Below, one piece after another: positions 1-64,000 of a DNA stretch of 64,000 nucleotides. Positions within the stretch are counted from its first letter, which is position 1, and every line of letters begins with the position of its first letter. The position numbers and the translations under genes are program-made. The notes under the pieces were generated by a model. That model had not been told where the DNA came from. It ran no database searches and was given only the letters and a program-made list of their open reading frames with translations. This DNA comes from Nitrospira sp. GTDB lineage: Bacteria; Nitrospirota; Nitrospiria; Nitrospirales; Nitrospiraceae. The DNA lies in contig JAURZE010000026.1 in the NCBI GenBank assembly GCA_030653545.1, positions 248,001 through 312,000 on the forward strand, read 5' to 3'.

Positions 1-990
1 TTCGACCTCGTGGGATTTCTGCTGCTTCTGACCCTGCTGCTGGGCCTGCAGACGTTTCTCAACATGGGTAATGATTTCGACTGGCTGGACTCGCCCCTTC
101 TCCAAGCGATCGGCGTCGTCCTGTTGATCGCCCTCCCCTGTTTCGTGATCTGGGAACTCGGCGAGCGGCACCCCACGCTGGATCTCCGGCTGTTTCAGCA
201 CCGTAATTTCCTCATCGGCGTCACGTGCCTGACCATCGGATTCTTTTCCATCCAAGGCCTGCTCTCGCTCCTGGTCGTGCAGATCCAGTTAATTCTTGGC
301 TATTCGTCGAAATTGGCCGGCCTCGCGCTGCTCCCGCTGGTTCTCCTGGGCGCCCCTGCGATCGCCGTCATGCACCTGCTCTGCAAATACATCGATGCGC
401 GCTGGCTGATCTGTCTCAACAGTCTCGGATTTGCCGCCACCTTTTACTGGATCGGCTTGTTCGATGACCCCCATTCGTATGACGAGCTGTTCTGGCCGAT
501 GGTCGTGGAAGGCATTTTCCTCGGCTCGTTCTTCACGCCGCTGACGGTGCTGATCCTGCACGGTCTGTCAGGTCCTCTGGTGATGCGCGCGGCCGAGGTC
601 GCCAATCTCTTGCGGGTTGCCGCCGGCGCGTTCGGCATCACGTTCCAAGGCATCGTCCTCTTTCGGCGCGCGCACTTTCATCAACTCAATCTGGCCGACC
701 ACTTCGGCGGGCGGCTGTCCATCTCGTACGATCCGCTGGGGCAGTTGACGACCAAACTCATGGAGGCGGGACTCGCGCCGTCGCAAGTGAACGCCAAACT
801 CGGCGCGTTGATCAAACAAGAGGCGGCGATCCTGAGCCTGAACGATGCCTTTCTGGTGGCCAGCGGTCTGTTCCTCGGCATCGGGGCGCTGGTCTGGCTC
901 GCGCATCCGACTCTCGTGCCACTCTCGCCGACTCCGGCGGAAGAGTTGCGGGAACTCCGCGCGGAAGCATTGATCGAGGAGGTGCCATGA
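1..990 (+). CDS. EmrB/QacA-type MFS drug:H+ antiporter, C-terminal part
   Basis: The reading frame is open from the first base, so this is the C-terminal ~330 residues of a longer protein. It has a series of long hydrophobic segments typical of the second half of a 14-helix DHA2-family major facilitator. The charged tail ends in a Glu-rich stretch. The stop overlaps the next start as ATGA (987-990), and the following genes encode a TolC-like outer-membrane factor and an EmrA-like adaptor, so this should be the inner-membrane pump of a tripartite efflux system. Substrate cannot be read from the sequence. The N-terminal half, which carries family motifs A and C, lies outside the window. Confidence 0.87.
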   Translation, partial: FDLVGFLLLLTLLLGLQTFLNMGNDFDWLDSPLLQAIGVVLLIALPCFVIWELGERHPTLDLRLFQHRNFLIGVTCLTIGFFSIQGLLSLLVVQIQLILGYSSKLAGLALLPLVLLGAPAIAVMHLLCKYIDARWLICLNSLGFAATFYWIGLFDDPHSYDELFWPMVVEGIFLGSFFTPLTVLILHGLSGPLVMRAAEVANLLRVAAGAFGITFQGIVLFRRAHFHQLNLADHFGGRLSISYDPLGQLTTKLMEAGLAPSQVNAKLGALIKQEAAILSLNDAFLVASGLFLGIGALVWLAHPTLVPLSPTPAEELRELRAEALIEEVP

Positions 991-2501
991 CATCCCGTTG
1001 CATCAGGGCACTGCAACTGCGGATCAACCTCGGCATCGCCTGCGCGCTGCTCTTCGGCAGTTGCGCCTGGATTCCGCCGGGGAATCCTCCCGCCGAGTTG
1101 CTCGAACCACCGGAAATGCAAGAGACCCTCGCTGAAGTCGCTAGCCGGCTTCAACAATGGCCGGAGGAACACTGGTGGACGCAATTCAGCAGTCCGGAAT
1201 TGAACGCACTCATCGAAACGGCCCTTAAAGACAATCCCGGCCTCAAGCGCGCATCGGCGCGGTTGCGTGAAGCCGAAGCGCTGGTGAAAGTGGAAGGCGC
1301 GCGGCTGCTGCCGTTTCTGGAAGCCGATGCCTCGCTGACCCACGAACGCATTTCGCAACACGGCGTGTTTGCGGTTCTGAATCCGAAAGTGGCGGGAGAC
1401 AGGATTCTGCTGGGGATCGTCAATCCACTGAGCTTCCGGTACGAGTTCGATTTCTGGGGGAAAAACCGAGCCACGGTCGAAGCGGCGCTGGGACAAGCGG
1501 CCGCGGAAGAAGCTGAAAAGGCCGAAGTGCGCCTGCGGCTGACCGCCGCCATTGCGCGGTCCTATTTCAAAGGGCAAGCACTTCAGCAGCAGCTCGGCAT
1601 CGTGAAGACCTTGGTCGCCATCCGCCAGAACCTGCGTACACTCGCTGAGATCCGGTTCCGTCTCGGCCTGGATAACGAACATCCCGTGAAAATCGCCGTC
1701 GCCGATTATGAAGCGGCGGTTAAACGCCAGACAGGCATCCGCGATCAACTGGATGTTCAGCGCCATGTTCTTGCGCGGCTGGCCGGCCAAGGCCCCGATT
1801 ATGCGCTCCACCTGTTTACAAAACCGGTCGCCGTCATGCCCGAACAGATTGCAGCGCCCGATCATCTCTCCATCGGGTTGCTGATCCATCGCCCCGATTT
1901 GGCCGCAGCTCTCTACCGGGCCGACGCCGCCGCGCGGTTGGTCAAAGTCGCCAAGACGCAATTTTACCCCACGATCGATCTCACGGCCTTCGTCGGATTC
2001 AACGCGCTCACGCTGATGAAACACGCCGATAAATTATCCAATCTGCTGTTCAGCGGCCAGAGCAACGCCTATGGCTTCGCGCCGGGGCTGCGCATGCCCT
2101 GGTTCGAGGGCGGCCGCCTGCGGGGAGAGCTGGCCGCGCAACGGGCGGAATACGACTCGGCCGTGGAACTCTACAATGAGACGCTGCTCGATGCGATGCG
2201 CGACGTGGCCGACAGCCTCAGTGCCTGGCAGGCGACGCGCGAGATGATCGAGTCGCACAAGCGCCTGATGGCCTCCCTCGGCGAAGACGTGCAATTGGCG
2301 AAGGTGCGGCTCATCACAGGCCTGGATGACGATCGCGAGGTCTTACGGCATCGCCAGCCGGTGCTGGAACAGGAATATGCGCTGAGAGCGCTGGAAAGCG
2401 ACCAACTGGTCGCGGCCGTGGATCTCATAGAAGCGCTGGGCGGCGGCTATAAGAATCAGGATATCGAAAAGAGACCACAACACAACCCGAGTACACAATG
2501 A
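987..2501 (+). CDS. TolC/NodT-type outer-membrane efflux lipoprotein
   Basis: This 504-residue protein starts with a signal sequence ending in a lipobox (LFGSC, Cys26), as in NodT/OprM-type outer-membrane factors. Two long alpha-helical repeats rich in Ala, Glu and Arg cover roughly residues 85-260 and 300-470, matching the duplicated OEP domain that builds the periplasmic tunnel. It overlaps the pump gene by 4 nt and the adaptor gene by 4 nt (2498-2501), so the three are probably translationally coupled. Role: the outer-membrane channel through which the pump and adaptor expel substrates. Family assignment is firm; the substrate is unknown. Confidence 0.9.
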   Translation: MTSRCIRALQLRINLGIACALLFGSCAWIPPGNPPAELLEPPEMQETLAEVASRLQQWPEEHWWTQFSSPELNALIETALKDNPGLKRASARLREAEALVKVEGARLLPFLEADASLTHERISQHGVFAVLNPKVAGDRILLGIVNPLSFRYEFDFWGKNRATVEAALGQAAAEEAEKAEVRLRLTAAIARSYFKGQALQQQLGIVKTLVAIRQNLRTLAEIRFRLGLDNEHPVKIAVADYEAAVKRQTGIRDQLDVQRHVLARLAGQGPDYALHLFTKPVAVMPEQIAAPDHLSIGLLIHRPDLAAALYRADAAARLVKVAKTQFYPTIDLTAFVGFNALTLMKHADKLSNLLFSGQSNAYGFAPGLRMPWFEGGRLRGELAAQRAEYDSAVELYNETLLDAMRDVADSLSAWQATREMIESHKRLMASLGEDVQLAKVRLITGLDDDREVLRHRQPVLEQEYALRALESDQLVAAVDLIEALGGGYKNQDIEKRPQHNPSTQ

Positions 2502-4021
2502 CCACAACACCGCCCCCCTCCACGACGTCACCGGCACCGGGCTCTTCCCGGATCCACCCCAAGGCCATCCGCGCCCGCCGGAACCGGCGGCTGTTGATCG
2601 TGGCCGGACTCGTGCTGATCGCCACCGTCGGCTATCTCAACTACTGGTGGACGCACGACCGGTTCTGGGTCCGCACCGACAATGCGTATGTAACCGGCAA
2701 CCTCGTCCCGGTTGCCGCGCAAGCCTCCGGGATTGTCACGCAGGTGCTGGCCGAGGAAACGCAATTTGTGAATCGGGGCGACTTGATGATCCGCCTCGAC
2801 GAACATCAGGCCTACGCGGCGCTGGGGCGCGCGCGCGGGCATCTCGGAGAGGAAGTCCGGCGCATCGCGGCCCTCTTCATGACGAGAAAACAGCTGGCAG
2901 AACAATTGACCTCACGGTCTGCCCGCGTGAATCTGGCGCTCCACGACATGGCGCGCTATCGGGCGGCGGCGGCGAGCGGTGCCGTGTCCAAGCAAATCCT
3001 CCAAAATACGTCTGATAAACTTCTGTCGCTGGAAGCGGACGTACGGGAAACGCAGGCGGAACTCGATACGCTCGATGCGCAGGTGGGCGGCACGACGGTC
3101 ATGGCGCATCCGGCCGTCGAGTTGGCCAAACATCAGCTCATCGAAGCCTATCTGGAATATACCCGCCAACAGATCAAGGCACCAATCTCCGGCTATGTGG
3201 CAAAACGGAAGGCGCAGGTCGGCGATCGCGTGCATCCCGGCGCGCCGCTGATGACGATCGTGCCGCTGGATCATTTGTGGGTTGAGGCGAATCTGCGGGA
3301 AACCGAGCTGCAACATATCCGCCCGGGACAGACGGCGCTGGTCAACGTCGGTCTATACGGATCGCAATACACCTTTCACGGCACAGTCGAAGGACTCGTG
3401 CCCGGCAGCGGGAGCGCATTCGCCTTATTGCCGCCGGACAACGCCACGGGCAACTTCATCCATATCGTCGAACGGGTTCCGGTCCGCATCGCGCTGCCGG
3501 AACAGGAGATTCGTGAGCATCCGATCAGGCCGGGTCTGTCCACCGTCACGACGATCAATATCGGGGAAACCGGGCAGTCTGTGTGGTCGTCTTCAGCCTC
3601 GCCCTCGACGGCCGAGTATGCCACCGATGTCTATGCCGACGAACTTCCCACCGCAGAGGCCATGGCGAAAGAAGTGATGACCAATAATCTCGTGATCGCA
3701 CACCATGACAAATTGAACGACGTGTTGCTGGCGCGGGAGGACGGGAGCAAGCGACCGGCGGACCTGGAACAAGGCACTTGGCGAAAATCCTCCAAGGCCG
3801 TGCCCCCCGTTGATTCAGCCGTGAGGTCCGAACACGTCGATCATCTTTCCCGCTCATTTGTTCCGCGGCACAGTCCCGATCTGGGAGTCTCAGCCTCTCC
3901 ACTGACCCCCTCCATCGGTCCGGGTTCCGGCTTACTGGGACCGGAGGGAGGACGCAGCCCCTCCCGACTCCGCCTGGACATGGATCAGAACTACGGCAGG
4001 CAATCCTTCGATTCCAGATAA
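2498..4021 (+). CDS. EmrA/HlyD-type membrane fusion protein with a long C-terminal tail
   Basis: This 507-residue protein has one N-terminal membrane helix (about residues 30-50) and then the HlyD pattern: a lipoyl-like half around residues 60-95 (RTDNAYVTGNLVPVAAQASG), a coiled-coil hairpin to about 225, the second lipoyl half (IKAPISGYVAKRKAQVGDRV) and a beta-barrel domain. EmrA family members usually stop near residue 390. Here about 120 further residues, polar and rich in Pro, Ser and Asp, follow and show no domain I recognise. The gene is last in the efflux operon and should bridge the MFS pump and the TolC-like channel. The tail could be a genuine extension or unconserved sequence caused by loss of an earlier stop. 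Confidence 0.9.
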   Translation: MTTTPPPSTTSPAPGSSRIHPKAIRARRNRRLLIVAGLVLIATVGYLNYWWTHDRFWVRTDNAYVTGNLVPVAAQASGIVTQVLAEETQFVNRGDLMIRLDEHQAYAALGRARGHLGEEVRRIAALFMTRKQLAEQLTSRSARVNLALHDMARYRAAAASGAVSKQILQNTSDKLLSLEADVRETQAELDTLDAQVGGTTVMAHPAVELAKHQLIEAYLEYTRQQIKAPISGYVAKRKAQVGDRVHPGAPLMTIVPLDHLWVEANLRETELQHIRPGQTALVNVGLYGSQYTFHGTVEGLVPGSGSAFALLPPDNATGNFIHIVERVPVRIALPEQEIREHPIRPGLSTVTTINIGETGQSVWSSSASPSTAEYATDVYADELPTAEAMAKEVMTNNLVIAHHDKLNDVLLAREDGSKRPADLEQGTWRKSSKAVPPVDSAVRSEHVDHLSRSFVPRHSPDLGVSASPLTPSIGPGSGLLGPEGGRSPSRLRLDMDQNYGRQSFDSR

Positions 4022-4096
4022 CTGGTGCCGATCCCCCTGTCAGCACTCCCGATTTGCTGAGCAAACTTCAGCCTCGCCCCCCTCCCCGCACCAAGG

Positions 4097-4118
4097 CCGC
4101 ACAGTGCGACCTGTGCGG
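4097..4118. repeat. Perfect 8-bp inverted repeat downstream of the efflux operon
   Basis: CCGCACAG and CTGTGCGG are separated by six bases, 76 bp after the adaptor stop. No T-run follows, so it is not a standard intrinsic terminator. It could be a dyad operator or an RNA hairpin protecting the efflux mRNA. Confidence 0.4.
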
Positions 4119-4241
4119 ATTCGCTCGGATTGATCAAGCCCCACGTTAAATATGGCCGAAAATTCAGCCTAGAATAGCGGCATTGCCTTTGCTAGAACCC
4201 TAGATATAGGCGGTGACATCCACTCTCACGGGAGGTTGACG

Positions 4242-4343
4242 ATGAAAGATCTGGTGAAGTCATTCGGTGATAGAGAATTGGCGTGGGCCATGCTTGCGAT
4301 CGCCGGAATACTCGCTTGGAGTACATGGGGACTGATTCCGTAG
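4242..4343 (+). CDS. 33-residue single-span membrane microprotein
   Basis: An ATG at 4242 follows GGAGG at 4231-4235 with a good spacing. The frame encodes 33 residues: a charged N-terminus (MKDLVKSFGDRE), one hydrophobic helix (about residues 14-30, beginning LAWAMLAIAGIL) and a short GLIP end, then TAG. The strong ribosome-binding site, the charge bias before the helix and the lack of any competing gene suggest a real small protein. No family is recognised. It stands alone between the efflux operon and the 4733-6351 group. Conservation in relatives would be needed to prove it is expressed. Confidence 0.55.
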   Translation: MKDLVKSFGDRELAWAMLAIAGILAWSTWGLIP

Positions 4344-4732
4344 TCGTTTGACCGCTCCTCCCCCTCCCGACGTTTCGCAGCGGATGTTCCCGCTTCCAGA
4401 TTTCTCGCGCACCACGTCTCCTCATTACCTCACACTCCCGCACACCCTCCCGGCCTGTGGCCCAACCGAATAACCCGACGACCGCTCCGACACAGGCCGA
4501 AGGAACAGTTGCCAGGGCATGACCGGATACTACCCGCGACAACCATGGAATGAGCCATTTCGCTCGATGCGCACCGTGCGAATTGCCAGACAAAGAGAGC
4601 CTGACGCCTAATGCCTCACGGCTCTCCATGGAAATCGGCTGATTTGGCGCAATCCGTCGAACTCGCTCGCTGGACCCACTCTTGCAAATTCACGAACTGT
4701 CAGGGCCCGACGCACCCCACGGAGGAACCGCC
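4344..4732. other. Gene-free stretch
   Basis: No convincing coding frame, RNA gene or strong promoter is seen here. The long minus-strand frame across 4192-4629 has an irregular composition, lacks a ribosome-binding site and covers the microprotein on the opposite strand. The end of the stretch carries the GGAGG ribosome-binding site of the next gene. Confidence 0.5.
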
Positions 4733-4954
4733 ATGCGGCCGAGCGGCGCCGACCTTTTGTCTGCAACCATCGAATCCAGAATTCGCGACCTCGTCGTTCG
4801 GGAGCGGACACTCACCTTCACCGGTCTCGCGGCTGCTCTTTCCGACTGTCGATGGATCAGCCTCTTGCGAGCGCTGAACCACCTTGAGCAACAGCAGGTG
4901 ATCAGCCTCACCCCGCTCCCCTGGGATTACCAAATCTGCGTGAGGACTGAGTAG
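4733..4954 (+). CDS. Small winged-helix-like protein, unknown function
   Basis: The start at 4733 is chosen because GGAGG lies at 4721-4725; the frame is open further upstream, to an ATG at 4682, without a comparable site. The product is 73 residues. It reads as two or three helices and a short beta wing: IESRIRDLVVRERTLTFTGL, then a segment with SLLRALNHLEQQQVISLTPL. The pattern resembles a minimal winged helix as in small transcriptional regulators, but there is no motif that proves DNA binding. It sits 3 bp before the zinc-ribbon gene and is probably co-transcribed with it. Function is unknown; the fold is a guess from helix pattern. Confidence 0.55.
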   Translation: MRPSGADLLSATIESRIRDLVVRERTLTFTGLAAALSDCRWISLLRALNHLEQQQVISLTPLPWDYQICVRTE

Positions 4955-4957
4955 GCG

Positions 4958-5323
4958 ATGAAGATGTCCTGTCTCCGATGTGGCGGGTTACTCGTGAGGG
5001 AACGCCTGTTTGAGGTAAACGGCATGAGCTCCGCTGAACAGGTCGAATGTGATCGCTGTGTGAATTGCGGGTCACTCGAGGACATGATCATCCGTGCCAA
5101 TCGCCGGCCGTCCAGTCGGCCCCTGCTATCGCGGGAACCCCGTGGCCCACGTGACCGTTCCACGGCCCCCACCGGTGCCTCGATCGATCCACACCGCAAA
5201 GGAGGAGCCTATGACATCTCTCAACAGCAGGCACACGGCTATTCAATACACCTTGATAACCGGAGTAGCGCTCCTCTTCCTTGCCACTGCGTGGGAAGTG
5301 AAGGGAGCCATTCAGCGGAATGA
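4958..5323 (+). CDS. Zinc-ribbon-like protein with an unusual overlapping tail
   Basis: The first ~50 residues carry two CxxC pairs (CLRCGG near the start and CDRCVNCGS about 30 residues on), a typical treble-clef or zinc-ribbon arrangement, followed by an acidic segment and an NRR motif. After that the frame runs on for ~70 residues of low-complexity Pro/Arg/Ser sequence and overlaps the first 113 bases of the following gene in another frame. The likely reading is a functional ~55-residue zinc-ribbon protein whose original stop was lost, so the tail is probably not conserved. Role unknown; such small CxxC proteins often bind nucleic acid or protein partners. Confidence 0.55.
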   Translation: MKMSCLRCGGLLVRERLFEVNGMSSAEQVECDRCVNCGSLEDMIIRANRRPSSRPLLSREPRGPRDRSTAPTGASIDPHRKGGAYDISQQQAHGYSIHLDNRSSAPLPCHCVGSEGSHSAE

Positions 5324-5966
5324 GTTGAATCATGATTTCGACAGCCAGGCTGCCCGCACCATGCTGGAAGCCACCGTCGGCATCTCTGTAGACGGCCGCT
5401 CACATGAGTTGGGAACGGGTGGCGGCGTCATCTTTCTGCCATCGGGCACCATCATTACGAATGGCCAGGTCGTGGACGGAGCGACGGCTGTGGATGTCCG
5501 CCTCGCCGACGGTCGACACAGGCAAGGGCACGTGGTCCGGCGAGATCCGTTCACCGATCTCGCGGTCATTCAGCTGGTCGATACCGGGGTACGTTGGCCC
5601 CCTCTGAAAACCGGGAATTCTGACCGCGTACGGGTCGGAGACCAAGTCTTTCTCATCGCTGCCACCCAATCGGGCGGAGAGCTGCGCAGGGGCCGCATCA
5701 CCGATCTCTATCCGATGCAGCGCGAAGTGCGGCTCATTCAAACCAGCATCCCCATCCGATCCGATGAGGCCGGAAGCGCGCTGGTGAACGCGGACGGCCA
5801 CATCATCGGAATCGTCACGACCGCACTCCCCGGAGGCCGCAGCGTGGCCTCCGCCACAGCCGTCAACTCCGCCAAAGATCTCGTGTTATCAATGGTGGCC
5901 GGTCCTGCCCCTTCTCCTCTTCAAGAGGTACCCAATGAAACGCCTTCGCATTCTCCTGTGCGATGA
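5211..5966 (+). CDS. HtrA/DegP-like pseudoprotease, membrane anchored
   Basis: The start at 5211 follows AAAGGAGG at 5199-5206. The 251-residue protein has an N-terminal hydrophobic segment (about residues 14-27) and then a trypsin-like S1C domain. The segment normally reading TN-N-H-VV reads TNGQVVDG (Gln86 replaces the catalytic His). The Asp is kept (TDLAVIQL, Asp116). The GNSGG nucleophile motif reads DEAGSALVN, so Ala187 replaces the Ser. Two of three catalytic residues are gone, so it should not be a peptidase. No PDZ domain follows. It probably binds extended peptides in the periplasm or at the membrane. The response regulator gene overlaps its 3' end by 32 bp. Confidence 0.8.
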   Translation: MTSLNSRHTAIQYTLITGVALLFLATAWEVKGAIQRNELNHDFDSQAARTMLEATVGISVDGRSHELGTGGGVIFLPSGTIITNGQVVDGATAVDVRLADGRHRQGHVVRRDPFTDLAVIQLVDTGVRWPPLKTGNSDRVRVGDQVFLIAATQSGGELRRGRITDLYPMQREVRLIQTSIPIRSDEAGSALVNADGHIIGIVTTALPGGRSVASATAVNSAKDLVLSMVAGPAPSPLQEVPNETPSHSPVR

Positions 5967-6351
5967 TGAATCGCAGATGCTCTCGTTGCTTCAATCGGTC
6001 CTGGAGCCCGAATACTCTGTAGTCGGGACCGCGGAGGATGGACAGGTCCTCATCGCGGCCGCGCAAGCTCTACGACCTGATCTCGTGCTGACGGATATCG
6101 AGATGCCGCGGATGGATGGTATCGAAGCCGTGCGGGAACTCCGCAAAACACTGCCGGACTGTCGCGTGATCTTTCACACCTCCCACACCGAACCGGAAGT
6201 AATGGCGGCGGCATTCTCGGCCGGCGCGTCCGGATACCTGATCAAGGGATCCACGCAGTCTTTGGTCTTAGCCATTCGCACCGTTGTGCGACACGCGTGG
6301 AGTCGCGACGAGGAGCTTGCCATCGGACAAGCGGCGTTTCACATGAACTAG
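5935..6351 (+). CDS. Single-domain response regulator (CheY-like)
   Basis: This 138-residue protein is a receiver domain with no output domain: acidic pair Asp10-Asp11, phospho-acceptor Asp54 in VLTDIEMPRMDG, a conserved Thr/Ser region (IFHTSHTE) and the Lys of YLIKGS. A purine-rich AAGAGG lies just before the start, inside the end of the HtrA-like gene, so the two genes are coupled. No histidine kinase gene is in the window. It may act by protein contact, or as part of a phosphorelay whose other members lie elsewhere. The C-terminal ~25 residues are an added helix. Confidence 0.9.
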   Translation: MKRLRILLCDDESQMLSLLQSVLEPEYSVVGTAEDGQVLIAAAQALRPDLVLTDIEMPRMDGIEAVRELRKTLPDCRVIFHTSHTEPEVMAAAFSAGASGYLIKGSTQSLVLAIRTVVRHAWSRDEELAIGQAAFHMN

Positions 6352-6369
6352 AGACCGGCGAGGGCTCGG

Positions 6370-7611
6370 CTAGAAAAAACTCATCGAGGCGTAGGTGACG
6401 GTCGAGTTGTACTGATCGGTGATGCCGCGGTCGTAGCGAAGGACCTGGCCTGATTCGGCTTCGATGAGGCGCAAAAGAGCATAGATGGGCGCGAACCCGG
6501 AGATGCGGCGCTTATCGTTCTCGGTGATGATGTACTTGGTGAACTCTTCCGGCTTCCGCTCTTCCACCGGCTTCAACATTTCCAGATCGTGCTGCATCGA
6601 TCGATGGAACGAGAAGTCCGTCGGCGGCTCTTTATCCCCGTAGCGCATCCCGAGATGGGCCAGCTCCGCCGCCGCGACGACACAGTAGCTGCGGCCTGAC
6701 GTCTTGAGGATGTCGCGCAGCCCGGCCAGAAACACTTCGACCGATTGCTGGATCGGGGCTTCCGCCATGCTCAGCGCGGAAAATGAGCAGAGAATCGGCA
6801 CAATGGTAAAGGGCTTCTTGGCTCCTACGATCTGCTGGAGAAACGGCAATTGGAACTCAATCGCATGCTCGGCTTGGTGGCAGAGATCCTCTTCGAACGC
6901 CACGGGGAACCGTTCTTTGATCTTCGCCAGCAAGGGCTGATCGGCCTTCACCACACCGAGCGGCGTCTCAAAATCCTTGTCCGTGACGGCAAAGAGATTG
7001 TCGAGACCGGCGTAGGCCGTGCCGATGACGACATAGACATCCGGCTGCGTCGCCTCTTGCAGTTCCTTGTAGGCCCAGGCGTAGATCGAACCGGCCTGTT
7101 TCAGATCGTAGGTCGGCGCAACCAGCCCCTTGATGGGTTTGCCGGCATTCTCTGAGGGTTTAAAGTCCGGGCCTTCTTTCGACGTAAAAAATCCGTCGAT
7201 CTGCTTCTTCAATTTCAGGCCGTCCGCCTCGTAGGCGCGGCCGGCAAAGGACGCTGTGCGAAGCGGGCTCTCACGATACTGCGCGCGCTGCTCTCTGCGG
7301 GCTTCTTCTGCCCGTTCCCCTTCCAGAAACAGTTTCTGATCGAGGTCGGTTACCAACTGCTCAACCTTATCCGGCATCAGGAACTCACCGAACCGTTTCA
7401 GATAGAGGGCCCCCACTTGCTGGAGAGAATGCTCGCCGTCGAAATGCTGAATGATGAAGAAGTAGTTGAGCGGAAGCACCAGCCGTTCCTTGCTCAGGCC
7501 GGTCGGATCCCACAACACGATGTACTGCTCTTCTCCTTCCTTAATGGGGGAGAACTGGAGATTGCGCAGGGCTGGATAGTGCTTGGGGTCTTTGGCAGTC
7601 GTGGTAGTCAT
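6370..7611 (-). CDS. Memo-like (AmmeMemoRadiSam protein B family) protein with N-terminal extension
   Basis: The start at 7611 is preferred because AAGGAGCATT precedes it. The 413-residue product has ~120 N-terminal residues with no recognised domain, then a Memo-type domain. Family landmarks are the EHAIEFQLPFLQ segment, the IVPILCSF strand and the AAELAHLGMRYG segment. Where most Memo proteins have a PHAGY motif, this one reads APTYDLKQAG, so a metal-ligand His appears to be missing. No AMMECR1 or radical SAM partner is nearby. It is the last gene of the GlmL/DUF6754 locus but also has its own promoter-like sequence. Catalytic function is unknown. Confidence 0.75.
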   Translation of the reverse strand: MTTTTAKDPKHYPALRNLQFSPIKEGEEQYIVLWDPTGLSKERLVLPLNYFFIIQHFDGEHSLQQVGALYLKRFGEFLMPDKVEQLVTDLDQKLFLEGERAEEARREQRAQYRESPLRTASFAGRAYEADGLKLKKQIDGFFTSKEGPDFKPSENAGKPIKGLVAPTYDLKQAGSIYAWAYKELQEATQPDVYVVIGTAYAGLDNLFAVTDKDFETPLGVVKADQPLLAKIKERFPVAFEEDLCHQAEHAIEFQLPFLQQIVGAKKPFTIVPILCSFSALSMAEAPIQQSVEVFLAGLRDILKTSGRSYCVVAAAELAHLGMRYGDKEPPTDFSFHRSMQHDLEMLKPVEERKPEEFTKYIITENDKRRISGFAPIYALLRLIEAESGQVLRYDRGITDQYNSTVTYASMSFF

Positions 7612-7632
7612 AATGCTCCTTGGTCGAGCGCC

Positions 7633-7662
7633 ATTGTAAAGGAGGGAAAGAAGAAGCTGCAA
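7633..7662 (-). promoter_or_regulatory. Candidate sigma70 promoter of the Memo-like gene
   Basis: Minus-strand TTGCAG (7662-7657) and TACAAT (7638-7633) are separated by 18 bp, about 20 bp before the start codon at 7611. The -10 matches consensus at five of six positions. If real, it uncouples the Memo-like gene from the upstream operon. Confidence 0.45.
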
Positions 7663-7743
7663 CCGGTGGGGAAAGGCTCAGGTAAAATCGAGGTCGAGAG
7701 AACGCGGCCCCCCTCACCCTTCAGCCTTGGCCTCAAACCTCAG

Positions 7744-8493
7744 TCAGTGAGAGTCCGGCGGCTCGCTTCGGCGCCGTAGGCCGAGGGCGATCAAGGTGCC
7801 GACCGTGACCAGCGTCAGCCAGAGTGTCGGCCGCCCGTAGGCGGGATCGGAGTATTCAATCAAATCGGTCAGCCGGCCGATCAGGAGCGACATGCGGGCC
7901 ATAACCGTATAACCGAAGGCTGCGCCGAACGCGATCATCAGGAACAGGACGCCCGTCCTGGCCACCGCCTTTCCCGGTCCGCTGTGCTCCACTGAGAAGA
8001 AGAAGTAGAACAGCACCGAACTCACGCCGAGCAGCACGATGATGACATTGATACTGCTGGCCGGATTCAGCAGATTCCAGGAGAAGGTCACGCCATCCCC
8101 CGGCACGAGCATCAGCAACGGCCGGACCGTGTCTTCAATCTGCTTCAAGATAAACGATGATACGGTGCGCGGAATCGCCAGCCCCGCCCCCACTCCCACG
8201 ATAAACGCAAATGCATAGCGCGACAGCCAGGCGGCTTTCGGCACATAGCGAGTGAGCATGAGCAGACCGATCGTGACGGGAATCAGGAGCGTCCATTCCT
8301 GATTCTCGACGATGGGTTTCCAGATCAGATGCAGGATCACCGTGTCATAGGTCTTTACGATCGTATAACCGACCGACACCCCGACATAAAGATTCTCCGC
8401 CAGTTTAAAGAGCGGATTATCCTTATACAAAAAGGAGAAGATAAACAGAGTTAACCCTGTTGCGACCCACGCCCCGATAATCGTTGCATCCAT
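7744..8493 (-). CDS. Multi-span membrane protein of the GlmL/DUF6754 locus
   Basis: This 249-residue protein contains about seven hydrophobic segments and almost no soluble domain. It begins MDATIIGAWVATGLTLFIFS, consistent with a first membrane helix with an outside N-terminus, and ends in a basic cytoplasmic-type tail (LRRRSEPPDSH). I recognise no transporter or enzyme motif. It starts 14 bp after the upstream membrane gene ends and is probably co-transcribed. With the next two upstream genes it likely forms an integral-membrane complex; that is inference from gene order. Confidence 0.7.
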   Translation of the reverse strand: MDATIIGAWVATGLTLFIFSFLYKDNPLFKLAENLYVGVSVGYTIVKTYDTVILHLIWKPIVENQEWTLLIPVTIGLLMLTRYVPKAAWLSRYAFAFIVGVGAGLAIPRTVSSFILKQIEDTVRPLLMLVPGDGVTFSWNLLNPASSINVIIVLLGVSSVLFYFFFSVEHSGPGKAVARTGVLFLMIAFGAAFGYTVMARMSLLIGRLTDLIEYSDPAYGRPTLWLTLVTVGTLIALGLRRRSEPPDSH

Positions 8494-8507
8494 GCCTGGT
8501 CTATCCT

Positions 8508-9377
8508 CTATGGCTGCGAACCCTGTTGTCGGGCATGACGCCTGAGCGTGAAGTAGAAAATGTTACACAACGCGACCAGGACGATAATCGCGACGTGAGT
8601 GGCCGACTGCGCATCCATCCCCGCCACAGCCCGGCCCTTTTGCCCGATCAGGCTTTCGTATTCCGCCGCGCCCCGCAGCCCGCCGATCAGCCCGTTGATC
8701 TGGCCGCTCCGCAGCAACGGGTACAAGCCCGGTGCAATCACCCCCGTGCAGCCGCCGCCCAACTCAAATTTGTACTTGTCCTTCCCGAAGACATACCAGG
8801 CCTCGACGCCGGGATTACCCGCCCCCAAACTGATCGCATAGGTGACGTCCTTCAAACTGTTGACCCCCTCCAGTACCAGCTGTCCCTTGGTCGGCTTGCC
8901 GCCGTAATCACTGGGGAACGCGTTGTAGAGGTCCTGCCCCATGTTGATGATGACCGCCGTCCCTCCCGGGCTCCACCCGAGAAAGACATAGTCGACGCCG
9001 CGCTGCTTACCCGATTCGGTCGCCACCTTGGTCAACAGCTCGTCGGCCATGCCCGTGCCGGAGACCCACAGGGTCATTGCGACCACCCGGAGATTCTTCT
9101 TGAAGGCATGGCGGAGAATGGCCACGGCCTGCGGATAGAGTTCCGGCTTCGAGGCGGGATCGAAATCGAGGGAGAGGAGCAGTACCGAACGTTCGGGCAG
9201 GCTTTCGATATGATCGTAGACCCCGCGCACTTCCTGAGAAATCTTGATGGGCAGGCCGACCGGATAGAGCAGCGGCAAGAGAGTGCACAGCCCGATCACG
9301 ACAAAGATGATCCGGCGGTCGATATTGAGCATGCGTTCCGCGAAGGTCACAGAAGCTCCTTCGTCGCTATCAAGCAT
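8508..9377 (-). CDS. Bitopic membrane protein with a central soluble domain, unknown function
   Basis: The 289-residue product has one membrane helix near the N-terminus (about residues 22-42, RRIIFVVIGLCTLLPLLYPV), a soluble domain of ~210 residues and a second helix near the C-terminus (VAIIVLVALCNIFYFTL). The soluble part has alternating beta/alpha character and several Gly-rich turns (LGWSPGGTAVIINMG, ELGGGCTGVIAPGL), which could be a Rossmann-like or periplasmic-binding-type fold. No catalytic motif is certain. The gene lies between two other membrane-protein genes of the same operon, with an 87-bp gap upstream that holds 7-bp-period repeats. Confidence 0.68.
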   Translation of the reverse strand: MLDSDEGASVTFAERMLNIDRRIIFVVIGLCTLLPLLYPVGLPIKISQEVRGVYDHIESLPERSVLLLSLDFDPASKPELYPQAVAILRHAFKKNLRVVAMTLWVSGTGMADELLTKVATESGKQRGVDYVFLGWSPGGTAVIINMGQDLYNAFPSDYGGKPTKGQLVLEGVNSLKDVTYAISLGAGNPGVEAWYVFGKDKYKFELGGGCTGVIAPGLYPLLRSGQINGLIGGLRGAAEYESLIGQKGRAVAGMDAQSATHVAIIVLVALCNIFYFTLRRHARQQGSQP

Positions 9378-9382
9378 TCGGC

Positions 9383-9461
9383 CATCAGCAATCAGCCTTC
9401 AGGTTACAAAGGAGCCGCCGACTCCTGAGCTGAGAGCTGACGGCTAACAGCTGATCGCTCA
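9383..9461. repeat. 7-bp-period repeat (TCAGCNN and NNGCTGA arms)
   Basis: In the gap between two membrane-protein genes, TCAGCNN recurs about three times near 9383-9402 and NNGCTGA-type heptads recur about five times at 9427-9461. The arms are reverse complements of each other, so the region can fold into an imperfect hairpin. A similar arrangement occurs at 12680-12772. Confidence 0.5.
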
Positions 9462-9464
9462 TCA

Positions 9465-10115
9465 TCACTCTTTTCCTCCGCCCAGATACGATCGCTCGAC
9501 GCCGAAGATGATTTTAAACGACAGGGCCACGGCCCCCAGGCTGACGCCGATCAAAATGGCACGGCGTACGGAGGCGTTCAGCACGTTTAGAATCCACTGG
9601 GAAATATCCCCGCTGATCGGCACCAGATATTCACCCAGCGGAACGCGGCCCATCATGACGATCACGGCCGCGATCAGCAACACGGCGGCTTCCCGGCTTC
9701 TGGCGCGGAACGAGCGATAGGCCGCCGAGGCGATGAAGAACGCCAGAATGGCAAACATGGTTCCTTGCAACGGAACCATCATGAAGTTGTAGACCCAACC
9801 GAATGCCGTTGAGACCCCCTCGACACTCTCTTTTCCGTTGGCCCATAAGCCGACCGCGATCGTGCCCAACATGCCGGCATAGAGGACTACGCTGTAGCCC
9901 CAACCAGCCTCTTTCCGGCGAATCTTGGCCGCATGCACATGGAACAGACTGGTCACGCCCAGCACGAGGGCAAAACCGCCGATAATCTGGAGCCACTTTG
10001 TGGCGGAGGTGAGCAACTGCTCGGAGGCGGGATGCGGCACATAATACTGAGCCGCAAAGATCAGCCCGGTAATCATCGTAATCAGCAGCGGCATCTGTCG
10101 GCGAAGAAAGATCAT
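9465..10115 (-). CDS. Multi-span membrane protein of the GlmL/DUF6754 locus
   Basis: The 216-residue product consists of about six hydrophobic helices joined by short loops, opening with MIFLRRQMPLLITMITGLIF. There is a conserved-looking Gly-Trp-Val segment (STAFGWVYNFMMVPLQG). No known family motif is visible. Its start overlaps the end of the DUF6754-like gene by 4 nt (10112-10115), which implies translational coupling and a shared complex. Function unknown. Confidence 0.7.
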   Translation of the reverse strand: MIFLRRQMPLLITMITGLIFAAQYYVPHPASEQLLTSATKWLQIIGGFALVLGVTSLFHVHAAKIRRKEAGWGYSVVLYAGMLGTIAVGLWANGKESVEGVSTAFGWVYNFMMVPLQGTMFAILAFFIASAAYRSFRARSREAAVLLIAAVIVMMGRVPLGEYLVPISGDISQWILNVLNASVRRAILIGVSLGAVALSFKIIFGVERSYLGGGKE

Positions 10116-11401
10116 TTCACATCCTTGAAGAAGTCGAGCACGTCCTGTGGCCAGGTGGCCTGCGTCACAACGCCCAGTGTCGCCAACAGCACTCCGATTC
10201 CGATCACCGAGAGGATAATGGCCTTCCCGATATCCTGCCCGCGCAGAGTCCCAAGCTGGACCGGTTCACGCGACAAATAGGCGCTCGCGGCATATAGCTC
10301 CTCCCCGATCAACGTGTAGTCACAGGTCGTCACGAAGAACGGCAACTGGTGGTCCGAGTCGGTTCCCGCAATCTGAATGGCCCCGGTGCTCGCCCCGGTT
10401 TCCGTCAGCAGCAGGGCCTCGGCAAAATACGACCCCATGAAGAAATTCGCCGCCGGCTTTTTGCGCAACATGATCCCGTCGACCGCGGCGGTATAGCTGA
10501 ACTGATCGCTCGTAATGAAAAAATTCGAATCCTCCTTGAACAGATCCGGCTTCCCCGCTTCCAAATACGCTTGCTTGGTGATTTCCTGGCAGACCGCCAT
10601 GGTAATGGGATCGCGGTGCGGCACGAGCAGCTCCGTTTCATAGGCCGCCGTCCTTTTCGCCACCCGTCCGAGAATCACCGCCGCGGCAATCGTGGAAGGA
10701 TCGTGCATATCGTGCGCACCGGTCAGATAGAGAATCGGCTTCCCCAGCTCGGTCGCCCGGCCGATCGCTTCATCCACCGCATCGAGACCAGGGATCCGCC
10801 GCAGAAAGATCTCGCGGCGCTTCGCTTGCGCAATGGAAAAAAACACCACGCCCCCGAAGAGGAGCGTCAAGACCAGGTTGTTCACCGAGTTCCAGTTGAA
10901 CCAGTTGGGAGCCGGGGTCGCATGAAGCAAAGGACCAACCGTTCGGTCCTCGCCTTTGAGCATCGCCACGGTCACCGTATACGCAGTCCCGTCTTTGAGC
11001 TCGACACCCTTCCCGTTCCGGATGACGAACTGATGCCAGTTGCGGTCTGCCGTTCTCGTCCACCAGGGTCCCTTGAGATCTTTCACCAGGCGAGTCTGGG
11101 CCGGGAACTCGGCGATGACTTTCAGTGAAGCCGCATCCGAGGCACCGGCATCGCCGAGCAACACCTGATAGCGGGCCTCAGGGCCATCCAACGGACTCGG
11201 CGCCCAGTTGACCGTGAGGCTTTCGCCTCCATCATTCGGAGTGTCGAACGCCTGCACATTCACCGGCGCCGGCAGCATCCCTTCAGCCCACCCCGAAGAC
11301 GGAACAAGTCCGACTAGACAGGCGCAGATAAAGATAGCCGGATGGAACAGGCCCCATCTTCGTCCTCTGTCACTACTCATTGGCCCCATCACGACATTCA
11401 T
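10112..11401 (-). CDS. DUF6754-like membrane protein with N-terminal fibronectin-III-like domain
   Basis: The start is placed at 11401 because the longer frame would begin inside a palindromic repeat element; a GTG at 11392 with better spacing to GGAG is an alternative. A signal-like segment (IFICACLVGLVP) leads to a ~110-residue domain with fibronectin-type sequence (PAPVNVQAFDT, SLTVNWAPSPLDG). A membrane helix (NLVLTLLFGGVVFFSIAQ) follows, then a ~200-residue cytoplasmic domain with TGAHDMHDPSTIAAAVILGR, and a last helix near the C-terminus (AIILSVIGIGVLLATLGVV). The layout matches what I recall of DUF6754 proteins. It is the centre of the membrane part of the GlmL locus. Confidence 0.72.
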   Translation of the reverse strand: MNVVMGPMSSDRGRRWGLFHPAIFICACLVGLVPSSGWAEGMLPAPVNVQAFDTPNDGGESLTVNWAPSPLDGPEARYQVLLGDAGASDAASLKVIAEFPAQTRLVKDLKGPWWTRTADRNWHQFVIRNGKGVELKDGTAYTVTVAMLKGEDRTVGPLLHATPAPNWFNWNSVNNLVLTLLFGGVVFFSIAQAKRREIFLRRIPGLDAVDEAIGRATELGKPILYLTGAHDMHDPSTIAAAVILGRVAKRTAAYETELLVPHRDPITMAVCQEITKQAYLEAGKPDLFKEDSNFFITSDQFSYTAAVDGIMLRKKPAANFFMGSYFAEALLLTETGASTGAIQIAGTDSDHQLPFFVTTCDYTLIGEELYAASAYLSREPVQLGTLRGQDIGKAIILSVIGIGVLLATLGVVTQATWPQDVLDFFKDVK

Positions 11402-11406
11402 CTCCA

Positions 11407-11532
11407 CAGGATGCTCAAAAAGTTCGTCCAGCAAGGCCGCAGCCGATGAAGGCACCGGAGGCGTACCCTCTGGGGTACGTTGAGGATGCCTTCAAGGTGA
11501 GAACGCCGCTGGCGGACTTTTTCAGCATCCTG
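11407..11532. repeat. Palindromic intergenic repeat, short form (copy 1 of 4)
   Basis: A 126-bp element bounded by imperfect inverted ends (CAGGATGCT[C/G]AAAAAGT), with internal blocks GCAAGGCCGCAGC, GTACGTTGAG and GAGAACGCCGCTGGCGG. It abuts the TAG stop codon of the minus-strand gene at 11533. The other short copy is at 42077-42199. Confidence 0.8.
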
Positions 11533-12663
11533 CTACGAACCTTCGATGACTTCGATATTCGTTCTGGGAATGACGGCAACCTGCCCGTCCGGGAATCGCA
11601 CTTCCAGCACGCGCGCGTCGCTTTCTGTGGGAATCTTTTGGAGACCTGTGGGCAACGCCGAGACCTCTCCGATCTTGCCGAACAGCGGATCGCGAATGAT
11701 GCGCACCGGATCGCCGATCCGGATGCCCTCGCGCTGCGGTGCTGCCGTCGCTCCGGCCTGTGCCGCACCGGCAGGTTTCGCGATGATGATCTCGGGCCGA
11801 ATGACCCCGGCGCGAATCTGCGTGGCCCCGGAAATCGCCGCCTTCTCCCCGGCATGGGCGGAGAGCAGCGTAAAGGTCTTCTGCGCCATGGGGATCGTCC
11901 CGAACCCCTCCGTAAGGATCAGCGTGAACCCCACTTGCTCGGTTCCGGTAATAGCCACTCCCAAATCGTATCCCAACAAGGCCCGGAGATCCTTATCATG
12001 AATCCCGCCGACGACTAACCCGGCAACGCCGACTTCTTTCGCCTTGGCCATCGTCTCAGCGGAGAGAAACGACCCGCCGACGACAATCTTCCCCTTCATA
12101 TCGGCGTTGATATGAGCCGGCGTCAGGGCTTCATCCGGCTTCGTGACGGCCATCATCAACAGACCGGACGTCTCACCGCCGATACCAAAGATCCCCTGGA
12201 CCAGACTGCAGCGCGCCTCGACTGTCACACCCTGACGAGGATGCACCTCCACGACCGTCCCATCCACATACGCCAGCAACTCCAGCACGCGCGGCGGTTC
12301 ACGGAGCAGCACCTGACCGGTGATGGTCGAGAGCGATTCCACCGTGCCGGTGATCGGAGACTTGATCTCCGTCTTGAACCATTTGATCAGCGGCTTGTTC
12401 TCGGCCAGAATTTCATCCTTCTGAACCGGTTCGCCCTCTTTCTTGATCAAATATTCTTTGATCTCATCAGGCGCGACGCCCAGTTGATTGGCCAGGTTCA
12501 ACGGATAGACCTTGCCGGGCAACTCGGCCCTGGCCACCGGCTGATTCGACTGCACCGTATCGCCGAACGCGACCAAGACCGTGCCGGGCAACGGCAATTG
12601 CCGCCGCCGCCTGATGACGGTCTGTTCGGTGACTGTCAGCCCTGGTGTATATGAATGCGCCAT
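11533..12663 (-). CDS. Barrel-sandwich (lipoyl-like) and KOW-like domain protein
   Basis: The 376-residue product is soluble, with no signal peptide. The N-terminal ~140 residues are rich in short beta strands with two lipoyl-type turns (GDTVQSNQPVARAELPGKV and IKSPITGTVESLSTITG), resembling the barrel-sandwich hybrid of RnfC-like proteins. There is no Lys in a typical lipoyl or biotin motif. A middle domain has a repeated GGS/GG turn pattern (KGKIVVGGSFLSAETMAKA, GVAGLVVGGIHDKDL). The C-terminus carries a KOW-like segment (IGDPVRIIRDPLFGKIGEV). It lies between the GlmL-like and DUF6754-like genes. Role unknown; it could be a scaffold linking the ASKHA protein to the membrane. Confidence 0.68.
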   Translation of the reverse strand: MAHSYTPGLTVTEQTVIRRRRQLPLPGTVLVAFGDTVQSNQPVARAELPGKVYPLNLANQLGVAPDEIKEYLIKKEGEPVQKDEILAENKPLIKWFKTEIKSPITGTVESLSTITGQVLLREPPRVLELLAYVDGTVVEVHPRQGVTVEARCSLVQGIFGIGGETSGLLMMAVTKPDEALTPAHINADMKGKIVVGGSFLSAETMAKAKEVGVAGLVVGGIHDKDLRALLGYDLGVAITGTEQVGFTLILTEGFGTIPMAQKTFTLLSAHAGEKAAISGATQIRAGVIRPEIIIAKPAGAAQAGATAAPQREGIRIGDPVRIIRDPLFGKIGEVSALPTGLQKIPTESDARVLEVRFPDGQVAVIPRTNIEVIEGS

Positions 12664-12679
12664 GATCTTGAAAGCATTG

Positions 12680-12772
12680 AGCTGTCAGTCAACAGCTTTC
12701 AGCAAAAACCTTCCCACCGTACTGTCCTTCTGCTCCCCCCACTGAGAGCTGATTGCTGACCGCTGATCGCTC
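12680..12772. repeat. 7-bp-period repeat in the GlmL operon
   Basis: The gap between the GlmL-like gene and the barrel-sandwich gene holds an arm reading GAGCTGTCAGTCAACAGCTT near 12680 and a second arm of NNGCTGA heptads (CTGAGAGCTGATTGCTGACC) at 12742-12772. It is the same kind of element as at 9383-9461. Confidence 0.5.
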
Positions 12773-14605
12773 TCATCCTGGATACAACTCCACTGCCTTG
12801 AACCATTTCGTCAGCGCCGCAACCCGAGCCGGTTCATCGGCCGGCAGCTTCAGCGGCCGGCCGCGGCCGTCCAACAAAAGCCCGACGACCCCACCCTGCA
12901 CCTCGCGGCTGACCGGCACGCCGGCGCCCTGGCCAAGGTTGACCGTCTTCGCCGGTTGCATCGTCAGCTTGGCCTTCTGATTCGGCCCGAGCGGGAAGAG
13001 TCGCAACTCACCCATCTTCAACTGATCCTTCACGGCGCGCCCGTCTGAAAACATGATCTCGTAGTCCACCAACCGTTCGCCGTCTTTCAGCTGCCCGATC
13101 GGCGCCACACAGGTGCCGAGATAGACCATGCAATCCCGCACGAACACATCCGTCGCCGCCTTCTCATTGATCGTCGACAAGACACCCAGATGCGGCATCA
13201 TGAAAATACTGTCCACGGAGAGCATCGTGAACCCAAGCGGCTCATAGGCATCCACCATCATCAGCATCGACTGAATGCGGCGCGGAGCATGCGACAAAAT
13301 CCCGCCGCTCCCGACGATCAGATCCAGCTTGAGCATGTCCACGAGGCTCTTGCCTGAGATCTGCTGCTCGAATACGTCAGAGATCGTGCGTTCCTGTTGA
13401 ATACCCTTCAGACCGGTCGCAAGCGACTTGTGATGGATGAGCGCCAGCCGTAACGCTTCACGGGCAATCGCCTGTTCGATCTGCAATTCGTCGAGCGTCT
13501 GCGGAATTGTCGTGGGCCGGACCATCTTATTCTTGATGCGATTGCGAAGCGTCTGTTCATCAATGTTGAATGGCACCCAGCGCATGATGTTCGCCAGCCC
13601 TGCCTCCGCCAGTACATTGGAAATGCTATAGGACATGCCCAGATTGGCGCTGACCGTGCGGTTGAACACGCCTTCAAAGACTGAGAACACATCGGTCGTC
13701 GCGCCGCCGATATCCACGCCGATCAGATTCAGATGCTCCCGTTTGGCGATGGCTTCCATGATGAGGCCCACCGCCGCCGGTGTCGGCATGATCGGCGCCC
13801 CGGTCATCTCGATGAGCTTTTTGTATCCCGGCGCCTGCTGCATGACATGTTCGAGAAACAGATCGTGGATCTTATTGCGAGCCGGCGCGAGATTTTCTTT
13901 TTCCAACACCGGGCGGATGTTATCCGTCACTTCAAGAGCCGCCTTCTCGCCTAATATCTTCCGTACCTGCGGCTGGGCTTCTTTGTTGCCGGCGTAGATC
14001 AACGGCAACTTGTACGTTGCGCCGAACCGCGGACGCGGTTCCGCCGCCGCAATGTATTCCGCCATTTCGACGACATGAGTGACCGCCCCGCCATCCGTTC
14101 CGCCGGACATCAGAATCATGTCGGGCCGCATCGTCCGGATCCGCTCGATTTTCTCGTGCGGCAGACGGCCATCATTCGAGGCCAACACATCGATCACGAT
14201 GGCACCGGCGCCGAGCGCGGCACGCTGGGCGCTCTCCCCCGTCATGTTCTGCACGACTCCCGTGACCATCATCTGCAATCCGCCGCCGGCACTGCTGGTT
14301 GAAATGTAGATGTCGACACCGGTCTTGGCATCACGGCACGGCGTGATGATCGTCTCGCCGTCGAGGATCTTCCGGCCCGACAGTTCTTCAATTTCGGCAA
14401 TCGCGTTGAGCACCCCGCGCGTCACATCCTCGAACGGAGCTTCGACCGTCGTCGGCGCTTCGCCGCGAAACGTCTGGCGGTATTCATCGCCGACCTTTTC
14501 AATGAGAATGGCTTTGGTGGTGGTACTGCCGCAGTCCGTGGCAACGATGACATTCAGCGGATGGTCGATCTTCGGTTTTTCAGAAGCGTGAATGGCCGTG
14601 CTCAT
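12773..14605 (-). CDS. GlmL/MutL-family ASKHA ATPase-like protein
   Basis: This 610-residue protein has the three ASKHA signatures: phosphate-1 (ATDCGSTTTKAILIEK near the N-terminus), phosphate-2 (LIGVDIGGATTDVFSVFEG in the middle) and an adenosine-type GSGG motif (DLIVGSGGILSHAP). It matches the MutL/GlmL family found beside adenosylcobalamin glutamate mutase, where it is thought to be a reactivation or chaperone factor. No mutase subunit (GlmE, GlmS) occurs here; the neighbours are membrane proteins of unknown role. Its start overlaps the end of the upstream 123-residue gene by 4 nt. The family call is strong, but the function in this context is open. Confidence 0.85.
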   Translation of the reverse strand: MSTAIHASEKPKIDHPLNVIVATDCGSTTTKAILIEKVGDEYRQTFRGEAPTTVEAPFEDVTRGVLNAIAEIEELSGRKILDGETIITPCRDAKTGVDIYISTSSAGGGLQMMVTGVVQNMTGESAQRAALGAGAIVIDVLASNDGRLPHEKIERIRTMRPDMILMSGGTDGGAVTHVVEMAEYIAAAEPRPRFGATYKLPLIYAGNKEAQPQVRKILGEKAALEVTDNIRPVLEKENLAPARNKIHDLFLEHVMQQAPGYKKLIEMTGAPIMPTPAAVGLIMEAIAKREHLNLIGVDIGGATTDVFSVFEGVFNRTVSANLGMSYSISNVLAEAGLANIMRWVPFNIDEQTLRNRIKNKMVRPTTIPQTLDELQIEQAIAREALRLALIHHKSLATGLKGIQQERTISDVFEQQISGKSLVDMLKLDLIVGSGGILSHAPRRIQSMLMMVDAYEPLGFTMLSVDSIFMMPHLGVLSTINEKAATDVFVRDCMVYLGTCVAPIGQLKDGERLVDYEIMFSDGRAVKDQLKMGELRLFPLGPNQKAKLTMQPAKTVNLGQGAGVPVSREVQGGVVGLLLDGRGRPLKLPADEPARVAALTKWFKAVELYPG

Positions 14606-14973
14606 CGAGCTGTCGCCCCCTGAGGAGTCGAAGCCGCTTCGATCAATGCAATGAGGCGAACCGTCGTATCCCGGCGTTCAAGCAGCGCTGCGACCTGCGA
14701 CACTTCCTGGGCGCTGAACGCCAGTTCAATGATAGGCGCAAAGAAATGCAACGCCTGGCTGCCAAGAAAACTCATCGGCCCGAGTGATTCCAGAAACACG
14801 ACCGCCGGAGCGGTCATCCTCCGCTGCACCACCGCATCCGCTATACGTTGCAACAGCGCCAGATCTTCAATCGTAAAGGCTTCGGCTTCAGATCGAGTGG
14901 AAAACGCATGGGACAGTCCCGCACGGACCTGTTTCCACTTTTCCGTCAGAGAAACCTTGGTGAAGGAAGCCAT
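14602..14973 (-). CDS. Small conserved protein, first gene of the GlmL/DUF6754 operon
   Basis: The 123-residue product is helix-rich with one moderately hydrophobic stretch (APAVVFLESLGPMSFLGSQALHFFAP) and a C-terminal amphipathic part (VSQVAALLERRDTTVRLIALI). It has no signal peptide. I do not recognise a domain; the hydrophobic stretch could insert in, or lie on, the membrane. It is the first gene after the promoter at 15013-15041 and is translationally coupled to the GlmL-like gene, so it is likely a partner of that protein. Confidence 0.65.
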   Translation of the reverse strand: MASFTKVSLTEKWKQVRAGLSHAFSTRSEAEAFTIEDLALLQRIADAVVQRRMTAPAVVFLESLGPMSFLGSQALHFFAPIIELAFSAQEVSQVAALLERRDTTVRLIALIEAASTPQGATAR

Positions 14974-14980
14974 AAGTGTG

Positions 14981-15013
14981 TGGAAAGGCAGTCAAAACAG
15001 TTATGGAAAGGCA
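14981..15013. repeat. Direct repeat in the 5' leader of the GlmL/DUF6754 operon
   Basis: TGGAAAGGCA occurs at 14981-14990 and 15004-15013 (plus strand), 23 bp apart, bracketing the expected transcription start of the minus-strand promoter. The spacing is about two helical turns, so it could be a binding site for a dimeric regulator. Confidence 0.4.
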
Positions 15014-15041
15014 TTATAGGAAGGGGGGGGGAGAGAGTCAA
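15013..15041 (-). promoter_or_regulatory. Strong sigma70 promoter with a nine-base homopolymer in its spacer
   Basis: Minus-strand TTGACT (15041-15036) and perfect TATAAT (15018-15013) are separated by exactly 17 bp. Nine of those are an unbroken C run on the minus strand (G9 at 15023-15031). The promoter reads toward the eight-gene GlmL/DUF6754 operon, whose first start codon is at 14973. Slippage in the run would move the spacing off the 17-bp optimum. Confidence 0.75.
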
Positions 15042-15083
15042 TTTAATGCTGGAACCGCCGATCCATTGCAAGGTTTGATGGTC

Positions 15084-15097
15084 CTATGCCAGCATAG
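15084..15097. promoter_or_regulatory. Palindromic operator candidate of the toxin-antitoxin pair
   Basis: CTATGCCAGCATAG is a perfect dyad (6-bp arms around CA) 27 bp upstream of the DUF433 start. Its position fits autoregulation by an antitoxin. Confidence 0.4.
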
Positions 15098-15123
15098 CAA
15101 TACCAATCATCGAGGAGGTCCCT

Positions 15124-15357
15124 ATGACCTGGCGTGATCGCATAACCGTAGACCCCGCTATCTGTCACGGCAAACCTTGCATCAAAGGGACGAGAGTGAT
15201 GGTGTCGGTCGTTTTGGATAACATCGCGGCAGGCGAAACTCCCGACCAAATTACGACTGCTTATCGTCTGGCAAAAGAAGACGTCCAAGCCGCGTTGCAG
15301 TACGCCGCTGAATTGGCGCGCGGGCGTATCGTTTCGCTGGAGACCGGTGCAGCCTAG
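15124..15357 (+). CDS. DUF433-family antitoxin
   Basis: The 77-residue product has the DUF433 core: an ITVDPAICHGKPCIKGTRV segment, a GETPDQI turn and a helix-turn-helix-like end (TAYRLAKEDVQAALQYAAEL). Proteins of this family pair with DUF5615 PIN-like toxins and are thought to neutralise them and repress the operon. GAGGAGG precedes the start by a few bases. The stop overlaps the next start by one base. A dyad upstream could be its operator. Confidence 0.88.
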   Translation: MTWRDRITVDPAICHGKPCIKGTRVMVSVVLDNIAAGETPDQITTAYRLAKEDVQAALQYAAELARGRIVSLETGAA

Positions 15358-15728
15358 TGCGATTTAAGATCGACGAGAACCTCCCGCCGGAATCCTCCGC
15401 CCTTCTTCAGAACAGCGGACACGATGCACTCACTGTCTGGGATCAGAGACTTCAAGGCCAACCTGACCTCACAATCGCTAGAGTCTGCCAAGAGGAGCAG
15501 CGAATATTCATTACCCTCGATCTCGACTTTGCAGATATCCGCACCTATCCACCCGATCAATACTCAGGCCTCATTGTCATGCGGCTCAATAGTCAAAGTC
15601 GAACTTCCGTCTTGAGAGCCCTTCGAGGGCTTCTACCCATTCTTGAAAAAGAACGCATCGATGGTCATCTGTGGATTGTCGATGAGACCACCGTTCGAAT
15701 TCATGGAGAGGGAGAAAACGGTAAGTGA
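15357..15728 (+). CDS. DUF5615-family PIN-like toxin
   Basis: The 123-residue product starts at GTG 15357, sharing one base with the antitoxin stop. It has the acidic PIN-like pattern: Asp6-Glu7-Asn8 near the N-terminus (FKIDENLPP), the GHDALTVWDQ segment, and FITLDLDFADIRTYPP containing the central acidic cluster. In the family this fold is expected to be a metal-dependent ribonuclease, so it is likely the toxin of the pair. All key acidic residues seem intact. Confidence 0.87.
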   Translation: MRFKIDENLPPESSALLQNSGHDALTVWDQRLQGQPDLTIARVCQEEQRIFITLDLDFADIRTYPPDQYSGLIVMRLNSQSRTSVLRALRGLLPILEKERIDGHLWIVDETTVRIHGEGENGK

Positions 15729-15789
15729 GGAGAGAGCGAGGAGGCTGAACCTATGAGCCTCTTATCTGCCGTGAGTTGAACCAAGCGAT

Positions 15790-15843
15790 GCCTCCCCCTT
15801 CGTTCAAGTGGGCACCCGCTTACCTCAAACATTAGGCGTTAAC
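15790..15843 (+). other. attC-like integron recombination-site remnant
   Basis: GCCTC...TTCGTTCAAG, an inner stem AAGTGGG/CCCGCTT and ATTAGGCGTTAAC resemble the layout of a short attC site, with outer arms GCCT and AGGC and the common TTCGTTCAAG block. The left outer arm is degenerate. It ends 15 bp before an orphan ORF, as in cassettes. No integrase gene is in the window. Confidence 0.35.
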
Positions 15844-15857
15844 AAAAGGGCTACCGC

Positions 15858-16310
15858 ATGACAGACATAGAGAGAATTGTTTGGGGTGCCTTCGGAGGTC
15901 TCACCGTTTACGTCGCTGGTCAGCTCTTGTCGAAGCTCGTTATCGAGCCGCTTCATGAACTTAGACAGACTGTTGGTGAAGTACGTTTCCACTTGGCATT
16001 TCACGCTCCGACAATCCACACCCCCATTGGGCGATCGAAAGAAAGTTCCGATGCGGCAAGAGAAGCCCTGCTAAAAAATTCCTGTGATCTCATCGCAAAA
16101 CTTCACGCAGTGCCGTTTTACACGCTGACACACCTGCTATCTTTCGGTGCTCTTCCAGGCAAAAATGCCGTAGAAAGTGCCGCAGTTCAGCTACGTGGGC
16201 TTTCAACCTATATGCATGAAGAAGGTGATAAATCCAACGCTTCTCTTGAGGTAATACGGAAGCGCGTCGCCAAGATCGAATACCTGCTGCGTCTAAAACC
16301 CTTGGAGTAG
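15858..16310 (+). CDS. Membrane-anchored orphan protein
   Basis: The 150-residue product has one N-terminal membrane helix (IVWGAFGGLTVYVAGQLLSKLV) and a mostly helical, charged remainder with a SASFGALPG-like hinge (HLLSFGALPGKNAVESAA). No enzymatic motif is seen. Base composition is lower in GC than the surrounding genes, and the gene follows an attC-like sequence, so recent acquisition is likely. Function unknown. Confidence 0.55.
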   Translation: MTDIERIVWGAFGGLTVYVAGQLLSKLVIEPLHELRQTVGEVRFHLAFHAPTIHTPIGRSKESSDAAREALLKNSCDLIAKLHAVPFYTLTHLLSFGALPGKNAVESAAVQLRGLSTYMHEEGDKSNASLEVIRKRVAKIEYLLRLKPLE

Positions 16311-16315
16311 TAAAC

Positions 16316-16648
16316 ATGTCCCCTACATATCTAACCACCGCCGCAAGGCTAACTATTTTCGCAGTTTCATTCTGTTCGATTTCGCACGCTGCAACGATGG
16401 ACGATTATGTAACGTGCGGCCTTGTCTATGGCGCGCTTTTTCAGGCGGCTAAGAAAGCACAGCATGAGAGGATGCTTTCGTACTCAAAACCTCGCTTACA
16501 AGCAGTTTTGCCCTATCCACAGGAAAATAAGGACAACCCCAGAGCGAAAGAGAAATTACGAGAAACAGCGACTCACCTTGAGGATGAAGTTAAGAATACA
16601 TTCGTCAGAGAAGCGACCAATGCCATTCTTGAGGAAGATCCCGTATAA
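16316..16648 (+). CDS. Small secreted orphan protein
   Basis: The 110-residue product has a Sec signal peptide (ARLTIFAVSFCSISHAATM, cleavage probably after SHA) and a short mature part with one Cys (MDDYVTCGLVYGALFQAAKK) and a charged helical C-terminal half. It starts 5 bp after the previous orphan gene. Composition is AT-richer than the host. No domain recognised; periplasmic location is inferred from the signal peptide. Confidence 0.5.
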   Translation: MSPTYLTTAARLTIFAVSFCSISHAATMDDYVTCGLVYGALFQAAKKAQHERMLSYSKPRLQAVLPYPQENKDNPRAKEKLRETATHLEDEVKNTFVREATNAILEEDPV

Positions 16649-16660
16649 CTGAAGACAGCC

Positions 16661-16951
16661 ATGCCACGTGTCTTTCAATGTGATAAAGCATTCGGACTAC
16701 CTACGCTGCCGCTTCCACTTGAAGCCAAGCATGCTCCTCGATGGAACAAGTTCCTACAAGGTTTCCATGCCGGCTGCCTCGTAAAACAGAGGAAAGCCGC
16801 TTCGTCGTTCAGTGATGCTCAGATTCAGAGGTATTGCCAATGCATGACGGACAAGGCAGCCACGAAAGGGGTAGATTCAAGCAGCTCGGAAGAAACCAAG
16901 GAAAGAATCATAAATGAAAGCCATGGGGCCTGCTTCGCCAGCATCCAATAG
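16661..16951 (+). CDS. Small Cys-containing orphan protein
   Basis: The 96-residue product carries a Cys pattern (HAGCLVKQRK, then QRYCQCMTDKAA, then HGACFASIQ) that recalls small periplasmic proteins held by disulfides, though no signal peptide is visible on this frame. A 5' truncation of a once longer gene is possible. It is 12 bp after the previous secreted orphan gene and shares its AT-rich composition, so the three genes probably arrived together. Function unknown. Confidence 0.42.
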   Translation: MPRVFQCDKAFGLPTLPLPLEAKHAPRWNKFLQGFHAGCLVKQRKAASSFSDAQIQRYCQCMTDKAATKGVDSSSSEETKERIINESHGACFASIQ

Positions 16952-17031
16952 CGGATTAAACTGACCACTCTCAATTGTTTTAGAAATGTCCTAGCTGGCA
17001 AGGCAGTGATAGAGGACGGCCTGACTGCTCC

Positions 17032-17637
17032 CTATACCTTCTTCTGGCCGATCTTACTCTCCGTCCCGTTCCAGAGGCGTTCAATATTCCCCTTGTGCTT
17101 CAGCACAATGAGACCGCTGACGATCACGGAGAAGATCACGAATTCAACGGTTGGTCTGGCCAACGAAGCAATCAGCGGGAAGAGGCCGAAGGCAGTCAGC
17201 GCGCCGCCGGACGAGTAGCGCCAGAGCGCAACGGCGCCGATCCAGGCCAGGAGCAACAGGAATCCGATCGCCGGCTCCACGCCCAGGACAGAGCCGAGCG
17301 CAGTCGCCACGCCTTTGCCCCCTTTGAATCCGAGAAATAGCGAGAAGAGGTGACCGAGAAACGGGGCCAGCGCAACGATGAGAATCATCCACTCCTGCTG
17401 AAGCATCTGCGTTGCCGCAAATCCCATCACCCATCCTTTGCCCATGTCTCCGATCAACGTGAGGATGCCGGCTTTCTTGCCGGAAACCCGCAAGACGTTG
17501 GTGAAGCCGACGTTCTTGCTGCCGACCGTTCTCGGATCGGGCAACCCCATCGCTTTGGACACGACGATGCCGAATGGAATAGCCCCCAGCAGATAGCCGG
17601 CCATTGCCATGAGAACCCAGATAATTTCTTGATTCAT
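17032..17637 (-). CDS. plsY: Acyl-phosphate:glycerol-3-phosphate acyltransferase PlsY
   Basis: The 201-residue integral membrane protein shows the PlsY signatures: AIPFGIVVSKAMGLPDPRTVGSKNVG (SK/GSxNxG motif), the second motif GHLFSLFLGFKGGKGVAT with the GGKG glycine loop, and a third segment before the last helix. It moves an acyl group from acyl-phosphate to glycerol-3-phosphate, the first step of phospholipid synthesis; PlsX is not in this window. The gene lies downstream of pgsA, separated by a 190-bp repeat, so both act in phospholipid assembly. Confidence 0.95.
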   Translation of the reverse strand: MNQEIIWVLMAMAGYLLGAIPFGIVVSKAMGLPDPRTVGSKNVGFTNVLRVSGKKAGILTLIGDMGKGWVMGFAATQMLQQEWMILIVALAPFLGHLFSLFLGFKGGKGVATALGSVLGVEPAIGFLLLLAWIGAVALWRYSSGGALTAFGLFPLIASLARPTVEFVIFSVIVSGLIVLKHKGNIERLWNGTESKIGQKKV

Positions 17638-17672
17638 GGGAATTCGCCCGAGAAGTCCCGACTAATATATTA

Positions 17673-17862
17673 CAGGATGTTCAAACTAGGCATCCGGCAA
17701 GGCCGCAGCGAGCGAAGGGCCGAGGAGGTACAAACCGAGCTTCGCTCGAACCGCTCGCTTCGATCAGATGCGAGCGGATAGGTACTTTGCCTCCAGTAGG
17801 CTCGGTACGTTGAGGGTCTGAACGATGCGAGAACGCAGCCGGGGGCTAGTTTCAACATCCTG
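17673..17862. repeat. Palindromic intergenic repeat, long form (copy 2 of 4)
   Basis: A 190-bp element with inverted ends CAGGATGTT[C/G]AAACTAG and internal blocks GCAAGGCCGCAGCGAGCGAA, GATAGGTACTTTGCCTCCAG and GATGCGAGAACG. One base separates it from the TGA stop of pgsA. The equal-length long copy is at 18497-18686. Confidence 0.8.
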
Positions 17863-17863
17863 A

Positions 17864-18460
17864 TCACAGGCCTTTTTCCACCACCTGTTTCCAAAAACTC
17901 CACACATACTGACCGCCGGATATATAGCCCAGCACCAGCGACAGATAGAGCGTCACGATGCCGGCCAGGTGCAGATTCCCCAGCGCTGCCAGGCTGGTTC
18001 CTTCGAGAATCAGCATGACGATGGCCACAACCTGCAAGGCCATTTTGTACTTGCCCGTCGTCTCCGCGGCAATGATGAATCCTTCACTGGCGGCAATCGC
18101 CCGTATACCGGTCACTCCCAGCTCCCGGGCAATGATCAAAATAGCCACTAGAGCGCTGACCCGGTCCACGTTCACGAGCAGAATCAGCGCGGACAACACC
18201 AACAGTTTGTCGGCGATGGGATCGAGCAACTTCCCGAGCTTGGTGACCTGACCCGACCGTCTCGCCAGATAGCCATCGAGCATATCCGTCACGGCGGCCA
18301 CGACAAACACAATGGCGGCCATGAGCGAGCGATCCGGATCCGGCGTGACAAACAACACGACGAACACCGGAATCAAGAGAATGCGAGTAAGCGTGAGCAG
18401 GTTGGGCAGATTCAACGAATCCTGCCCGATTTCCCGCCATGCTGCGAAGACGCGATTCAT
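17864..18460 (-). CDS. pgsA: CDP-diacylglycerol-glycerol-3-phosphate 3-phosphatidyltransferase
   Basis: The 198-residue membrane protein carries the CDP-alcohol phosphatidyltransferase motif D-G-x2-A-R-x8-G-x3-D-x3-D (DMLDGYLARRSGQ...GKLLDPIADKL). The N-terminus NLLTLTRILLIPVFV is typical of PgsA. It makes phosphatidylglycerol-phosphate from CDP-diacylglycerol and glycerol-3-phosphate at the inner membrane. A repeat element abuts both its stop and the stop of the upstream kdsD, so it may be read from the same long transcript or from an unseen promoter. Confidence 0.94.
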   Translation of the reverse strand: MNRVFAAWREIGQDSLNLPNLLTLTRILLIPVFVVLFVTPDPDRSLMAAIVFVVAAVTDMLDGYLARRSGQVTKLGKLLDPIADKLLVLSALILLVNVDRVSALVAILIIARELGVTGIRAIAASEGFIIAAETTGKYKMALQVVAIVMLILEGTSLAALGNLHLAGIVTLYLSLVLGYISGGQYVWSFWKQVVEKGL

Positions 18461-18496
18461 GATGCCATCCTACTCGCTGGAACTTTTAATTCAACA

Positions 18497-18686
18497 CAGA
18501 ACGATCAAACTGGCGCACTGCAAGGCCGCAGCGAGCGAAGAGGCGAGGAGGTACATACCAAGCTTCGCTTGACCCGCTCGCTTCGATCACTTGCGAGCGG
18601 ATAGGTACTTTGCCTCCAGTAAGCTCTGTACGTTGAGCCCTCTGAGCGATGCGAGAACGACGCCGAGCGGCAGTTTCATCGTTCTG
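18497..18686. repeat. Palindromic intergenic repeat, long form (copy 3 of 4)
   Basis: A 190-bp element with inverted ends CAGAACGAT[C/G]AAACTG. Both ends differ from copy 2 in the same way, keeping them complementary. Internal blocks match copy 2 closely. It abuts the TAG stop of kdsD at 18687. Confidence 0.8.
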
Positions 18687-19721
18687 CTAAACGATGCCGC
18701 TCTTCAAGAGATCATGCAAATGAATGACACCGCGGATATTCCGATCGCCTTCGCTCACCACGAGCGTCGTAATGGAAAATCGTTCCATCATTTCGACCGC
18801 TTTGGCCGCCAGATCGTCTGGTCCGATGGTCCGTGGCTGTCTCGACGCGAGCACGCTCGCCGTCGCCTTCGTGAAGTCTCCGCCGCCCTGAATGAACCGC
18901 CGCAAGTCTCCATCGGTGATGATCCCGGCCAGTTTCCCCGCCTGATCCACGACCGTCGTGATCCCGAGCTTCTTCGCGGTCATTTCCAACATCGCCGTCG
19001 TGCCGGGCACCGACTCTTCGACCTTGGGCAAATCGGCCCCCGCATGCATGAGATCTTTCACCCGGACCAGCAACCGTCGCCCGAGCGTGCCGCCCGGATG
19101 AAACTGCGCAAAGTCTTCTTCTTTGAATCCGCGCTTCTGCAACAGCGCCACGGCCAGCGCATCGCCCAACGCCAAGGTGGCCGTCGTGCTGGCCGTCGGC
19201 GCGAGCCCCATGGGACAGGCCTCCTCCGACACCGAAACGTCCAGTGCGACATCGCTTTGCTTCGCCAGAGTCGATGTCATACGACCCGTGAGACCAATAA
19301 CCGGAATCCCCATGCGCTCGACATAGGGCAGGATCTGCAGCAGCTCCGCCGTCTCGCCGCTGTTGGAAATGGCGATCAACGCATCGCGACGGGCCAGCAT
19401 GCCTAAATCGCCATGCACGCCTTCTGCGGGATGAAGAAAGAATGAGGAGGTACCGGTACTGGCCAACGTCGCGGCGATCTTCTGACCGATTAGCCCCGAC
19501 TTGCCCATGCCGGAGACGACGACCTTCCCCTTGCACTGAGCCAGCAAGTCCACAGCCTTTTCGAACTTGCTGTCCATACGATCGACGAGCGCCAACACCG
19601 CGCGCGCTTCGATCTCAAGCACACGCTTCCCGTCACCCAGACTCCCCAGGCTCTTCACTCCCTTGGGCGCGGGAGAACGCTTCGGCTTTGGCTTTAGCTT
19701 CGTGGTTTTGCTGCGTCGCAT
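18687..19721 (-). CDS. kdsD: Arabinose-5-phosphate isomerase (KdsD/KpsF family)
   Basis: The 344-residue protein has an SIS sugar-isomerase domain ([20 protein letters not shown], then [15 protein letters not shown]) and two C-terminal CBS domains. It interconverts ribulose-5-phosphate and arabinose-5-phosphate, the first committed step to Kdo. An extra ~30 Lys-rich N-terminal residues precede the domain. The 5' end overlaps kdsA by 28 bp, so the two Kdo genes are coupled. Confidence 0.94.
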
Positions 19722-20521
19722 ATCCGCATGACCCGTTCGAGCAAAGCTTTCAATTGATGCAGCGGCACCATGTTAGGACCATCAGAAAGGGCCTCATCCG
19801 GGTTGGGGTGCACTTCCATGAAAAACCCGTCCACACCGGCGCCGGCTGCCGCACAAGCCAGCGGCTCGACGAACTCCCGCTGTCCGCTGGACTTCGTGCC
19901 TCCGCCGCCGGGTAATTGCACGCTATGCGTTGCGTCAAAGACGACCGGGTAACCAAAACTTCGCATAATGGGGAACGAGCGCATATCGACGACGAGGTTG
20001 TTGTAGCCGAACGACGATCCACGTTCCGTGAGCACAATCCGCTGACTCCCGCACTCTTCCACCTTCTTCACGGCGTTGGCCATTTCAGGCGGCGAGAGGA
20101 ATTGTCCTTTTTTCACATTGACGACTTTTCCGGTCTTGGCCGCGGCGATGAGCAGGTCGGTCTGACGACAGAGAAACGCCGGGATCTGTAAGACATCAAC
20201 CACTTTGCCCGCTTCCGTCGCCTGCTCTTCCGTGTGGACGTCGGTCAGAACTGGGAGTCCTAGTTGCTCTTTCACCTTCTTCAATACCGCCAAGCCATTC
20301 TCGATGCCAGGGCCACGGTATGACTTGATCGAAGTCCGGTTGGCCTTGTCGAACGATGACTTGAAGACATAGGGAATACCCAGCGCCTTGGTGATCTCGG
20401 CAATCTTCCCGGCCGTATCCAGCACGAGCTGTTCACTCTCGATGACACAGGGGCCGGCAATGAGGAATGGGCGATTCCCCGCGCCGACTTTGAACGAACC
20501 GATCTGGACGTCGTGGCTCAT
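19694..20521 (-). CDS. kdsA: 3-deoxy-D-manno-octulosonate-8-phosphate synthase
   Basis: The 275-residue protein is a DAHP-synthase-type TIM barrel with GPCVIES near the N-terminus, [11 protein letters not shown], the LTDVHT segment and [11 protein letters not shown] near the C-terminus. It joins phosphoenolpyruvate and arabinose-5-phosphate to Kdo-8-phosphate. The start follows directly after the pyrG stop (TAA then ATG). Whether it is a metal-dependent or metal-independent KdsA would need alignment. Confidence 0.96.
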
Positions 20522-22123
20522 TTAGTGGCCCAACTTCTTGCGCAATGCTGCGCCGACGAATCCACTAAAGAGAGGATGCGGATGATGCGGGCGCGAACGA
20601 TACTCAGGATGGAACTGGGTCGCGAGAAACCAGGGGTGTTTCTTCAGCTCGACGATCTCAACCAGCCGCCCGTCGGGCGACAGGCCACTCAGCACCAATC
20701 CCTTGGCCGTAAGTTGCTCGCGATAGGCGTTGTTGAATTCGTACCGGTGCCGGTGCCGTTCACCGATCTCGTTGACGCCGTACATCTTCTGCGCCAGCGT
20801 CCCCTCTCCGAGTTTGCACAGATAGGAGCCTAGCCGCATGGTTCCGCCCTTGTCGCTCACGGACTGCTGGTCGGACATCAAGTGGATGACGGGGTGCGGC
20901 GATTGCTCGTCGAACTCCGAACTATTGGCTCCCGCCAGGCCCGCCACGTTCCGCGCAAACTCGATCGTGGCGCATTGCATACCCAGGCACAGCCCGAGGA
21001 ACGGCACTTCGCGCTCTCTCGCATACTTGATGGTGAGGATTTTCCCTTCGACCCCGCGTGTCCCGAACCCGCCGGGAATCAGAATCCCGTCCGCCTCGCG
21101 CAAGATCCGCTCGGTCCCCTGGCGCTCGACGTCCTCGGACTCGATCCAGGTGATGTTGACCTTCGTCTCATGGTCGATCCCGCCATGCACCAGCGCTTCG
21201 GCCAAACTCTTGTAACACTCCTTCAGCCCCGCATATTTCCCCACCAGCGCGACGGAAATCTCGTGCTTCGGATGCTTGATCTTCTGCACCATCGCATCCC
21301 ATTCACGGAGATTGGGCGGGCCGGTCTCGATATGCAACAGCCGGACGATCAGTTCATCTAAGCCTTCCTTTCGAAAGACAATCGGCACTTCATAGATCGT
21401 CTCCACATCTTTCGCAGTGATGACGGCGTCCTTCTCGACGTTGCAAAACATCGCGATCTTGGCCTTCATCTCCGGCGGAATGTAGCGATCGGTACGGCAC
21501 AGCAGAATATGCGGCTGGATACCGATTTCACGGAGTTTGTTCACGGAATGCTGCGTCGGCTTAGTCTTCAATTCACCTGCCGCGCCGATGTAGGGCACCA
21601 GCGTCAAATGGACGTACAGCACATTGTCGCGCCCCACGTCGTAGGGCATCTGGCGGATGGCTTCCAGGAACGGCAGACTTTCAATATCGCCGACGGTCCC
21701 GCCGATCTCGACAATCGTGACATCGATTCCCTGCGAGATCCGCATGATGCATTGCTTGATCTCGTCGGTGATGTGCGGCACAACCTGGACGGTGCCGCCG
21801 AGATAATCCCCCCGGCGTTCTTTCGTGATGACGGAATGGTAAATCCGCCCGGTCGTGTAATTACTTTCCTTCGTCAGCGAGAGCGAGGTGAACCGCTCGT
21901 AGTGCCCCAGGTCGAGATCCGTTTCGGCGCCGTCCTCGGTGACGAAGACCTCGCCGTGTTGATAGGGATTCATCGTGCCCGGATCGACGTTGATGTAGGG
22001 GTCGAGCTTCAAGAACGTGATCTTGAGCCCGCGGCTCTCCAGAAGATTGCCGATCGACGCCGAAGCCAGACCCTTCCCCAAAGACGAGACCACTCCCCCT
22101 GTAACAAAAATAAACTTGCTCAT
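20522..22123 (-). CDS. pyrG: CTP synthase
   Basis: The start at 22123 ([18 protein letters not shown]) matches the family; the frame runs further upstream only through a duplicated fragment. The 533-residue enzyme has an N-terminal synthetase domain with the P-loop and the [20 protein letters not shown] segment, and a C-terminal class I glutaminase domain with the nucleophile in LGLCLGMQ. It makes CTP from UTP, ATP and glutamine. It lies among Kdo genes, where KdsB uses CTP. A truncated tandem copy of its first codons sits just upstream and overlaps its start as CATGA. Confidence 0.97.
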
Positions 22124-22215
22124 GGCTGCCCCCATGCTTTGCCGATCGACGCCGAGGCGAAGTCTTTCTCCAGCAACGAGACCACTCCACCCGTGACGAA
22201 AATACACTTGCTCAT
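22120..22215 (-). pseudogene. Truncated tandem duplicate of the pyrG 5' end (31 codons)
   Basis: A second ATG at 22215 reads [19 protein letters not shown]..., closely matching the pyrG N-terminus, with the same GGGGGCAGCC leader before it. After ASASIGK it leaves homology and stops at 22120 with a TGA that overlaps the real pyrG ATG. Copies are 92 bp apart and differ mostly at third codon positions at first, then by replacements that break the P-loop. It is a remnant or a leader ORF that couples kdsB to pyrG translation. Confidence 0.75.
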
Positions 22216-22226
22216 GGCTGCCCCCA

Positions 22227-23027
22227 TCATCGGCTCGGTGCGGTCCGTTTGAGGTTGAGTTCCTGCTTCAGGGATTCGTACTGCCGCAACTTCTCTTCGG
22301 CCTCCGGAACATCCTCCGGCGTATCGATGCGCAGCGAGGCATAGGGCGTCTCCCAGACACGCACACGGACGCCGTTTTCGAGCGCGCGTAACTGCTCCAG
22401 CTTTTCTGCATCTTCCAACAGGCCCGTCTTCATCCCGGCAAAGCGCAGCAAGGTTTCCTTGGTATAGATATAGACCCCGAGATGTATGTAATGCAGCCCG
22501 CTCACCACACGCCGGCTCGGATCGTCGCGGACCAACGGGATCGGAGCCCGCGAAAAATACAGCGCATAGCCTTTGGTATCCGTCGCCACCTTCACGATTG
22601 CCGGATTCTGCAGATCGTCGGTCGCATCCATCTTGCGCTTCAATGTGCCCATTTCGGCGCCGCTCTGGAGAAACGGGTCGATGAGATCCGACAGCAGCTC
22701 GGGGTTCAGCGGAATCTCGTCACCCTGCAAGTCCAGAAAACAGTCCCCCGCAAACATCCGCGCCACCGCCGCCACACGATCAGTCCCCGTCCGGTACTCG
22801 CCGCCCATCATGATGGCCCGACCGCCGAACTGCTCGACGGCCTGCTTGATGCGCTCATCATCCGTCGCCACCAACACGTCGCTCACGGACCGACAGGCTC
22901 GCGCTCGTTCGTACACATGCTGGACCATCGGTTTGCCGGCCAACTTCACCAACGGCTTCCCGGGAAACCGCGACGAGCCGTACCGTGCCGGAATCACCAC
23001 GATGACCGACGACAATGATTTAGCCAT
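22227..23027 (-). CDS. kdsB: 3-deoxy-manno-octulosonate cytidylyltransferase
   Basis: The start at 23027 ([26 protein letters not shown]) gives the usual KdsB N-terminus with the nucleotide-binding [14 protein letters not shown] motif. [14 protein letters not shown] and the [12 protein letters not shown] segment follow. The 266-residue enzyme activates Kdo as CMP-Kdo using CTP for transfer to lipid A. It overlaps the end of the heptose-kinase gene by 8 bp and precedes the pyrG duplicate, so the whole run is one operon. Confidence 0.95.
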
Positions 23028-24030
23028 TGCCGACCGCCTCCAGGAGCTGCTTGGGCGAGACCGTCGCCGTGCCGACCATCCCCACGACGATGCCGGCCGC
23101 ATGATTGGCCAGCGTCGCGGCTTCCCGCATGTTCGCGCCGGTTGCCAGCGCCAAGGCCAGGGTGCCGATCACCGTATCGCCGGCTCCCGTTACATCGTAG
23201 ACCTGCCGGGCCTGCGTCGGAAGATGCCAGGACGTCCCCTCACCCTCGTACAAGCTCATTCCCTTTTCACCGCGCGTGATCAGTACGGATTGGCATCCCA
23301 GCCGTTGTCTGATCACGGCGCCGGCCTGGTTGATGGTCTGATCATCATCGCCATGCAAGCCAGCCGCCTGGGTGGCTTCCAGATGATTCGGCGTCATGAC
23401 CGTCACGCCCTTGTAGTAGCTGAAATGCTCGACCTTCGGATCGACGATGATCGGGATCTTGCGCAAGGCCGCCATCCGCGTCAATTCGGTCATGAGTGCC
23501 GCCGACACGACGCCTTTGGCGTAATCTGAGACAACAATGCAGGACAACTCGCGAATCCGTGATTCGACGTAGCGCAGCAACCGTTTCTGAAGCGTTCCTT
23601 TCAGTTCCTGTCGCCCCTCCATGTCATAGCGCACGATCTGCTGATTGTGGGCGATCACCCGGCTCTTCCTGGTGGTCGGACGATCGTGGTCGATAATCAC
23701 GCCGCCCCGGCCTGAGCGCGACTTGCCCAATTCCTTCAGTAGCAGCCGCCCGCTTTCGTCGGCGCCGATGACACCGCATAAGTCCGCTTTCCCGCCGAGC
23801 GCGAGAATATTGTTGAAGACATTGGCCGCCCCGCCCAATCGGAGAGTCTCGGACTCAACATGCACGACCGGTACCGGAGCCTCGGGAGAAATCCGGCTCA
23901 CTCGTCCCATCACATAGTGGTCAAGAATCAGATCCCCGATGACCAGTAGGCTGGCCTGAGGAAACCGCTGGAGATACTGGCGAAGCGCCTTCTGTGAGAC
24001 GGATTGATTCTGCGTGGTTTGCGAAGCCAT
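23020..24030 (-). CDS. D-glycero-beta-D-manno-heptose-7-phosphate kinase (PfkB family)
   Basis: The 336-residue protein is a PfkB-type sugar kinase with the start motif SLLVIGDLILDHYVMGRVSRISPEAPVPVV, a central GGAANVFNNI, and the C-terminal signature VYDVTGAGDTVIGTLALALA holding the catalytic Asp. It corresponds to domain I of HldE (RfaE1); the adenylyltransferase domain is absent, so that step must be a separate gene. It supplies heptose-1,7-bisphosphate for ADP-heptose in LPS core. Confidence 0.92.
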   Translation of the reverse strand: MASQTTQNQSVSQKALRQYLQRFPQASLLVIGDLILDHYVMGRVSRISPEAPVPVVHVESETLRLGGAANVFNNILALGGKADLCGVIGADESGRLLLKELGKSRSGRGGVIIDHDRPTTRKSRVIAHNQQIVRYDMEGRQELKGTLQKRLLRYVESRIRELSCIVVSDYAKGVVSAALMTELTRMAALRKIPIIVDPKVEHFSYYKGVTVMTPNHLEATQAAGLHGDDDQTINQAGAVIRQRLGCQSVLITRGEKGMSLYEGEGTSWHLPTQARQVYDVTGAGDTVIGTLALALATGANMREAATLANHAAGIVVGMVGTATVSPKQLLEAVGNG

Positions 24031-24045
24031 GCCGTGCGCGTCCTT

Positions 24046-24804
24046 CTATTGAATGGCTTTACCGAACCGATCCCATCGAACCCACTCAGTCCATTGCCCC
24101 TGGCCGCTCCAGGACCAGTAGATTCGGAACGCCTTCCCGCGAATCTTCTCCTCCCGCACATAGCCCCAGAACCGGCTGTCGAGGCTCTGGTCGCGATTGT
24201 CGCCCATGACAAAATAGGCTCCCTCCGGCACCGTCACCGGACCGAAGTTGTCGCGGGGATTGATCGTGCTATCGATGATGCCCGGGTCGATCCGTTGCGT
24301 GAAGGCCCGATCGTCGAGTACCTGGCCGTTGACGAGCACCTGCTTATTGTGGATCTGCACCGTGTCGCCGGGGGTGCCGACGATGCGCTTGATGAAGTCT
24401 TTCTCTTCGTCTTCCGGAAAGCGAAAGACGATCACATCCCCTCGCTGCGGCTTGCCGAACGGCATCACGTTGGAGGACGTGTAGCAATTCACCGGGGGAA
24501 AGTTCCATTGCAACTTGCAGTCGGTCGGCCATTGCAGCCCGTAGGACAACTTGCTGACCAGAATATGATCCCCGATCAACAGCGTGGGAATCATCGACCC
24601 GGATGGAATCTTGAATGCCTGCACGACGAACACCCGAATGGCAAACGCGAGCAACATCGCGACGACGATGGCTTCGGCATACTCCCGGACAATGGATTTC
24701 CCGCTCTGACGAGCCTCGCCTGCCGCCGGGGCTTCGGTCGGAACCGTGACCGGGGTTACCCCTGACACGTCCTCAAGATTGGGCGGAGTCGGTTCGGTAC
24801 TCAT
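24046..24804 (-). CDS. lepB: Signal peptidase I
   Basis: The 252-residue protein has one membrane anchor (about residues 38-62) followed by the S26 domain: catalytic Ser in [12 protein letters not shown], Lys in [18 protein letters not shown], and the closing [15 protein letters not shown] motif. It removes signal peptides from exported proteins on the periplasmic side of the inner membrane. It overlaps lepA by 4 nt, the classic lepA-lepB pairing. Confidence 0.96.
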
Positions 24805-26600
24805 TCATCCCCCACTTTCAACAGCGCCAGGAAGGCCTCTTGCGGCACTTCCACGCTCCCCACCGACTTCATCCGCTTCTTACCCTCTTTCTGCTTTTCC
24901 AGCAGCTTCCGCTTGCGCGAGATGTCACCGCCATAGCACTTCGCGATGACGTTCTTCTTCATCGCGCCGATCGACTCGCGGGCAATAATCTTCGTCCCGA
25001 TCGCCGCCTGGATGGCAATTTCAAACATCTGGCGAGGGATCAGCTCTTTCATCTTTTCCGCCATCTGCCGCCCGCGATGGACCGATCGCTCTTTATGCGT
25101 AATGAACGACAACGCATCCACCGCCTCGCCATTCAGCAGAATATCCAGCTTCACCAGATCGGATTCGCGATAGCCGAGCAACTCATAGTCCAGCGACGCG
25201 TAACCTTGCGTGCGCGACTTGAGCTTGTCATAAAAATCCAGGATGACTTCGTTGAGCGGCATCTCATAGCTGATGACGACACGCGTCGGATCGAGAAAAT
25301 GGATATCCCGCTGAATGCCACGGCGTTCCTGGCAGAGCTTGAGGATCGCCCCCATGTAGCGTTCCGGTGTAATGACGGTCGCCAGGATAAAGGGCTCCTC
25401 AAATGACTCGATGCTGCTGGGCTCCGGCAGATCGGCAGGATTGTCGATCTCCAGTACCTCCCCTTTGGTCGTCATCACACGATAGACGACGGTGGGGGCG
25501 GTCGTGATCAACGTCAGACCATATTCCCGCTCCAGGCGCTCCTGGATGATTTCCATGTGCAGCAAACCCAGGAAACCGCAACGAAAGCCGAAACCCAAGG
25601 CCAAGGAACTCTCCGGCTCATAGACGAAAGAGGAATCGTTCAATCGCAACTTGACGAGCGCATCCCGCAGATCTTCATACTTCGCCGTGTCGGTCGAATA
25701 GAGCCCGCAGAAGACCAGCGGCTTCACTTCCTTATACCCGGGAAACGGCGTGGCCGTCGGGTGCACGGCATCGGTCAGCGTGTCACCGATCTTGACGTCC
25801 GCCACTTCACGCATGTTCGCACAGAGATAGCCGACCTCACCGGTCAGCAGCTGGGCCGTCTTCGAGCGCTTGGGAATAAACTTCCCGACTTCCATCACTT
25901 CAAATGTCCGGTCATTGGACATCACTTTAATCTTCATCCCCGGCCTGACTTCGCCGTCTACGATGCGGATAAGGACGATCACCCCCTGGTAGTTATCAAA
26001 CCAGGAATCGAAAATAAGGGCTTTCAGCGGGGCCTTGGGATCACCGGACGGCGGCGGAATCCGCTGGATGATCGCTTCGAGCACCTCCGGCACTCCCTTG
26101 CCCTCTTTCGCGCTGATGGGCATCGCATCGCTGGCATCCAGCTGCAACACTTCTGAAATGGAATTCTTGGTCCCCTCGACATCCGCGCTCGCCAAATCGA
26201 TCTTATTGATGACGGGGATAATGGTCAGATTGTTCGCCATGGCCAAATTCACATTGGCGATAGTCTGCGCCTGCACCCCCTGCGTGGCATCGACCAGCAA
26301 CAGCGCGCCTTCGCAGGCCGCGAGACTCCGCGAGACTTCATAAGTGAAATCGACATGCCCCGGCGTATCGATCAAATGCAGATCGTAGGTCTTTCCATCC
26401 TTGGCCTTGTACCGGATGGCGACAGCATGGGCCTTGATCGTAATGCCGCGTTCCCGCTCAAGATCCATGGCATCAAGGATCTGCTCCTTGGCCTCTCGGG
26501 CGGTCACTGCACCAGTCGCATCCAAAAGCCGGTCGGCGAGGGTTGATTTGCCGTGATCGATATGGGCGATAATCGAGAAGTTTCGTATAAGGCTTTGCAA
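24801..26600 (-). CDS. lepA: Elongation factor 4 (LepA)
   Basis: The 599-residue GTPase has G1 [17 protein letters not shown]3 DTPGHVDF, G4 NKIDLASAD and the LepA-specific C-terminal domain ([20 protein letters not shown]). It acts on ribosomes during translation. It heads a minus-strand operon that runs to the Kdo and pyrG genes and is read from a strong promoter at 26632-26660. Confidence 0.97.
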
Positions 26601-26631
26601 ATCCTAGCTCTTTTCAGAAAAAAATCGGTTC

Positions 26632-26660
26632 ATTATAGTAACTGCCCCCCGGGTTGTCAA
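26632..26660 (-). promoter_or_regulatory. Sigma70 promoter of the lepA operon
   Basis: Minus-strand TTGACA (26660-26655) and TATAAT (26637-26632) are both perfect consensus with a 17-bp spacer. Its -35 occupies almost the same bases as the -35 of the opposing bioA promoter. Confidence 0.75.
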
Positions 26661-26682
26661 AGTCAGGACTCACTCGTATAAT
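26654..26682 (+). promoter_or_regulatory. Sigma70 promoter of bioA-lhgO
   Basis: TTGTCA (26654-26659) and TATAAT (26677-26682) with a 17-bp spacer, about 75 bp before the bioA start. The -35 overlaps the divergent lepA -35 by five bases. Confidence 0.72.
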
Positions 26683-26756
26683 CGCCGCCGCACCGTGATT
26701 TTCGAGCCTTTCTACGCACCTCAACTCCGCCCGGCTTCGCAGGAACTCTGAATCGC

Positions 26757-28127
26757 ATGGCGCCACGCACCCCCCCGGACAGACTCGCCGATTGGGACCG
26801 GAAATATCTCTGGCATCCTTTTACGCAGATGCAAGAATGGGAACAGGAGGCCCCCCTCATTATCGAACGGGGGAAGGGCGCCTACCTGATCGATACTCAG
26901 GGCAGGAGGTACCTCGATGGAACCTCGTCTATCTGGGTGAATCTCCATGGACATCGACATCCGACGCTTGATCGCGCCATCAAAAGCCAACTCGACAAGA
27001 TTGCCCACTCGACTTTTCTGGGCCTCTCCAACCCGCCGGCTATTCGCCTGGCGCGCGAGCTGATCCGAATCGTACCCAAAGGCCTCACGCGGGTGTTTTA
27101 TTCCGACAACGGGTCAACGGCAGTTGAAGTCGCGCTCAAGATGGCAGTCCAATATTGGCAGCAACGCCATCCCGAGGCCGGACCCAAACATACCTTTCTG
27201 CATCTCAAGCTGGCCTATCACGGCGACACGATCGGGGCCATCAGTGTCGGGAATATCGAGCTATTTCACGGCCGATTCAAACCACTTCTATTTCCAACTC
27301 TCGACGCCGAGCCCCCCTACTGTTACCGCTGTCCGCTCGCCCTCGCCTATCCTTCCTGCCACATGGGCTGCCTCGATCCGATCGAACAGCTGCTCAAAAC
27401 CCGGCATCGCGAGATCGCCGGATTCGTCATTGAACCATTGGTGCAGGCCGCAGCCGGCATGATCATGTCTCCGCCCGGCTACTTGAAGCGCATCCGCGAA
27501 CTCTGCACGCAATATAATGTACTGCTCATCGCCGATGAAGTGGCAACAGGATTTGGCCGCACGGGAAAGATGTTTGCCTGTCAACATGAGAGCGTCACCC
27601 CGGATCTGATGGCCATCAGCAAGGGGCTGACCGGCGGATATATGCCCTTGGCCGCCACTCTGACGACTGAAGCCATTTACAACGCGTTTCTGGGGAAGTA
27701 CGAAGAGTTCAAGACGTTCTTCCACGGCCACAGCTATACCGGCAATCCCTTGGGCTGCGCGGTGGCACTGGCAAACCTCGAGATCTTCCGCAAAGAAAAA
27801 ACCCTTGCAGGACTCCGCCCGAAGATCGCACTCTTGAAACGCCTGCTCAAGCCGTTTGCCGAATTGCCGCTCGTGGGAGATATCCGCCAGCGCGGTATGA
27901 TGGTGAGCATCGAACTCGTTCGGAACAAAACCACGCGCGAAGTCATCCCCCTGCAGGCCAGAATCGGCCACCGGATCGCCATGGAGGCACGCCGCCGCGG
28001 GCTCTTGCTCCGCCCGATCGGCAATGTGATCGTCCTGATGCCGCCGCTGTCCGTAACCCCACGGCAGCTCCAACACATGACAACGATCCTTCAAGAAGCC
28101 ATCATGAGGGTCCATGCGGATCTGTGA
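26757..28127 (+). CDS. bioA: Adenosylmethionine-8-amino-7-oxononanoate aminotransferase
   Basis: The 456-residue enzyme has the class III PLP aminotransferase pattern: WDRKYLWHPFTQM at the start, the FYSDNGSTAVEVALKMA segment, the ADEVATGFGRTG motif and the PLP Lys in MAISKGLTGG. It moves an amino group from S-adenosylmethionine to KAPA in biotin synthesis. No other bio gene is adjacent. It overlaps lhgO by 14 bp. Confidence 0.94.
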   Translation: MAPRTPPDRLADWDRKYLWHPFTQMQEWEQEAPLIIERGKGAYLIDTQGRRYLDGTSSIWVNLHGHRHPTLDRAIKSQLDKIAHSTFLGLSNPPAIRLARELIRIVPKGLTRVFYSDNGSTAVEVALKMAVQYWQQRHPEAGPKHTFLHLKLAYHGDTIGAISVGNIELFHGRFKPLLFPTLDAEPPYCYRCPLALAYPSCHMGCLDPIEQLLKTRHREIAGFVIEPLVQAAAGMIMSPPGYLKRIRELCTQYNVLLIADEVATGFGRTGKMFACQHESVTPDLMAISKGLTGGYMPLAATLTTEAIYNAFLGKYEEFKTFFHGHSYTGNPLGCAVALANLEIFRKEKTLAGLRPKIALLKRLLKPFAELPLVGDIRQRGMMVSIELVRNKTTREVIPLQARIGHRIAMEARRRGLLLRPIGNVIVLMPPLSVTPRQLQHMTTILQEAIMRVHADL

Positions 28128-29313
28128 TTTTCTCGTGATCGGCGGCGGGGTTATTGGGTTGAGTATCGCCAGAGAACTCAAGACCCGCCATGCCGATGCC
28201 CGCATCATGTTGATCGAGAAAGAGTCCGCCTGCGGCGCCCACGCCAGCGGCCGCAACAGCGGTGTGCTCCATGCAGGATTCTACTATTCCCCCGATAGCC
28301 TAAAGGCGAAATTCACCAAGCTCGGGAACGAGCGGATGACCGCCTATTGTGAGCAGAAAGGCATCCCGCTCAATCGCTGCGGCAAGCTCGTCGTGGCCAA
28401 AGATGCCGGGGATCTTCCCTCCCTTGACGAGCTGGTGAAGCGCGGCCGAGCGAACGCTATTGAGATTCAGGAGCTGACCGAAGCAGAAGCCAAACGGATC
28501 GAGCCTCGCGTCAAAACCTACCAGCGCGCCCTGTTCTCACCCCGCACCTCGACCGTGAACCCCTTGCACGTCGTCGACGTCATGCAACGCGATGCCATCC
28601 AAGAAGGTATCGAGATACGATTCGACACCGCTTATATCAGCCAAACCGATCAAGGAGTCCGGACCAACTCCGACACGATTACCGCCGGATATGTCGTCAA
28701 CGCTGCGGGATTGTACGCGGACAAAATCGCAATGGCTTATGGCTTCTCGGAAAAGTATCGGATCCTGCCCTTCAAAGGGCTCTATCTCTATTCCAACGAG
28801 CCGCCGGGCGCGATCCGCACCAATATCTACCCGGTTCCCGACCTGAGAAATCCGTTTCTCGGTGTGCACTTCACCATCACCGCTGACGGAAACGCTAAAA
28901 TCGGCCCCACGGCCATTCCGGCCTTCTGGCGTGAAAATTACGAGGGCCTCAGCAATTTCAAACTGGGTGAGATGATGGAGGTCGCGGGCCGCGGACTCGG
29001 CCTGCTGACCAACGCGCAATTTGACTACCGGCGCCTCGCCAGGGAAGAGATTGTCAAATACTCCCGCAGCAAGATGGTCGAACTCGCCTCGGTGCTCGCC
29101 GAAGGGGTACAGGAATCGAACTATCAGAAGTGGGGACGGCCCGGCATCAGGGCTCAACTCCTCGACATCACCAAAAAGAAACTCGAAATGGACTTTGTCC
29201 TGGAAGGAGACCACCGCTCGATGCATGTCCTCAATGCGGTCTCGCCGGCCTTCACCTGTTCACTGCCCTTCGCCGCTCATGTGTGCGATCAGATCGACCA
29301 ACGTCTACGCTAA
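28114..29313 (+). CDS. lhgO: L-2-hydroxyglutarate oxidase family FAD protein
   Basis: The 399-residue protein is a DAO-type FAD oxidoreductase with the N-terminal dinucleotide-binding motif FLVIGGGVIGLSIAREL, then HASGRNSGVLHAGFYY and a C-terminal substrate-side segment (HVLNAVSPAFTCSLPFA). The closest family is LhgO/YgaF, which oxidises L-2-hydroxyglutarate to 2-oxoglutarate and passes electrons to the quinone pool. It is coupled to bioA by overlap; the metabolic link between the two is not obvious. Confidence 0.88.
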   Translation: MRICDFLVIGGGVIGLSIARELKTRHADARIMLIEKESACGAHASGRNSGVLHAGFYYSPDSLKAKFTKLGNERMTAYCEQKGIPLNRCGKLVVAKDAGDLPSLDELVKRGRANAIEIQELTEAEAKRIEPRVKTYQRALFSPRTSTVNPLHVVDVMQRDAIQEGIEIRFDTAYISQTDQGVRTNSDTITAGYVVNAAGLYADKIAMAYGFSEKYRILPFKGLYLYSNEPPGAIRTNIYPVPDLRNPFLGVHFTITADGNAKIGPTAIPAFWRENYEGLSNFKLGEMMEVAGRGLGLLTNAQFDYRRLAREEIVKYSRSKMVELASVLAEGVQESNYQKWGRPGIRAQLLDITKKKLEMDFVLEGDHRSMHVLNAVSPAFTCSLPFAAHVCDQIDQRLR

Positions 29314-29320
29314 CCCTCCA

Positions 29321-30112
29321 TTACCCATTCATCTCGACGCCGGCCCCGACGCCAATCTTCAAGCACTCGCTTGCCGATCGTTCCTTGAGAAATAGCTCCA
29401 GCATCCCATTGCTATTGATCAAAGCATGGAGAGCGTCGGCCTTCCCTTCACTATAGCTCCCCACCAAGTTCCCGATGCGATGCTCCCCCACCCGAATCTC
29501 CGCCCTGCCGAGCTTGCCGGCTTCAATCTGAGTGTGGGAAATGTTCGAGATCAGATTCCCGAAATGGTCGATGTAGACGATCTCTCCGATAATCGTTCGC
29601 GCTGTCACCTTGGGTTGGGGCCAGTTCAATCTGACCGGGTCAGTGACCAATCGGCCGAACGACGACAGCGCCGTACCTTTGGCCAGCCAGGCTGCCGCCG
29701 GGGCAAACACATCCCGGCCGTGGAAGGTCGCTCCGGGGGACTGCAATTGATACTGCCGATGTTCAATTTCCCGAATCTCAACATTCTCTTCCAGATTCAA
29801 GACCGGCGTGAGCACGCCGTTGTCCGGTGCCACGAAGTAATAGCGCCCAGTTTTGACCAGAATCGGTCGTCGGGTGCTGCCGACGCCAGGATCGACCACA
29901 ACAACGTGCACAGTGCCTTCGGGAAATGTCCGGTAGCAGGCCTGGAGGCAGTAGGCGGCTTCGTCGATTCGATGCGGGGTGATGTGATGGGATACATCCT
30001 CAATGCGTGCAGCGGGGTGGATCGTCAGGATCACCCCTTTCATGCTGGCCACAAAATAGTCTTTCGAGCCGAAATCGGTCAGGAGGGTGATGAGCGGGAG
30101 GGCCGGAGGCAC
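29321..30112 (-). CDS. SAM hydroxide adenosyltransferase (DUF62 / SAM hydrolase family)
   Basis: The 263-residue protein has LLTDFGSKDYFVASMKGVI at the N-terminus, VVDPGVGSTRRPI and APDNGVLTPV in the first domain, and YIDHFGNLISNI in the C-terminal domain. This is the family of the fluorinase and chlorinase; most bacterial members instead hydrolyse S-adenosylmethionine to adenosine and methionine. It is the last gene of the pyrimidine operon and lies tail to tail with lhgO. Confidence 0.85.
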   Translation of the reverse strand: MPPALPLITLLTDFGSKDYFVASMKGVILTIHPAARIEDVSHHITPHRIDEAAYCLQACYRTFPEGTVHVVVVDPGVGSTRRPILVKTGRYYFVAPDNGVLTPVLNLEENVEIREIEHRQYQLQSPGATFHGRDVFAPAAAWLAKGTALSSFGRLVTDPVRLNWPQPKVTARTIIGEIVYIDHFGNLISNISHTQIEAGKLGRAEIRVGEHRIGNLVGSYSEGKADALHALINSNGMLELFLKERSASECLKIGVGAGVEMNG

Positions 30113-30113
30113 G

Positions 30114-30590
30114 TCACAGTTCCTCGAACTTGATCTCCACGACTTCGTATTCCATGACCTTCGTGGGCGTCGTCACCTCGACGAAATCTCCGACCCGCTT
30201 CCCGATGAGCGCCCGGCCGACCGGCGACTGCACGGAGATTCTGTTGACCTTCATATCGGCTTCGTCCTGGCCGACCAGCGTGTACGTTTTTTTCGACTGC
30301 GATTCCTGCTCGATCACCAGCACCGTCGCGCCAAAGACCGCGGTGTCCGTCGTCCGACCGGTCGTGTCCACCACCCGGGCCTCAGCAATCTTGGTTTCGA
30401 GCTCAGCCATACGCGACGCAATAAACCCCTGCCGCTCCTTGGCCGCGTCATACTCGGCATTCTCGCTCAAATCGCCATGCGCACGGGCTTCGGCAATCGC
30501 TTCGATATTCTTCGGTCGTTCGACCTTGCGTAAGCGATCAAGTTCAGCCTTGAGCGCCTCATAACCTTTTTTAGTAATGGGTGTCGGCAT
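30114..30590 (-). CDS. greA: Transcription elongation factor GreA
   Basis: The 158-residue protein has the GreA two-domain layout: an N-terminal antiparallel coiled coil with the acidic tip in GDLSENAEYDAAKERQ, and the FKBP-like C-terminal domain (ISVQSPVGRALIGKRVGDFV). It rescues backtracked RNA polymerase by stimulating transcript cleavage. It lies 14 bp after carB. Confidence 0.96.
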   Translation of the reverse strand: MPTPITKKGYEALKAELDRLRKVERPKNIEAIAEARAHGDLSENAEYDAAKERQGFIASRMAELETKIAEARVVDTTGRTTDTAVFGATVLVIEQESQSKKTYTLVGQDEADMKVNRISVQSPVGRALIGKRVGDFVEVTTPTKVMEYEVVEIKFEEL

Positions 30591-30604
30591 CCCGCAGACT
30601 CCTT

Positions 30605-33600
30605 TTACACCTGAGCTCGATGATACTCTTGCAGAGAGCGAATCGACAATTCTTTCTTTGCCAGGGCTTCAATGCCCATCACCGCCGCCAGCGCTCCCCG
30701 CATCGTCGTATAGTAGGGCACTCCCCTCTGCAGAGCCTCCCGACGAATTGATAGTGAGTCCGTATGGGCGGAGGCCGTACGCACGGTATTCACGACTAAC
30801 GCGACCGCCCCGTTCTTAATGTGATCCACGATATGAGGGCGCCCCTCTTTTACTTTATGGACGGTCTCCACCTCAACCCCTTTATCTCTTAAGAAACTGG
30901 CCGTGCCGCTGGTCGCCTGAATCTTGAACCCTAGACTGCGCAATCGCTTTGCCACACCCCACGCAGCCAACTGATCGGATTCTTTCACGCTGATAAAGGC
31001 AGTACCCGATTGCGGCAGGGTGGCCCCGGCTCCGGCTTGGGATTTAGCAAACGCCCAACCGAAATCGCTGTCGATGCCCATGACTTCCCCCGTCGATTTC
31101 ATTTCCGGTCCTAACAACACATCGACTCCAGGGAACTTGTTGAACGGGAATACCGCTTCCTTCACCGACAAGTGCGCAGGCTGCGGCGCCTCGGTAAAGC
31201 CCAGGTCTTGGAGCGACTTTCCCAGCATCACTTTCATGGCCAGCTTGGCCAGCGGAACACCGATCGCTTTGCTGACGAACGGCACCGTGCGCGAGCCCCG
31301 CGGATTCACCTCCAGCACATACACCGTTTTGTCCTTCACGGCGAACTGCGCATTCATCAAACCCACCACGCCTAACTCCAACGCCAAGGCCTTCATCTGG
31401 CGTTCAATTTCTCGAACGAGAGCCTTATCCAAGGTGTACGGCGGAAGCGAACAGGCCGAATCACCCGAGTGCACCCCGGCTTCTTCTATATGTTCCATGA
31501 TGCCGGCCACCACTACCGTCTTCCCGTCAGAAATGGCATCGGCATCGATCTCGATCGCGTCCGAGAGATACTTGTCGATCAACACCGGATGTTTAGGCGA
31601 GGCCTTCACTGCCGAACGCATGTACTCCAGCAAATCGGCTTCATCATACACAATCTGCATCGACCGCCCGCCCAACACGTAGGAGGGACGCACCATCACG
31701 GGATAGGTAATCTTCCCGGCGATCTGCACCGCTTCATCGACGGAGCGCGCCATGCCGCTTTCGGCCTGGCGCAATCCGAGCTTGTCCAGCAAATCGCGAA
31801 ACCGTTCCCGATCCTCCGCCCGATCGATCGCCTCCGGGCTGGTCCCGAGAATTTTCACCCCGGCCTTGGACAGCGGCAACGCCAATTTCAACGGGGTTTG
31901 CCCGCCGAACTGCAGCACCACTCCGAGCGGCTGCTCCCGATGGATGATGTTCAGCACATCCTCCTCGGTGAGCGGCTCAAAATAGAGACGATCCGACGTA
32001 TCATAGTCGGTGCTCACTGTTTCGGGATTGCAGTTCACCATAATCGTTTCGACGCCCTCTTCGCGCAACGCCATTGCCGCATGCACGCAGCAGTAGTCGA
32101 ATTCGATCCCCTGCCCGATCCGGTTGGGGCCGCCGCCGAGAATGACCACCTTGGTGCGATCGGAGGGACGCGATTCACATTCACTGCCGTAGGTCGAATA
32201 GAGATAGGGTGTGTTGGCTTCAAACTCCGCAGCACAGGTGTCGACACGCTTATACGTCACGGCCCTGGCCGGTATGGCAGACTTGCCGGTTCCCATGCGT
32301 GCCTTGCGAACAACGGCCCCCTCGACGCCGAGCAATTGACCGATCCGGTCATCGGAGAATCCCAACTCCTTGGCCTCCCACAACAGATCGCCTGAGAGAA
32401 CCTCAGCGGCTTTGTCAGCCTTGCCTACCAACAACTGCTCAAACTGGATCAGCTCGCGAACCTGCTCCAAAAACCAGGGATCGATCTTGGTAATCGCGAA
32501 CAATTCGTCATTTGTAAGGCCAAGCCTCATCCCGTCTGCCAGATACCAGAGCCGCTCAGGCAATGGGGTTTTCAGAGTACGCCGGATCTTCTCGACCGCC
32601 TCGGCACGATTGAACTCGGCAGGAATCCCCCGATCAATACCGACCCGTGAGGCCAGTCCGTTCAAGTCCAGCTCCAACGAGCGAATCGCCTTTTGCAGCG
32701 ACTCCTTGAACGTCCGACCAATCGCCATCACTTCGCCCACGGACTTCATCTGCGTCGTGAGCGTCGGATCGGCCCCTTTGAATTTCTGAAACGCGAAGCG
32801 AGGAATCTTGACCACGACATAGTCGATCGTGGGTTCGAATGACGCCTTGGTCACGCCGGTGATGTCGTTCGTAATCTCGTCCAACGTATAGCCGATCGCC
32901 AGCTTGGCCGCGATCTTCGCAATCGGGAATCCCGTGGCCTTCGACGCCAAGGCCGAGCTCCGCGACACACGCGGATTCATTTCAATGATGATCATTTCCC
33001 CGTTGTCGGGGTTCAGACCGAATTGAATGTTCGAGCCGCCCGTATCGACGCCGATCTCGCGAATGATCCGCAAGGCCGCATCGCGCATGCGCTGATATTC
33101 CTTGTCGGTCAAGGTCATGGCCGGCGCCACGGTGATGCTGTCGCCGGTGTGTACACCCATCGGGTCCAGATTCTCGATCGGACAGATGATGACGACGTTG
33201 TCCTTGAGATCCCGCATGACCTCCAGCTCGTACTCTTTCCAGCCGATCAACGACCGCTCGATCAGCACCTGACTGGTCGGGCTCATGGCCAAAGCCCAGT
33301 CGATGAGCTTTTCGAACTCCTCCCGATTATACGCAATGTTGCCGCCGGTTCCGCCCATCGTAAACGAAGGCCTGATAATGGCGGGAAATCCGACTTTCTC
33401 CAGAATCCTGGCCGCCTCATCGCGGTTGTGCGCCGTCCCGCTCTCCGGCACCTTCAAACCGATCCGCTGCATCGCCTGTTTGAACGCCTCCCGATCTTCG
33501 GCCTTGTGAATGGCTTCCGCCGAGGCCCCGATCAGCTTGACGCCGTACTTCTCCAACACGCCTCGCTTCACCAATCCCATCGTCGCATTCAACGCGGTTT

Positions 33601-33877
33601 GCCCGCCCATCGTCGGCAAGAGCGCATCGGGACGCTCGCGTTCAATGACTTTTTCCACCACCTCCAGCGTGATCGGCTCAATGTACGTGCGATCGGCCAG
33701 CTCGGGATCGGTCATAATCGTCGCAGGGTTGCTATTGATGAGGATGACCTTGAAACCCTCTTCCCGCAACGCTTTGCAGGCTTGCGTGCCGGAGTAGTCA
33801 AACTCACAAGCCTGGCCGATCACGATCGGCCCGGATCCAATTAACAGAATCGACTTGATGTCAGTGCGTTTCGGCAT
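30605..33877 (-). CDS. carB: Carbamoyl-phosphate synthase large subunit
   Basis: The 1090-residue protein shows the duplicated ATP-grasp layout: two homologous halves beginning [22 protein letters not shown] and [20 protein letters not shown], each with the ATP-grasp core, and a C-terminal MGS-like allosteric domain ([20 protein letters not shown]) that binds UMP in other bacteria. It makes carbamoyl phosphate with CarA for pyrimidines and arginine. It is separated from carA by two protease genes. Confidence 0.97.
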
Positions 33878-33897
33878 GCGTCCTCAACAATGTGAAT

Positions 33898-34860
33898 CTA
33901 ACTCATTTGCGGCATGGGGCCGATCAACGGCCGGTAGGGTGCCGGAGGCGGGGCCGTCGGGGCATTGGCCCCATGATAGTGTTGCATCGCGTCAGGCAAC
34001 CAGGCCTCGATTTGATTGATACGGGTGAGGTCCGAGGGATGCGTCGAGAGAAACTCCGGAACCGCCTGTTGCGACCGAAAGCACACCTTGCCAATCATCT
34101 GCCGGGGGCACCCGCTCATCCGCTCCCAGAATGGGACCGCCTCACGAGGGTCAAATCCCGCCGCCGCCATCAGGCGCAGGCCGATGAAATCCGCCTCCGA
34201 CTCCTGCTTCCGGTTGAACGGTAATGAGACGTTCACGCCGTAGGCTCCGAGCAACCCCTGCATCGCTCCGCCTCCGGCATGCCCGGCCGCTGCGGCCCCG
34301 ATCGCACCCAATTGGGCAATTTGATCGATGATACTGCGGCTCATCCGCTCGACCCCATGCCGCTGGAGCGCATGGGCCACCTCATGCCCCATCACCGTCG
34401 CCAATCCCGCTTCACTCTTCGTTGTCTTGAGGATGCCCGTAAAGATCGCGACTTTGCCGCCGGGCAGACAAAACGCGTTCACCATCTTGTCATCTTCGAT
34501 GACCGCAAACTCCCACTGATACTCCGGCTTATTCGCCGCCTTGGCAATCCGCTGCCCCACCTTCTGAACCAGCTCATTGATTTCCGCATTGTCACTCAGG
34601 TTCGCCTGCCGCAACACCTCGCGGTACGCGCCAAGACCAAACTCCATTTCCTTTTCTTCCGAAAAGAAAATGAGCTGATCGCGGGCGGTTCCCGGAGCGC
34701 GATAACAGCCGGTCAACGACGACAATAGTCCCAGAGCTGTGCAAGCCCCAAGTGCCGCATAAATTCCGGCTACTCCTCGCGCCCCAAGCGACAACACTGC
34801 ACGACGCCCGACCGGGGTGGCGAGAAATTGGTCCACGTTATGATCAACCTGTTCTGCCAT
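33898..34860 (-). CDS. M48-family metalloprotease, lipoprotein-like
   Basis: The start at 34860 (ATG, MAEQVDHN) is preferred to a TTG at 34872. A TAT-like or Sec segment runs to a lipobox-type SLTGC. The zinc motif is HEVAH in VMGHEVAHALQRHG, with a downstream EADFIGLRLMAAAGFDP motif giving the third ligand. Family members clear misfolded proteins in the periplasm. The catalytic residues look intact. It lies between sppA and carB in the pyr operon, an unusual placement for a protease. Confidence 0.88.
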   Translation of the reverse strand: MAEQVDHNVDQFLATPVGRRAVLSLGARGVAGIYAALGACTALGLLSSLTGCYRAPGTARDQLIFFSEEKEMEFGLGAYREVLRQANLSDNAEINELVQKVGQRIAKAANKPEYQWEFAVIEDDKMVNAFCLPGGKVAIFTGILKTTKSEAGLATVMGHEVAHALQRHGVERMSRSIIDQIAQLGAIGAAAAGHAGGGAMQGLLGAYGVNVSLPFNRKQESEADFIGLRLMAAAGFDPREAVPFWERMSGCPRQMIGKVCFRSQQAVPEFLSTHPSDLTRINQIEAWLPDAMQHYHGANAPTAPPPAPYRPLIGPMPQMS

Positions 34861-34903
34861 GACGTCACCCAACCGAACCGGCCTGGAACGATTTCAGCCT
34901 GGC

Positions 34904-35869
34904 CTAGGGCATCCACAAATACATGAATTGCGGCGTCCCGCCTCTGACAAACGACATCACGTCGAGATTGCCCAGCGACGCCAGCGGACCAGGAGCCATG
35001 AGCTTGGTGTACACATTGTTCGAATAATCGCCCGGGCGGTGATAGGTCACCACCCTCGCCTCGGTCAGTCCCGCTTTCTTCTTGGCTGCTTCAATGGCTT
35101 CTTCCAGATAGCCGATCTCATCAACCAGTCCCGCCGCTTTCGCTTGATCGCCGGTATAGATCCGACCATCGGCCAGCTTCTTGATCTGCTCCATCTGAAG
35201 ATTCGGCCGGCCTTCCTGCACAACGGTCAGGAACCGCTGATAGAACGAATCGATCAACCCTTGGAAAATGCCCCGCTCTTCCGGAGTCATCGCGCGAAAC
35301 GGTGACCCCATATCCTTCCGGGGGCCGGACGTAATCGCGGTGGCCTCTACCCCCACTTTCTCCAACAGTCCGTGAGTATTCACCGTGAGCATGATCACGC
35401 CGATACTCCCCGTCACCGTCGAGGGATGGGCCATGATCCGGTCCGCAACTGAAGCGATGTAATAGCCGCCCGAGGCCCCCACGTCCATGATCGAAGCAAT
35501 GACCGGAATCTTGCGGGACGCCTTGAAGAGTTTGAGTTCATGATGAATGATATCCGATGCCGTGACCGTGCCGCCAGGCGTATTGATCCGCAACACCAGC
35601 GCCTTGACCGACTCATCACGCGACGCCCGCGTCAGTTCTTCCTTGATCGTCGCGATCATGCTGGGATAGGTATAGAAACTCGACTTCTCTTCCGAACTGA
35701 TCATCCCGGACACATCCACGAGCAGAATCTTGTCCTTGCCGGTTCCGCTGACCTGCCGTTCCTCCAGCGAAGCAGGCGGAGGCGGGATCTGAATATTGAC
35801 GCAGCCCGTGTGTAACGCGCTCAAAACCACGACGAACACACCGGCGACGGATTGGCGGAATCTATCCAT
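34904..35869 (-). CDS. sppA: Signal peptide peptidase SppA, S49 family, lipoprotein form
   Basis: The start at 35869 ([15 protein letters not shown]) follows GGAGAAACATC. The signal peptide ends in a lipobox HTGC, so it is probably lipid anchored. The S49 domain has [24 protein letters not shown], the nucleophile Ser in [12 protein letters not shown] and the Lys in [11 protein letters not shown], as in short-form SppA. It cleaves residual signal peptides or other membrane substrates. It overlaps the end of carA by 8 bp. Confidence 0.92.
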
Positions 35870-37040
35870 GATGTTTCTCCATGAGCTGCACAAACTCCTC
35901 GAACAGGTACGCCGAGTCATGCGGGCCCGGCGAGGCCTCGGGATGATATTGCACCGAAAAGACCGGGTGGTCCAGGCAGACCATCCCCTCAATCGACTGA
36001 TCGTTCAGGCTCAGGTGGGTAATCGACACCTTGCCGAGCTTGGTCTCGATCGTCATCGGACGATCCGGCACGCCAGCGATCGGGGTCGGGCTCTGCACAG
36101 CGAAATTGTGATTCTGCGAGGTGATCTCGACCTTGCGTGTCCTGATATCGATAACCGGATGGTTCGACCCGTGATGCCCGAATTTCAGCTTGTAGGTCTT
36201 AAAACCTAAGGCCAATCCGATGATCTGATGGCCCAGGCAAATGCCGAAGATCGGATAACGACCGATCAACGCACGCACCGCTTCCATCGCATAGGGCACA
36301 CCCTCGGGATCGCCCGGACCGTTCGAGAGAAACACCCCGTCCGGCTTCAATGCCTGCACCTCGGCAGCCGACGTCGACGCCGGCACCACCGTCACATGGC
36401 AGCCCACATCGACCAGCCGTCGCAGGATATTTTCCTTCACGCCGAAATCATAGGCCACGACCCGCCAGGGCTTTCGTCGATCGGATCGCGCCCGCGCCGG
36501 CACCACATCCGGCATCCATTCCCCCGAACTCTTGTCCCATTCATAGGAACGCTTCGAGGTGACCTCGGCGACGAGATCGCGGCCGAGAATGCTCGGCGCC
36601 TGCTTGGCCTTCTTGACGACAGATTCTCGATTCGCGTCGACATGCGTAATCACCGCCTGTTGCGAGCCCTTCTCCCGGAGATGACGCGTCAGCGCACGCG
36701 TATCCAACCCCTCGATCGCGACGATCTTGGCCTTGGTCAGATAATCCTGAATACAGTCTTTCCCTCGCCAATTGCTCACCAGCCGGCTGGCCTCCATTAC
36801 CACGAATCCCTCGGCCCAGACTTTCCGCGACTCGGTATCCTCCGGCGTCACCCCGTAGTTTCCGATATGGGGACAGGTCATCGTAATGATCTGTCCTTTA
36901 TAAGAAGGATCGGTCAGCACCTCTTGATACCCGGTCATGGCCGTATTGAACACGACTTCCCCGATGGCCTCTCCCTCATAGCCAAGAGCGCGCCCCGCGA
37001 AAATCGTTCCATCGGCCAATGCCAACAACGCTTTCTTCAT
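35862..37040 (-). CDS. carA: Carbamoyl-phosphate synthase small subunit
   Basis: The 392-residue glutaminase subunit has the CPSase small-chain N-terminal domain ([20 protein letters not shown]) and a class I GATase domain with the catalytic Cys in [10 protein letters not shown] and the His/Glu in [13 protein letters not shown]. It delivers ammonia to CarB. The start overlaps the DUF4149 gene by 4 nt. Confidence 0.97.
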
Positions 37041-37573
37041 GTCTGCCCCTTGCTCACTCGCAATGTGTGCAACGTATGATTGACCCGCACGCCCATCAAC
37101 GCAATACCCAAACAGAGATTCACCATATAGAGCGCGCGCACCGGCATATGGAGCTTAAAAAAGGCTTCAAACGCCGCCTTCCTTGCCGCGTCATCTTTGA
37201 TCGCAAACGCCTCGGCTTGCAGTGCTGCTGCCTGAGGGTGCAAGAACCCGATAATGATCCCCGCAATAAGTACCATCACCCCGAGCAGGACCATTTCAAG
37301 AGTAGTGGGAGCCATCACAGGATGCTGAACCCACCGGCGCCAGACCATCCCGGCGATCATCACGACCATCGCCACCATCACCGCTCGATTGAATCCTTCA
37401 AAGGCTCTCGTCAGAAAAAATCCCCCGCTATCCTGTCCGCCGAATGTATTAAACACCGCCGGAATCACGGCGGCCACCAGAATCAGCAAACCGCCAACCC
37501 AGACTCCCAAAGCCACCCATTCGAGCGTCAGACCGATGCGAGAGATCCACAAGCACGCCCGAGACTCCATCAT
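37037..37573 (-). CDS. DUF4149-family membrane protein
   Basis: The 178-residue protein has four membrane helices, with [17 protein letters not shown] and an [10 protein letters not shown] motif near the N-terminus, as in DUF4149 proteins. No function is known for the family. Its position between pyrC and carA, with 4-nt overlap to carA, places it in the pyrimidine operon. Confidence 0.78.
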
Positions 37574-37576
37574 AGA

Positions 37577-38863
37577 CTACCGCTCCGCTGGAGTCGCTTC
37601 AAACACCACCCGCCCGCCGACGATCGTCGTTCTGACCCGCCCCTTCACCTTCCATCCGGCAAACGGCGTGTTCCGGCTCTTCGACTTGAACTTGCTGGGA
37701 TCGACCTGCCACTGCTCCTGAGGATCGACGATCGCCACATCCGCATCGGCCCCGACGGCCAGCGTGCCTTTCTTGAGCCCGAACGCCACAGCCGGAGCGG
37801 TCGCCAGCTTATCAACCGCCTGCTCCAGCGTCAGTACGCCTTCATCCACCAAGGCCAGCGTCAACGAGAGCGCCGTTTCCAAGCCGACAATGCCGAATGG
37901 GGCTTCAGTAAAGTCCTGCTGTTTTTCCTGCGTGGCATGCGGCGCATGATCGGTAGCGATGACGTCGATCGTCCCGTCCCGTAACCCTTCTTTAATCGCC
38001 TGCACATCCTCGCCGGTTCTGAGCGGAGGATTCATTTTCGCCAGCGTGTTGTAGCCGCGCACCACATCTTCCGTGAGCGTGAAATGGTGGGGGCAGGCCT
38101 CTGCCGTCACCTTGATCCCGCGCACTTTCGCTTCGCGCACCATCCGCACCGACCCGGCCGTGCTGATATGGGCCAGATGCAAGCGTGCCCCGGTGAGTTC
38201 CGACAAGGACAGATTGCGTGCGACCATCACGTCTTCCGCGGCGGCTGGAATCCCGGGCAAGCCCAACTCGGTGGAGATCAACCCCTCATTCATGCAGCCG
38301 CCCTCGGCCAGATGCAGATCCTCGCAGTGATCCACTACCGGGATGTCAAAGGCCACCGCATATTCCATCGCCCGCCGCATCACGAGACTGTTCATGACCG
38401 GCTTACCGTCATCTGAAATCGCGACACAACCGGACCGGTGCAGATCGCCGATCTCCGCCAACTCCTTGCCTTCTGAACCCTTCGTGATCGCTCCGATGGG
38501 CAAGACATTCGCCAACCCCGCCGTACGCGCCCGATCGATCATGAACTCCGTCACTGCTTGATTGTCGTTCACCGGCTTCGTATTCGGCATGGCACAGACG
38601 GTCGTAAATCCGCCAGCTACCGCCGCCGCGCTGCCGCTCTGAATCGTCTCTTTATACTCGAACCCCGGCTCACGGAAATGCACATGCAAATCGACAAAAC
38701 CAGGCAACACCAGCTGCCCCTTGGCATCGATGACCGTACAACCGGCGGGAGCCTTCAGATTTGCCCCCACCGCCGCGATCTTTCCTTGATCGATCAAAAC
38801 ATCTGCTACACCGTTGACGCGCCCCGGATCGATCACCTGTCCGCCCTTAATCAATATCGCCAC
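37577..38863 (-). CDS. pyrC: Dihydroorotase
   Basis: The 428-residue protein is a class I dihydroorotase: GFVDLHVHFREPGFEYKE (zinc His-x-His), HCEDLHLAEGG, the HISTAGSVR segment and ATDHAPHATQEKQ. It closes carbamoyl aspartate to dihydroorotate. The start codon is GTG at 38863. Just upstream lies a ghost copy of this start fused to the end of pyrB. Confidence 0.96.
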   Translation of the reverse strand: MAILIKGGQVIDPGRVNGVADVLIDQGKIAAVGANLKAPAGCTVIDAKGQLVLPGFVDLHVHFREPGFEYKETIQSGSAAAVAGGFTTVCAMPNTKPVNDNQAVTEFMIDRARTAGLANVLPIGAITKGSEGKELAEIGDLHRSGCVAISDDGKPVMNSLVMRRAMEYAVAFDIPVVDHCEDLHLAEGGCMNEGLISTELGLPGIPAAAEDVMVARNLSLSELTGARLHLAHISTAGSVRMVREAKVRGIKVTAEACPHHFTLTEDVVRGYNTLAKMNPPLRTGEDVQAIKEGLRDGTIDVIATDHAPHATQEKQQDFTEAPFGIVGLETALSLTLALVDEGVLTLEQAVDKLATAPAVAFGLKKGTLAVGADADVAIVDPQEQWQVDPSKFKSKSRNTPFAGWKVKGRVRTTIVGGRVVFEATPAER

Positions 38864-38866
38864 GAT

Positions 38867-38977
38867 TTAGTTTGCTCCTGATATAAGATGGCCGCCCATG
38901 CGAACGGCAACGCCGTTCGCCGCTTGATCCAAAATCCCGTGATCGATCACCTGCCCACCCTGAGTCACTATCGCCAG
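38867..38977 (-). pseudogene. Tandem-duplicated pyrB/pyrC junction, chimeric 36-codon ORF
   Basis: A 114-bp unit is repeated: the pyrC start and the pyrB end each occur a second time between the two genes. The ghost copy reads in one frame as LAIVTQGGQVIDHG (pyrC-like) continuing into [15 protein letters not shown]...SGAN and TAA (pyrB-like). Its first codon is CTG where pyrC has GTG. It has drifted from both parents, so it is probably a relic. Confidence 0.78.
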
Positions 38978-38980
38978 GAT

Positions 38981-39901
38981 TTAGTTCGCTCCTGACATGA
39001 GATATAAAACACCCATGCGAACAGCGACGCCGTTCGCGACTTGATCCAAGATCACCGATGACAGACTATCCGCGACTTCCGGCGCGATCTCGACCCCGCG
39101 ATTGATCGGACCCGGATGCATGACAATCGCCTTCGGATCCGCCATCTTCACGCGTTCCGACGTCAGCCCGTACAGACGCGCATACTCACGAATGGTCGGG
39201 AACAACGCCCGTCCCTGCCGCTCCAACTGGAGTCGCAGCATCATGATAACCTGCACATCCCGCAGGCCCTCGTCGAGATGGTGGAAGACCCGCACACCCA
39301 TCTTTTCAATCCCCAAAGGAATCATCGTCGGCGGCCCCACCACACGGACTTCCGCGCCCAGCTTGGTCAAGGCCAGAATATTGGACCGCGCCACCCGGCT
39401 GTGCGCCACATCCCCGACAATGGCCACGCGCAATCCCTTGAACGCCATTCCTCGCTCACGAATCGTGTACAGGTCGAGCAGCGCCTGGGTCGGATGTTCA
39501 TGCCAGCCGTCGCCGGCATTGATCACCGAAGATTTCACCCCGCGAGCCAAGGTCTCAGCCGCTCCCGCCGACGAATGGCGGAGCACGATAATATCCGCCT
39601 GCATGGCCTCAATGTTGCGCGCCGTATCGAGCAGGGTCTCCCCTTTGACGACGCTGCTCGAAGAAGGGGAAAAGTTGATGACATCGGCACTCAGCCGTTT
39701 GGCGGCTAATTCAAATGACGTGCGCGTTCTCGTGCTCGGCTCGAAGAAAAGATTCACGACCGTCCGCCCGCGCAGCGCCGGCACCTTCTTAATCTCGCGG
39801 CCGCTCACTTCCTTGAACGAATCGGCCGTCTCAAGAATGAGCTGTATATCTTCCACCGACAAGGGTGCCAGACTGAGCAGATTTTTATGTTTGAGACTCA
39901 T
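38981..39901 (-). CDS. pyrB: Aspartate carbamoyltransferase catalytic subunit
   Basis: The 306-residue protein has the carbamoyl-phosphate motif [13 protein letters not shown], the [13 protein letters not shown] segment and MHPGPINRG near the C-terminus. It condenses carbamoyl phosphate and aspartate. No regulatory PyrI subunit is nearby, which fits a PyrR-controlled operon. Its 3' end is duplicated downstream. Confidence 0.97.
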
Positions 39902-39914
39902 GGCATCCTCCGCA

Positions 39915-40563
<649 letters not shown>

Positions 40564-40573
40564 AGAAGCTCCT

Positions 40574-40595
40574 TACTCACCTCTCAGGATGAGCA
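40574..40595 (-). promoter_or_regulatory. PyrR-binding hairpin candidate
   Basis: The minus strand TGCTCATCCTGAGAGG then TGAGTA forms a 6-bp stem with loop TCCTGAGAGG. The loop fits the UCCNGNGAGG core of known PyrR sites. The 3' arm touches the leader ribosome-binding site, so PyrR binding could block leader translation. Confidence 0.68.
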
Positions 40596-40609
40596 TTAAA
40601 GGCAGCTGG

Positions 40610-40638
40610 ATCTTACTGGGGCGCGCCCCGACTGTCAA
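40610..40638 (-). promoter_or_regulatory. Sigma70 promoter of the pyr operon
   Basis: Perfect TTGACA (40638-40633) and TAAGAT (40615-40610) are 17 bp apart on the minus strand. The spacer carries the palindrome GGGGCGCGCCCC (40618-40629). The expected start near 40603 leaves a ~40-nt leader before the leader ORF. Confidence 0.75.
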
Positions 40639-40765
40639 GCTTCGTGATTCTGATCCAAGTGTCGAATCCACGTCATATTCGTACGTAACCGAGCAGCGAA
40701 ACCCATTCGCCTGATACGTGACGCATCTCCGTCACTGAGCCGGCGCGGGCGAAGAAAAGTCTATC

Positions 40766-41962
40766 TTACTCTTCGTCCGGCTGACAGGCTTCTTTCCATG
40801 CTGCAAGCTGATCCAATTTGCCCAGCTTGGTCAGGTAGGCTTCATCGATGGGGAGAGATGTGGCTCCCTCTCCAGCAGACTGCTCGCTCTCAGCCAGCCC
40901 ATTGGCCACATGCACCGCGGTGAGGGGACTGAACGCCAACTCGTCGCAGGCGGATGGCCGATGGTGATAGGCGACGGCTTCGACGATCGCTTCGCCGACT
41001 CCCCAGAGTCCCAACAGATAGGCACCGACTTCGGCATGGGTGACGCCGAAGACCTCCTGCTCGGCCTGCCAGTCGAGCAGGCCCTTGTCCTTCTGAAGTC
41101 CCAACACCTGTTTGTACCCGTCGGGCATGTTACTCGCCAACACCAGCATGCCGATATCGTGCAGCAGTCCCGCCGTGAAGGCATCGTCGATCATGGCCTG
41201 CGGGACGCGCTCTTCCTTTGCGATCGCCTTCGCATAGCCGCTGGTTTTCAGTCCATGTTGCCACAAGGCTTCGAGCGAAAAACCCGGCAACGCCTTGGCA
41301 TCGAACTGGGAGAAGGCCTGCATCGACAACACGAGGGCGCGAATCGTGTCGCTGCCGAGCAACGCGACCGCCTGCTCGGGATTCGAAACCGTCGTGCGCA
41401 ATCCGAAAAAGGCGGAGTTCACCAATTGGAGAATCTTGGTCACCATCGCCATATCTTTGGAGATGATCTTGGCGATCTTCTTGAGCGAGGCATCGCCGGA
41501 ATGGATCTCATCCGTCAATTCTTTATAAAGCACCGGAAGGCTGGGGAGGCACTTGAGATTTGTGACGATCTTGCGCACGTTGTCGTCGGACAACAGCGCC
41601 CGCAGCCCGCAGGCGCGGATCATGATCGACCGCAGGAGTTGCGCATCGATGGGCTTTTCAAGAAACTGATGCGCCAGATCGGTCGAGCGCAGGCCCAGGC
41701 TCTGCCCTTGCTGCCCGGAGAAGGCGATGCGCACCATCTGCGGATACCGGGCCTTAGCTTCCTTCAACAGTTGGAACCCGTCCATCCCCGGCATGATCAT
41801 GTCGGTCGCCAGCACGTCGAACGCATCCTGCTCCATTACGGCTAGGGCCTCCGGCGCGCTTTCCACAAAGCGCATGTCCCACTCGCCCTTGATCGGATCG
41901 AGCGTGCGCTTCAACATGCGCAGGACTTCCGGCATGTCATCCACGAATAAGACTTTCCGCAT
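40766..41962 (-). CDS. Response regulator with HDOD output domain
   Basis: The start at 41962 (MRKVLFVDDMPEVLRML) follows GGGAGGAGCC. The 398-residue protein has a receiver domain with the phospho-acceptor Asp in DVLATDMIMPGMDG and a Lys in FLEKPI, then a C-terminal HDOD domain (LPSLPVLYKEL, LLHDIGMLVLASN, YHHRPSACDEL). HDOD domains are related to HD phosphodiesterases but usually lack catalytic function and act in signalling. No kinase gene is adjacent. Confidence 0.9.
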   Translation of the reverse strand: MRKVLFVDDMPEVLRMLKRTLDPIKGEWDMRFVESAPEALAVMEQDAFDVLATDMIMPGMDGFQLLKEAKARYPQMVRIAFSGQQGQSLGLRSTDLAHQFLEKPIDAQLLRSIMIRACGLRALLSDDNVRKIVTNLKCLPSLPVLYKELTDEIHSGDASLKKIAKIISKDMAMVTKILQLVNSAFFGLRTTVSNPEQAVALLGSDTIRALVLSMQAFSQFDAKALPGFSLEALWQHGLKTSGYAKAIAKEERVPQAMIDDAFTAGLLHDIGMLVLASNMPDGYKQVLGLQKDKGLLDWQAEQEVFGVTHAEVGAYLLGLWGVGEAIVEAVAYHHRPSACDELAFSPLTAVHVANGLAESEQSAGEGATSLPIDEAYLTKLGKLDQLAAWKEACQPDEE

Positions 41963-42076
41963 GGCTCCTCCCCTCCCGGCGTGCCGAACCACTACCAGTA
42001 TCGGCTTTTGAGAAAAACACTTGAGGGAAGAAAGGTATCGAGAAACTAGCGGACAGGATTGGACCACCGATCACGG

Positions 42077-42199
42077 CAGGATGCTCAAAATGGCCGTCAG
42101 CAAGGCCGCAGCGAGCCCAGAGGCGAATCGTACTTTGTCGCGTACGTTGAGCCTCTGAGCGATGCGAGAACGCCGCTGGCGGACTTTTTCAGCATCCTG
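42077..42199. repeat. Palindromic intergenic repeat, short form (copy 4 of 4)
   Basis: A 123-bp element with inverted ends like copy 1; the final ~40 bp are identical to copy 1 (GCGAGAACGCCGCTGGCGG and onward). It abuts the TAG stop of the DUF6065-like gene at 42200. Confidence 0.8.
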
Positions 42200-42892
42200 C
42201 TAGGGGCGCTTGATTTCTTCGAGGGAAAATTGTTTGGGCAGCATGACAGGAAGCACTAATCCGATGGGATCGCCACGCTTGATGGTCGTAGGCTTGTGGA
42301 GCTGGAGCAGAAAATTGGCTGTGAAGGCCTCATAGTCCGGCAGCCAATCGTACTGATTCGGGGTTCGCTTGTATTCCTGGGTCTTAATGCCTTCCCAGAT
42401 GGCATAGGTGCGCTCAGGGTAATGATAGAAGTGGTTGGGAATGTCCTTCATCATCAGCCCGACATGCTTGGGATAGTAAAACCGAATGCCGCAACAGAGC
42501 TTGGGATAGCCGCTGTTGAGAATCAGATCGACGTAGGTCCCAGAAAACGATTTGTATCCGAGCAGCCGCTCTTCCGGCTGGATAGGCGGCGATTGCCACC
42601 TGACCCCATCAGCCGTCCGCCGCAACTTGATATCCGCCGGGCACCGGATCAGCCAGCCATAACTGCCGACGGTGCGCACCGGCCCGCAGTCGTCCGGCAA
42701 CACCTTGTACCCGCTGGCGGCGAGCCCTCGCTGCTCATCCAGCGTCATATTGTTCAACATCGGGCGGTGAGGATTGAAATCCAGCTTGAGCCGCTCCGGC
42801 GGAAACGCGGTCGAATATTCCCGCTCCCAGTAGATGACGACCTTATCTCCGCCATCCTCAGCCGGAACTTGCTCTGTGGTTGGCTCACTCAT
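42200..42892 (-). CDS. DUF6065-like protein, unknown function
   Basis: The 230-residue soluble protein has no signal peptide. It is Pro- and Tyr-rich, with segments YGWLIRCPADIKLRR and PKQFSLEEIKRP at the end, and resembles what I recall of DUF6065 proteins. A cofactor or metal site cannot be named. It follows the 590-residue orphan gene by 48 bp and ends at a repeat element, so it is probably the last gene of the proA transcript. Confidence 0.65.
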   Translation of the reverse strand: MSEPTTEQVPAEDGGDKVVIYWEREYSTAFPPERLKLDFNPHRPMLNNMTLDEQRGLAASGYKVLPDDCGPVRTVGSYGWLIRCPADIKLRRTADGVRWQSPPIQPEERLLGYKSFSGTYVDLILNSGYPKLCCGIRFYYPKHVGLMMKDIPNHFYHYPERTYAIWEGIKTQEYKRTPNQYDWLPDYEAFTANFLLQLHKPTTIKRGDPIGLVLPVMLPKQFSLEEIKRP

Positions 42893-42940
42893 AGGCCTGA
42901 CAGTAATCGAAGGAGACGGATCAGCGCAAGGGGCTATCGG

Positions 42941-44713
42941 CTAGGCCCGGCGTACATGAAACAGCGTCAGCCCGCTCCGCAATCTGGCTTTCGGCACAAT
43001 CGTCTTATGCATGGCAAATGTTGGGAGTCGCTCAACCGCTTCGTCCCAGCAGCGCTGCAAGCCGGCTCGGCTCAACTCATCACCCGTTCGCGCCGGCCCT
43101 ACGATAAACGCATTGCCACCCGTTTTGACCCGCTGCGCGAGCGCGCGTATCCGCATCGTCAGGGTGCTTGCCTGGTCAAACTCGTCATAGGGCATCCAGG
43201 CATAGACCAGATCATAGGATTCGGCTTGGGATGTGACGGAAGAGAGCATGAATCGGGTTCGCTGCAGCCACTCCCAACGCTGTAATTCAGCGCACACAGT
43301 CCAAAGCTGCTGCGCCTGTTTGTAGGCGAAGGGCGGGTGCGAAATGTGCGCGACAACTTCGCGCGGGCGATCGAACGGCACACAGGTCGAAATCACCGCA
43401 TCCCCGTTGTCGATCAGGATGCGCTCTGCCCTCATGAGTATCTGCCCGATCTCGCGATCCTGCTCGGCGAGATCCTGCAGATAGTCCGCGACAAACGGTT
43501 GGGCCGCCAATTCTCCGACCGGTGTTTCATCCCCCGGATACAAGAGCACCGCTCCAAACACTTCTCCGGGTCGGACAGCGGGAAGACCAGACTGAAATAC
43601 CGAGCGCCAATCGACGGGACTGGAGGCAGGCACTGAAGATGAAGACCTCACCCTTGCCAGATCGCTCGTGAGCGAGAACGCTCTCCGGTGCTCTCGATCG
43701 TTCAACTGTAGCTCACCGTCGACGATGACAGCCGATCGATCCCAGGCCACCATTCGCCGCCCCTTGGGATTCACGTACGACAAACCCATGCCATCATCGG
43801 CGCAGGTCGCCTTCAGCAACACATCTCCCTGCACCGTCACACACAGCTGATGGGCCTCATCAAAATAGCGTAGCGGAGGCGACGGCGACGGCAGCCACGT
43901 GACCCGATGAGAGCGGGAGGGGTCCATGAATAGCGCGACAGGATCTCCGCCGGCGTCAGCCTGCGGCGTGAAGAAACTGCTGAAGAGACGAAAGGCCGCT
44001 TCGGATGGATAGGTCGGAATGCCGCGATAGCGTAAGGGGCGCGGACTGGGCTGCCCCTCGTTCTGGTCGTCGTAGAGTCCGCGAATCAGTTCAAACGCCG
44101 CCGACCCGGTGCCCGGCAGGAGCGATTTGAAGAGTTCAACGACGGGCAGAAAATCAATCTGGTCCCAATGCATCGCCCCCATGCAGGACATGAAGCGCGC
44201 CGATTCGAACGTGCCGTCTTCCAGCACATAAAACGCATCTTTCCGATGCCGGATCGTCGCCTGTCCATGCGCATCGATGACCAGATCTTCGTCGCCGTAG
44301 AAGAACCGGACCTCTTCGATCGGCACCCGCATCGCCTGCGCCGCCATGTGGCGTAGATCTTCCGCTTTCAGGCGCTGCCAGCCCGGTTTTGTCGCCAGAT
44401 TGAGGCGGGTTTCATTGACCAGTCCGCCGGGTTTCAACCCGACCCACCGCCCCCAATCCAGCCGAAGGCGCGCACGAACCAGTACAGTTCTTCCACGAGC
44501 ATCCAGGCCCCACTCGCATTCATGTAGAGGATGGCCCTCGGGATCAGTCGCAAGAAACCGCCGGCCATCGGGCCGATAGAAAACCAGATGTCCGGTGGAT
44601 TGGCGAACGATATTTCCGCCGGACTGGTCAAATTGACGGGTCAACGTCTGATTGGCAGGAAACCGGAGAGAGTCGGAACACGCTAGTGCGGTACGAACAG
44701 GGTCGCCAGCCAT
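42941..44713 (-). CDS. Orphan 590-residue protein, possible Rossmann-like C-terminus
   Basis: The start follows directly on the proA stop (TAA then ATG). No signal peptide or membrane helix is visible. The C-terminal ~150 residues have a pattern like a methyltransferase fold without a clear SAM loop (SYDLVYAWMPYDEFDQ, then QRVKTGGNAFIVGPAR). The central part contains beta-rich segments (YFDEAHQLCVTVQGDV, GMGLSYVNPKGRRMVAWD). I do not recognise the family and assign no function. It is probably co-transcribed with proA and the DUF6065-like gene. Confidence 0.6.
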   Translation of the reverse strand: MAGDPVRTALACSDSLRFPANQTLTRQFDQSGGNIVRQSTGHLVFYRPDGRRFLATDPEGHPLHECEWGLDARGRTVLVRARLRLDWGRWVGLKPGGLVNETRLNLATKPGWQRLKAEDLRHMAAQAMRVPIEEVRFFYGDEDLVIDAHGQATIRHRKDAFYVLEDGTFESARFMSCMGAMHWDQIDFLPVVELFKSLLPGTGSAAFELIRGLYDDQNEGQPSPRPLRYRGIPTYPSEAAFRLFSSFFTPQADAGGDPVALFMDPSRSHRVTWLPSPSPPLRYFDEAHQLCVTVQGDVLLKATCADDGMGLSYVNPKGRRMVAWDRSAVIVDGELQLNDREHRRAFSLTSDLARVRSSSSVPASSPVDWRSVFQSGLPAVRPGEVFGAVLLYPGDETPVGELAAQPFVADYLQDLAEQDREIGQILMRAERILIDNGDAVISTCVPFDRPREVVAHISHPPFAYKQAQQLWTVCAELQRWEWLQRTRFMLSSVTSQAESYDLVYAWMPYDEFDQASTLTMRIRALAQRVKTGGNAFIVGPARTGDELSRAGLQRCWDEAVERLPTFAMHKTIVPKARLRSGLTLFHVRRA

Positions 44714-46054
44714 TTACTCGCGGATCTGGCCGCTCCCCAGGACGATGAACTTCGAACAGGTGAGCTCTTCCAGCCCCATGGGACCCCGGGCATGGATGCG
44801 GGACGTACTGATGCCGATCTCGGCACCGAGCCCGAATTGATAGCCGTCATTGAGTCGCGTGGACGCATTCACCAGCACCGCCCCCGCATCGACTTCCCGC
44901 AGGAACCGCATGGCCCGCTGATAGTTGGTTGTGATGATGGCTTCGGTGTGCTGCGACCCGTACTTGGCAATGTGCTCCATCGCCTCGTCCATGTTCTTCA
45001 CAACCCTCACGGCCAGGACCAACTCTAAGAACTCTTTTCCAAAGTCATCGTCGGCCGCCGGTTTCGCGTCCGGCAGCAATTGGCAGGTCCTGGGGCAACC
45101 GCGCACTTCCACCTTGGCCGCTTGCAGCTTTTCCATGAGGCGCGGGAGAAACGTCCGTGCGATCGTTTGATGGACCAGCAGGGTTTCCATGGCATTACAG
45201 GTCGAAGGCCGCTGGGCTTTGGCATTCACACAGATCGCCTCGGCCATGGCCTGATCGGCATCCGCATCCACGTAGATGTGACAGATCCCTGCATCGTGCT
45301 TGACGACCGGAATTGTGGCATGCTCGGCGATCGTCTTCATGAGGGAAGGACCGCCCCGAGGGATGATGAGGTCGATATAGCGATCCTGCTTCAGCAAGAC
45401 CGGCACAAGTTCCCGATCCGGACGATCGACAAAACTGATGGCGCCTGCGGGAATCCCTGCCTTCTCCGCGGCTTCGGCCAACACGGCCGCAATGGCGGTA
45501 TTCGAATGAATGGCCTCGCTCCCGCCGCGCAGCACACAGGCATTGCCGGACTTCAAGCAAAGCGCAGCAGAATCGGCGGTGACATTCGGACGCGACTCAT
45601 AGATGATACCGATGACCCCAATCGGCACACGCACCCGGCCTACCTGCATCCCGTTCGGCCTGGTCCACATCTTCGGCATATCGCCTAAAGGATCCGGCAG
45701 CTTTGCGACTTCCCTGATCCCGGCCGACATGTCGGCAATCCGTTGCTCGGTGAGCCGGAGGCGGTCGGCCATCGCAGCCTTGTCCGGGTCCATCCCGAAG
45801 GCCTCGACATCCTTTTCATTAGCTTCGATGAGGGCGGCCTGCTTCTCATCCAGCGCATCGGCCATGGCGATCAAGGCATTGTTTTTCACGACTGTGGAAA
45901 GCGTCGCGAGACGACCGGCGGCCTGCCTGGCCCGCGTGACCAGTTCATGCACATAGTCGGGTATGGAAAGCGGCGGGACTTCCTGAACGTCCTTCGTCTC
46001 GGGAGCATCAACGGGGGCTAATTCCTGCTGTTCCTCGTCGGAGATCATGCGCAT
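44714..46054 (-). CDS. proA: Gamma-glutamyl phosphate reductase
   Basis: The 446-residue protein is an aldehyde-dehydrogenase-fold enzyme with LCLKSGNACVLRGGSEA, the catalytic Cys in RPSTCNAMETLLV and the LGLGAEIG-type segment FGLGAEIGISTSR near the end. It reduces gamma-glutamyl phosphate to the semialdehyde in proline synthesis. The first ~30 residues (EEQQELAPVDAPETKDVQEV) are a non-conserved acidic extension. proB is not in the window. Confidence 0.95.
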   Translation of the reverse strand: MRMISDEEQQELAPVDAPETKDVQEVPPLSIPDYVHELVTRARQAAGRLATLSTVVKNNALIAMADALDEKQAALIEANEKDVEAFGMDPDKAAMADRLRLTEQRIADMSAGIREVAKLPDPLGDMPKMWTRPNGMQVGRVRVPIGVIGIIYESRPNVTADSAALCLKSGNACVLRGGSEAIHSNTAIAAVLAEAAEKAGIPAGAISFVDRPDRELVPVLLKQDRYIDLIIPRGGPSLMKTIAEHATIPVVKHDAGICHIYVDADADQAMAEAICVNAKAQRPSTCNAMETLLVHQTIARTFLPRLMEKLQAAKVEVRGCPRTCQLLPDAKPAADDDFGKEFLELVLAVRVVKNMDEAMEHIAKYGSQHTEAIITTNYQRAMRFLREVDAGAVLVNASTRLNDGYQFGLGAEIGISTSRIHARGPMGLEELTCSKFIVLGSGQIRE

Positions 46055-46085
46055 CGCCTTCTCTGTGTAAAAGTGAACGGGCGAC

Positions 46086-46115
46086 AGGATACCGCGCGCG
46101 TTTGAAGGCGGTCAA
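46086..46115 (-). promoter_or_regulatory. Candidate promoter of the proA transcript
   Basis: Minus-strand TTGACC (46115-46110) and TATCCT (46091-46086), 18 bp apart, lie about 32 bp before the proA start. The matches are moderate. Confidence 0.4.
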
Positions 46116-46196
46116 GGCACCATCCTGCGCCATCGAAAACCCAATGCAGACAGTTTCAGAGTTCAATCGAAGACTGGCGATGATTCACATGCCAGT

Positions 46197-46826
46197 TTAG
46201 GGAGCGGGTGGGGCGACTGAAGGTCCTGCCTGAGGCAGGGTCGTGCCGACGGGGTTCTGAGGGGACATCGGAGCCATTCCCGAGAAAGCCCCCTGCTGCC
46301 CGGCTGATCCTGGTCCCGGGGCCCCCATCCCAGTCATCCCCATCAATATCATAGACGGATTCGGATGCTGAAACACCCAGTCATAATATGATTTGCGCCC
46401 GTCAAAATGCCTGACCGCAGGAGGAAAGTTGTGTTGCCAGATCGGCAGGCTCTTGCTCTTGCTCCTCACTCCCATGATTCCACCGGTCGGGGCACGAACC
46501 AGCTCCCAGTCGCCATGCCCCACAGGATCTCCATAGACCTTGCGCAGAAACGGCTTGGGCAATCGGGTGAGCTCGGCCAGTGTTTGCGGATACACTTCTC
46601 CCGGAACCACTCGTCCCGCTTTCATGCTGGCCGAATAGAACGCCAACGCGTTCTGAATCTCAATGCCTTTAGAAATGAGATCCGCCTCCAGCTCGCGCTG
46701 TATCATGACTTTCCACTGCCGTGCCGCCACGGTCATCCCGAGGCCGATGAGCACGATGGCAAACATCAAGACGACATAGGAAAATCCACGCTCAGATCCT
46801 CTGCCATTGAAGACAAACCCTCGCAT
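46197..46826 (-). CDS. Pseudopilin-like protein, minor type, lacking Glu5
   Basis: The 209-residue protein has a prepilin-type N-terminus (GSERG then FSYVVLMFAIVLIGLGM), a long helix and a globular part, ending in a Pro/Gly-rich tail. The position normally held by Glu5 of the mature pilin is a Val here, a change also known from minor pseudopilins such as GspK that cap the fibre tip. It is the last gene of the pilus cluster. Confidence 0.72.
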   Translation of the reverse strand: MRGFVFNGRGSERGFSYVVLMFAIVLIGLGMTVAARQWKVMIQRELEADLISKGIEIQNALAFYSASMKAGRVVPGEVYPQTLAELTRLPKPFLRKVYGDPVGHGDWELVRAPTGGIMGVRSKSKSLPIWQHNFPPAVRHFDGRKSYYDWVFQHPNPSMILMGMTGMGAPGPGSAGQQGAFSGMAPMSPQNPVGTTLPQAGPSVAPPAP

Positions 46827-46829
46827 GGG

Positions 46830-47420
46830 CTATGGCTGCGGTTGTTCCGCATCCTCCGTGAGGGGAACCTTGTGGTCGACCCGCGCCTGAGTATCTCGAA
46901 GCGTCACGCTGTCCGGAGTGATGGCTTTCACCTCAAGATGCCGCTCCAAACGCTGGCCGACCCGGCCGATCATCACCTCTTCATTCTTGCTCAGCACGGC
47001 CGTATTGCCGGTGCCCTTGGCCGACTCACCCATCCGGACAAATCCCAAATACCGATATTGATCCAATTCTAAGGACGCCGCCTGCTGCTGCAATGCCTGT
47101 TCAGAAACTTGAGTCGACTGACCGCCTTCCGATCCGTCACCGGCCGCGGACATCGTTCCATCTAAACCAGACGCCGCAAAGATATTTCGAGGTGCGGTAA
47201 ACGTCGCCTCGCGCTGGGTTCGTGCGGACGCCAACTGCTCGAGATGGACACGCAATCCACCGGTTCGGGAAAGCGGACGCGCGAGCGACGAGGCCGGGCC
47301 AGAGGTATTGGCCAATGGCATGCGAACCGGATCGGGCAACGCACCCCACTGCCAATAGGCCACTCCACCCCAGAGCGCGACCAGTCCGATTGCGATGAGC
47401 GCTTTCCGCTTGGCATCCAT
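46830..47420 (-). CDS. PilP/GspC-like inner-membrane alignment protein
   Basis: The 196-residue protein has one N-terminal membrane helix (RKALIAIGLVALWGGVAYW), an extended polar linker and a C-terminal beta-rich domain (YRYLGFVRMGESAK, EVMIGRVGQRLERHLEVKAI) like the secretin-contacting HR domain of GspC or PilP. It lies between the PilO-like gene and a pseudopilin gene, so it should connect the inner-membrane platform to the secretin. Confidence 0.72.
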   Translation of the reverse strand: MDAKRKALIAIGLVALWGGVAYWQWGALPDPVRMPLANTSGPASSLARPLSRTGGLRVHLEQLASARTQREATFTAPRNIFAASGLDGTMSAAGDGSEGGQSTQVSEQALQQQAASLELDQYRYLGFVRMGESAKGTGNTAVLSKNEEVMIGRVGQRLERHLEVKAITPDSVTLRDTQARVDHKVPLTEDAEQPQP

Positions 47421-47990
47421 CTATTGCTGTCCGCCCAATGTAGATTTCACTGATTCTCCGCGCAGATAGGTCACAATCTTAATGTTAAAGGTTAACTGTT
47501 GATCGCGCGGACTAGAAGAACCGGCAAGTTCCAGGTCTTCTATAAACAGCAGCTCCTCCGCCGTTTCAAGGTCATAGATAAACCGTCTCAGATCCTCATA
47601 CCGCCCGGTCATGGAACCCTGGAGCACCCCTTTGCTCGTGTTCGCTACAGTCGTCGCCTCCGTCTTGTAGGACAGCGCCGGCAGCGTCACATGGTCACGT
47701 TTGGCCTCTTCGGATATCCCCAAGGCCAGCGGAGCAAAGTCACGCTCGACCGGCAGGACCGCCCACACCTGACTCACATCCTTTCGCGCCTTCCTGGCTT
47801 CCCGATGCTGAGCCAAAACCTGGCGCGCAGACACCCACTCTTTTTCGATTTGGACCCGATCGCCTTCGACTCCCCGAACGCCAAACGCATTGACCGCCAT
47901 CAGCCCCGCCAGCAACAACGCCGCCAGCCCAACCCACGGCAACAGCGGGGCATAGGGTTCGGACAACATGCGCTGCAGCCGATCAGTCAC
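47421..47990 (-). CDS. PilO-like assembly protein
   Basis: The 189-residue protein has a single N-terminal helix (LPWVGLAALLLAGLMAVNAF), a coiled-coil stretch to about residue 75 and a ferredoxin-like C-terminal domain (GRYEDLRRFIYDLETAEELLF, then ELAGSSSPRDQQLTFNIKI). This matches PilO/GspM. It would pair with the PilN-like protein in the inner-membrane alignment complex. Confidence 0.78.
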   Translation of the reverse strand: MTDRLQRMLSEPYAPLLPWVGLAALLLAGLMAVNAFGVRGVEGDRVQIEKEWVSARQVLAQHREARKARKDVSQVWAVLPVERDFAPLALGISEEAKRDHVTLPALSYKTEATTVANTSKGVLQGSMTGRYEDLRRFIYDLETAEELLFIEDLELAGSSSPRDQQLTFNIKIVTYLRGESVKSTLGGQQ

Positions 47991-48614
47991 TTACACGCCC
48001 TCCCGCCGATAGCGCACAGTCACATCGAACTCCACCAAACCACTCGGCCCGACTCGATGCTGAGCTAGCACCGGGTCTTTGAATTTGGGATGGTCTTGCA
48101 ACCCCACGGTAAATGCCGTGAGATCTTCCAAACTCGTCGCCGAGCCGGTCAAATGCACGAGAGACCCTCCGGACTCCAACCGGACACTGGTGAGCGCCAA
48201 CCGTGGCGGAATCGCTTGCTCCAACCCCGCCAAAAACGCCGTCCAAGAAAAGGTCCGCTTCTCAAGCAGCTGATTGGCCAATGCGACTTCTGCAGGCAAC
48301 TGCTGCAGCGCCCGCTCGGATAGATCGATCCCTTCTTGAGTCGCCTCGGCCATAAGCTGCTGATCCTGCTGCCGAACATGCTCCAGCTCTACGCTCATTT
48401 GCCGAACATCTTGGTACCCGAGGACCGTCCGGGCGATACTCCACACAATCGCCACACAGAACGCCAAACAACCGGCCATCAGCCCAAGCTGGAGCGGAAG
48501 CAGATACCATCGAAATCGAGTGGCGAGAGAAATCTGAAAATATCGACGAAAGCCCATGACACGCGCAACGCGATCGGCGACGCGGCTCACGCCGTCTCGA
48601 AGGGCCGCCATCAT
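47991..48614 (-). CDS. PilN-like assembly protein
   Basis: The start at 48614 overlaps the PilM-like stop by 4 nt, better than the longer frame to 48677. The ~207-residue protein has one membrane helix (QLGLMAGCLAFCVAIVWSIA), a coiled coil and a small C-terminal domain (TFSWTAFLAGLEQAIPPRLA; HLTGSATSLEDLTAFTVGLQ). It is the PilN/GspL-periplasmic counterpart and binds PilM through its short cytoplasmic N-terminus in related systems. Confidence 0.8.
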   Translation of the reverse strand: MMAALRDGVSRVADRVARVMGFRRYFQISLATRFRWYLLPLQLGLMAGCLAFCVAIVWSIARTVLGYQDVRQMSVELEHVRQQDQQLMAEATQEGIDLSERALQQLPAEVALANQLLEKRTFSWTAFLAGLEQAIPPRLALTSVRLESGGSLVHLTGSATSLEDLTAFTVGLQDHPKFKDPVLAQHRVGPSGLVEFDVTVRYRREGV

Positions 48615-49600
48615 GACAATACTCCCGCCAGCGCGGCCAGGGAATCTACGCCTTGACGATGGTCCCCGCTCCCCCATCCACGCGATTCAATATCTTCCCA
48701 GCCCAGGGACTCAACGGACAGCGCCAGATGCTCTTCGAGTTTTTCATGCAAGGGCACCATATCATCGGCACACAGCACGGCACGCTTCACCGACACTCCC
48801 GAATGGCGCTGCTGGCACATTTCCACCGAAGCGGCACATTCTTCCGCGATCTTCTGCAATCCGGCATCGGTGCCGCTCAGGGCATCAGCGGTCAATAACT
48901 TGCAGCGATAGAACAGCAGGCGACCCTGCTGAAACACCATAGCCGTCAACGCTCGATCCAGCAGGCTGATCCACAGAAGATCATCGCCTTCCCATCCGCT
49001 CCGCCCGGCCATCTTGACCCATAGATCAAAGAGACGCAGGCTCGTGAGCCCCACATCCCGTGGGACCAAACCGACGCTTTCGCACACTGACTCATACTGA
49101 CGCAAGACGGATTGATGGACCGCCACGGCCAGGACAGACTGCGCCGAGCCAGTGGCACGTGGGGGTCCGCTAAATACTTGAGAAACCATCGTCGTTCCGG
49201 TGAGTGGGAACAGCTGTTCTTGCCCGAATCGCCAGCGAATCAACGCGTCGCGCTCATCCGCTCGAGCAGGCAGTTGGTCCAGATGCAACACCACGGCCCG
49301 CACCGCCGCATCCGGAAGCAATAGGGTCACTGGGCGAGGGCAGTTGGCCATCACCGCATGCCCTAGAATCCGAACGTCATGAGGAGGACCGACCAAGGCG
49401 TGAATTTTCGCTTCCACGACAGTCAGCTGAGCGAGATTCGGTTCAGCCGGCGAGGGTTTGACCGCTCCATCAGGAAGCGGGGATGTCACGCACCGATGGC
49501 CACTCCTGCCACGCCAATCCGGCTGCGCCTCCGCCCATGCCACAGACTCCACACCGATCTTGAGACACTGTCGCGGCCGACCGCTCATCCATCCCCACAT
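48611..49600 (-). CDS. PilM-like actin-fold protein
   Basis: The 329-residue cytoplasmic protein has the diverged PilM/GspL layout: N-terminal LKIGVESVAWAEA, a middle segment with SVLAVAVHQSVLRQYESVCE, and a WISLLDRALTAMVFQQGRLLFYR strand pair. ATP-binding motifs are weak compared with canonical PilM. It is between the GspE-type ATPase gene and the PilN-like gene, as in pilus operons. Confidence 0.78.
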   Translation of the reverse strand: MWGWMSGRPRQCLKIGVESVAWAEAQPDWRGRSGHRCVTSPLPDGAVKPSPAEPNLAQLTVVEAKIHALVGPPHDVRILGHAVMANCPRPVTLLLPDAAVRAVVLHLDQLPARADERDALIRWRFGQEQLFPLTGTTMVSQVFSGPPRATGSAQSVLAVAVHQSVLRQYESVCESVGLVPRDVGLTSLRLFDLWVKMAGRSGWEGDDLLWISLLDRALTAMVFQQGRLLFYRCKLLTADALSGTDAGLQKIAEECAASVEMCQQRHSGVSVKRAVLCADDMVPLHEKLEEHLALSVESLGWEDIESRGWGSGDHRQGVDSLAALAGVLS

Positions 49601-49603
49601 CCC

Positions 49604-51355
49604 TCACCCCTCCTCGCTGAAGGTCACACGATTGATCTCACGCAGCGAGGTCTCTCCCTGCAATACTTTCTTGATCGCGGATTGACGCAGTGTAATCATC
49701 CCGTCCGTCACGGCACGATACCGGATTTCAGACAAAGGCCGCTCAGCCAAAATCATTTCCTTGATCTCATCCGTCAGATCCAGAAATTCCGTAATACACT
49801 TCCGCCCGCGATACCCGGTCCCCATGCAATTCGAGCAACCCTTTCCCTGATAGAAAGGGGTATCTTTATATTGTTCATAGTCGAGGCCTGAATCCTCCAA
49901 AAGCGATTGTTCAGCCACAACCGGCACCCGGCACGAGGGACAGAGGATCCGCACCAGCCGTTGGGCCAGCACGCAATTCAACGCCGCGAGAAAATTGTAG
50001 GCATCGATGCCCATGGAGGCAAATCGGCCGATGACATCGAATACATTGTTCGCATGGACCGTCGTCAGCACCAAATGTCCGGTCAGCGCCGACTGAATCG
50101 CGATCTGCGCGGTCTCCGCATCACGAATTTCTCCGACCATGATCTTGTCCGGGTCATGACGCAGGATGGATCGGAGCCCTCGCGCGAACGTCAGCCCTTT
50201 CTTTTCATTGACCGGAATTTGCACGACCCCAGCCAGCTGATACTCGACAGGATCTTCAATGGTAATCAGCTTATCTTCCGCCGTATTCATTTCTGAAATC
50301 GCGGCATACAATGTCGTCGTTTTCCCGCTTCCGGTTGGCCCGGTCACCAAGACCATCCCGTAGGGCCTGACGATCGCCCGACGAAACCGCTTCAGATCTT
50401 CAGGATTGAAACCCAACCGCTCCAGGCGAAGGGCCGAGACTCCGGTGGTAATCGCCTCCCGGTCCAAGATGCGGACGACGACGGACTCACCGAATACGCT
50501 GGGGAGAATAGACACGCGAAAATCGACGGTCTTCCGATCCAACCGCATACGAAAACTGCCGTCCTGCGGCACACGCCGCTCCGCGATATCCAGTTCCGAC
50601 ATAACCTTCAGCCGGGACACCAAGGGTGCATGCAGGCGGACGTCCAAGGGCTCCATGGCCGGAACGAGAATGCCGTCCACGCGCAATTTGACCTTCGTCG
50701 CTCGATCCGATGCTTCGATGTGAATATCGCTCGCGCGACGCTGCATCGCGCTGAGCAGGATCGAGTCCAACAATTTCACGGCCGGGCTTTGATCCTCGGC
50801 CACATGATTGACGGTGAGCACTTCTTCCCCGCGGTCGTCCTCCTTGACCAGAACGGACCGGTATTCCGCTTCTAATTCTCGCAACGCCTGGCTCGAACCT
50901 TCACTTCGCTCAAGCGCGGAGAGAATCGCGCTCCGCGAACTCACCACACGCGCGAGGGGCTTGCCGATCAGCAATTCCAGCTCATCAAATCCCAGTACAT
51001 TCTGCGGATCCGCAATGGCAATGGTCAGAACACCTGCCCGCTCCCCCATCGGCACAAACGGATGGCGCTGCATGAGCTTCACGGAGATGGATTCATAGAA
51101 CTGCGGATCGACGCGATAATCGGTGAGCGGTTCGTAGGGAAGTCCGTACTGCTCGGCCAGAGCCTTGGCCAGCTGCTCTTCCGACAGCACTCCTTCGCTC
51201 ACCAGCGTTTGACCGAGCGCCAGGGACACTCCACCTAAGCGGCGAAGCGCCTGCTCAATCGGCTCACGAGCAAGGCCATGGCGAACCAAGACCTCCAACA
51301 ACGTGGGACGGGCCACACTACGAGCCACTACACACCTCACCCCTCCGGACACCAT
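49604..51355 (-). CDS. GspE/PilB-type assembly ATPase
   Basis: The 583-residue protein has an N-terminal MshEN/GspE-N domain (LGQTLVSEGVLSEEQLAKAL), a Walker A LVTGPTGSGKTTTLYAAI, Walker B-type DKIMVGEIRDAETAQIA and the tetra-Cys zinc motif (CPSCR then CSNCMG). It powers pseudopilin assembly from the cytoplasm. No PilT-type retraction ATPase is in the cluster. Confidence 0.95.
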   Translation of the reverse strand: MVSGGVRCVVARSVARPTLLEVLVRHGLAREPIEQALRRLGGVSLALGQTLVSEGVLSEEQLAKALAEQYGLPYEPLTDYRVDPQFYESISVKLMQRHPFVPMGERAGVLTIAIADPQNVLGFDELELLIGKPLARVVSSRSAILSALERSEGSSQALRELEAEYRSVLVKEDDRGEEVLTVNHVAEDQSPAVKLLDSILLSAMQRRASDIHIEASDRATKVKLRVDGILVPAMEPLDVRLHAPLVSRLKVMSELDIAERRVPQDGSFRMRLDRKTVDFRVSILPSVFGESVVVRILDREAITTGVSALRLERLGFNPEDLKRFRRAIVRPYGMVLVTGPTGSGKTTTLYAAISEMNTAEDKLITIEDPVEYQLAGVVQIPVNEKKGLTFARGLRSILRHDPDKIMVGEIRDAETAQIAIQSALTGHLVLTTVHANNVFDVIGRFASMGIDAYNFLAALNCVLAQRLVRILCPSCRVPVVAEQSLLEDSGLDYEQYKDTPFYQGKGCSNCMGTGYRGRKCITEFLDLTDEIKEMILAERPLSEIRYRAVTDGMITLRQSAIKKVLQGETSLREINRVTFSEEG

Positions 51356-51389
51356 TCTCCGCGCCTATAGAAACGACCTTCATGATGCC

Positions 51390-52604
51390 CTATCCAATCG
51401 TGCCGGCCATCTGAAACACCGGCAGGTACATAACAATGACGATCGCTCCGACGAGGACTCCCATCACCAGCAACAAAACCGGCTCAATCCACGTGGTCAA
51501 TTGAGACAACCGTGTATCGAGATCCGCCTCGTAAAAGTCTCCGACATCTCGCAACATACTTTCCAACGAACCGGTCTCCTCACCGACCGACACCATCTCG
51601 ATCGCCAGCTTCGGCAAGATGTGCGGACGCTCGAGCGCAGTCGCCAGCGTGGCCCCTTCACGAATCTCGCTTTCCGCCTCATCCAAACCGGCCTGCACCC
51701 AGCGATTGGAGACCGCGCCGCGCGCGATGTGCAACGCCTCCACCAGAGGCGTGCCTCCGGCCAGAATGGTCCCCAGGGTTCTGGTCAGCTGCACCGTGTG
51801 ATGCTTCACCATAATCGGCCCGATCAATGGGAGCGCGAGCAAAACGCGGTCAATCGTGAATCGCCCGGTCGGAGTCGTATAGTAGGCCCGCAAGGCCAGC
51901 CCGCCTACACCAACCAGCAGCAACCCCGGGATTACTTGCGCCTCGCTATGCTGCACGATATCCATCAGCAATTGAGTCGCCCAGGGGAGGGTCTTTGCAT
52001 TCTCCCCATACACTGACACGAAAGTCGGCATCACATAGGTGAGCAAGAAGGCAATGACGCCCACTCCAATCAACACCAAAAACAGCGGATACGAGAGGGC
52101 TTTCGTCACTTTTTGCCGCAGCGCCATCATCAGCTTGAGGTAGCCGATGTATCGCTGCAGAACCTCGGGAAGATTACCCGATTGCTCTCCCGCCTTAACC
52201 GTCGCGATATACAACTCAGGGAAATAGGCTGGATGTTTGGCCAATGCGTCGGACGACGCCGTCCCTCCTCGAATATCCTGCCGCACATCCCGCAACGCCT
52301 GCTGAAACCCCGTGTGTTGAGCCCGCTCGATAAGCAACTCCCACACTCGCAACACCGGCAATCCCGACTTCACCAGCGCCAGAAACTCCTGGTTGAAAAT
52401 CAGAAACTCTCCGAGAGGAAGCTTTCCCCAGGACCGACTCGGGGCAGAATGGCCCGAAGCCACACCGCTTCGCTGATGGAGTGTGAAGACCAAGAGGCCT
52501 TGAGACTCGAGCTTTCCACGCACCGCGGCTTCTTCGGCCCCTTCGATCTGCCCGTCAACGATCGAGCCGTCAGACCGGGCAACTCTGTAGGTGAAGATGG
52601 CCAT
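51390..52604 (-). CDS. GspF/PilC-type inner-membrane platform protein
   Basis: The 404-residue protein has the duplicated T2SSF domain with three membrane helices: after a FRVARSDG-like N-terminal region, first domain around LGEFLIFNQEFLALVKSGLP, then helices (PLFLVLIGVGVIAFLLTYVM) and the second domain EMVSVGEETGSLESMLRDVG. It couples the ATPase to pseudopilin insertion. Gene order next to the ATPase supports the call. Confidence 0.95.
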   Translation of the reverse strand: MAIFTYRVARSDGSIVDGQIEGAEEAAVRGKLESQGLLVFTLHQRSGVASGHSAPSRSWGKLPLGEFLIFNQEFLALVKSGLPVLRVWELLIERAQHTGFQQALRDVRQDIRGGTASSDALAKHPAYFPELYIATVKAGEQSGNLPEVLQRYIGYLKLMMALRQKVTKALSYPLFLVLIGVGVIAFLLTYVMPTFVSVYGENAKTLPWATQLLMDIVQHSEAQVIPGLLLVGVGGLALRAYYTTPTGRFTIDRVLLALPLIGPIMVKHHTVQLTRTLGTILAGGTPLVEALHIARGAVSNRWVQAGLDEAESEIREGATLATALERPHILPKLAIEMVSVGEETGSLESMLRDVGDFYEADLDTRLSQLTTWIEPVLLLVMGVLVGAIVIVMYLPVFQMAGTIG

Positions 52605-52642
52605 GAATAGGTACCTGCGTCCCCGGGAGATGGGGCGTCTGG

Positions 52643-53509
52643 TTACTCAGCCTTATCGAGTGGAGACGTCCCGGATGCGACACGGCTGGGGAGCCGAAGT
52701 GCTTGCCCAATGAGAATTCGATTATCGGCTAACTCATTCGCCGCCATGAGTTCCTGTACCGTGGTATGAAATCGCTGCGCAATGCTCCATAGAGTATCCC
52801 CCGGCTTCACCGAGAGACTGGCGGGATAGTCGGCCGCCGCCACAGAACGCTCTCCGCCATCAACGATCGCGTCGGATGGCAGCGCCTCAGCCGGAGCCAC
52901 CGCCACGCGCGTCTTCTCATCGCCATGATGGGATGAATCCATGTTGACAGGACGCACGGCAGGCGGGCGAGCGTTTGTCGAAGATAGATTGGCCGGTGCG
53001 GCACCGGCACCGGTTTCGCCTCCGCGTTCAAACTGCTTTCCCATCTTCGCCAGCTGTTTCTGGAGTTGTTTCAACTGGTTCTGGAGCGCCGTGCCGGCCT
53101 GCGAGACCCGTTGCCGCTCAGTCCGGGATGAAGACAGTTCTTCGCGCTGAAGGTCAATGATATGCCGCGCCTCCGTCAGCCGCCGCTCCGCCTCTCGAAT
53201 TCGCCCTTCCATCTGGGCGCGAGCAATTTGGGAATCCGCGAGCTCTTGCCGCCTGGACTCAAGCTCCGAGCGAAGCTCCCCAATCGTGCGCTGAGAATCA
53301 CGGAGCGAGGTCTTGAGCGTATCCACCGTCAGCTGAAGGTCCGATACCTCCTGCTCAACGATAGGTTCAAGCGGTCCACACCCGACAAGACCTGTCCCCC
53401 CGAGCAGAAACCAGATGGCCCATGCCCCCAGTCCTCTCCGCCACCTAAGACGAGGAACCCGGACAGGCGATTCATGAAGCAAGCATGTGCGCATAGACAG
53501 CATTACCAT
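52643..53509 (-). CDS. Coiled-coil lipoprotein with C-terminal LysM domain
   Basis: The 288-residue protein has an N-terminal signal ending in a lipobox LVGC near residue 44, a ~110-residue coiled coil (VSDLQLTVDTLKTSLRDSQ and on) and a C-terminal LysM domain (VKPGDTLWSIAQRFHTTVQE, ILIGQALRLPSR). It would link the outer membrane to peptidoglycan. It overlaps the pseudopilin gene by 7 bp, so it is part of the pilus cluster, possibly a secretin pilotin or anchor. Confidence 0.8.
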   Translation of the reverse strand: MVMLSMRTCLLHESPVRVPRLRWRRGLGAWAIWFLLGGTGLVGCGPLEPIVEQEVSDLQLTVDTLKTSLRDSQRTIGELRSELESRRQELADSQIARAQMEGRIREAERRLTEARHIIDLQREELSSSRTERQRVSQAGTALQNQLKQLQKQLAKMGKQFERGGETGAGAAPANLSSTNARPPAVRPVNMDSSHHGDEKTRVAVAPAEALPSDAIVDGGERSVAAADYPASLSVKPGDTLWSIAQRFHTTVQELMAANELADNRILIGQALRLPSRVASGTSPLDKAE

Positions 53510-53904
53510 TGATTGTAGGCGGTCCCGGTTGTTCCGACAAGATCAGACCCGGAGTAGACATCAAAGATGCCACCCTCCGTAGGCTCAATGATCTCCTGCC
53601 ACGTCGTGGAAGAACTCGTAAACGGGTCCTTGGGAATCGACCGCAGATATCCGGCCACCACAAGCCCTTCCAGACTGGTTGGATATTTCCCATGGTCGGC
53701 CCGATGGTGATCCAAGAGTTCCCGCATCGTAAACAGATCCTGCCGCAACACGGTCTCCCTCGCCTTGATTAGCGAAGACTGATACGACGGCACCGCAAGC
53801 GTGGCTAATATTCCGATAATCGAAATCACGATCATCAACTCAATAAGGGTAAAACCCTTTGCGTTGAGTGCGCCACGTCTACCAATCTCGATACTTCGTT
53901 CCAT
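53503..53904 (-). CDS. GspG-like major pseudopilin
   Basis: The 133-residue protein carries a class III signal (KG/FTLIELMIVISIIGILATL) with Glu5, a long helix and a C-terminal GspG-type globular domain (GKYPTSLEGLVVAGYLRSIPKDPFT). It fits the major subunit of a type II-like pseudopilus. It overlaps the next upstream pseudopilin gene by 26 bp. Confidence 0.88.
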   Translation of the reverse strand: MERSIEIGRRGALNAKGFTLIELMIVISIIGILATLAVPSYQSSLIKARETVLRQDLFTMRELLDHHRADHGKYPTSLEGLVVAGYLRSIPKDPFTSSSTTWQEIIEPTEGGIFDVYSGSDLVGTTGTAYNQW

Positions 53905-54385
53905 CCAGCGCTACGGCCTCACTTTGGGTGACCACGTCATAGACATCCTCCCCGCACCAACTCGACGGCTTCGGACTGTCTTTGTAGCAACGGAGTATCC
54001 AGTCGTTCTTCCCGGTAAGCGGGTCGACGGGCAGTCCTCGAAGGTACCGCCGCATCGTCGTTCCGCGAACCGTCGCTTCCTCCCCGGTCAATTTGACCCC
54101 GAGAAGCGCATCCAACGTCTTGGGATACCCGTAGATGCTGGTCACATCTTTACAGGTCAGCTTGTTCTTCAGGCAAACAGGCCCAAGCAGCGCATCGCCA
54201 TCCCGATTCCATTCCAACTTAAAGGTATCAATGGCCGCTCGGATGGTCCGCAACTGCTGGCGCAATTCGATTTCCTGCCGCCGTTGCGTCGTGACCTTGC
54301 TCAAAGGCATCGCGATTGAGGCGAGAATCACGACGATCGTCATGGTGACAAGAAGCTCAAGAAGCGTGACCCCAGACTCTTTCAC
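53879..54385 (-). CDS. Pseudopilin (GspG/H-like)
   Basis: The 168-residue protein has a class III signal (SG/VTLLELLVTMTIVVILASIA) with the Glu5 and a globular part with four Cys (CLKNKLTC, then LRCYKDSPKPSSWCGED) that could form disulfides. The Met1-Lys-Glu-Ser leader is very short. It starts within 4 nt of the secretin end. Confidence 0.86.
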   Translation of the reverse strand: MKESGVTLLELLVTMTIVVILASIAMPLSKVTTQRRQEIELRQQLRTIRAAIDTFKLEWNRDGDALLGPVCLKNKLTCKDVTSIYGYPKTLDALLGVKLTGEEATVRGTTMRRYLRGLPVDPLTGKNDWILRCYKDSPKPSSWCGEDVYDVVTQSEAVALDGTKYRDW

Positions 54386-56730
54386 CGGACCCTCACGACC
54401 CCCGTCCCGACTTCGGTCGCTTGCGCCCCACCGTCCCGATCAGCCGCAGCAAGCTCGACCCTCACCGGAGAAACACCGACGGCAACAGCCCCAAATGTTA
54501 CGGTCACAGATCGAGGAGCGCGGCTGTCCGTTTTAGACAGACGAAACGTCAACCTCCCCGCGTCCTCACCCCCACCATCGTTTCCAGAGGCCGCCGCATC
54601 AAGCAGCTCCGCATCGCCGATTCGCTTGAAGCGCAACACCAGCGGATCGTATTCCAGCTGAAAGACACCATCGGCCGATGCCTGAAGGCGCCCATCCAAG
54701 ATCGAAAGCTTGATCTCTTTTCCGACTTGGACCGCCGCATCGCCGGGCTGAATAGAAAGGATCGGGCCACTGACTGCGGCCTTCATCAGAGAAGCAGCTG
54801 ACGTTTTGTCGCTCTTGGACCGTATACCGTTGGAAGCGAGTGATCCGAGTCCGGTCTGACTGCCGGAAAGATGGGCCAGCGTTTTTTTCGGCGCACTAGA
54901 GAACAGCGGCGTGGTCGCATAACTTGTCTCAGTCCCGGACCAGAAGGCCTGGTTGGTTGATCCGGGTGCCAACGGGGATTGCATGATACGAGGGGTAATC
55001 GTCAAGATGACTTCGGTCGTCACCCGTTCCGTTTTGAATGAGCTGAGCCAATTCCCGATGAGAGGCAGATCGCCGATCCACGGCATGGTCACGCGAGTCT
55101 TGCGATCCTCCTCCTGAATCAAACCGCCGAGCACGATGGTCTCCCCGTCACGCATATTGAGTGTCGTTTCCGCAGATCGATTGCCGAAACGAAACTGCTG
55201 GATCGGCGGCGAGGCCTGTAAGGTCACCTGGTCGCCGATGCGAATCACTTCAACTTTCATCTTCAAGGAAAGTTCGTTGCCCAATCGAATGGATGGCTCC
55301 ACCGTAAGCTTGACTCCGGTGTCCCGAAACTCAATCGACGTGACGGTTGAGGTTGTCGGCACAGCCCCGGTTGCCGCCTGTCCAGGCAACACATTGGTGG
55401 TCGACAAGAGAATCGGCTGCTTGTCTCCGATATTAATCTCGGCCTTCTTATTGTTCACCACCCGCACCTTTGGCGCAGCCAGTGTCTTAGCGTCCGATTC
55501 CTGCTTGAAAAAATCGAGCAAAACACTCGTTGGAAGACGAAACAGATAGCTGTCAGGCCCAAGGCTCGTCAGCTGGCGATAGGTCATTTGGACGGGATCT
55601 GCCGCCAGCGCACCGGTAAACCCGGGAGGAATGAGTCCGGCGCCGGCCTGTTTGGGATAATTCAATCCGTACGTTTGGTTCTTGGTACGATTGACTTCCA
55701 GCACTTCAAGATCAAACAGAACTTCCGGCTCTTGCCGGTCGTTGGAAAGAATGATCCGCTCCGCGAGATCCAGCTTCTCCGGTTGATCGCGGATTACGAT
55801 GGCATTGAGTTGTTCATTGGCATGCATCCGCTTCGAGTCCAGCATGCTTTTGAGCAGCACCAACATATCCTTGGCCTTGGCCGTCGAAAGATAAAACGTC
55901 CGGATCATCAGATCCTGATACTGCTCCTGCTTCTGCTTGGTGTTTGGACTGATGATGAGGACTCCTGGCGAGACCTGCCTGGAGAAGAGACTATTGCTGT
56001 TCAAGATCAAGTTCAGCGCATCCTCAAATGGCGTATCCTGGACTCCGATGGAAATCGGATCGTTCCGGACATCTTTATCGAAGATCAGAGTGAACCCGCC
56101 CACCTTCGCCACCCCCTCCAATACCTCTTTGATCCCTGCGTTCTTGAATCGCATCGTCACCGGCTGCTTCAGGCGGTCGCCGCGCATGGCCGCCTGCTGC
56201 TCTTCCGTCAACCGGCTGATACTTTCAAGCGGATCTTTGAAGGTAGGATCCAGCTCCGCAGCTCTGGTATAGCCTCCCATCGCCTCGTCTGTTCGACCGA
56301 GCTGGGCCAGCCGCTCGGCCTCACGGAAATGCGAGCGAGACTCTTTCAAGCGGGTCGCTTCTGCCAGACTGGCCTGATGAACAAGATTGGCAGGCTCGAT
56401 CGTCAGTGCCCGTTTGAACTGCTCAATCGCCAGATCCATTTGCCGTTCTTTGAGAAACGCCTCTCCGCGTTCATGGTAGAGGCCCGCAGCTCGTTCTCGC
56501 GCCAGCGCGTACTTGCTGGTGAGACCCGGATCAAACGGATCATTCTTCAGGGCCTCCTTGTAGGCGAGACTGGCCTCCTCCCAATTCCCGGCGGCCAAAT
56601 GCTGATCGCCGCGTTTCGCGTCCTGAGAGGCGAGACAACCCGCAAGAAGAACAAGAGACAAAAGCACCGGGGCAATTTGCCCTGAGTGGGGGAAAAACCT
56701 ATCGACGCGAATCAGTAGACTCCACATCAC
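54382..56730 (-). CDS. Secretin with TPR N-terminus and cohesin-like C-terminus
   Basis: The 782-residue protein is a lipoprotein (LLAGC near residue 32). Tetratricopeptide-like repeats follow (GNWEEASLAYKEALKNDPFD; DLAIEQFKRALTIEPANLVH), then the secretin N-domains (GVQDTPFEDALNLILNSN) and the beta-barrel secretin core (DNKKAEINIGDKQPILLST; ETTLNMRDGETIVLGGLIQ). The final ~140 residues form a cohesin-like beta domain (PGDAAVQVGKEIKLSI; LEYDPLVLRFKRIG). It is the outer-membrane channel of the system and the first gene of the cluster. Confidence 0.9.
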   Translation of the reverse strand: MMWSLLIRVDRFFPHSGQIAPVLLSLVLLAGCLASQDAKRGDQHLAAGNWEEASLAYKEALKNDPFDPGLTSKYALARERAAGLYHERGEAFLKERQMDLAIEQFKRALTIEPANLVHQASLAEATRLKESRSHFREAERLAQLGRTDEAMGGYTRAAELDPTFKDPLESISRLTEEQQAAMRGDRLKQPVTMRFKNAGIKEVLEGVAKVGGFTLIFDKDVRNDPISIGVQDTPFEDALNLILNSNSLFSRQVSPGVLIISPNTKQKQEQYQDLMIRTFYLSTAKAKDMLVLLKSMLDSKRMHANEQLNAIVIRDQPEKLDLAERIILSNDRQEPEVLFDLEVLEVNRTKNQTYGLNYPKQAGAGLIPPGFTGALAADPVQMTYRQLTSLGPDSYLFRLPTSVLLDFFKQESDAKTLAAPKVRVVNNKKAEINIGDKQPILLSTTNVLPGQAATGAVPTTSTVTSIEFRDTGVKLTVEPSIRLGNELSLKMKVEVIRIGDQVTLQASPPIQQFRFGNRSAETTLNMRDGETIVLGGLIQEEDRKTRVTMPWIGDLPLIGNWLSSFKTERVTTEVILTITPRIMQSPLAPGSTNQAFWSGTETSYATTPLFSSAPKKTLAHLSGSQTGLGSLASNGIRSKSDKTSAASLMKAAVSGPILSIQPGDAAVQVGKEIKLSILDGRLQASADGVFQLEYDPLVLRFKRIGDAELLDAAASGNDGGGEDAGRLTFRLSKTDSRAPRSVTVTFGAVAVGVSPVRVELAAADRDGGAQATEVGTGVVRVR

Positions 56731-56977
56731 AATGCCAGCAGCCTTTCATTAGACCAGCAGAAGAACAGCCCGGAAGGATGGAAGTTTGATACCAGATACA
56801 TCTGGCTACTTATACTACATATTGAGAAGTTCAGAAAGAACTTGTCAATAGGCAGTAGCACGAGGAACCCTGTGAAGGTTGGAGCCTACAGGTCCGTCCC
56901 CACTCGTTAGTTGAGAGCGTACGAGCAATGATTGAGGGACGGGACGGCTGAAAACCGTATCAGCCGTCCCCACTAAT
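56731..56977. other. Intergenic region with a palindrome upstream of the secretin
   Basis: It holds an inverted repeat AAGTTC/GAACTT (56827-56843) next to a minus-strand TTGACA, possibly the secretin promoter region, although no matching -10 is certain. The REP-like repeats nearer 56977 are listed separately. Confidence 0.4.
56891..56973. repeat. REP-like GTGGGGACGG motif pair
   Basis: The minus strand has GTGGGGACGG twice, and the inverted repeat GGGACGGCTGA/TCAGCCGTCCC (56941-56970) forms an 11-bp stem. The motif is reminiscent of REP sequences that are mobilised by RAYT transposases; no transposase is here. Confidence 0.45.
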
Positions 56978-58273
56978 CTAGAGGCGCCAATACTTTATTG
57001 AGGAAGGGACTTGTGAAGGGTCAAAGATACTCTTCACATCGATCAGGACTCCGCTCTTCTGATCACGCAAGGGCTTTAACAGTTCACTCAGCCCCATCTC
57101 AAGGAAACTCCGGTGAGCCACCGCCACGATCACCCCGTCAACATCCTTGATCTGTTTCAAATCAACCAATTTGATCCCGTACTCATGCACAGCTTCCTCC
57201 GATTCTGCGATCGGATCGTGCACAACCACTTGCACACCATACTCAAGAAGCTCGTTGATGATATCCGGGACTTTGCTATTGCGAAGATCAGGCACATTCT
57301 CTTTGAAGGTCAATCCGAGCACCGCGACCTTGAGTTCATTGACCGGCCGTGGAAGCCGGCTCAGGAGCTTCATCGTCTGCTCAGCGACGAACTTTCCCAT
57401 GCCATTGTTGATCCGGCGGCCTGAAAGAATCACCTGAGGATGGTACCCCACCGACTCGGCTTTCGCCGTCAGGTAATAGGGATCCACCCCGATGCAATGG
57501 CCGCCGACCAAGCCAGGTGAAAATCTCAGGAAATTCCATTTCGTGCCTGCAGCTTCCAAGACCGACTTCGTATCAATTCCCAACCGATGGAAGATCAATG
57601 CGAGCTCGTTCATCAACGCGATATTGAGATCGCGCTGCGTATTCTCAATCACCTTGGCCGCTTCAGCCACCTTAATACTTGACGCGCGGTGGATTCCGGC
57701 TTTCACCACTGTCTCATAGGTCTTCGCAACGATTTCCAGCGATTCAGCATCCTGCGCTGATACGACCTTGATGATTTTCTCAAGAGTATGTTCCTTGTCG
57801 CCTGGATTGATACGCTCCGGAGAATATCCGATCTTGAAATCGACCCCGGCCTTCATCCCTGACATTTTTTCAAGGATGGGCAAACACACCTCTTCCGTAG
57901 CGCCGGGATAGACCGTCGACTCATAAACAACAATGGTGCCCGGAGCCAAGTTCGAGCCGATCAGCTCGGACGACTTCTGTAAGGCTGTAAAATCAGGCTG
58001 AAGCGCTTCATTAATAGGTGTCGGTACCGCGACAATAATGAAATCAGCAGCCTTGAGCTCCGCCGGCTCCCACGTATACTGCACCTGTGAAGCTTTAAGA
58101 TCTGCGCTTGACACTTCGCCTGTTCGATCGACCCCGCGCCGCAGCTCCGCAATCTTGGCCTTGTTTATATCGAATCCAACGACCGGGCCTTGCTTGCCGA
58201 ACGCCACGGCAATGGGCAAGCCCACGTATCCCAACCCAACGACAGCAATTGACCGAGCCTGCTCTTTACCCAT
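56978..58273 (-). CDS. Nucleotide-sugar dehydrogenase (UDP-GalNAcA/UDP-ManNAcA type)
   Basis: The start at 58273 (MGKEQARSIAVVG) follows GGAGG. The 431-residue enzyme has the NAD motif VVGLGYVGLPIAVAFG, the catalytic Cys in GGHCIGVDPYYLTAKAE and the C-terminal UDP-sugar-binding domain (LTFKENVPDLRNSKV). It oxidises a UDP-sugar to a uronic acid for exopolysaccharide or O-antigen; the WecC/WbpO/TviB subgroup seems closest. The neighbours are not glycosyltransferases. Confidence 0.92.
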   Translation of the reverse strand: MGKEQARSIAVVGLGYVGLPIAVAFGKQGPVVGFDINKAKIAELRRGVDRTGEVSSADLKASQVQYTWEPAELKAADFIIVAVPTPINEALQPDFTALQKSSELIGSNLAPGTIVVYESTVYPGATEEVCLPILEKMSGMKAGVDFKIGYSPERINPGDKEHTLEKIIKVVSAQDAESLEIVAKTYETVVKAGIHRASSIKVAEAAKVIENTQRDLNIALMNELALIFHRLGIDTKSVLEAAGTKWNFLRFSPGLVGGHCIGVDPYYLTAKAESVGYHPQVILSGRRINNGMGKFVAEQTMKLLSRLPRPVNELKVAVLGLTFKENVPDLRNSKVPDIINELLEYGVQVVVHDPIAESEEAVHEYGIKLVDLKQIKDVDGVIVAVAHRSFLEMGLSELLKPLRDQKSGVLIDVKSIFDPSQVPSSIKYWRL

Positions 58274-58908
58274 ACTTCCTCCAAAGTCCATCTATTGGAG
58301 CACCATGGCAGAAGCCCTAAAACCAGTCAAGAAACTATGCGCTTCTTTCCAAATGTTCGATTCTCATTCGGGGCACACCACATAATGAACACACCCGCAC
58401 AATCACAAACCGTTGCGGTGCCCGCAGGAGAGCGAAGCACGGATCGGCAGGATCAACAAACCGTTCGCGTCTCAAATATTCCCAGAAGATCCCGCACATT
58501 GGGCAGTCGAGAGATAGCTCACAGCACTCTCTGAGGGAAGCCCACTCACCATCAAGGAATCATCGACTACCAGTCCCCTGGATAACCATGCGAAGAACCG
58601 CAAAGCATCGAACTGACACGATGGCCCCAGCGCCATCTGGGAAACAAAGATTCCCCCCTGAAAAGCACCAGCATGTTCTCCCCCCCCTACGCTTGCGCCC
58701 CCATCGGTGCAACACCCGGTCCGGCACCCTCCTCAACACTAGCTTCTAACTACTTGAAAAAACGCCACCTCCGCAAATGGCCATACAATCCTCGAAGCAT
58801 CTATTACAGGGCACCCATCTTGCTCTAGCTCACCACGGTTGCTGATCATCCACCGTGAGGTAGATGGCTGGCGCGCAGGGCGGTCAAGCAACACGGAGGC
58901 CCCTTACT
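58274..58908. other. Gene-free stretch between divergent genes
   Basis: No convincing coding frame is found in ~630 bp. A candidate promoter for the dehydrogenase (minus TTGACT 58330-58325; weak -10 at 58307-58302) is present. The stretch must also hold the promoter of the BACON-repeat gene, not identified. GGAGG before 58909 is its ribosome-binding site. Confidence 0.45.
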
Positions 58909-61038
58909 ATGTACGCTCCAACGAAATCTTTGAGCGCCAAGATATCGCAACGGTTACTACTCGGCATCGCTGTGGCAGGCGTGATGGCAATGGATATTCA
59001 GATACCGACGGCCACCCACGCAGCCACCATCACTCAAGAAAATGCCGCCTTACAGACTCCGAATTCGTCAACGAAGACTCTCTCGGCTCCTGCGAAACCG
59101 TCATCGGCGGGGTCACGAAAGTCACATCGCCTGGTCCGCCGCCCGGCCCCCCTTGGCAGCAGCCAGACCGGGGCGATGAGCGCAGCAACATTAAATCAAG
59201 CTCCATTGGCACCCGCCATCAGCACTGTCCCTGCAAAGACAGTGTCCCAGGAGCCAGGGACAACCTCGACCAGAGAGGGAGCAGCAGACAAGCAATTGCC
59301 TCCGGTCAGCTTCGCTGCACCGATTGCCGGGCCGCTTGCACTCATGCAGACGGCGCCGGTCACCACTTCTGCGGCGGCAGCCCCATCCACACTGATGGGA
59401 AGCGCGCAGCCATCGACACGAGTGGCGGCAGCCGCTCCGTCCGGAGCGCGCGGGCCAAGCCTTCCCGGCCGAATGCAGCGGCTTCTGTCTGAGTTGCCCG
59501 GCGCGGCGCAAATCGTGGCCTATCAAGAAGAGGATCCTGACCCGACAGTAGTCACCCCCACACTCACCCGCAATCCGAGCGTCCTCTCATTTTCCGCCGT
59601 TCAGAACGGATCCAGTCCGGCTTCCCAGTCTCTCACCATTACCAACACGGGACCGGGCACACTGACTTGGACGGCATCCTCAAATAGCGCCTGGCTGACA
59701 TTGAATAACGCCACCTCGGCCTCGGGTACCAACCTCGGCTCGGTTGGTGTACGGGTGAATCCAGCCGGTCTCTCGGTTGGAACTCATAGCGGCCTGATCA
59801 CTATCGTCGGGACAGGCGCAGCCAACTCGCCACAGATGGTCACAGTGAGCTTTGACGTCACTGCTGCTCCTACTCCCACCATCGGTTTGAGCGCGACGAC
59901 ATTATCCTTCTCCGCCGTACAGGGAGGAAGCAACCCGGCCAACAAGACGATCTCCGTTTCCAACTCCGGAAGCGGAACCCTGAACTGGACAGCAACTGAA
60001 AACGCAAGTTGGCTGAGCCTAAGCCCTGCCTCAGGAACCGGATCCGGAACGATATCGGTCGCGGTCAATACATCCGGTTTATCCGTCGGCACCATCAGCA
60101 CTCCCATCACCATCACCGCTTCCGGAGCCACCAACACACCGCAAACGGTGACCGTCTCGCTCACCATCACAGCAGCGGCGGTTCCTCCGGCGATTGGAGT
60201 CACTCCTGGAAGTCTGACCTTTACGGCGCAACAGGGAAGCGGAAACCCAACGCCACAGTCACTGGCCGTCAGAAACACCGGGGGCGGCACGCTGACCTGG
60301 ACCGTCAGCAACAATGCCGCGTGGCTCTCGCACTCTCCAACCTCCGGGACCGGAACCGGCACCGTGACGATTAGTCCGGTCACCGGAAGTCTCGCGGCAG
60401 GCACCTATACCGGCGCGGTCACGCTTTACGCGACCGGGGCCGCAGCCGTCACTATTCCGATCACCTTCACAATCACCGCGCCGGCCGCTCAACCGACCAT
60501 CGGCCTGAGCCCCACGAGTCTCACGTTCAATGCCACCGCCGGCGGGAACAATCCTTCGAACCAGACCATCGCGATCACCAACACCGGCACAGGATCCCTG
60601 ACCTGGACAGTGACGGACAACGCCAACTGGCTGACGGCGACCCAATCGGGGAATTCAGTGGTCACGAGCGTGAATATCGCGGGCCTGGCGGCAGGAAGCT
60701 ATAGCGGGGTTATCACCGTGGCTGCATCAGGTGCCACGAACACCCCGCGGACGGTGCCAGTCACACTGACCATAGCGGCCGCTACCCAACCGACGACCGG
60801 AACGGTTACACTATCCTGGGTTCCCAATAGCGAATCAGATCTCGCAGGATATAAGGTGTATCGCGCAACCGCCTCAGGGGGATATGGCGCACCCATTGCC
60901 ACGGTACCGGCAGGGACCTCTCAATACGTATCCAGTGGTCTAGCAAAAGGATTCACGTACTTTTTCGTGATCACAGCTTATGACGAGGCAGGAAATGAAA
61001 GCCCCTACTCGAGCGAAACAAGTAAGAGCCTCTATTAA
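58909..61038 (+). CDS. Secreted BACON-repeat protein with C-terminal fibronectin-III domain
   Basis: The start at 58909 (MYAPTKSLSAKIS) follows GGAGG. A signal peptide (RLLLGIAVAGVMAMDI...THA) leads to a low-complexity Ala/Pro/Ser stretch of ~180 residues, then four tandem ~85-residue BACON-type repeats, each with the LSFSAVQ.GS.PA.Q.L.I.N.G.GTLTWT pattern (NPSVLSFSAVQNGSSPASQ and three more), and a final fibronectin-III domain (VTLSWVPNSESDLAGYKVYR). No transmembrane or sorting signal is seen. It probably acts in surface adhesion or matrix binding. Confidence 0.85.
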   Translation: MYAPTKSLSAKISQRLLLGIAVAGVMAMDIQIPTATHAATITQENAALQTPNSSTKTLSAPAKPSSAGSRKSHRLVRRPAPLGSSQTGAMSAATLNQAPLAPAISTVPAKTVSQEPGTTSTREGAADKQLPPVSFAAPIAGPLALMQTAPVTTSAAAAPSTLMGSAQPSTRVAAAAPSGARGPSLPGRMQRLLSELPGAAQIVAYQEEDPDPTVVTPTLTRNPSVLSFSAVQNGSSPASQSLTITNTGPGTLTWTASSNSAWLTLNNATSASGTNLGSVGVRVNPAGLSVGTHSGLITIVGTGAANSPQMVTVSFDVTAAPTPTIGLSATTLSFSAVQGGSNPANKTISVSNSGSGTLNWTATENASWLSLSPASGTGSGTISVAVNTSGLSVGTISTPITITASGATNTPQTVTVSLTITAAAVPPAIGVTPGSLTFTAQQGSGNPTPQSLAVRNTGGGTLTWTVSNNAAWLSHSPTSGTGTGTVTISPVTGSLAAGTYTGAVTLYATGAAAVTIPITFTITAPAAQPTIGLSPTSLTFNATAGGNNPSNQTIAITNTGTGSLTWTVTDNANWLTATQSGNSVVTSVNIAGLAAGSYSGVITVAASGATNTPRTVPVTLTIAAATQPTTGTVTLSWVPNSESDLAGYKVYRATASGGYGAPIATVPAGTSQYVSSGLAKGFTYFFVITAYDEAGNESPYSSETSKSLY

Positions 61039-61127
61039 CAACTGTTCGGAGAGCCAGGTTAGGTGTGGTAGAACTTTCCATGTCTCTGGTGGTACTCGGA
61101 CAAGCTTCGAAGGAAAAGGAAAGACAC

Positions 61128-62024
61128 ATGAGCATGGAAAGCGTTTGTAGAAACCGATTATCAACCGCGGTGCGCGTTGCCTGTTTAGTCCTAAGCTGCA
61201 TTGCACTAGCACCTTCGTGGTCCAATGCGGCTGTGTATTGGGATGATGAGTTGGAGCCCGGGAATACAGGGTACCCCCTGGTTGGAGGGATGTCGTACTC
61301 CAACAACCCTGTGTATAGCGGATCGTACTCTCTGAAAGAGCATTTCTTGGGCAACCATGTTCAAGGCGGGACTTACACCGATCGTTACTTCGGAACAAAG
61401 ACGGACAATCTCTGGTCGCGCTACTACCTCTACCTTGACAACTTCGTAGTGGATGCAGCAGCAGGAACAAAACTCATGTTGCAGGGTTCAGAATGCTGTT
61501 ATCCGAGCTTTTGGTGGATCATGCTCTTCGGGAAGGCCTCGCTGAGCGTCCAGGTGCAGGGCGTAAACGGGGGGACGGAAACCTTAAACGTCTACGGTCC
61601 GACGATCCCGCAAAATAGATGGGTCTGCATCGAAACCCATATCAAGTTAAGCAGTCCCGGCGTGCACAACGGCATCGTGGAAGCATGGATTGACGGAGTA
61701 CAGGGACTCGCTCGCTACGATGTCCAAATGCGAGATGCGGTCGCAAGCGGGCGGCATAGCCTCACCGAAAACCTGACATTTAATCGCCTGTATGTCCAGC
61801 ACGGAGAAGGCGACTTATACATTGACAAGTTGGCCTTTGGCGACCAGCGGATCGGATGCACGGGAAATCCGCCCCAAAGCAGTAGCCCCACTCCAGTAAC
61901 TCAAACACCTCCCCCGGTTCAGCCAACCACGCCTCCGGCTGAAACACCGCAAGTCCAGGCTCCCTCTCCGGTTCAACCTAGACTTGTACCACCACCTGCT
62001 CCCGAGGGATTGATTTTCCGATAG
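61128..62024 (+). CDS. Secreted concanavalin-like (polysaccharide-lyase-like) protein
   Basis: The start at 61128 (MSMESVCRNRLST) is preferred over 61065. A signal peptide (VACLVLSCIALAPSWSNAA) precedes a ~200-residue beta-sandwich with DELEPGNTGYPLVGG, WVCIETHIKLSSPGVHNG and LYIDKLAFGDQRIG. A Pro/Thr/Gln-rich linker ends at GLIFR. The pattern matches LamG/polysaccharide-lyase-type carbohydrate-binding domains. It has two neighbouring paralogues. Confidence 0.75.
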   Translation: MSMESVCRNRLSTAVRVACLVLSCIALAPSWSNAAVYWDDELEPGNTGYPLVGGMSYSNNPVYSGSYSLKEHFLGNHVQGGTYTDRYFGTKTDNLWSRYYLYLDNFVVDAAAGTKLMLQGSECCYPSFWWIMLFGKASLSVQVQGVNGGTETLNVYGPTIPQNRWVCIETHIKLSSPGVHNGIVEAWIDGVQGLARYDVQMRDAVASGRHSLTENLTFNRLYVQHGEGDLYIDKLAFGDQRIGCTGNPPQSSSPTPVTQTPPPVQPTTPPAETPQVQAPSPVQPRLVPPPAPEGLIFR

Positions 62025-62063
62025 TGAGGGCATGGCACGATGGGAAACGGAGTAATCGACTAG

Positions 62064-62999
62064 ATGCAGACCTCCACCAAAATGATGCACCGCATCTGGC
62101 TCCCAACGGTCATGGGGATGGCAATGTCTTTCACCTGTCTCCCCTCAGTTACCGAGGGAGCCATCTTTTGGGAAGATAACTTCGACGACGGCGTCCTGAA
62201 TGATACCTGGGATGTCTCAGCCTGCGGCCCTCCTGCGAACTACCCACAAGGATGTAATGCCCATATTTCCAACAAGCGCAGCTTCTCAGGTTCTAACAGC
62301 CTGCTGTCCGAATATCATCCGACCAATCCTGAAATTCAAATGGGGACATACTACGATCGCACCTTCCCGCCAACTGATGACCTTTGGATCAGGAACTGGT
62401 ACCGCACCGAAGCAAATCCCCCAGGCACATTGTTTCGGTATGCCAATGCAAATGAGGCCCCCATCTCCCCTGTCGAACAAGTGGCGTCTGGGGCAGGAGG
62501 GAAATATCACTACATTAAGGGCACAGGACCGGGAAACCGTATCTCTGGCTTCTTCATCAATTTCTATGGCGACCGGGCGCAAGGCTTTAGCCTTCAAAAT
62601 CATTATGGGCGATGCCCAAACAGCGGATTTGGCCCCTATGATAGCTGCAACTACTATCCCAACCGTGCAGCAGTGCAGCTTCAGGACAACACGTGGTACT
62701 GCGTCGAGTACCACGTGAAACTGAACACACCGGGAAAAGACGACGGGATTATCGAAATGTTCGTGAACGGCATCTTGGCGATGGGGTACTACGATGTCTT
62801 GGCGAGAGGGCCAGTGCTCGTAAACGGAAACGGACCCAATTCAATGTTTGATCGTCTAACGCATTACACACAATACAACTCTGGATTGCGATACACCGAC
62901 GACCTTGCAGTCGGCAATACCCGAATTGGTTGCAACGGAGGCAAAGGATTCGGCGACACTCCCCCTCCGGCAATGCCAAACGGATTGACAGCCCGATGA
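62064..62999 (+). CDS. Secreted concanavalin-like protein, paralogue
   Basis: The 311-residue protein has a signal peptide (LPTVMGMAMSFTCLPSVTEGA) and a domain similar to the upstream gene: IFWEDNFDDGVLNDTWD, WYCVEYHVKLNTPGKDDGII, and the closing ADDLAVGNTRIGCNGGK. The C-terminus PPPAMPNGLTAR echoes the end of the previous protein. It is 39 bp downstream of it. Enzymatic residues are not identified. Confidence 0.75.
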   Translation: MQTSTKMMHRIWLPTVMGMAMSFTCLPSVTEGAIFWEDNFDDGVLNDTWDVSACGPPANYPQGCNAHISNKRSFSGSNSLLSEYHPTNPEIQMGTYYDRTFPPTDDLWIRNWYRTEANPPGTLFRYANANEAPISPVEQVASGAGGKYHYIKGTGPGNRISGFFINFYGDRAQGFSLQNHYGRCPNSGFGPYDSCNYYPNRAAVQLQDNTWYCVEYHVKLNTPGKDDGIIEMFVNGILAMGYYDVLARGPVLVNGNGPNSMFDRLTHYTQYNSGLRYTDDLAVGNTRIGCNGGKGFGDTPPPAMPNGLTAR

Positions 63000-63120
63000 G
63001 TGTGAGGGGGCTCCTTATCACTACCTAACTTACTTGCGGGAAACCAACAGCGAGTTACAGTCGGGCGAGCTATATGTGGAACAGAGCTTACTGCCATGCA
63101 ATTGAAAGGAGAACAACCGA

Positions 63121-64000
63121 TGGCCCCAATTAAGGCGATTCGTTTCTTAGGAATAGTTGCAGCATCTTGGATTCTTGGGATTTCCTCTGCACATGCCATC
63201 ACGTTGATCTCAGAAGACTTTGAGGGTAGCGCGGCCTCCATCGCGGCACGTTGGCCTGGCCAAAGCTATTGTTGCTTCCCAAATTCCGGTGGGCCATTTA
63301 ATCTGGTCCCCTCTCCCGTTGCTGGTGGAACACAGGCGCTTCGCTACAACTACACCGGCTCGCAATACGACAACCCACCGCAAGGGGGTGGCAGTGCAGA
63401 ATGGGACTACACCGATCAAACCCAGCGCGAGGTTTGGATTACCTGGTACTCCTACATGGCACCAGGCTTCAAGACGGCAGGAGGCAACGGTGTTGGCGGG
63501 GTGGCAACAAAGGGCATCTATCAGTACATGAAGTCCCTATCGACCGGACAAGTGAACGGCTGGGTGTTTCACTATTTCTATGGAGGCCGACAACTCACCC
63601 TCTCCGCACAAGGCATTAAGGATCACAAGGGACCCAACGGGCCTGGGACCGGCACAGCCATCCCCTATGATACCGAGAATATGTGGCAGAACGTGCAATC
63701 CTACGAGCAGCCGGACGGCCAGTGGGTAGGCTACGAGGCCCGTTTCAAACTGAATACGCCAGGACAAGCTGATGGCGCCTATCAACTCTACATCACGCCG
63801 CCAGGCAGTACGGCGTTTCTTGCGGCCAGCCACACGAGTCGGGAGTTTGTTGATACCACTCCTGGTGGGCGAATGCCGTCAGATGCCCGATGGTACCGCA
63901 CTAAGCTCTACCGACAGGATGGCCTAGGCTCGATGTACATTGACAACCTCACCGTCACCACAACGCGGGTCGGTTTCAGCGGCGTGCCCCTTCCACCATC
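63121..64000 (+). CDS. Secreted concanavalin-like protein, third paralogue (3' end outside window)
   Basis: AAAGGAGAACAACCG before ATG 63121 is a good ribosome-binding site. The signal peptide (IRFLGIVAASWILGISSAHA) is followed by LISEDFEGSAASIAARWPG and VGYEARFKLNTPGQADGAYQ, the same fold as the two upstream proteins. The frame is open to the right edge, so the C-terminus is cut. Function is inferred to be surface carbohydrate binding. Confidence 0.75.

Follow-up and report, generated by a model that had tools for sequence, protein, structure and literature searches.

Within the 64,000-nucleotide stretch of Nitrospira sp. DNA analyzed here (the window; part of contig C26 of genome G000, assembly GCA_030653545.1), an operon on the plus strand opens with a small conserved open reading frame (ORF) at 4733 to 4954, 73 amino acids long from this ATG, followed by a small CxxC...CxxC zinc-ribbon-like protein, ZnR (4958 to 5323); both were recognized by comparison and neither has a Pfam match. 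Next come a PDZ-less, HtrA-type protease homologue of 251 amino acids (5211 to 5966), identified by translation, Pfam, alignments, and an AlphaFold model, and a single-domain response regulator of 138 amino acids (5935 to 6351; Pfam Response_reg, 6.5e-27). The 3′ part of ZnR overlaps the start of the protease homologue, whose own end overlaps the start of the regulator by 32 bp (5935 to 5966). Neither an Rfam match nor a sigma-70 promoter was detected in the operon. It is flanked (window 1 to 4021 and 6370 to 7662) by efflux genes—MFS-type as judged by eye, OEP, and HlyD—and a Memo-like gene. The ATG of the protease homologue is preceded by a strong, clean Shine-Dalgarno sequence, AAAGGAGG (5198 to 5205, plus strand), and in the copy of Nitrospira sp. 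CG24D, its closest relative, the frame opens only three codons 5′ of the corresponding ATG (a 254-amino-acid open frame), so that the assigned start is sound.

At its N terminus, the protein carries a hydrophobic segment (residues ∼9 to 30; 5235 to 5300), seen in the hydropathy profile and the sequence, that could be a membrane anchor or a signal peptide. An original prediction, made from the letters of the window and their ORFs, had called the protein membrane anchored; the segment makes this plausible, with a cleavable signal peptide as the alternative, given a possible cleavage site at ATA (residues 25 to 27). The same prediction had noted the missing PDZ domain and the 32-bp overlap with a lone receiver gene, and in both respects Pfam and the sequence agree with it: a Pfam scan of the 251-residue ORF returned no PDZ. 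The ORF stops ∼22 residues past the protease domain, at the point where its nearest relatives run on into a PDZ domain, and we therefore regard the PDZ as lost; HtrA/Deg proteases have ∼390 to 480 residues, compared to 251 here.

Sequence comparison and structural modeling agree on the fold. Pfam Trypsin_2 matches residues 71 to 201 at 1.1e-21 (the Trypsin model at 4e-5), and the best solved relatives found by phmmer are DegP chains (1.4e-17). Scores against the NCBIfam Do/HhoA models fall below their cutoffs (86.7 compared to 450 and 84.3 compared to 416.2), as does that against the NCBIfam MamO model (28 bits compared to 800). A single-chain AlphaFold model built from a six-sequence alignment, made of the two known copies and four relatives from viral contigs, has a core pLDDT of mostly 68 to 88, compared to a mean of 34 for a model from the two-sequence alignment alone. 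Its best structural match is DegQ (Z 26.7; 2.2 Å over 178 residues); structures of DegS lacking the PDZ domain also match (Z ∼25), and the RsgI9 structure 7sjy is among the fold matches. The protein is thus assigned, on sequence and model, to the HtrA-type trypsin fold, with a fold match significant enough to rule out chance. The HtrA/Deg serine proteases carry the MEROPS label S1C.

Alignment to DegP and to 54 rows of Nitrospira-group HtrAs located the catalytic positions and bore out the substitutions that had been read from the sequence: Gln86 (codon CAG, 5466 to 5468) stands at the catalytic His, Ala187 (GCC, 5769 to 5771) stands at the catalytic Ser, and Asp116 (GAT, 5556 to 5558) is the sole triad residue kept. 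The GNSGG motif is replaced by D185-E-A187-G-S189 (5763 to 5777, plus strand), in which the oxyanion glycine is changed as well, with Asp185 at this position (193 in chymotrypsin numbering) in both copies. The His-Asp-Ser triad is present in all 54 of the other HtrA rows (∼43 distinct places, with some loci fetched twice and the CG24D copy, G065, set aside) and in all 26 of the other rows of the tree alignment, these rows being the best-scoring matches and not all HtrAs of their genomes. The CG24D copy retains His (TNGHVVDG) and Asp and has Ala for Ser, with a motif, DEAG[S/N], common to both copies. The expectation that homologues would share the replacements thus holds for the Ser and fails for the His. 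By these alignments, the Ser was lost before the window and CG24D lineages split, or was exchanged between them, and the His was lost later, privately in the window lineage, as would be expected once the nucleophile was already gone.

The gene is rare. A scan of 84,980 species genomes gave one complete relative, in the Nitrospira sp. CG24D MAG, which is syntenic and 78% identical over all 251 residues. Within the genus (79 genomes), G000 and G065 stand at ∼1e-164, and the best score after theirs is 1.1e-24; across the phylum (395 genomes), the runner-up (1e-29) is an intact DegS-like HtrA with a PDZ domain, and the viral contigs hold no close relatives. A third copy may lie in G032, where a run of exactly 100 N (L034, ∼1960 to 2060) separates the small ORF from the regulator at the place where the pseudoprotease would sit; 62 bases flush with this run match its last codons and lead into an orthologous regulator, from which we infer an unproven further copy in the gap. 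In the protein tree, the branch leading to the two copies is very long (∼1.8 substitutions per site) and its placement weakly supported, and the tree does not pin down a donor. Ten places in G000 match the pseudoprotease, itself included, and the three other HtrAs of this genome that were read (on C12, C15, and C22) have the full His-Asp-Ser triad.

The original prediction held the protein to be noncatalytic and took intact triads in close homologues as the mark of a lone decaying gene. The closest homologue, CG24D, also lacks the Ser, and comparison of the two copies (window 5211 to 5966 and L031 6001 to 6756) speaks for a gene kept under purifying selection, weaker than that on its neighbors, rather than one simply decaying. 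The dN/dS ratio, an estimate that rests on one pair given that just two complete copies are known, is 0.27 (bootstrap, 0.19 to 0.40); it is also 0.27 in codons 40 to 240, clear of the overlaps, and 0.21 over the catalytic domain (residues 66 to 205). The regulator has a dN/dS of 0.13 and the neighboring efflux genes 0.06 and 0.09, so that the pseudoprotease exceeds the efflux genes three- to fourfold. There is no indel across the 251 codons. When as many differences as observed (140) were simulated under neutrality, the frame stayed open in 700 of 20,000 runs, and in the first 2,000, for which identity was scored, the mean was 65% and the maximum 71%; none reached the observed 78%. The synonymous rate is uneven: dS exceeds 1 at the 5′ end but drops to 0.14 over codons 160 to 240. 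The latter segment holds the Ser site and has a dN/dS of 0.55, and recombination or a recent exchange between the lineages likely affected it; given these two values, the identity of DEAG between the copies is weak evidence of constraint.

These data bear most directly on the strongest competitor to a maintained function, namely, that an inserted protease domain was already without its Ser in the common ancestor and has since been drifting in the early stages of decay, with the His gone in the window lineage. The confinement of the gene to two (perhaps three) genomes, selection that is relaxed relative to that on the neighbors, the loss of His in one lineage, and the absence of the operon from related genomes all fit such a history. 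Nevertheless, a dN/dS whose upper bound is 0.40, a frame that is open and free of indels in both species, an identity above every scored simulation, and the clean Shine-Dalgarno sequence stand against it, and we regard early decay as unlikely, while giving it appreciable weight.

The history of the operon places the gene in a wider setting. In G025, G076, and G022, the small ORF, ZnR, and the regulator occur in the same order without a protease, and ZnR is by this comparison the older partner of the regulator. In a gyrB tree, G000 groups with G093, and G026 groups with G065 and G032 (the place of the last being less sure, its gyrB being partial); G025 branches outside these, and G022/G076 further out. 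Neither G093 nor G026 has DNA that matches the operon. In G026, ∼0.4 kb separates the flanking efflux genes from the Memo gene at the site expected for the operon, and in the close relative G093, the efflux DNA of the window has no match either. By these comparisons, the locus is gained and lost freely. Most simply, the protease gene would have entered the operon in the group of the window and CG24D, loss elsewhere being the alternative. A remnant of the protease 5′ end between ZnR and the regulator of G025 seemed visible by eye in a local alignment, but shuffled sequences aligned about as well (p 0.13 to 0.94), and we make no claim of one. ZnR (window 4958 to 5110) belongs to a paralogous family present in 74 of the 79 genomes of the genus, within which close orthologues (61 to 73%) are confined to G065, G025, G076, and G022.

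The original prediction went on to suggest a sensor: anchored in the membrane, the pseudo-HtrA would bind misfolded peptides and signal to the response regulator. The two ORFs do overlap on the same strand, and the regulator has every residue expected of a receiver (Asp10, Asp11, the phospho-acceptor Asp54, and Lys104), with no output domain detected by Pfam in 5935 to 6351. A protease fold serving as a sensor also has a precedent in RsgI9 (PMC12203970), yet RsgI9 owns a cytoplasmic part and the pseudoprotease has none. DegS reads misfolded porin C termini through its PDZ domain (PMC11642142). Here, there is no PDZ; of an exported pseudoprotease, just a dozen or so residues would remain in the cytoplasm, where the receiver resides; and no histidine kinase, scored as HATPase_c matches in G000, was found in the operon or within ∼9 kb. 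Of 64 such matches in the genome, the nearest is on the other strand, ∼9.3 kb upstream, and the rest of the window has none. The sensor model is therefore short of a detector, a relay, and a point of contact.

The 32-bp overlap, which had been read as a sign of coupling between the two genes, does not survive comparison. In six of the seven orthologous regulators, an ORF that comes in on the +2 frame, whatever it is, meets a stop 32 nucleotides into the regulator, set there by the regulator's own first codons, and in all seven the +1 frame closes after 4 nucleotides; in G022 and G076, which have no protease, the ZnR ORF ends at the same regulator-internal +2 stop. Since the regulator's codons set the stop and ZnR ends there too, the overlap says nothing particular about the pair and was rejected as a coupling sign; what it would still imply is shared transcription of pseudoprotease and regulator. 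With the overlap as a by-product and the regulator operon persisting protease free in three genomes, we consider the sensor improbable. Among these regulators, that of G025 (L035 1501 to 1917) carries Ala at the phospho-acceptor position, Asp54 in the window (LTAIELP in G025), and looks like a pseudo-receiver. Elsewhere in G000, a paralogous receiver (C26, 138054 to 138410) is 52% identical to the window regulator and follows a HATPase_c match by ∼0.8 kb on the same strand.

One further observation favors a link between envelope proteases and receivers: in related genomes, a lone small receiver gene closely precedes the intact DegS-like HtrA, on its strand, at 6 of the 14 loci examined. In these six (L161, L163, L167, L171, L173, and L174), the order on one strand is receiver, about one small gene, and intact DegS-like HtrA; the five receivers that were read share an MxGYG start, and the intervening gene encodes an Slp-type lipoprotein in one locus by Pfam and appears alike by eye in a second. 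Two pairs, G090/G091 and G408/G416, look close in the tree, which reduces the six to about four independent cases. A narrower test found an upstream receiver in 5 of 14 DegS-like loci compared to 1 of 37 other HtrA loci, and the wider test, which had given 6 of 14, found a receiver at one of the six other HtrA loci of G000 itself. The window departs from this pattern, in that its regulator lies downstream and is of another receiver type. We treat the arrangement as a lead for pairing and not as proof. That the Nitrospiraceae possess a recurring pairing of envelope HtrA and lone receiver, in which the HtrA has here turned into a noncatalytic sensor or titrating partner read by the regulator, seems to us as doubtful as the simpler sensor; if true, signaling would here run through an inactive protease that lacks a PDZ domain.

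Less probable still is that the protein is immaterial and the inserted gene acts as a polar element or spacer that just tunes translation of the downstream regulator. The regulator's ribosome-binding site does sit within the protease 3′ end, and the ZnR ORF makes the same kind of overlap in G022 and G076, but the dN/dS of 0.21 over residues 66 to 205 would be unexpected if the 3′ end alone mattered. We give almost no credence to an active hydrolase that uses a neighboring residue as nucleophile: Ser184 beside the site is kept in both copies, but the oxyanion glycine is Asp in both, the window copy has no His base, and a non-glycine at position 193 is argued to block the oxyanion hole of MamO (PMC4794232).

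The explanation that we favor, and hold to be about an even bet, is that of a lineage-restricted pseudoprotease derived from an HtrA/DegS-type protein, which binds in the envelope and is cotranscribed with the regulator. An ancestral HtrA/DegS-type domain would have been stripped of PDZ, nucleophile, and oxyanion glycine, with its gene coming to lie between those for ZnR and the regulator, which in relatives share an operon that lacks it. The product would be exported, probably tethered to the inner membrane, and would bind instead of cutting; its most likely role, by analogy with MamO, may be that of a partner or modulator of intact HtrAs or a binder of an envelope ligand, with the intact HtrAs of G000 as candidate partners. 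Weighing against this explanation are the absence of the whole operon from the related G093 and G026, a dN/dS above that of the efflux neighbors from one pair of copies, and the values for codons 160 to 240.

HtrA-type pseudoproteases are already known, to which this one adds a variant that lacks a PDZ and resides in a receiver operon; among the open-license papers listed, no title or abstract opening names it. As to a new signaling mechanism, the evidence shows none yet. Few HtrA-derived pseudoproteases have a known function, MamO being the clear bacterial case met here, and a PDZ-less pseudoprotease together with a relative that keeps its His offers a small system for studying what the HtrA fold does after cutting stops. 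The pair of copies also bears on the order in which active-site residues are lost.

Compared to the HtrA/Deg proteases (DegP, DegQ, and DegS), the pseudoprotease shares the Trypsin_2 fold, the N-terminal export or anchor segment, and the triad Asp, and differs in that it has no PDZ and has Ser and the oxyanion Gly replaced in both copies and His replaced in the window. Its best matches are DegS-like relatives from the same bacterial family (E 1e-29). Like the pseudoprotease, DegS has a hydrophobic segment at its N terminus followed by a single protease domain; unlike it, DegS is an active protease that senses through its PDZ (PMC11642142). RsgI9, an anti-sigma factor of Clostridium thermocellum, uses an S1C protease-like ectodomain in sensing and joins it to a transmembrane helix and a cytoplasmic anti-sigma part (PMC12203970), whereas the partner of the pseudoprotease is a separate cytoplasmic receiver with no visible contact to it. 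A parallel in kind is MamO of magnetotactic bacteria, which, together with inactive MamE copies, is derived from HtrA, has a degenerate triad, and is retained for noncatalytic work; MamO activates MamE-dependent proteolysis and binds metal (PMC4794232). Both proteins carry an acidic non-glycine at position 193, Glu in MamO and Asp185 here. The pseudoprotease has no TauE-like C-terminal domain and lies outside any magnetosome cluster; it is no member of the MamO family, and the likeness between the two is convergent.
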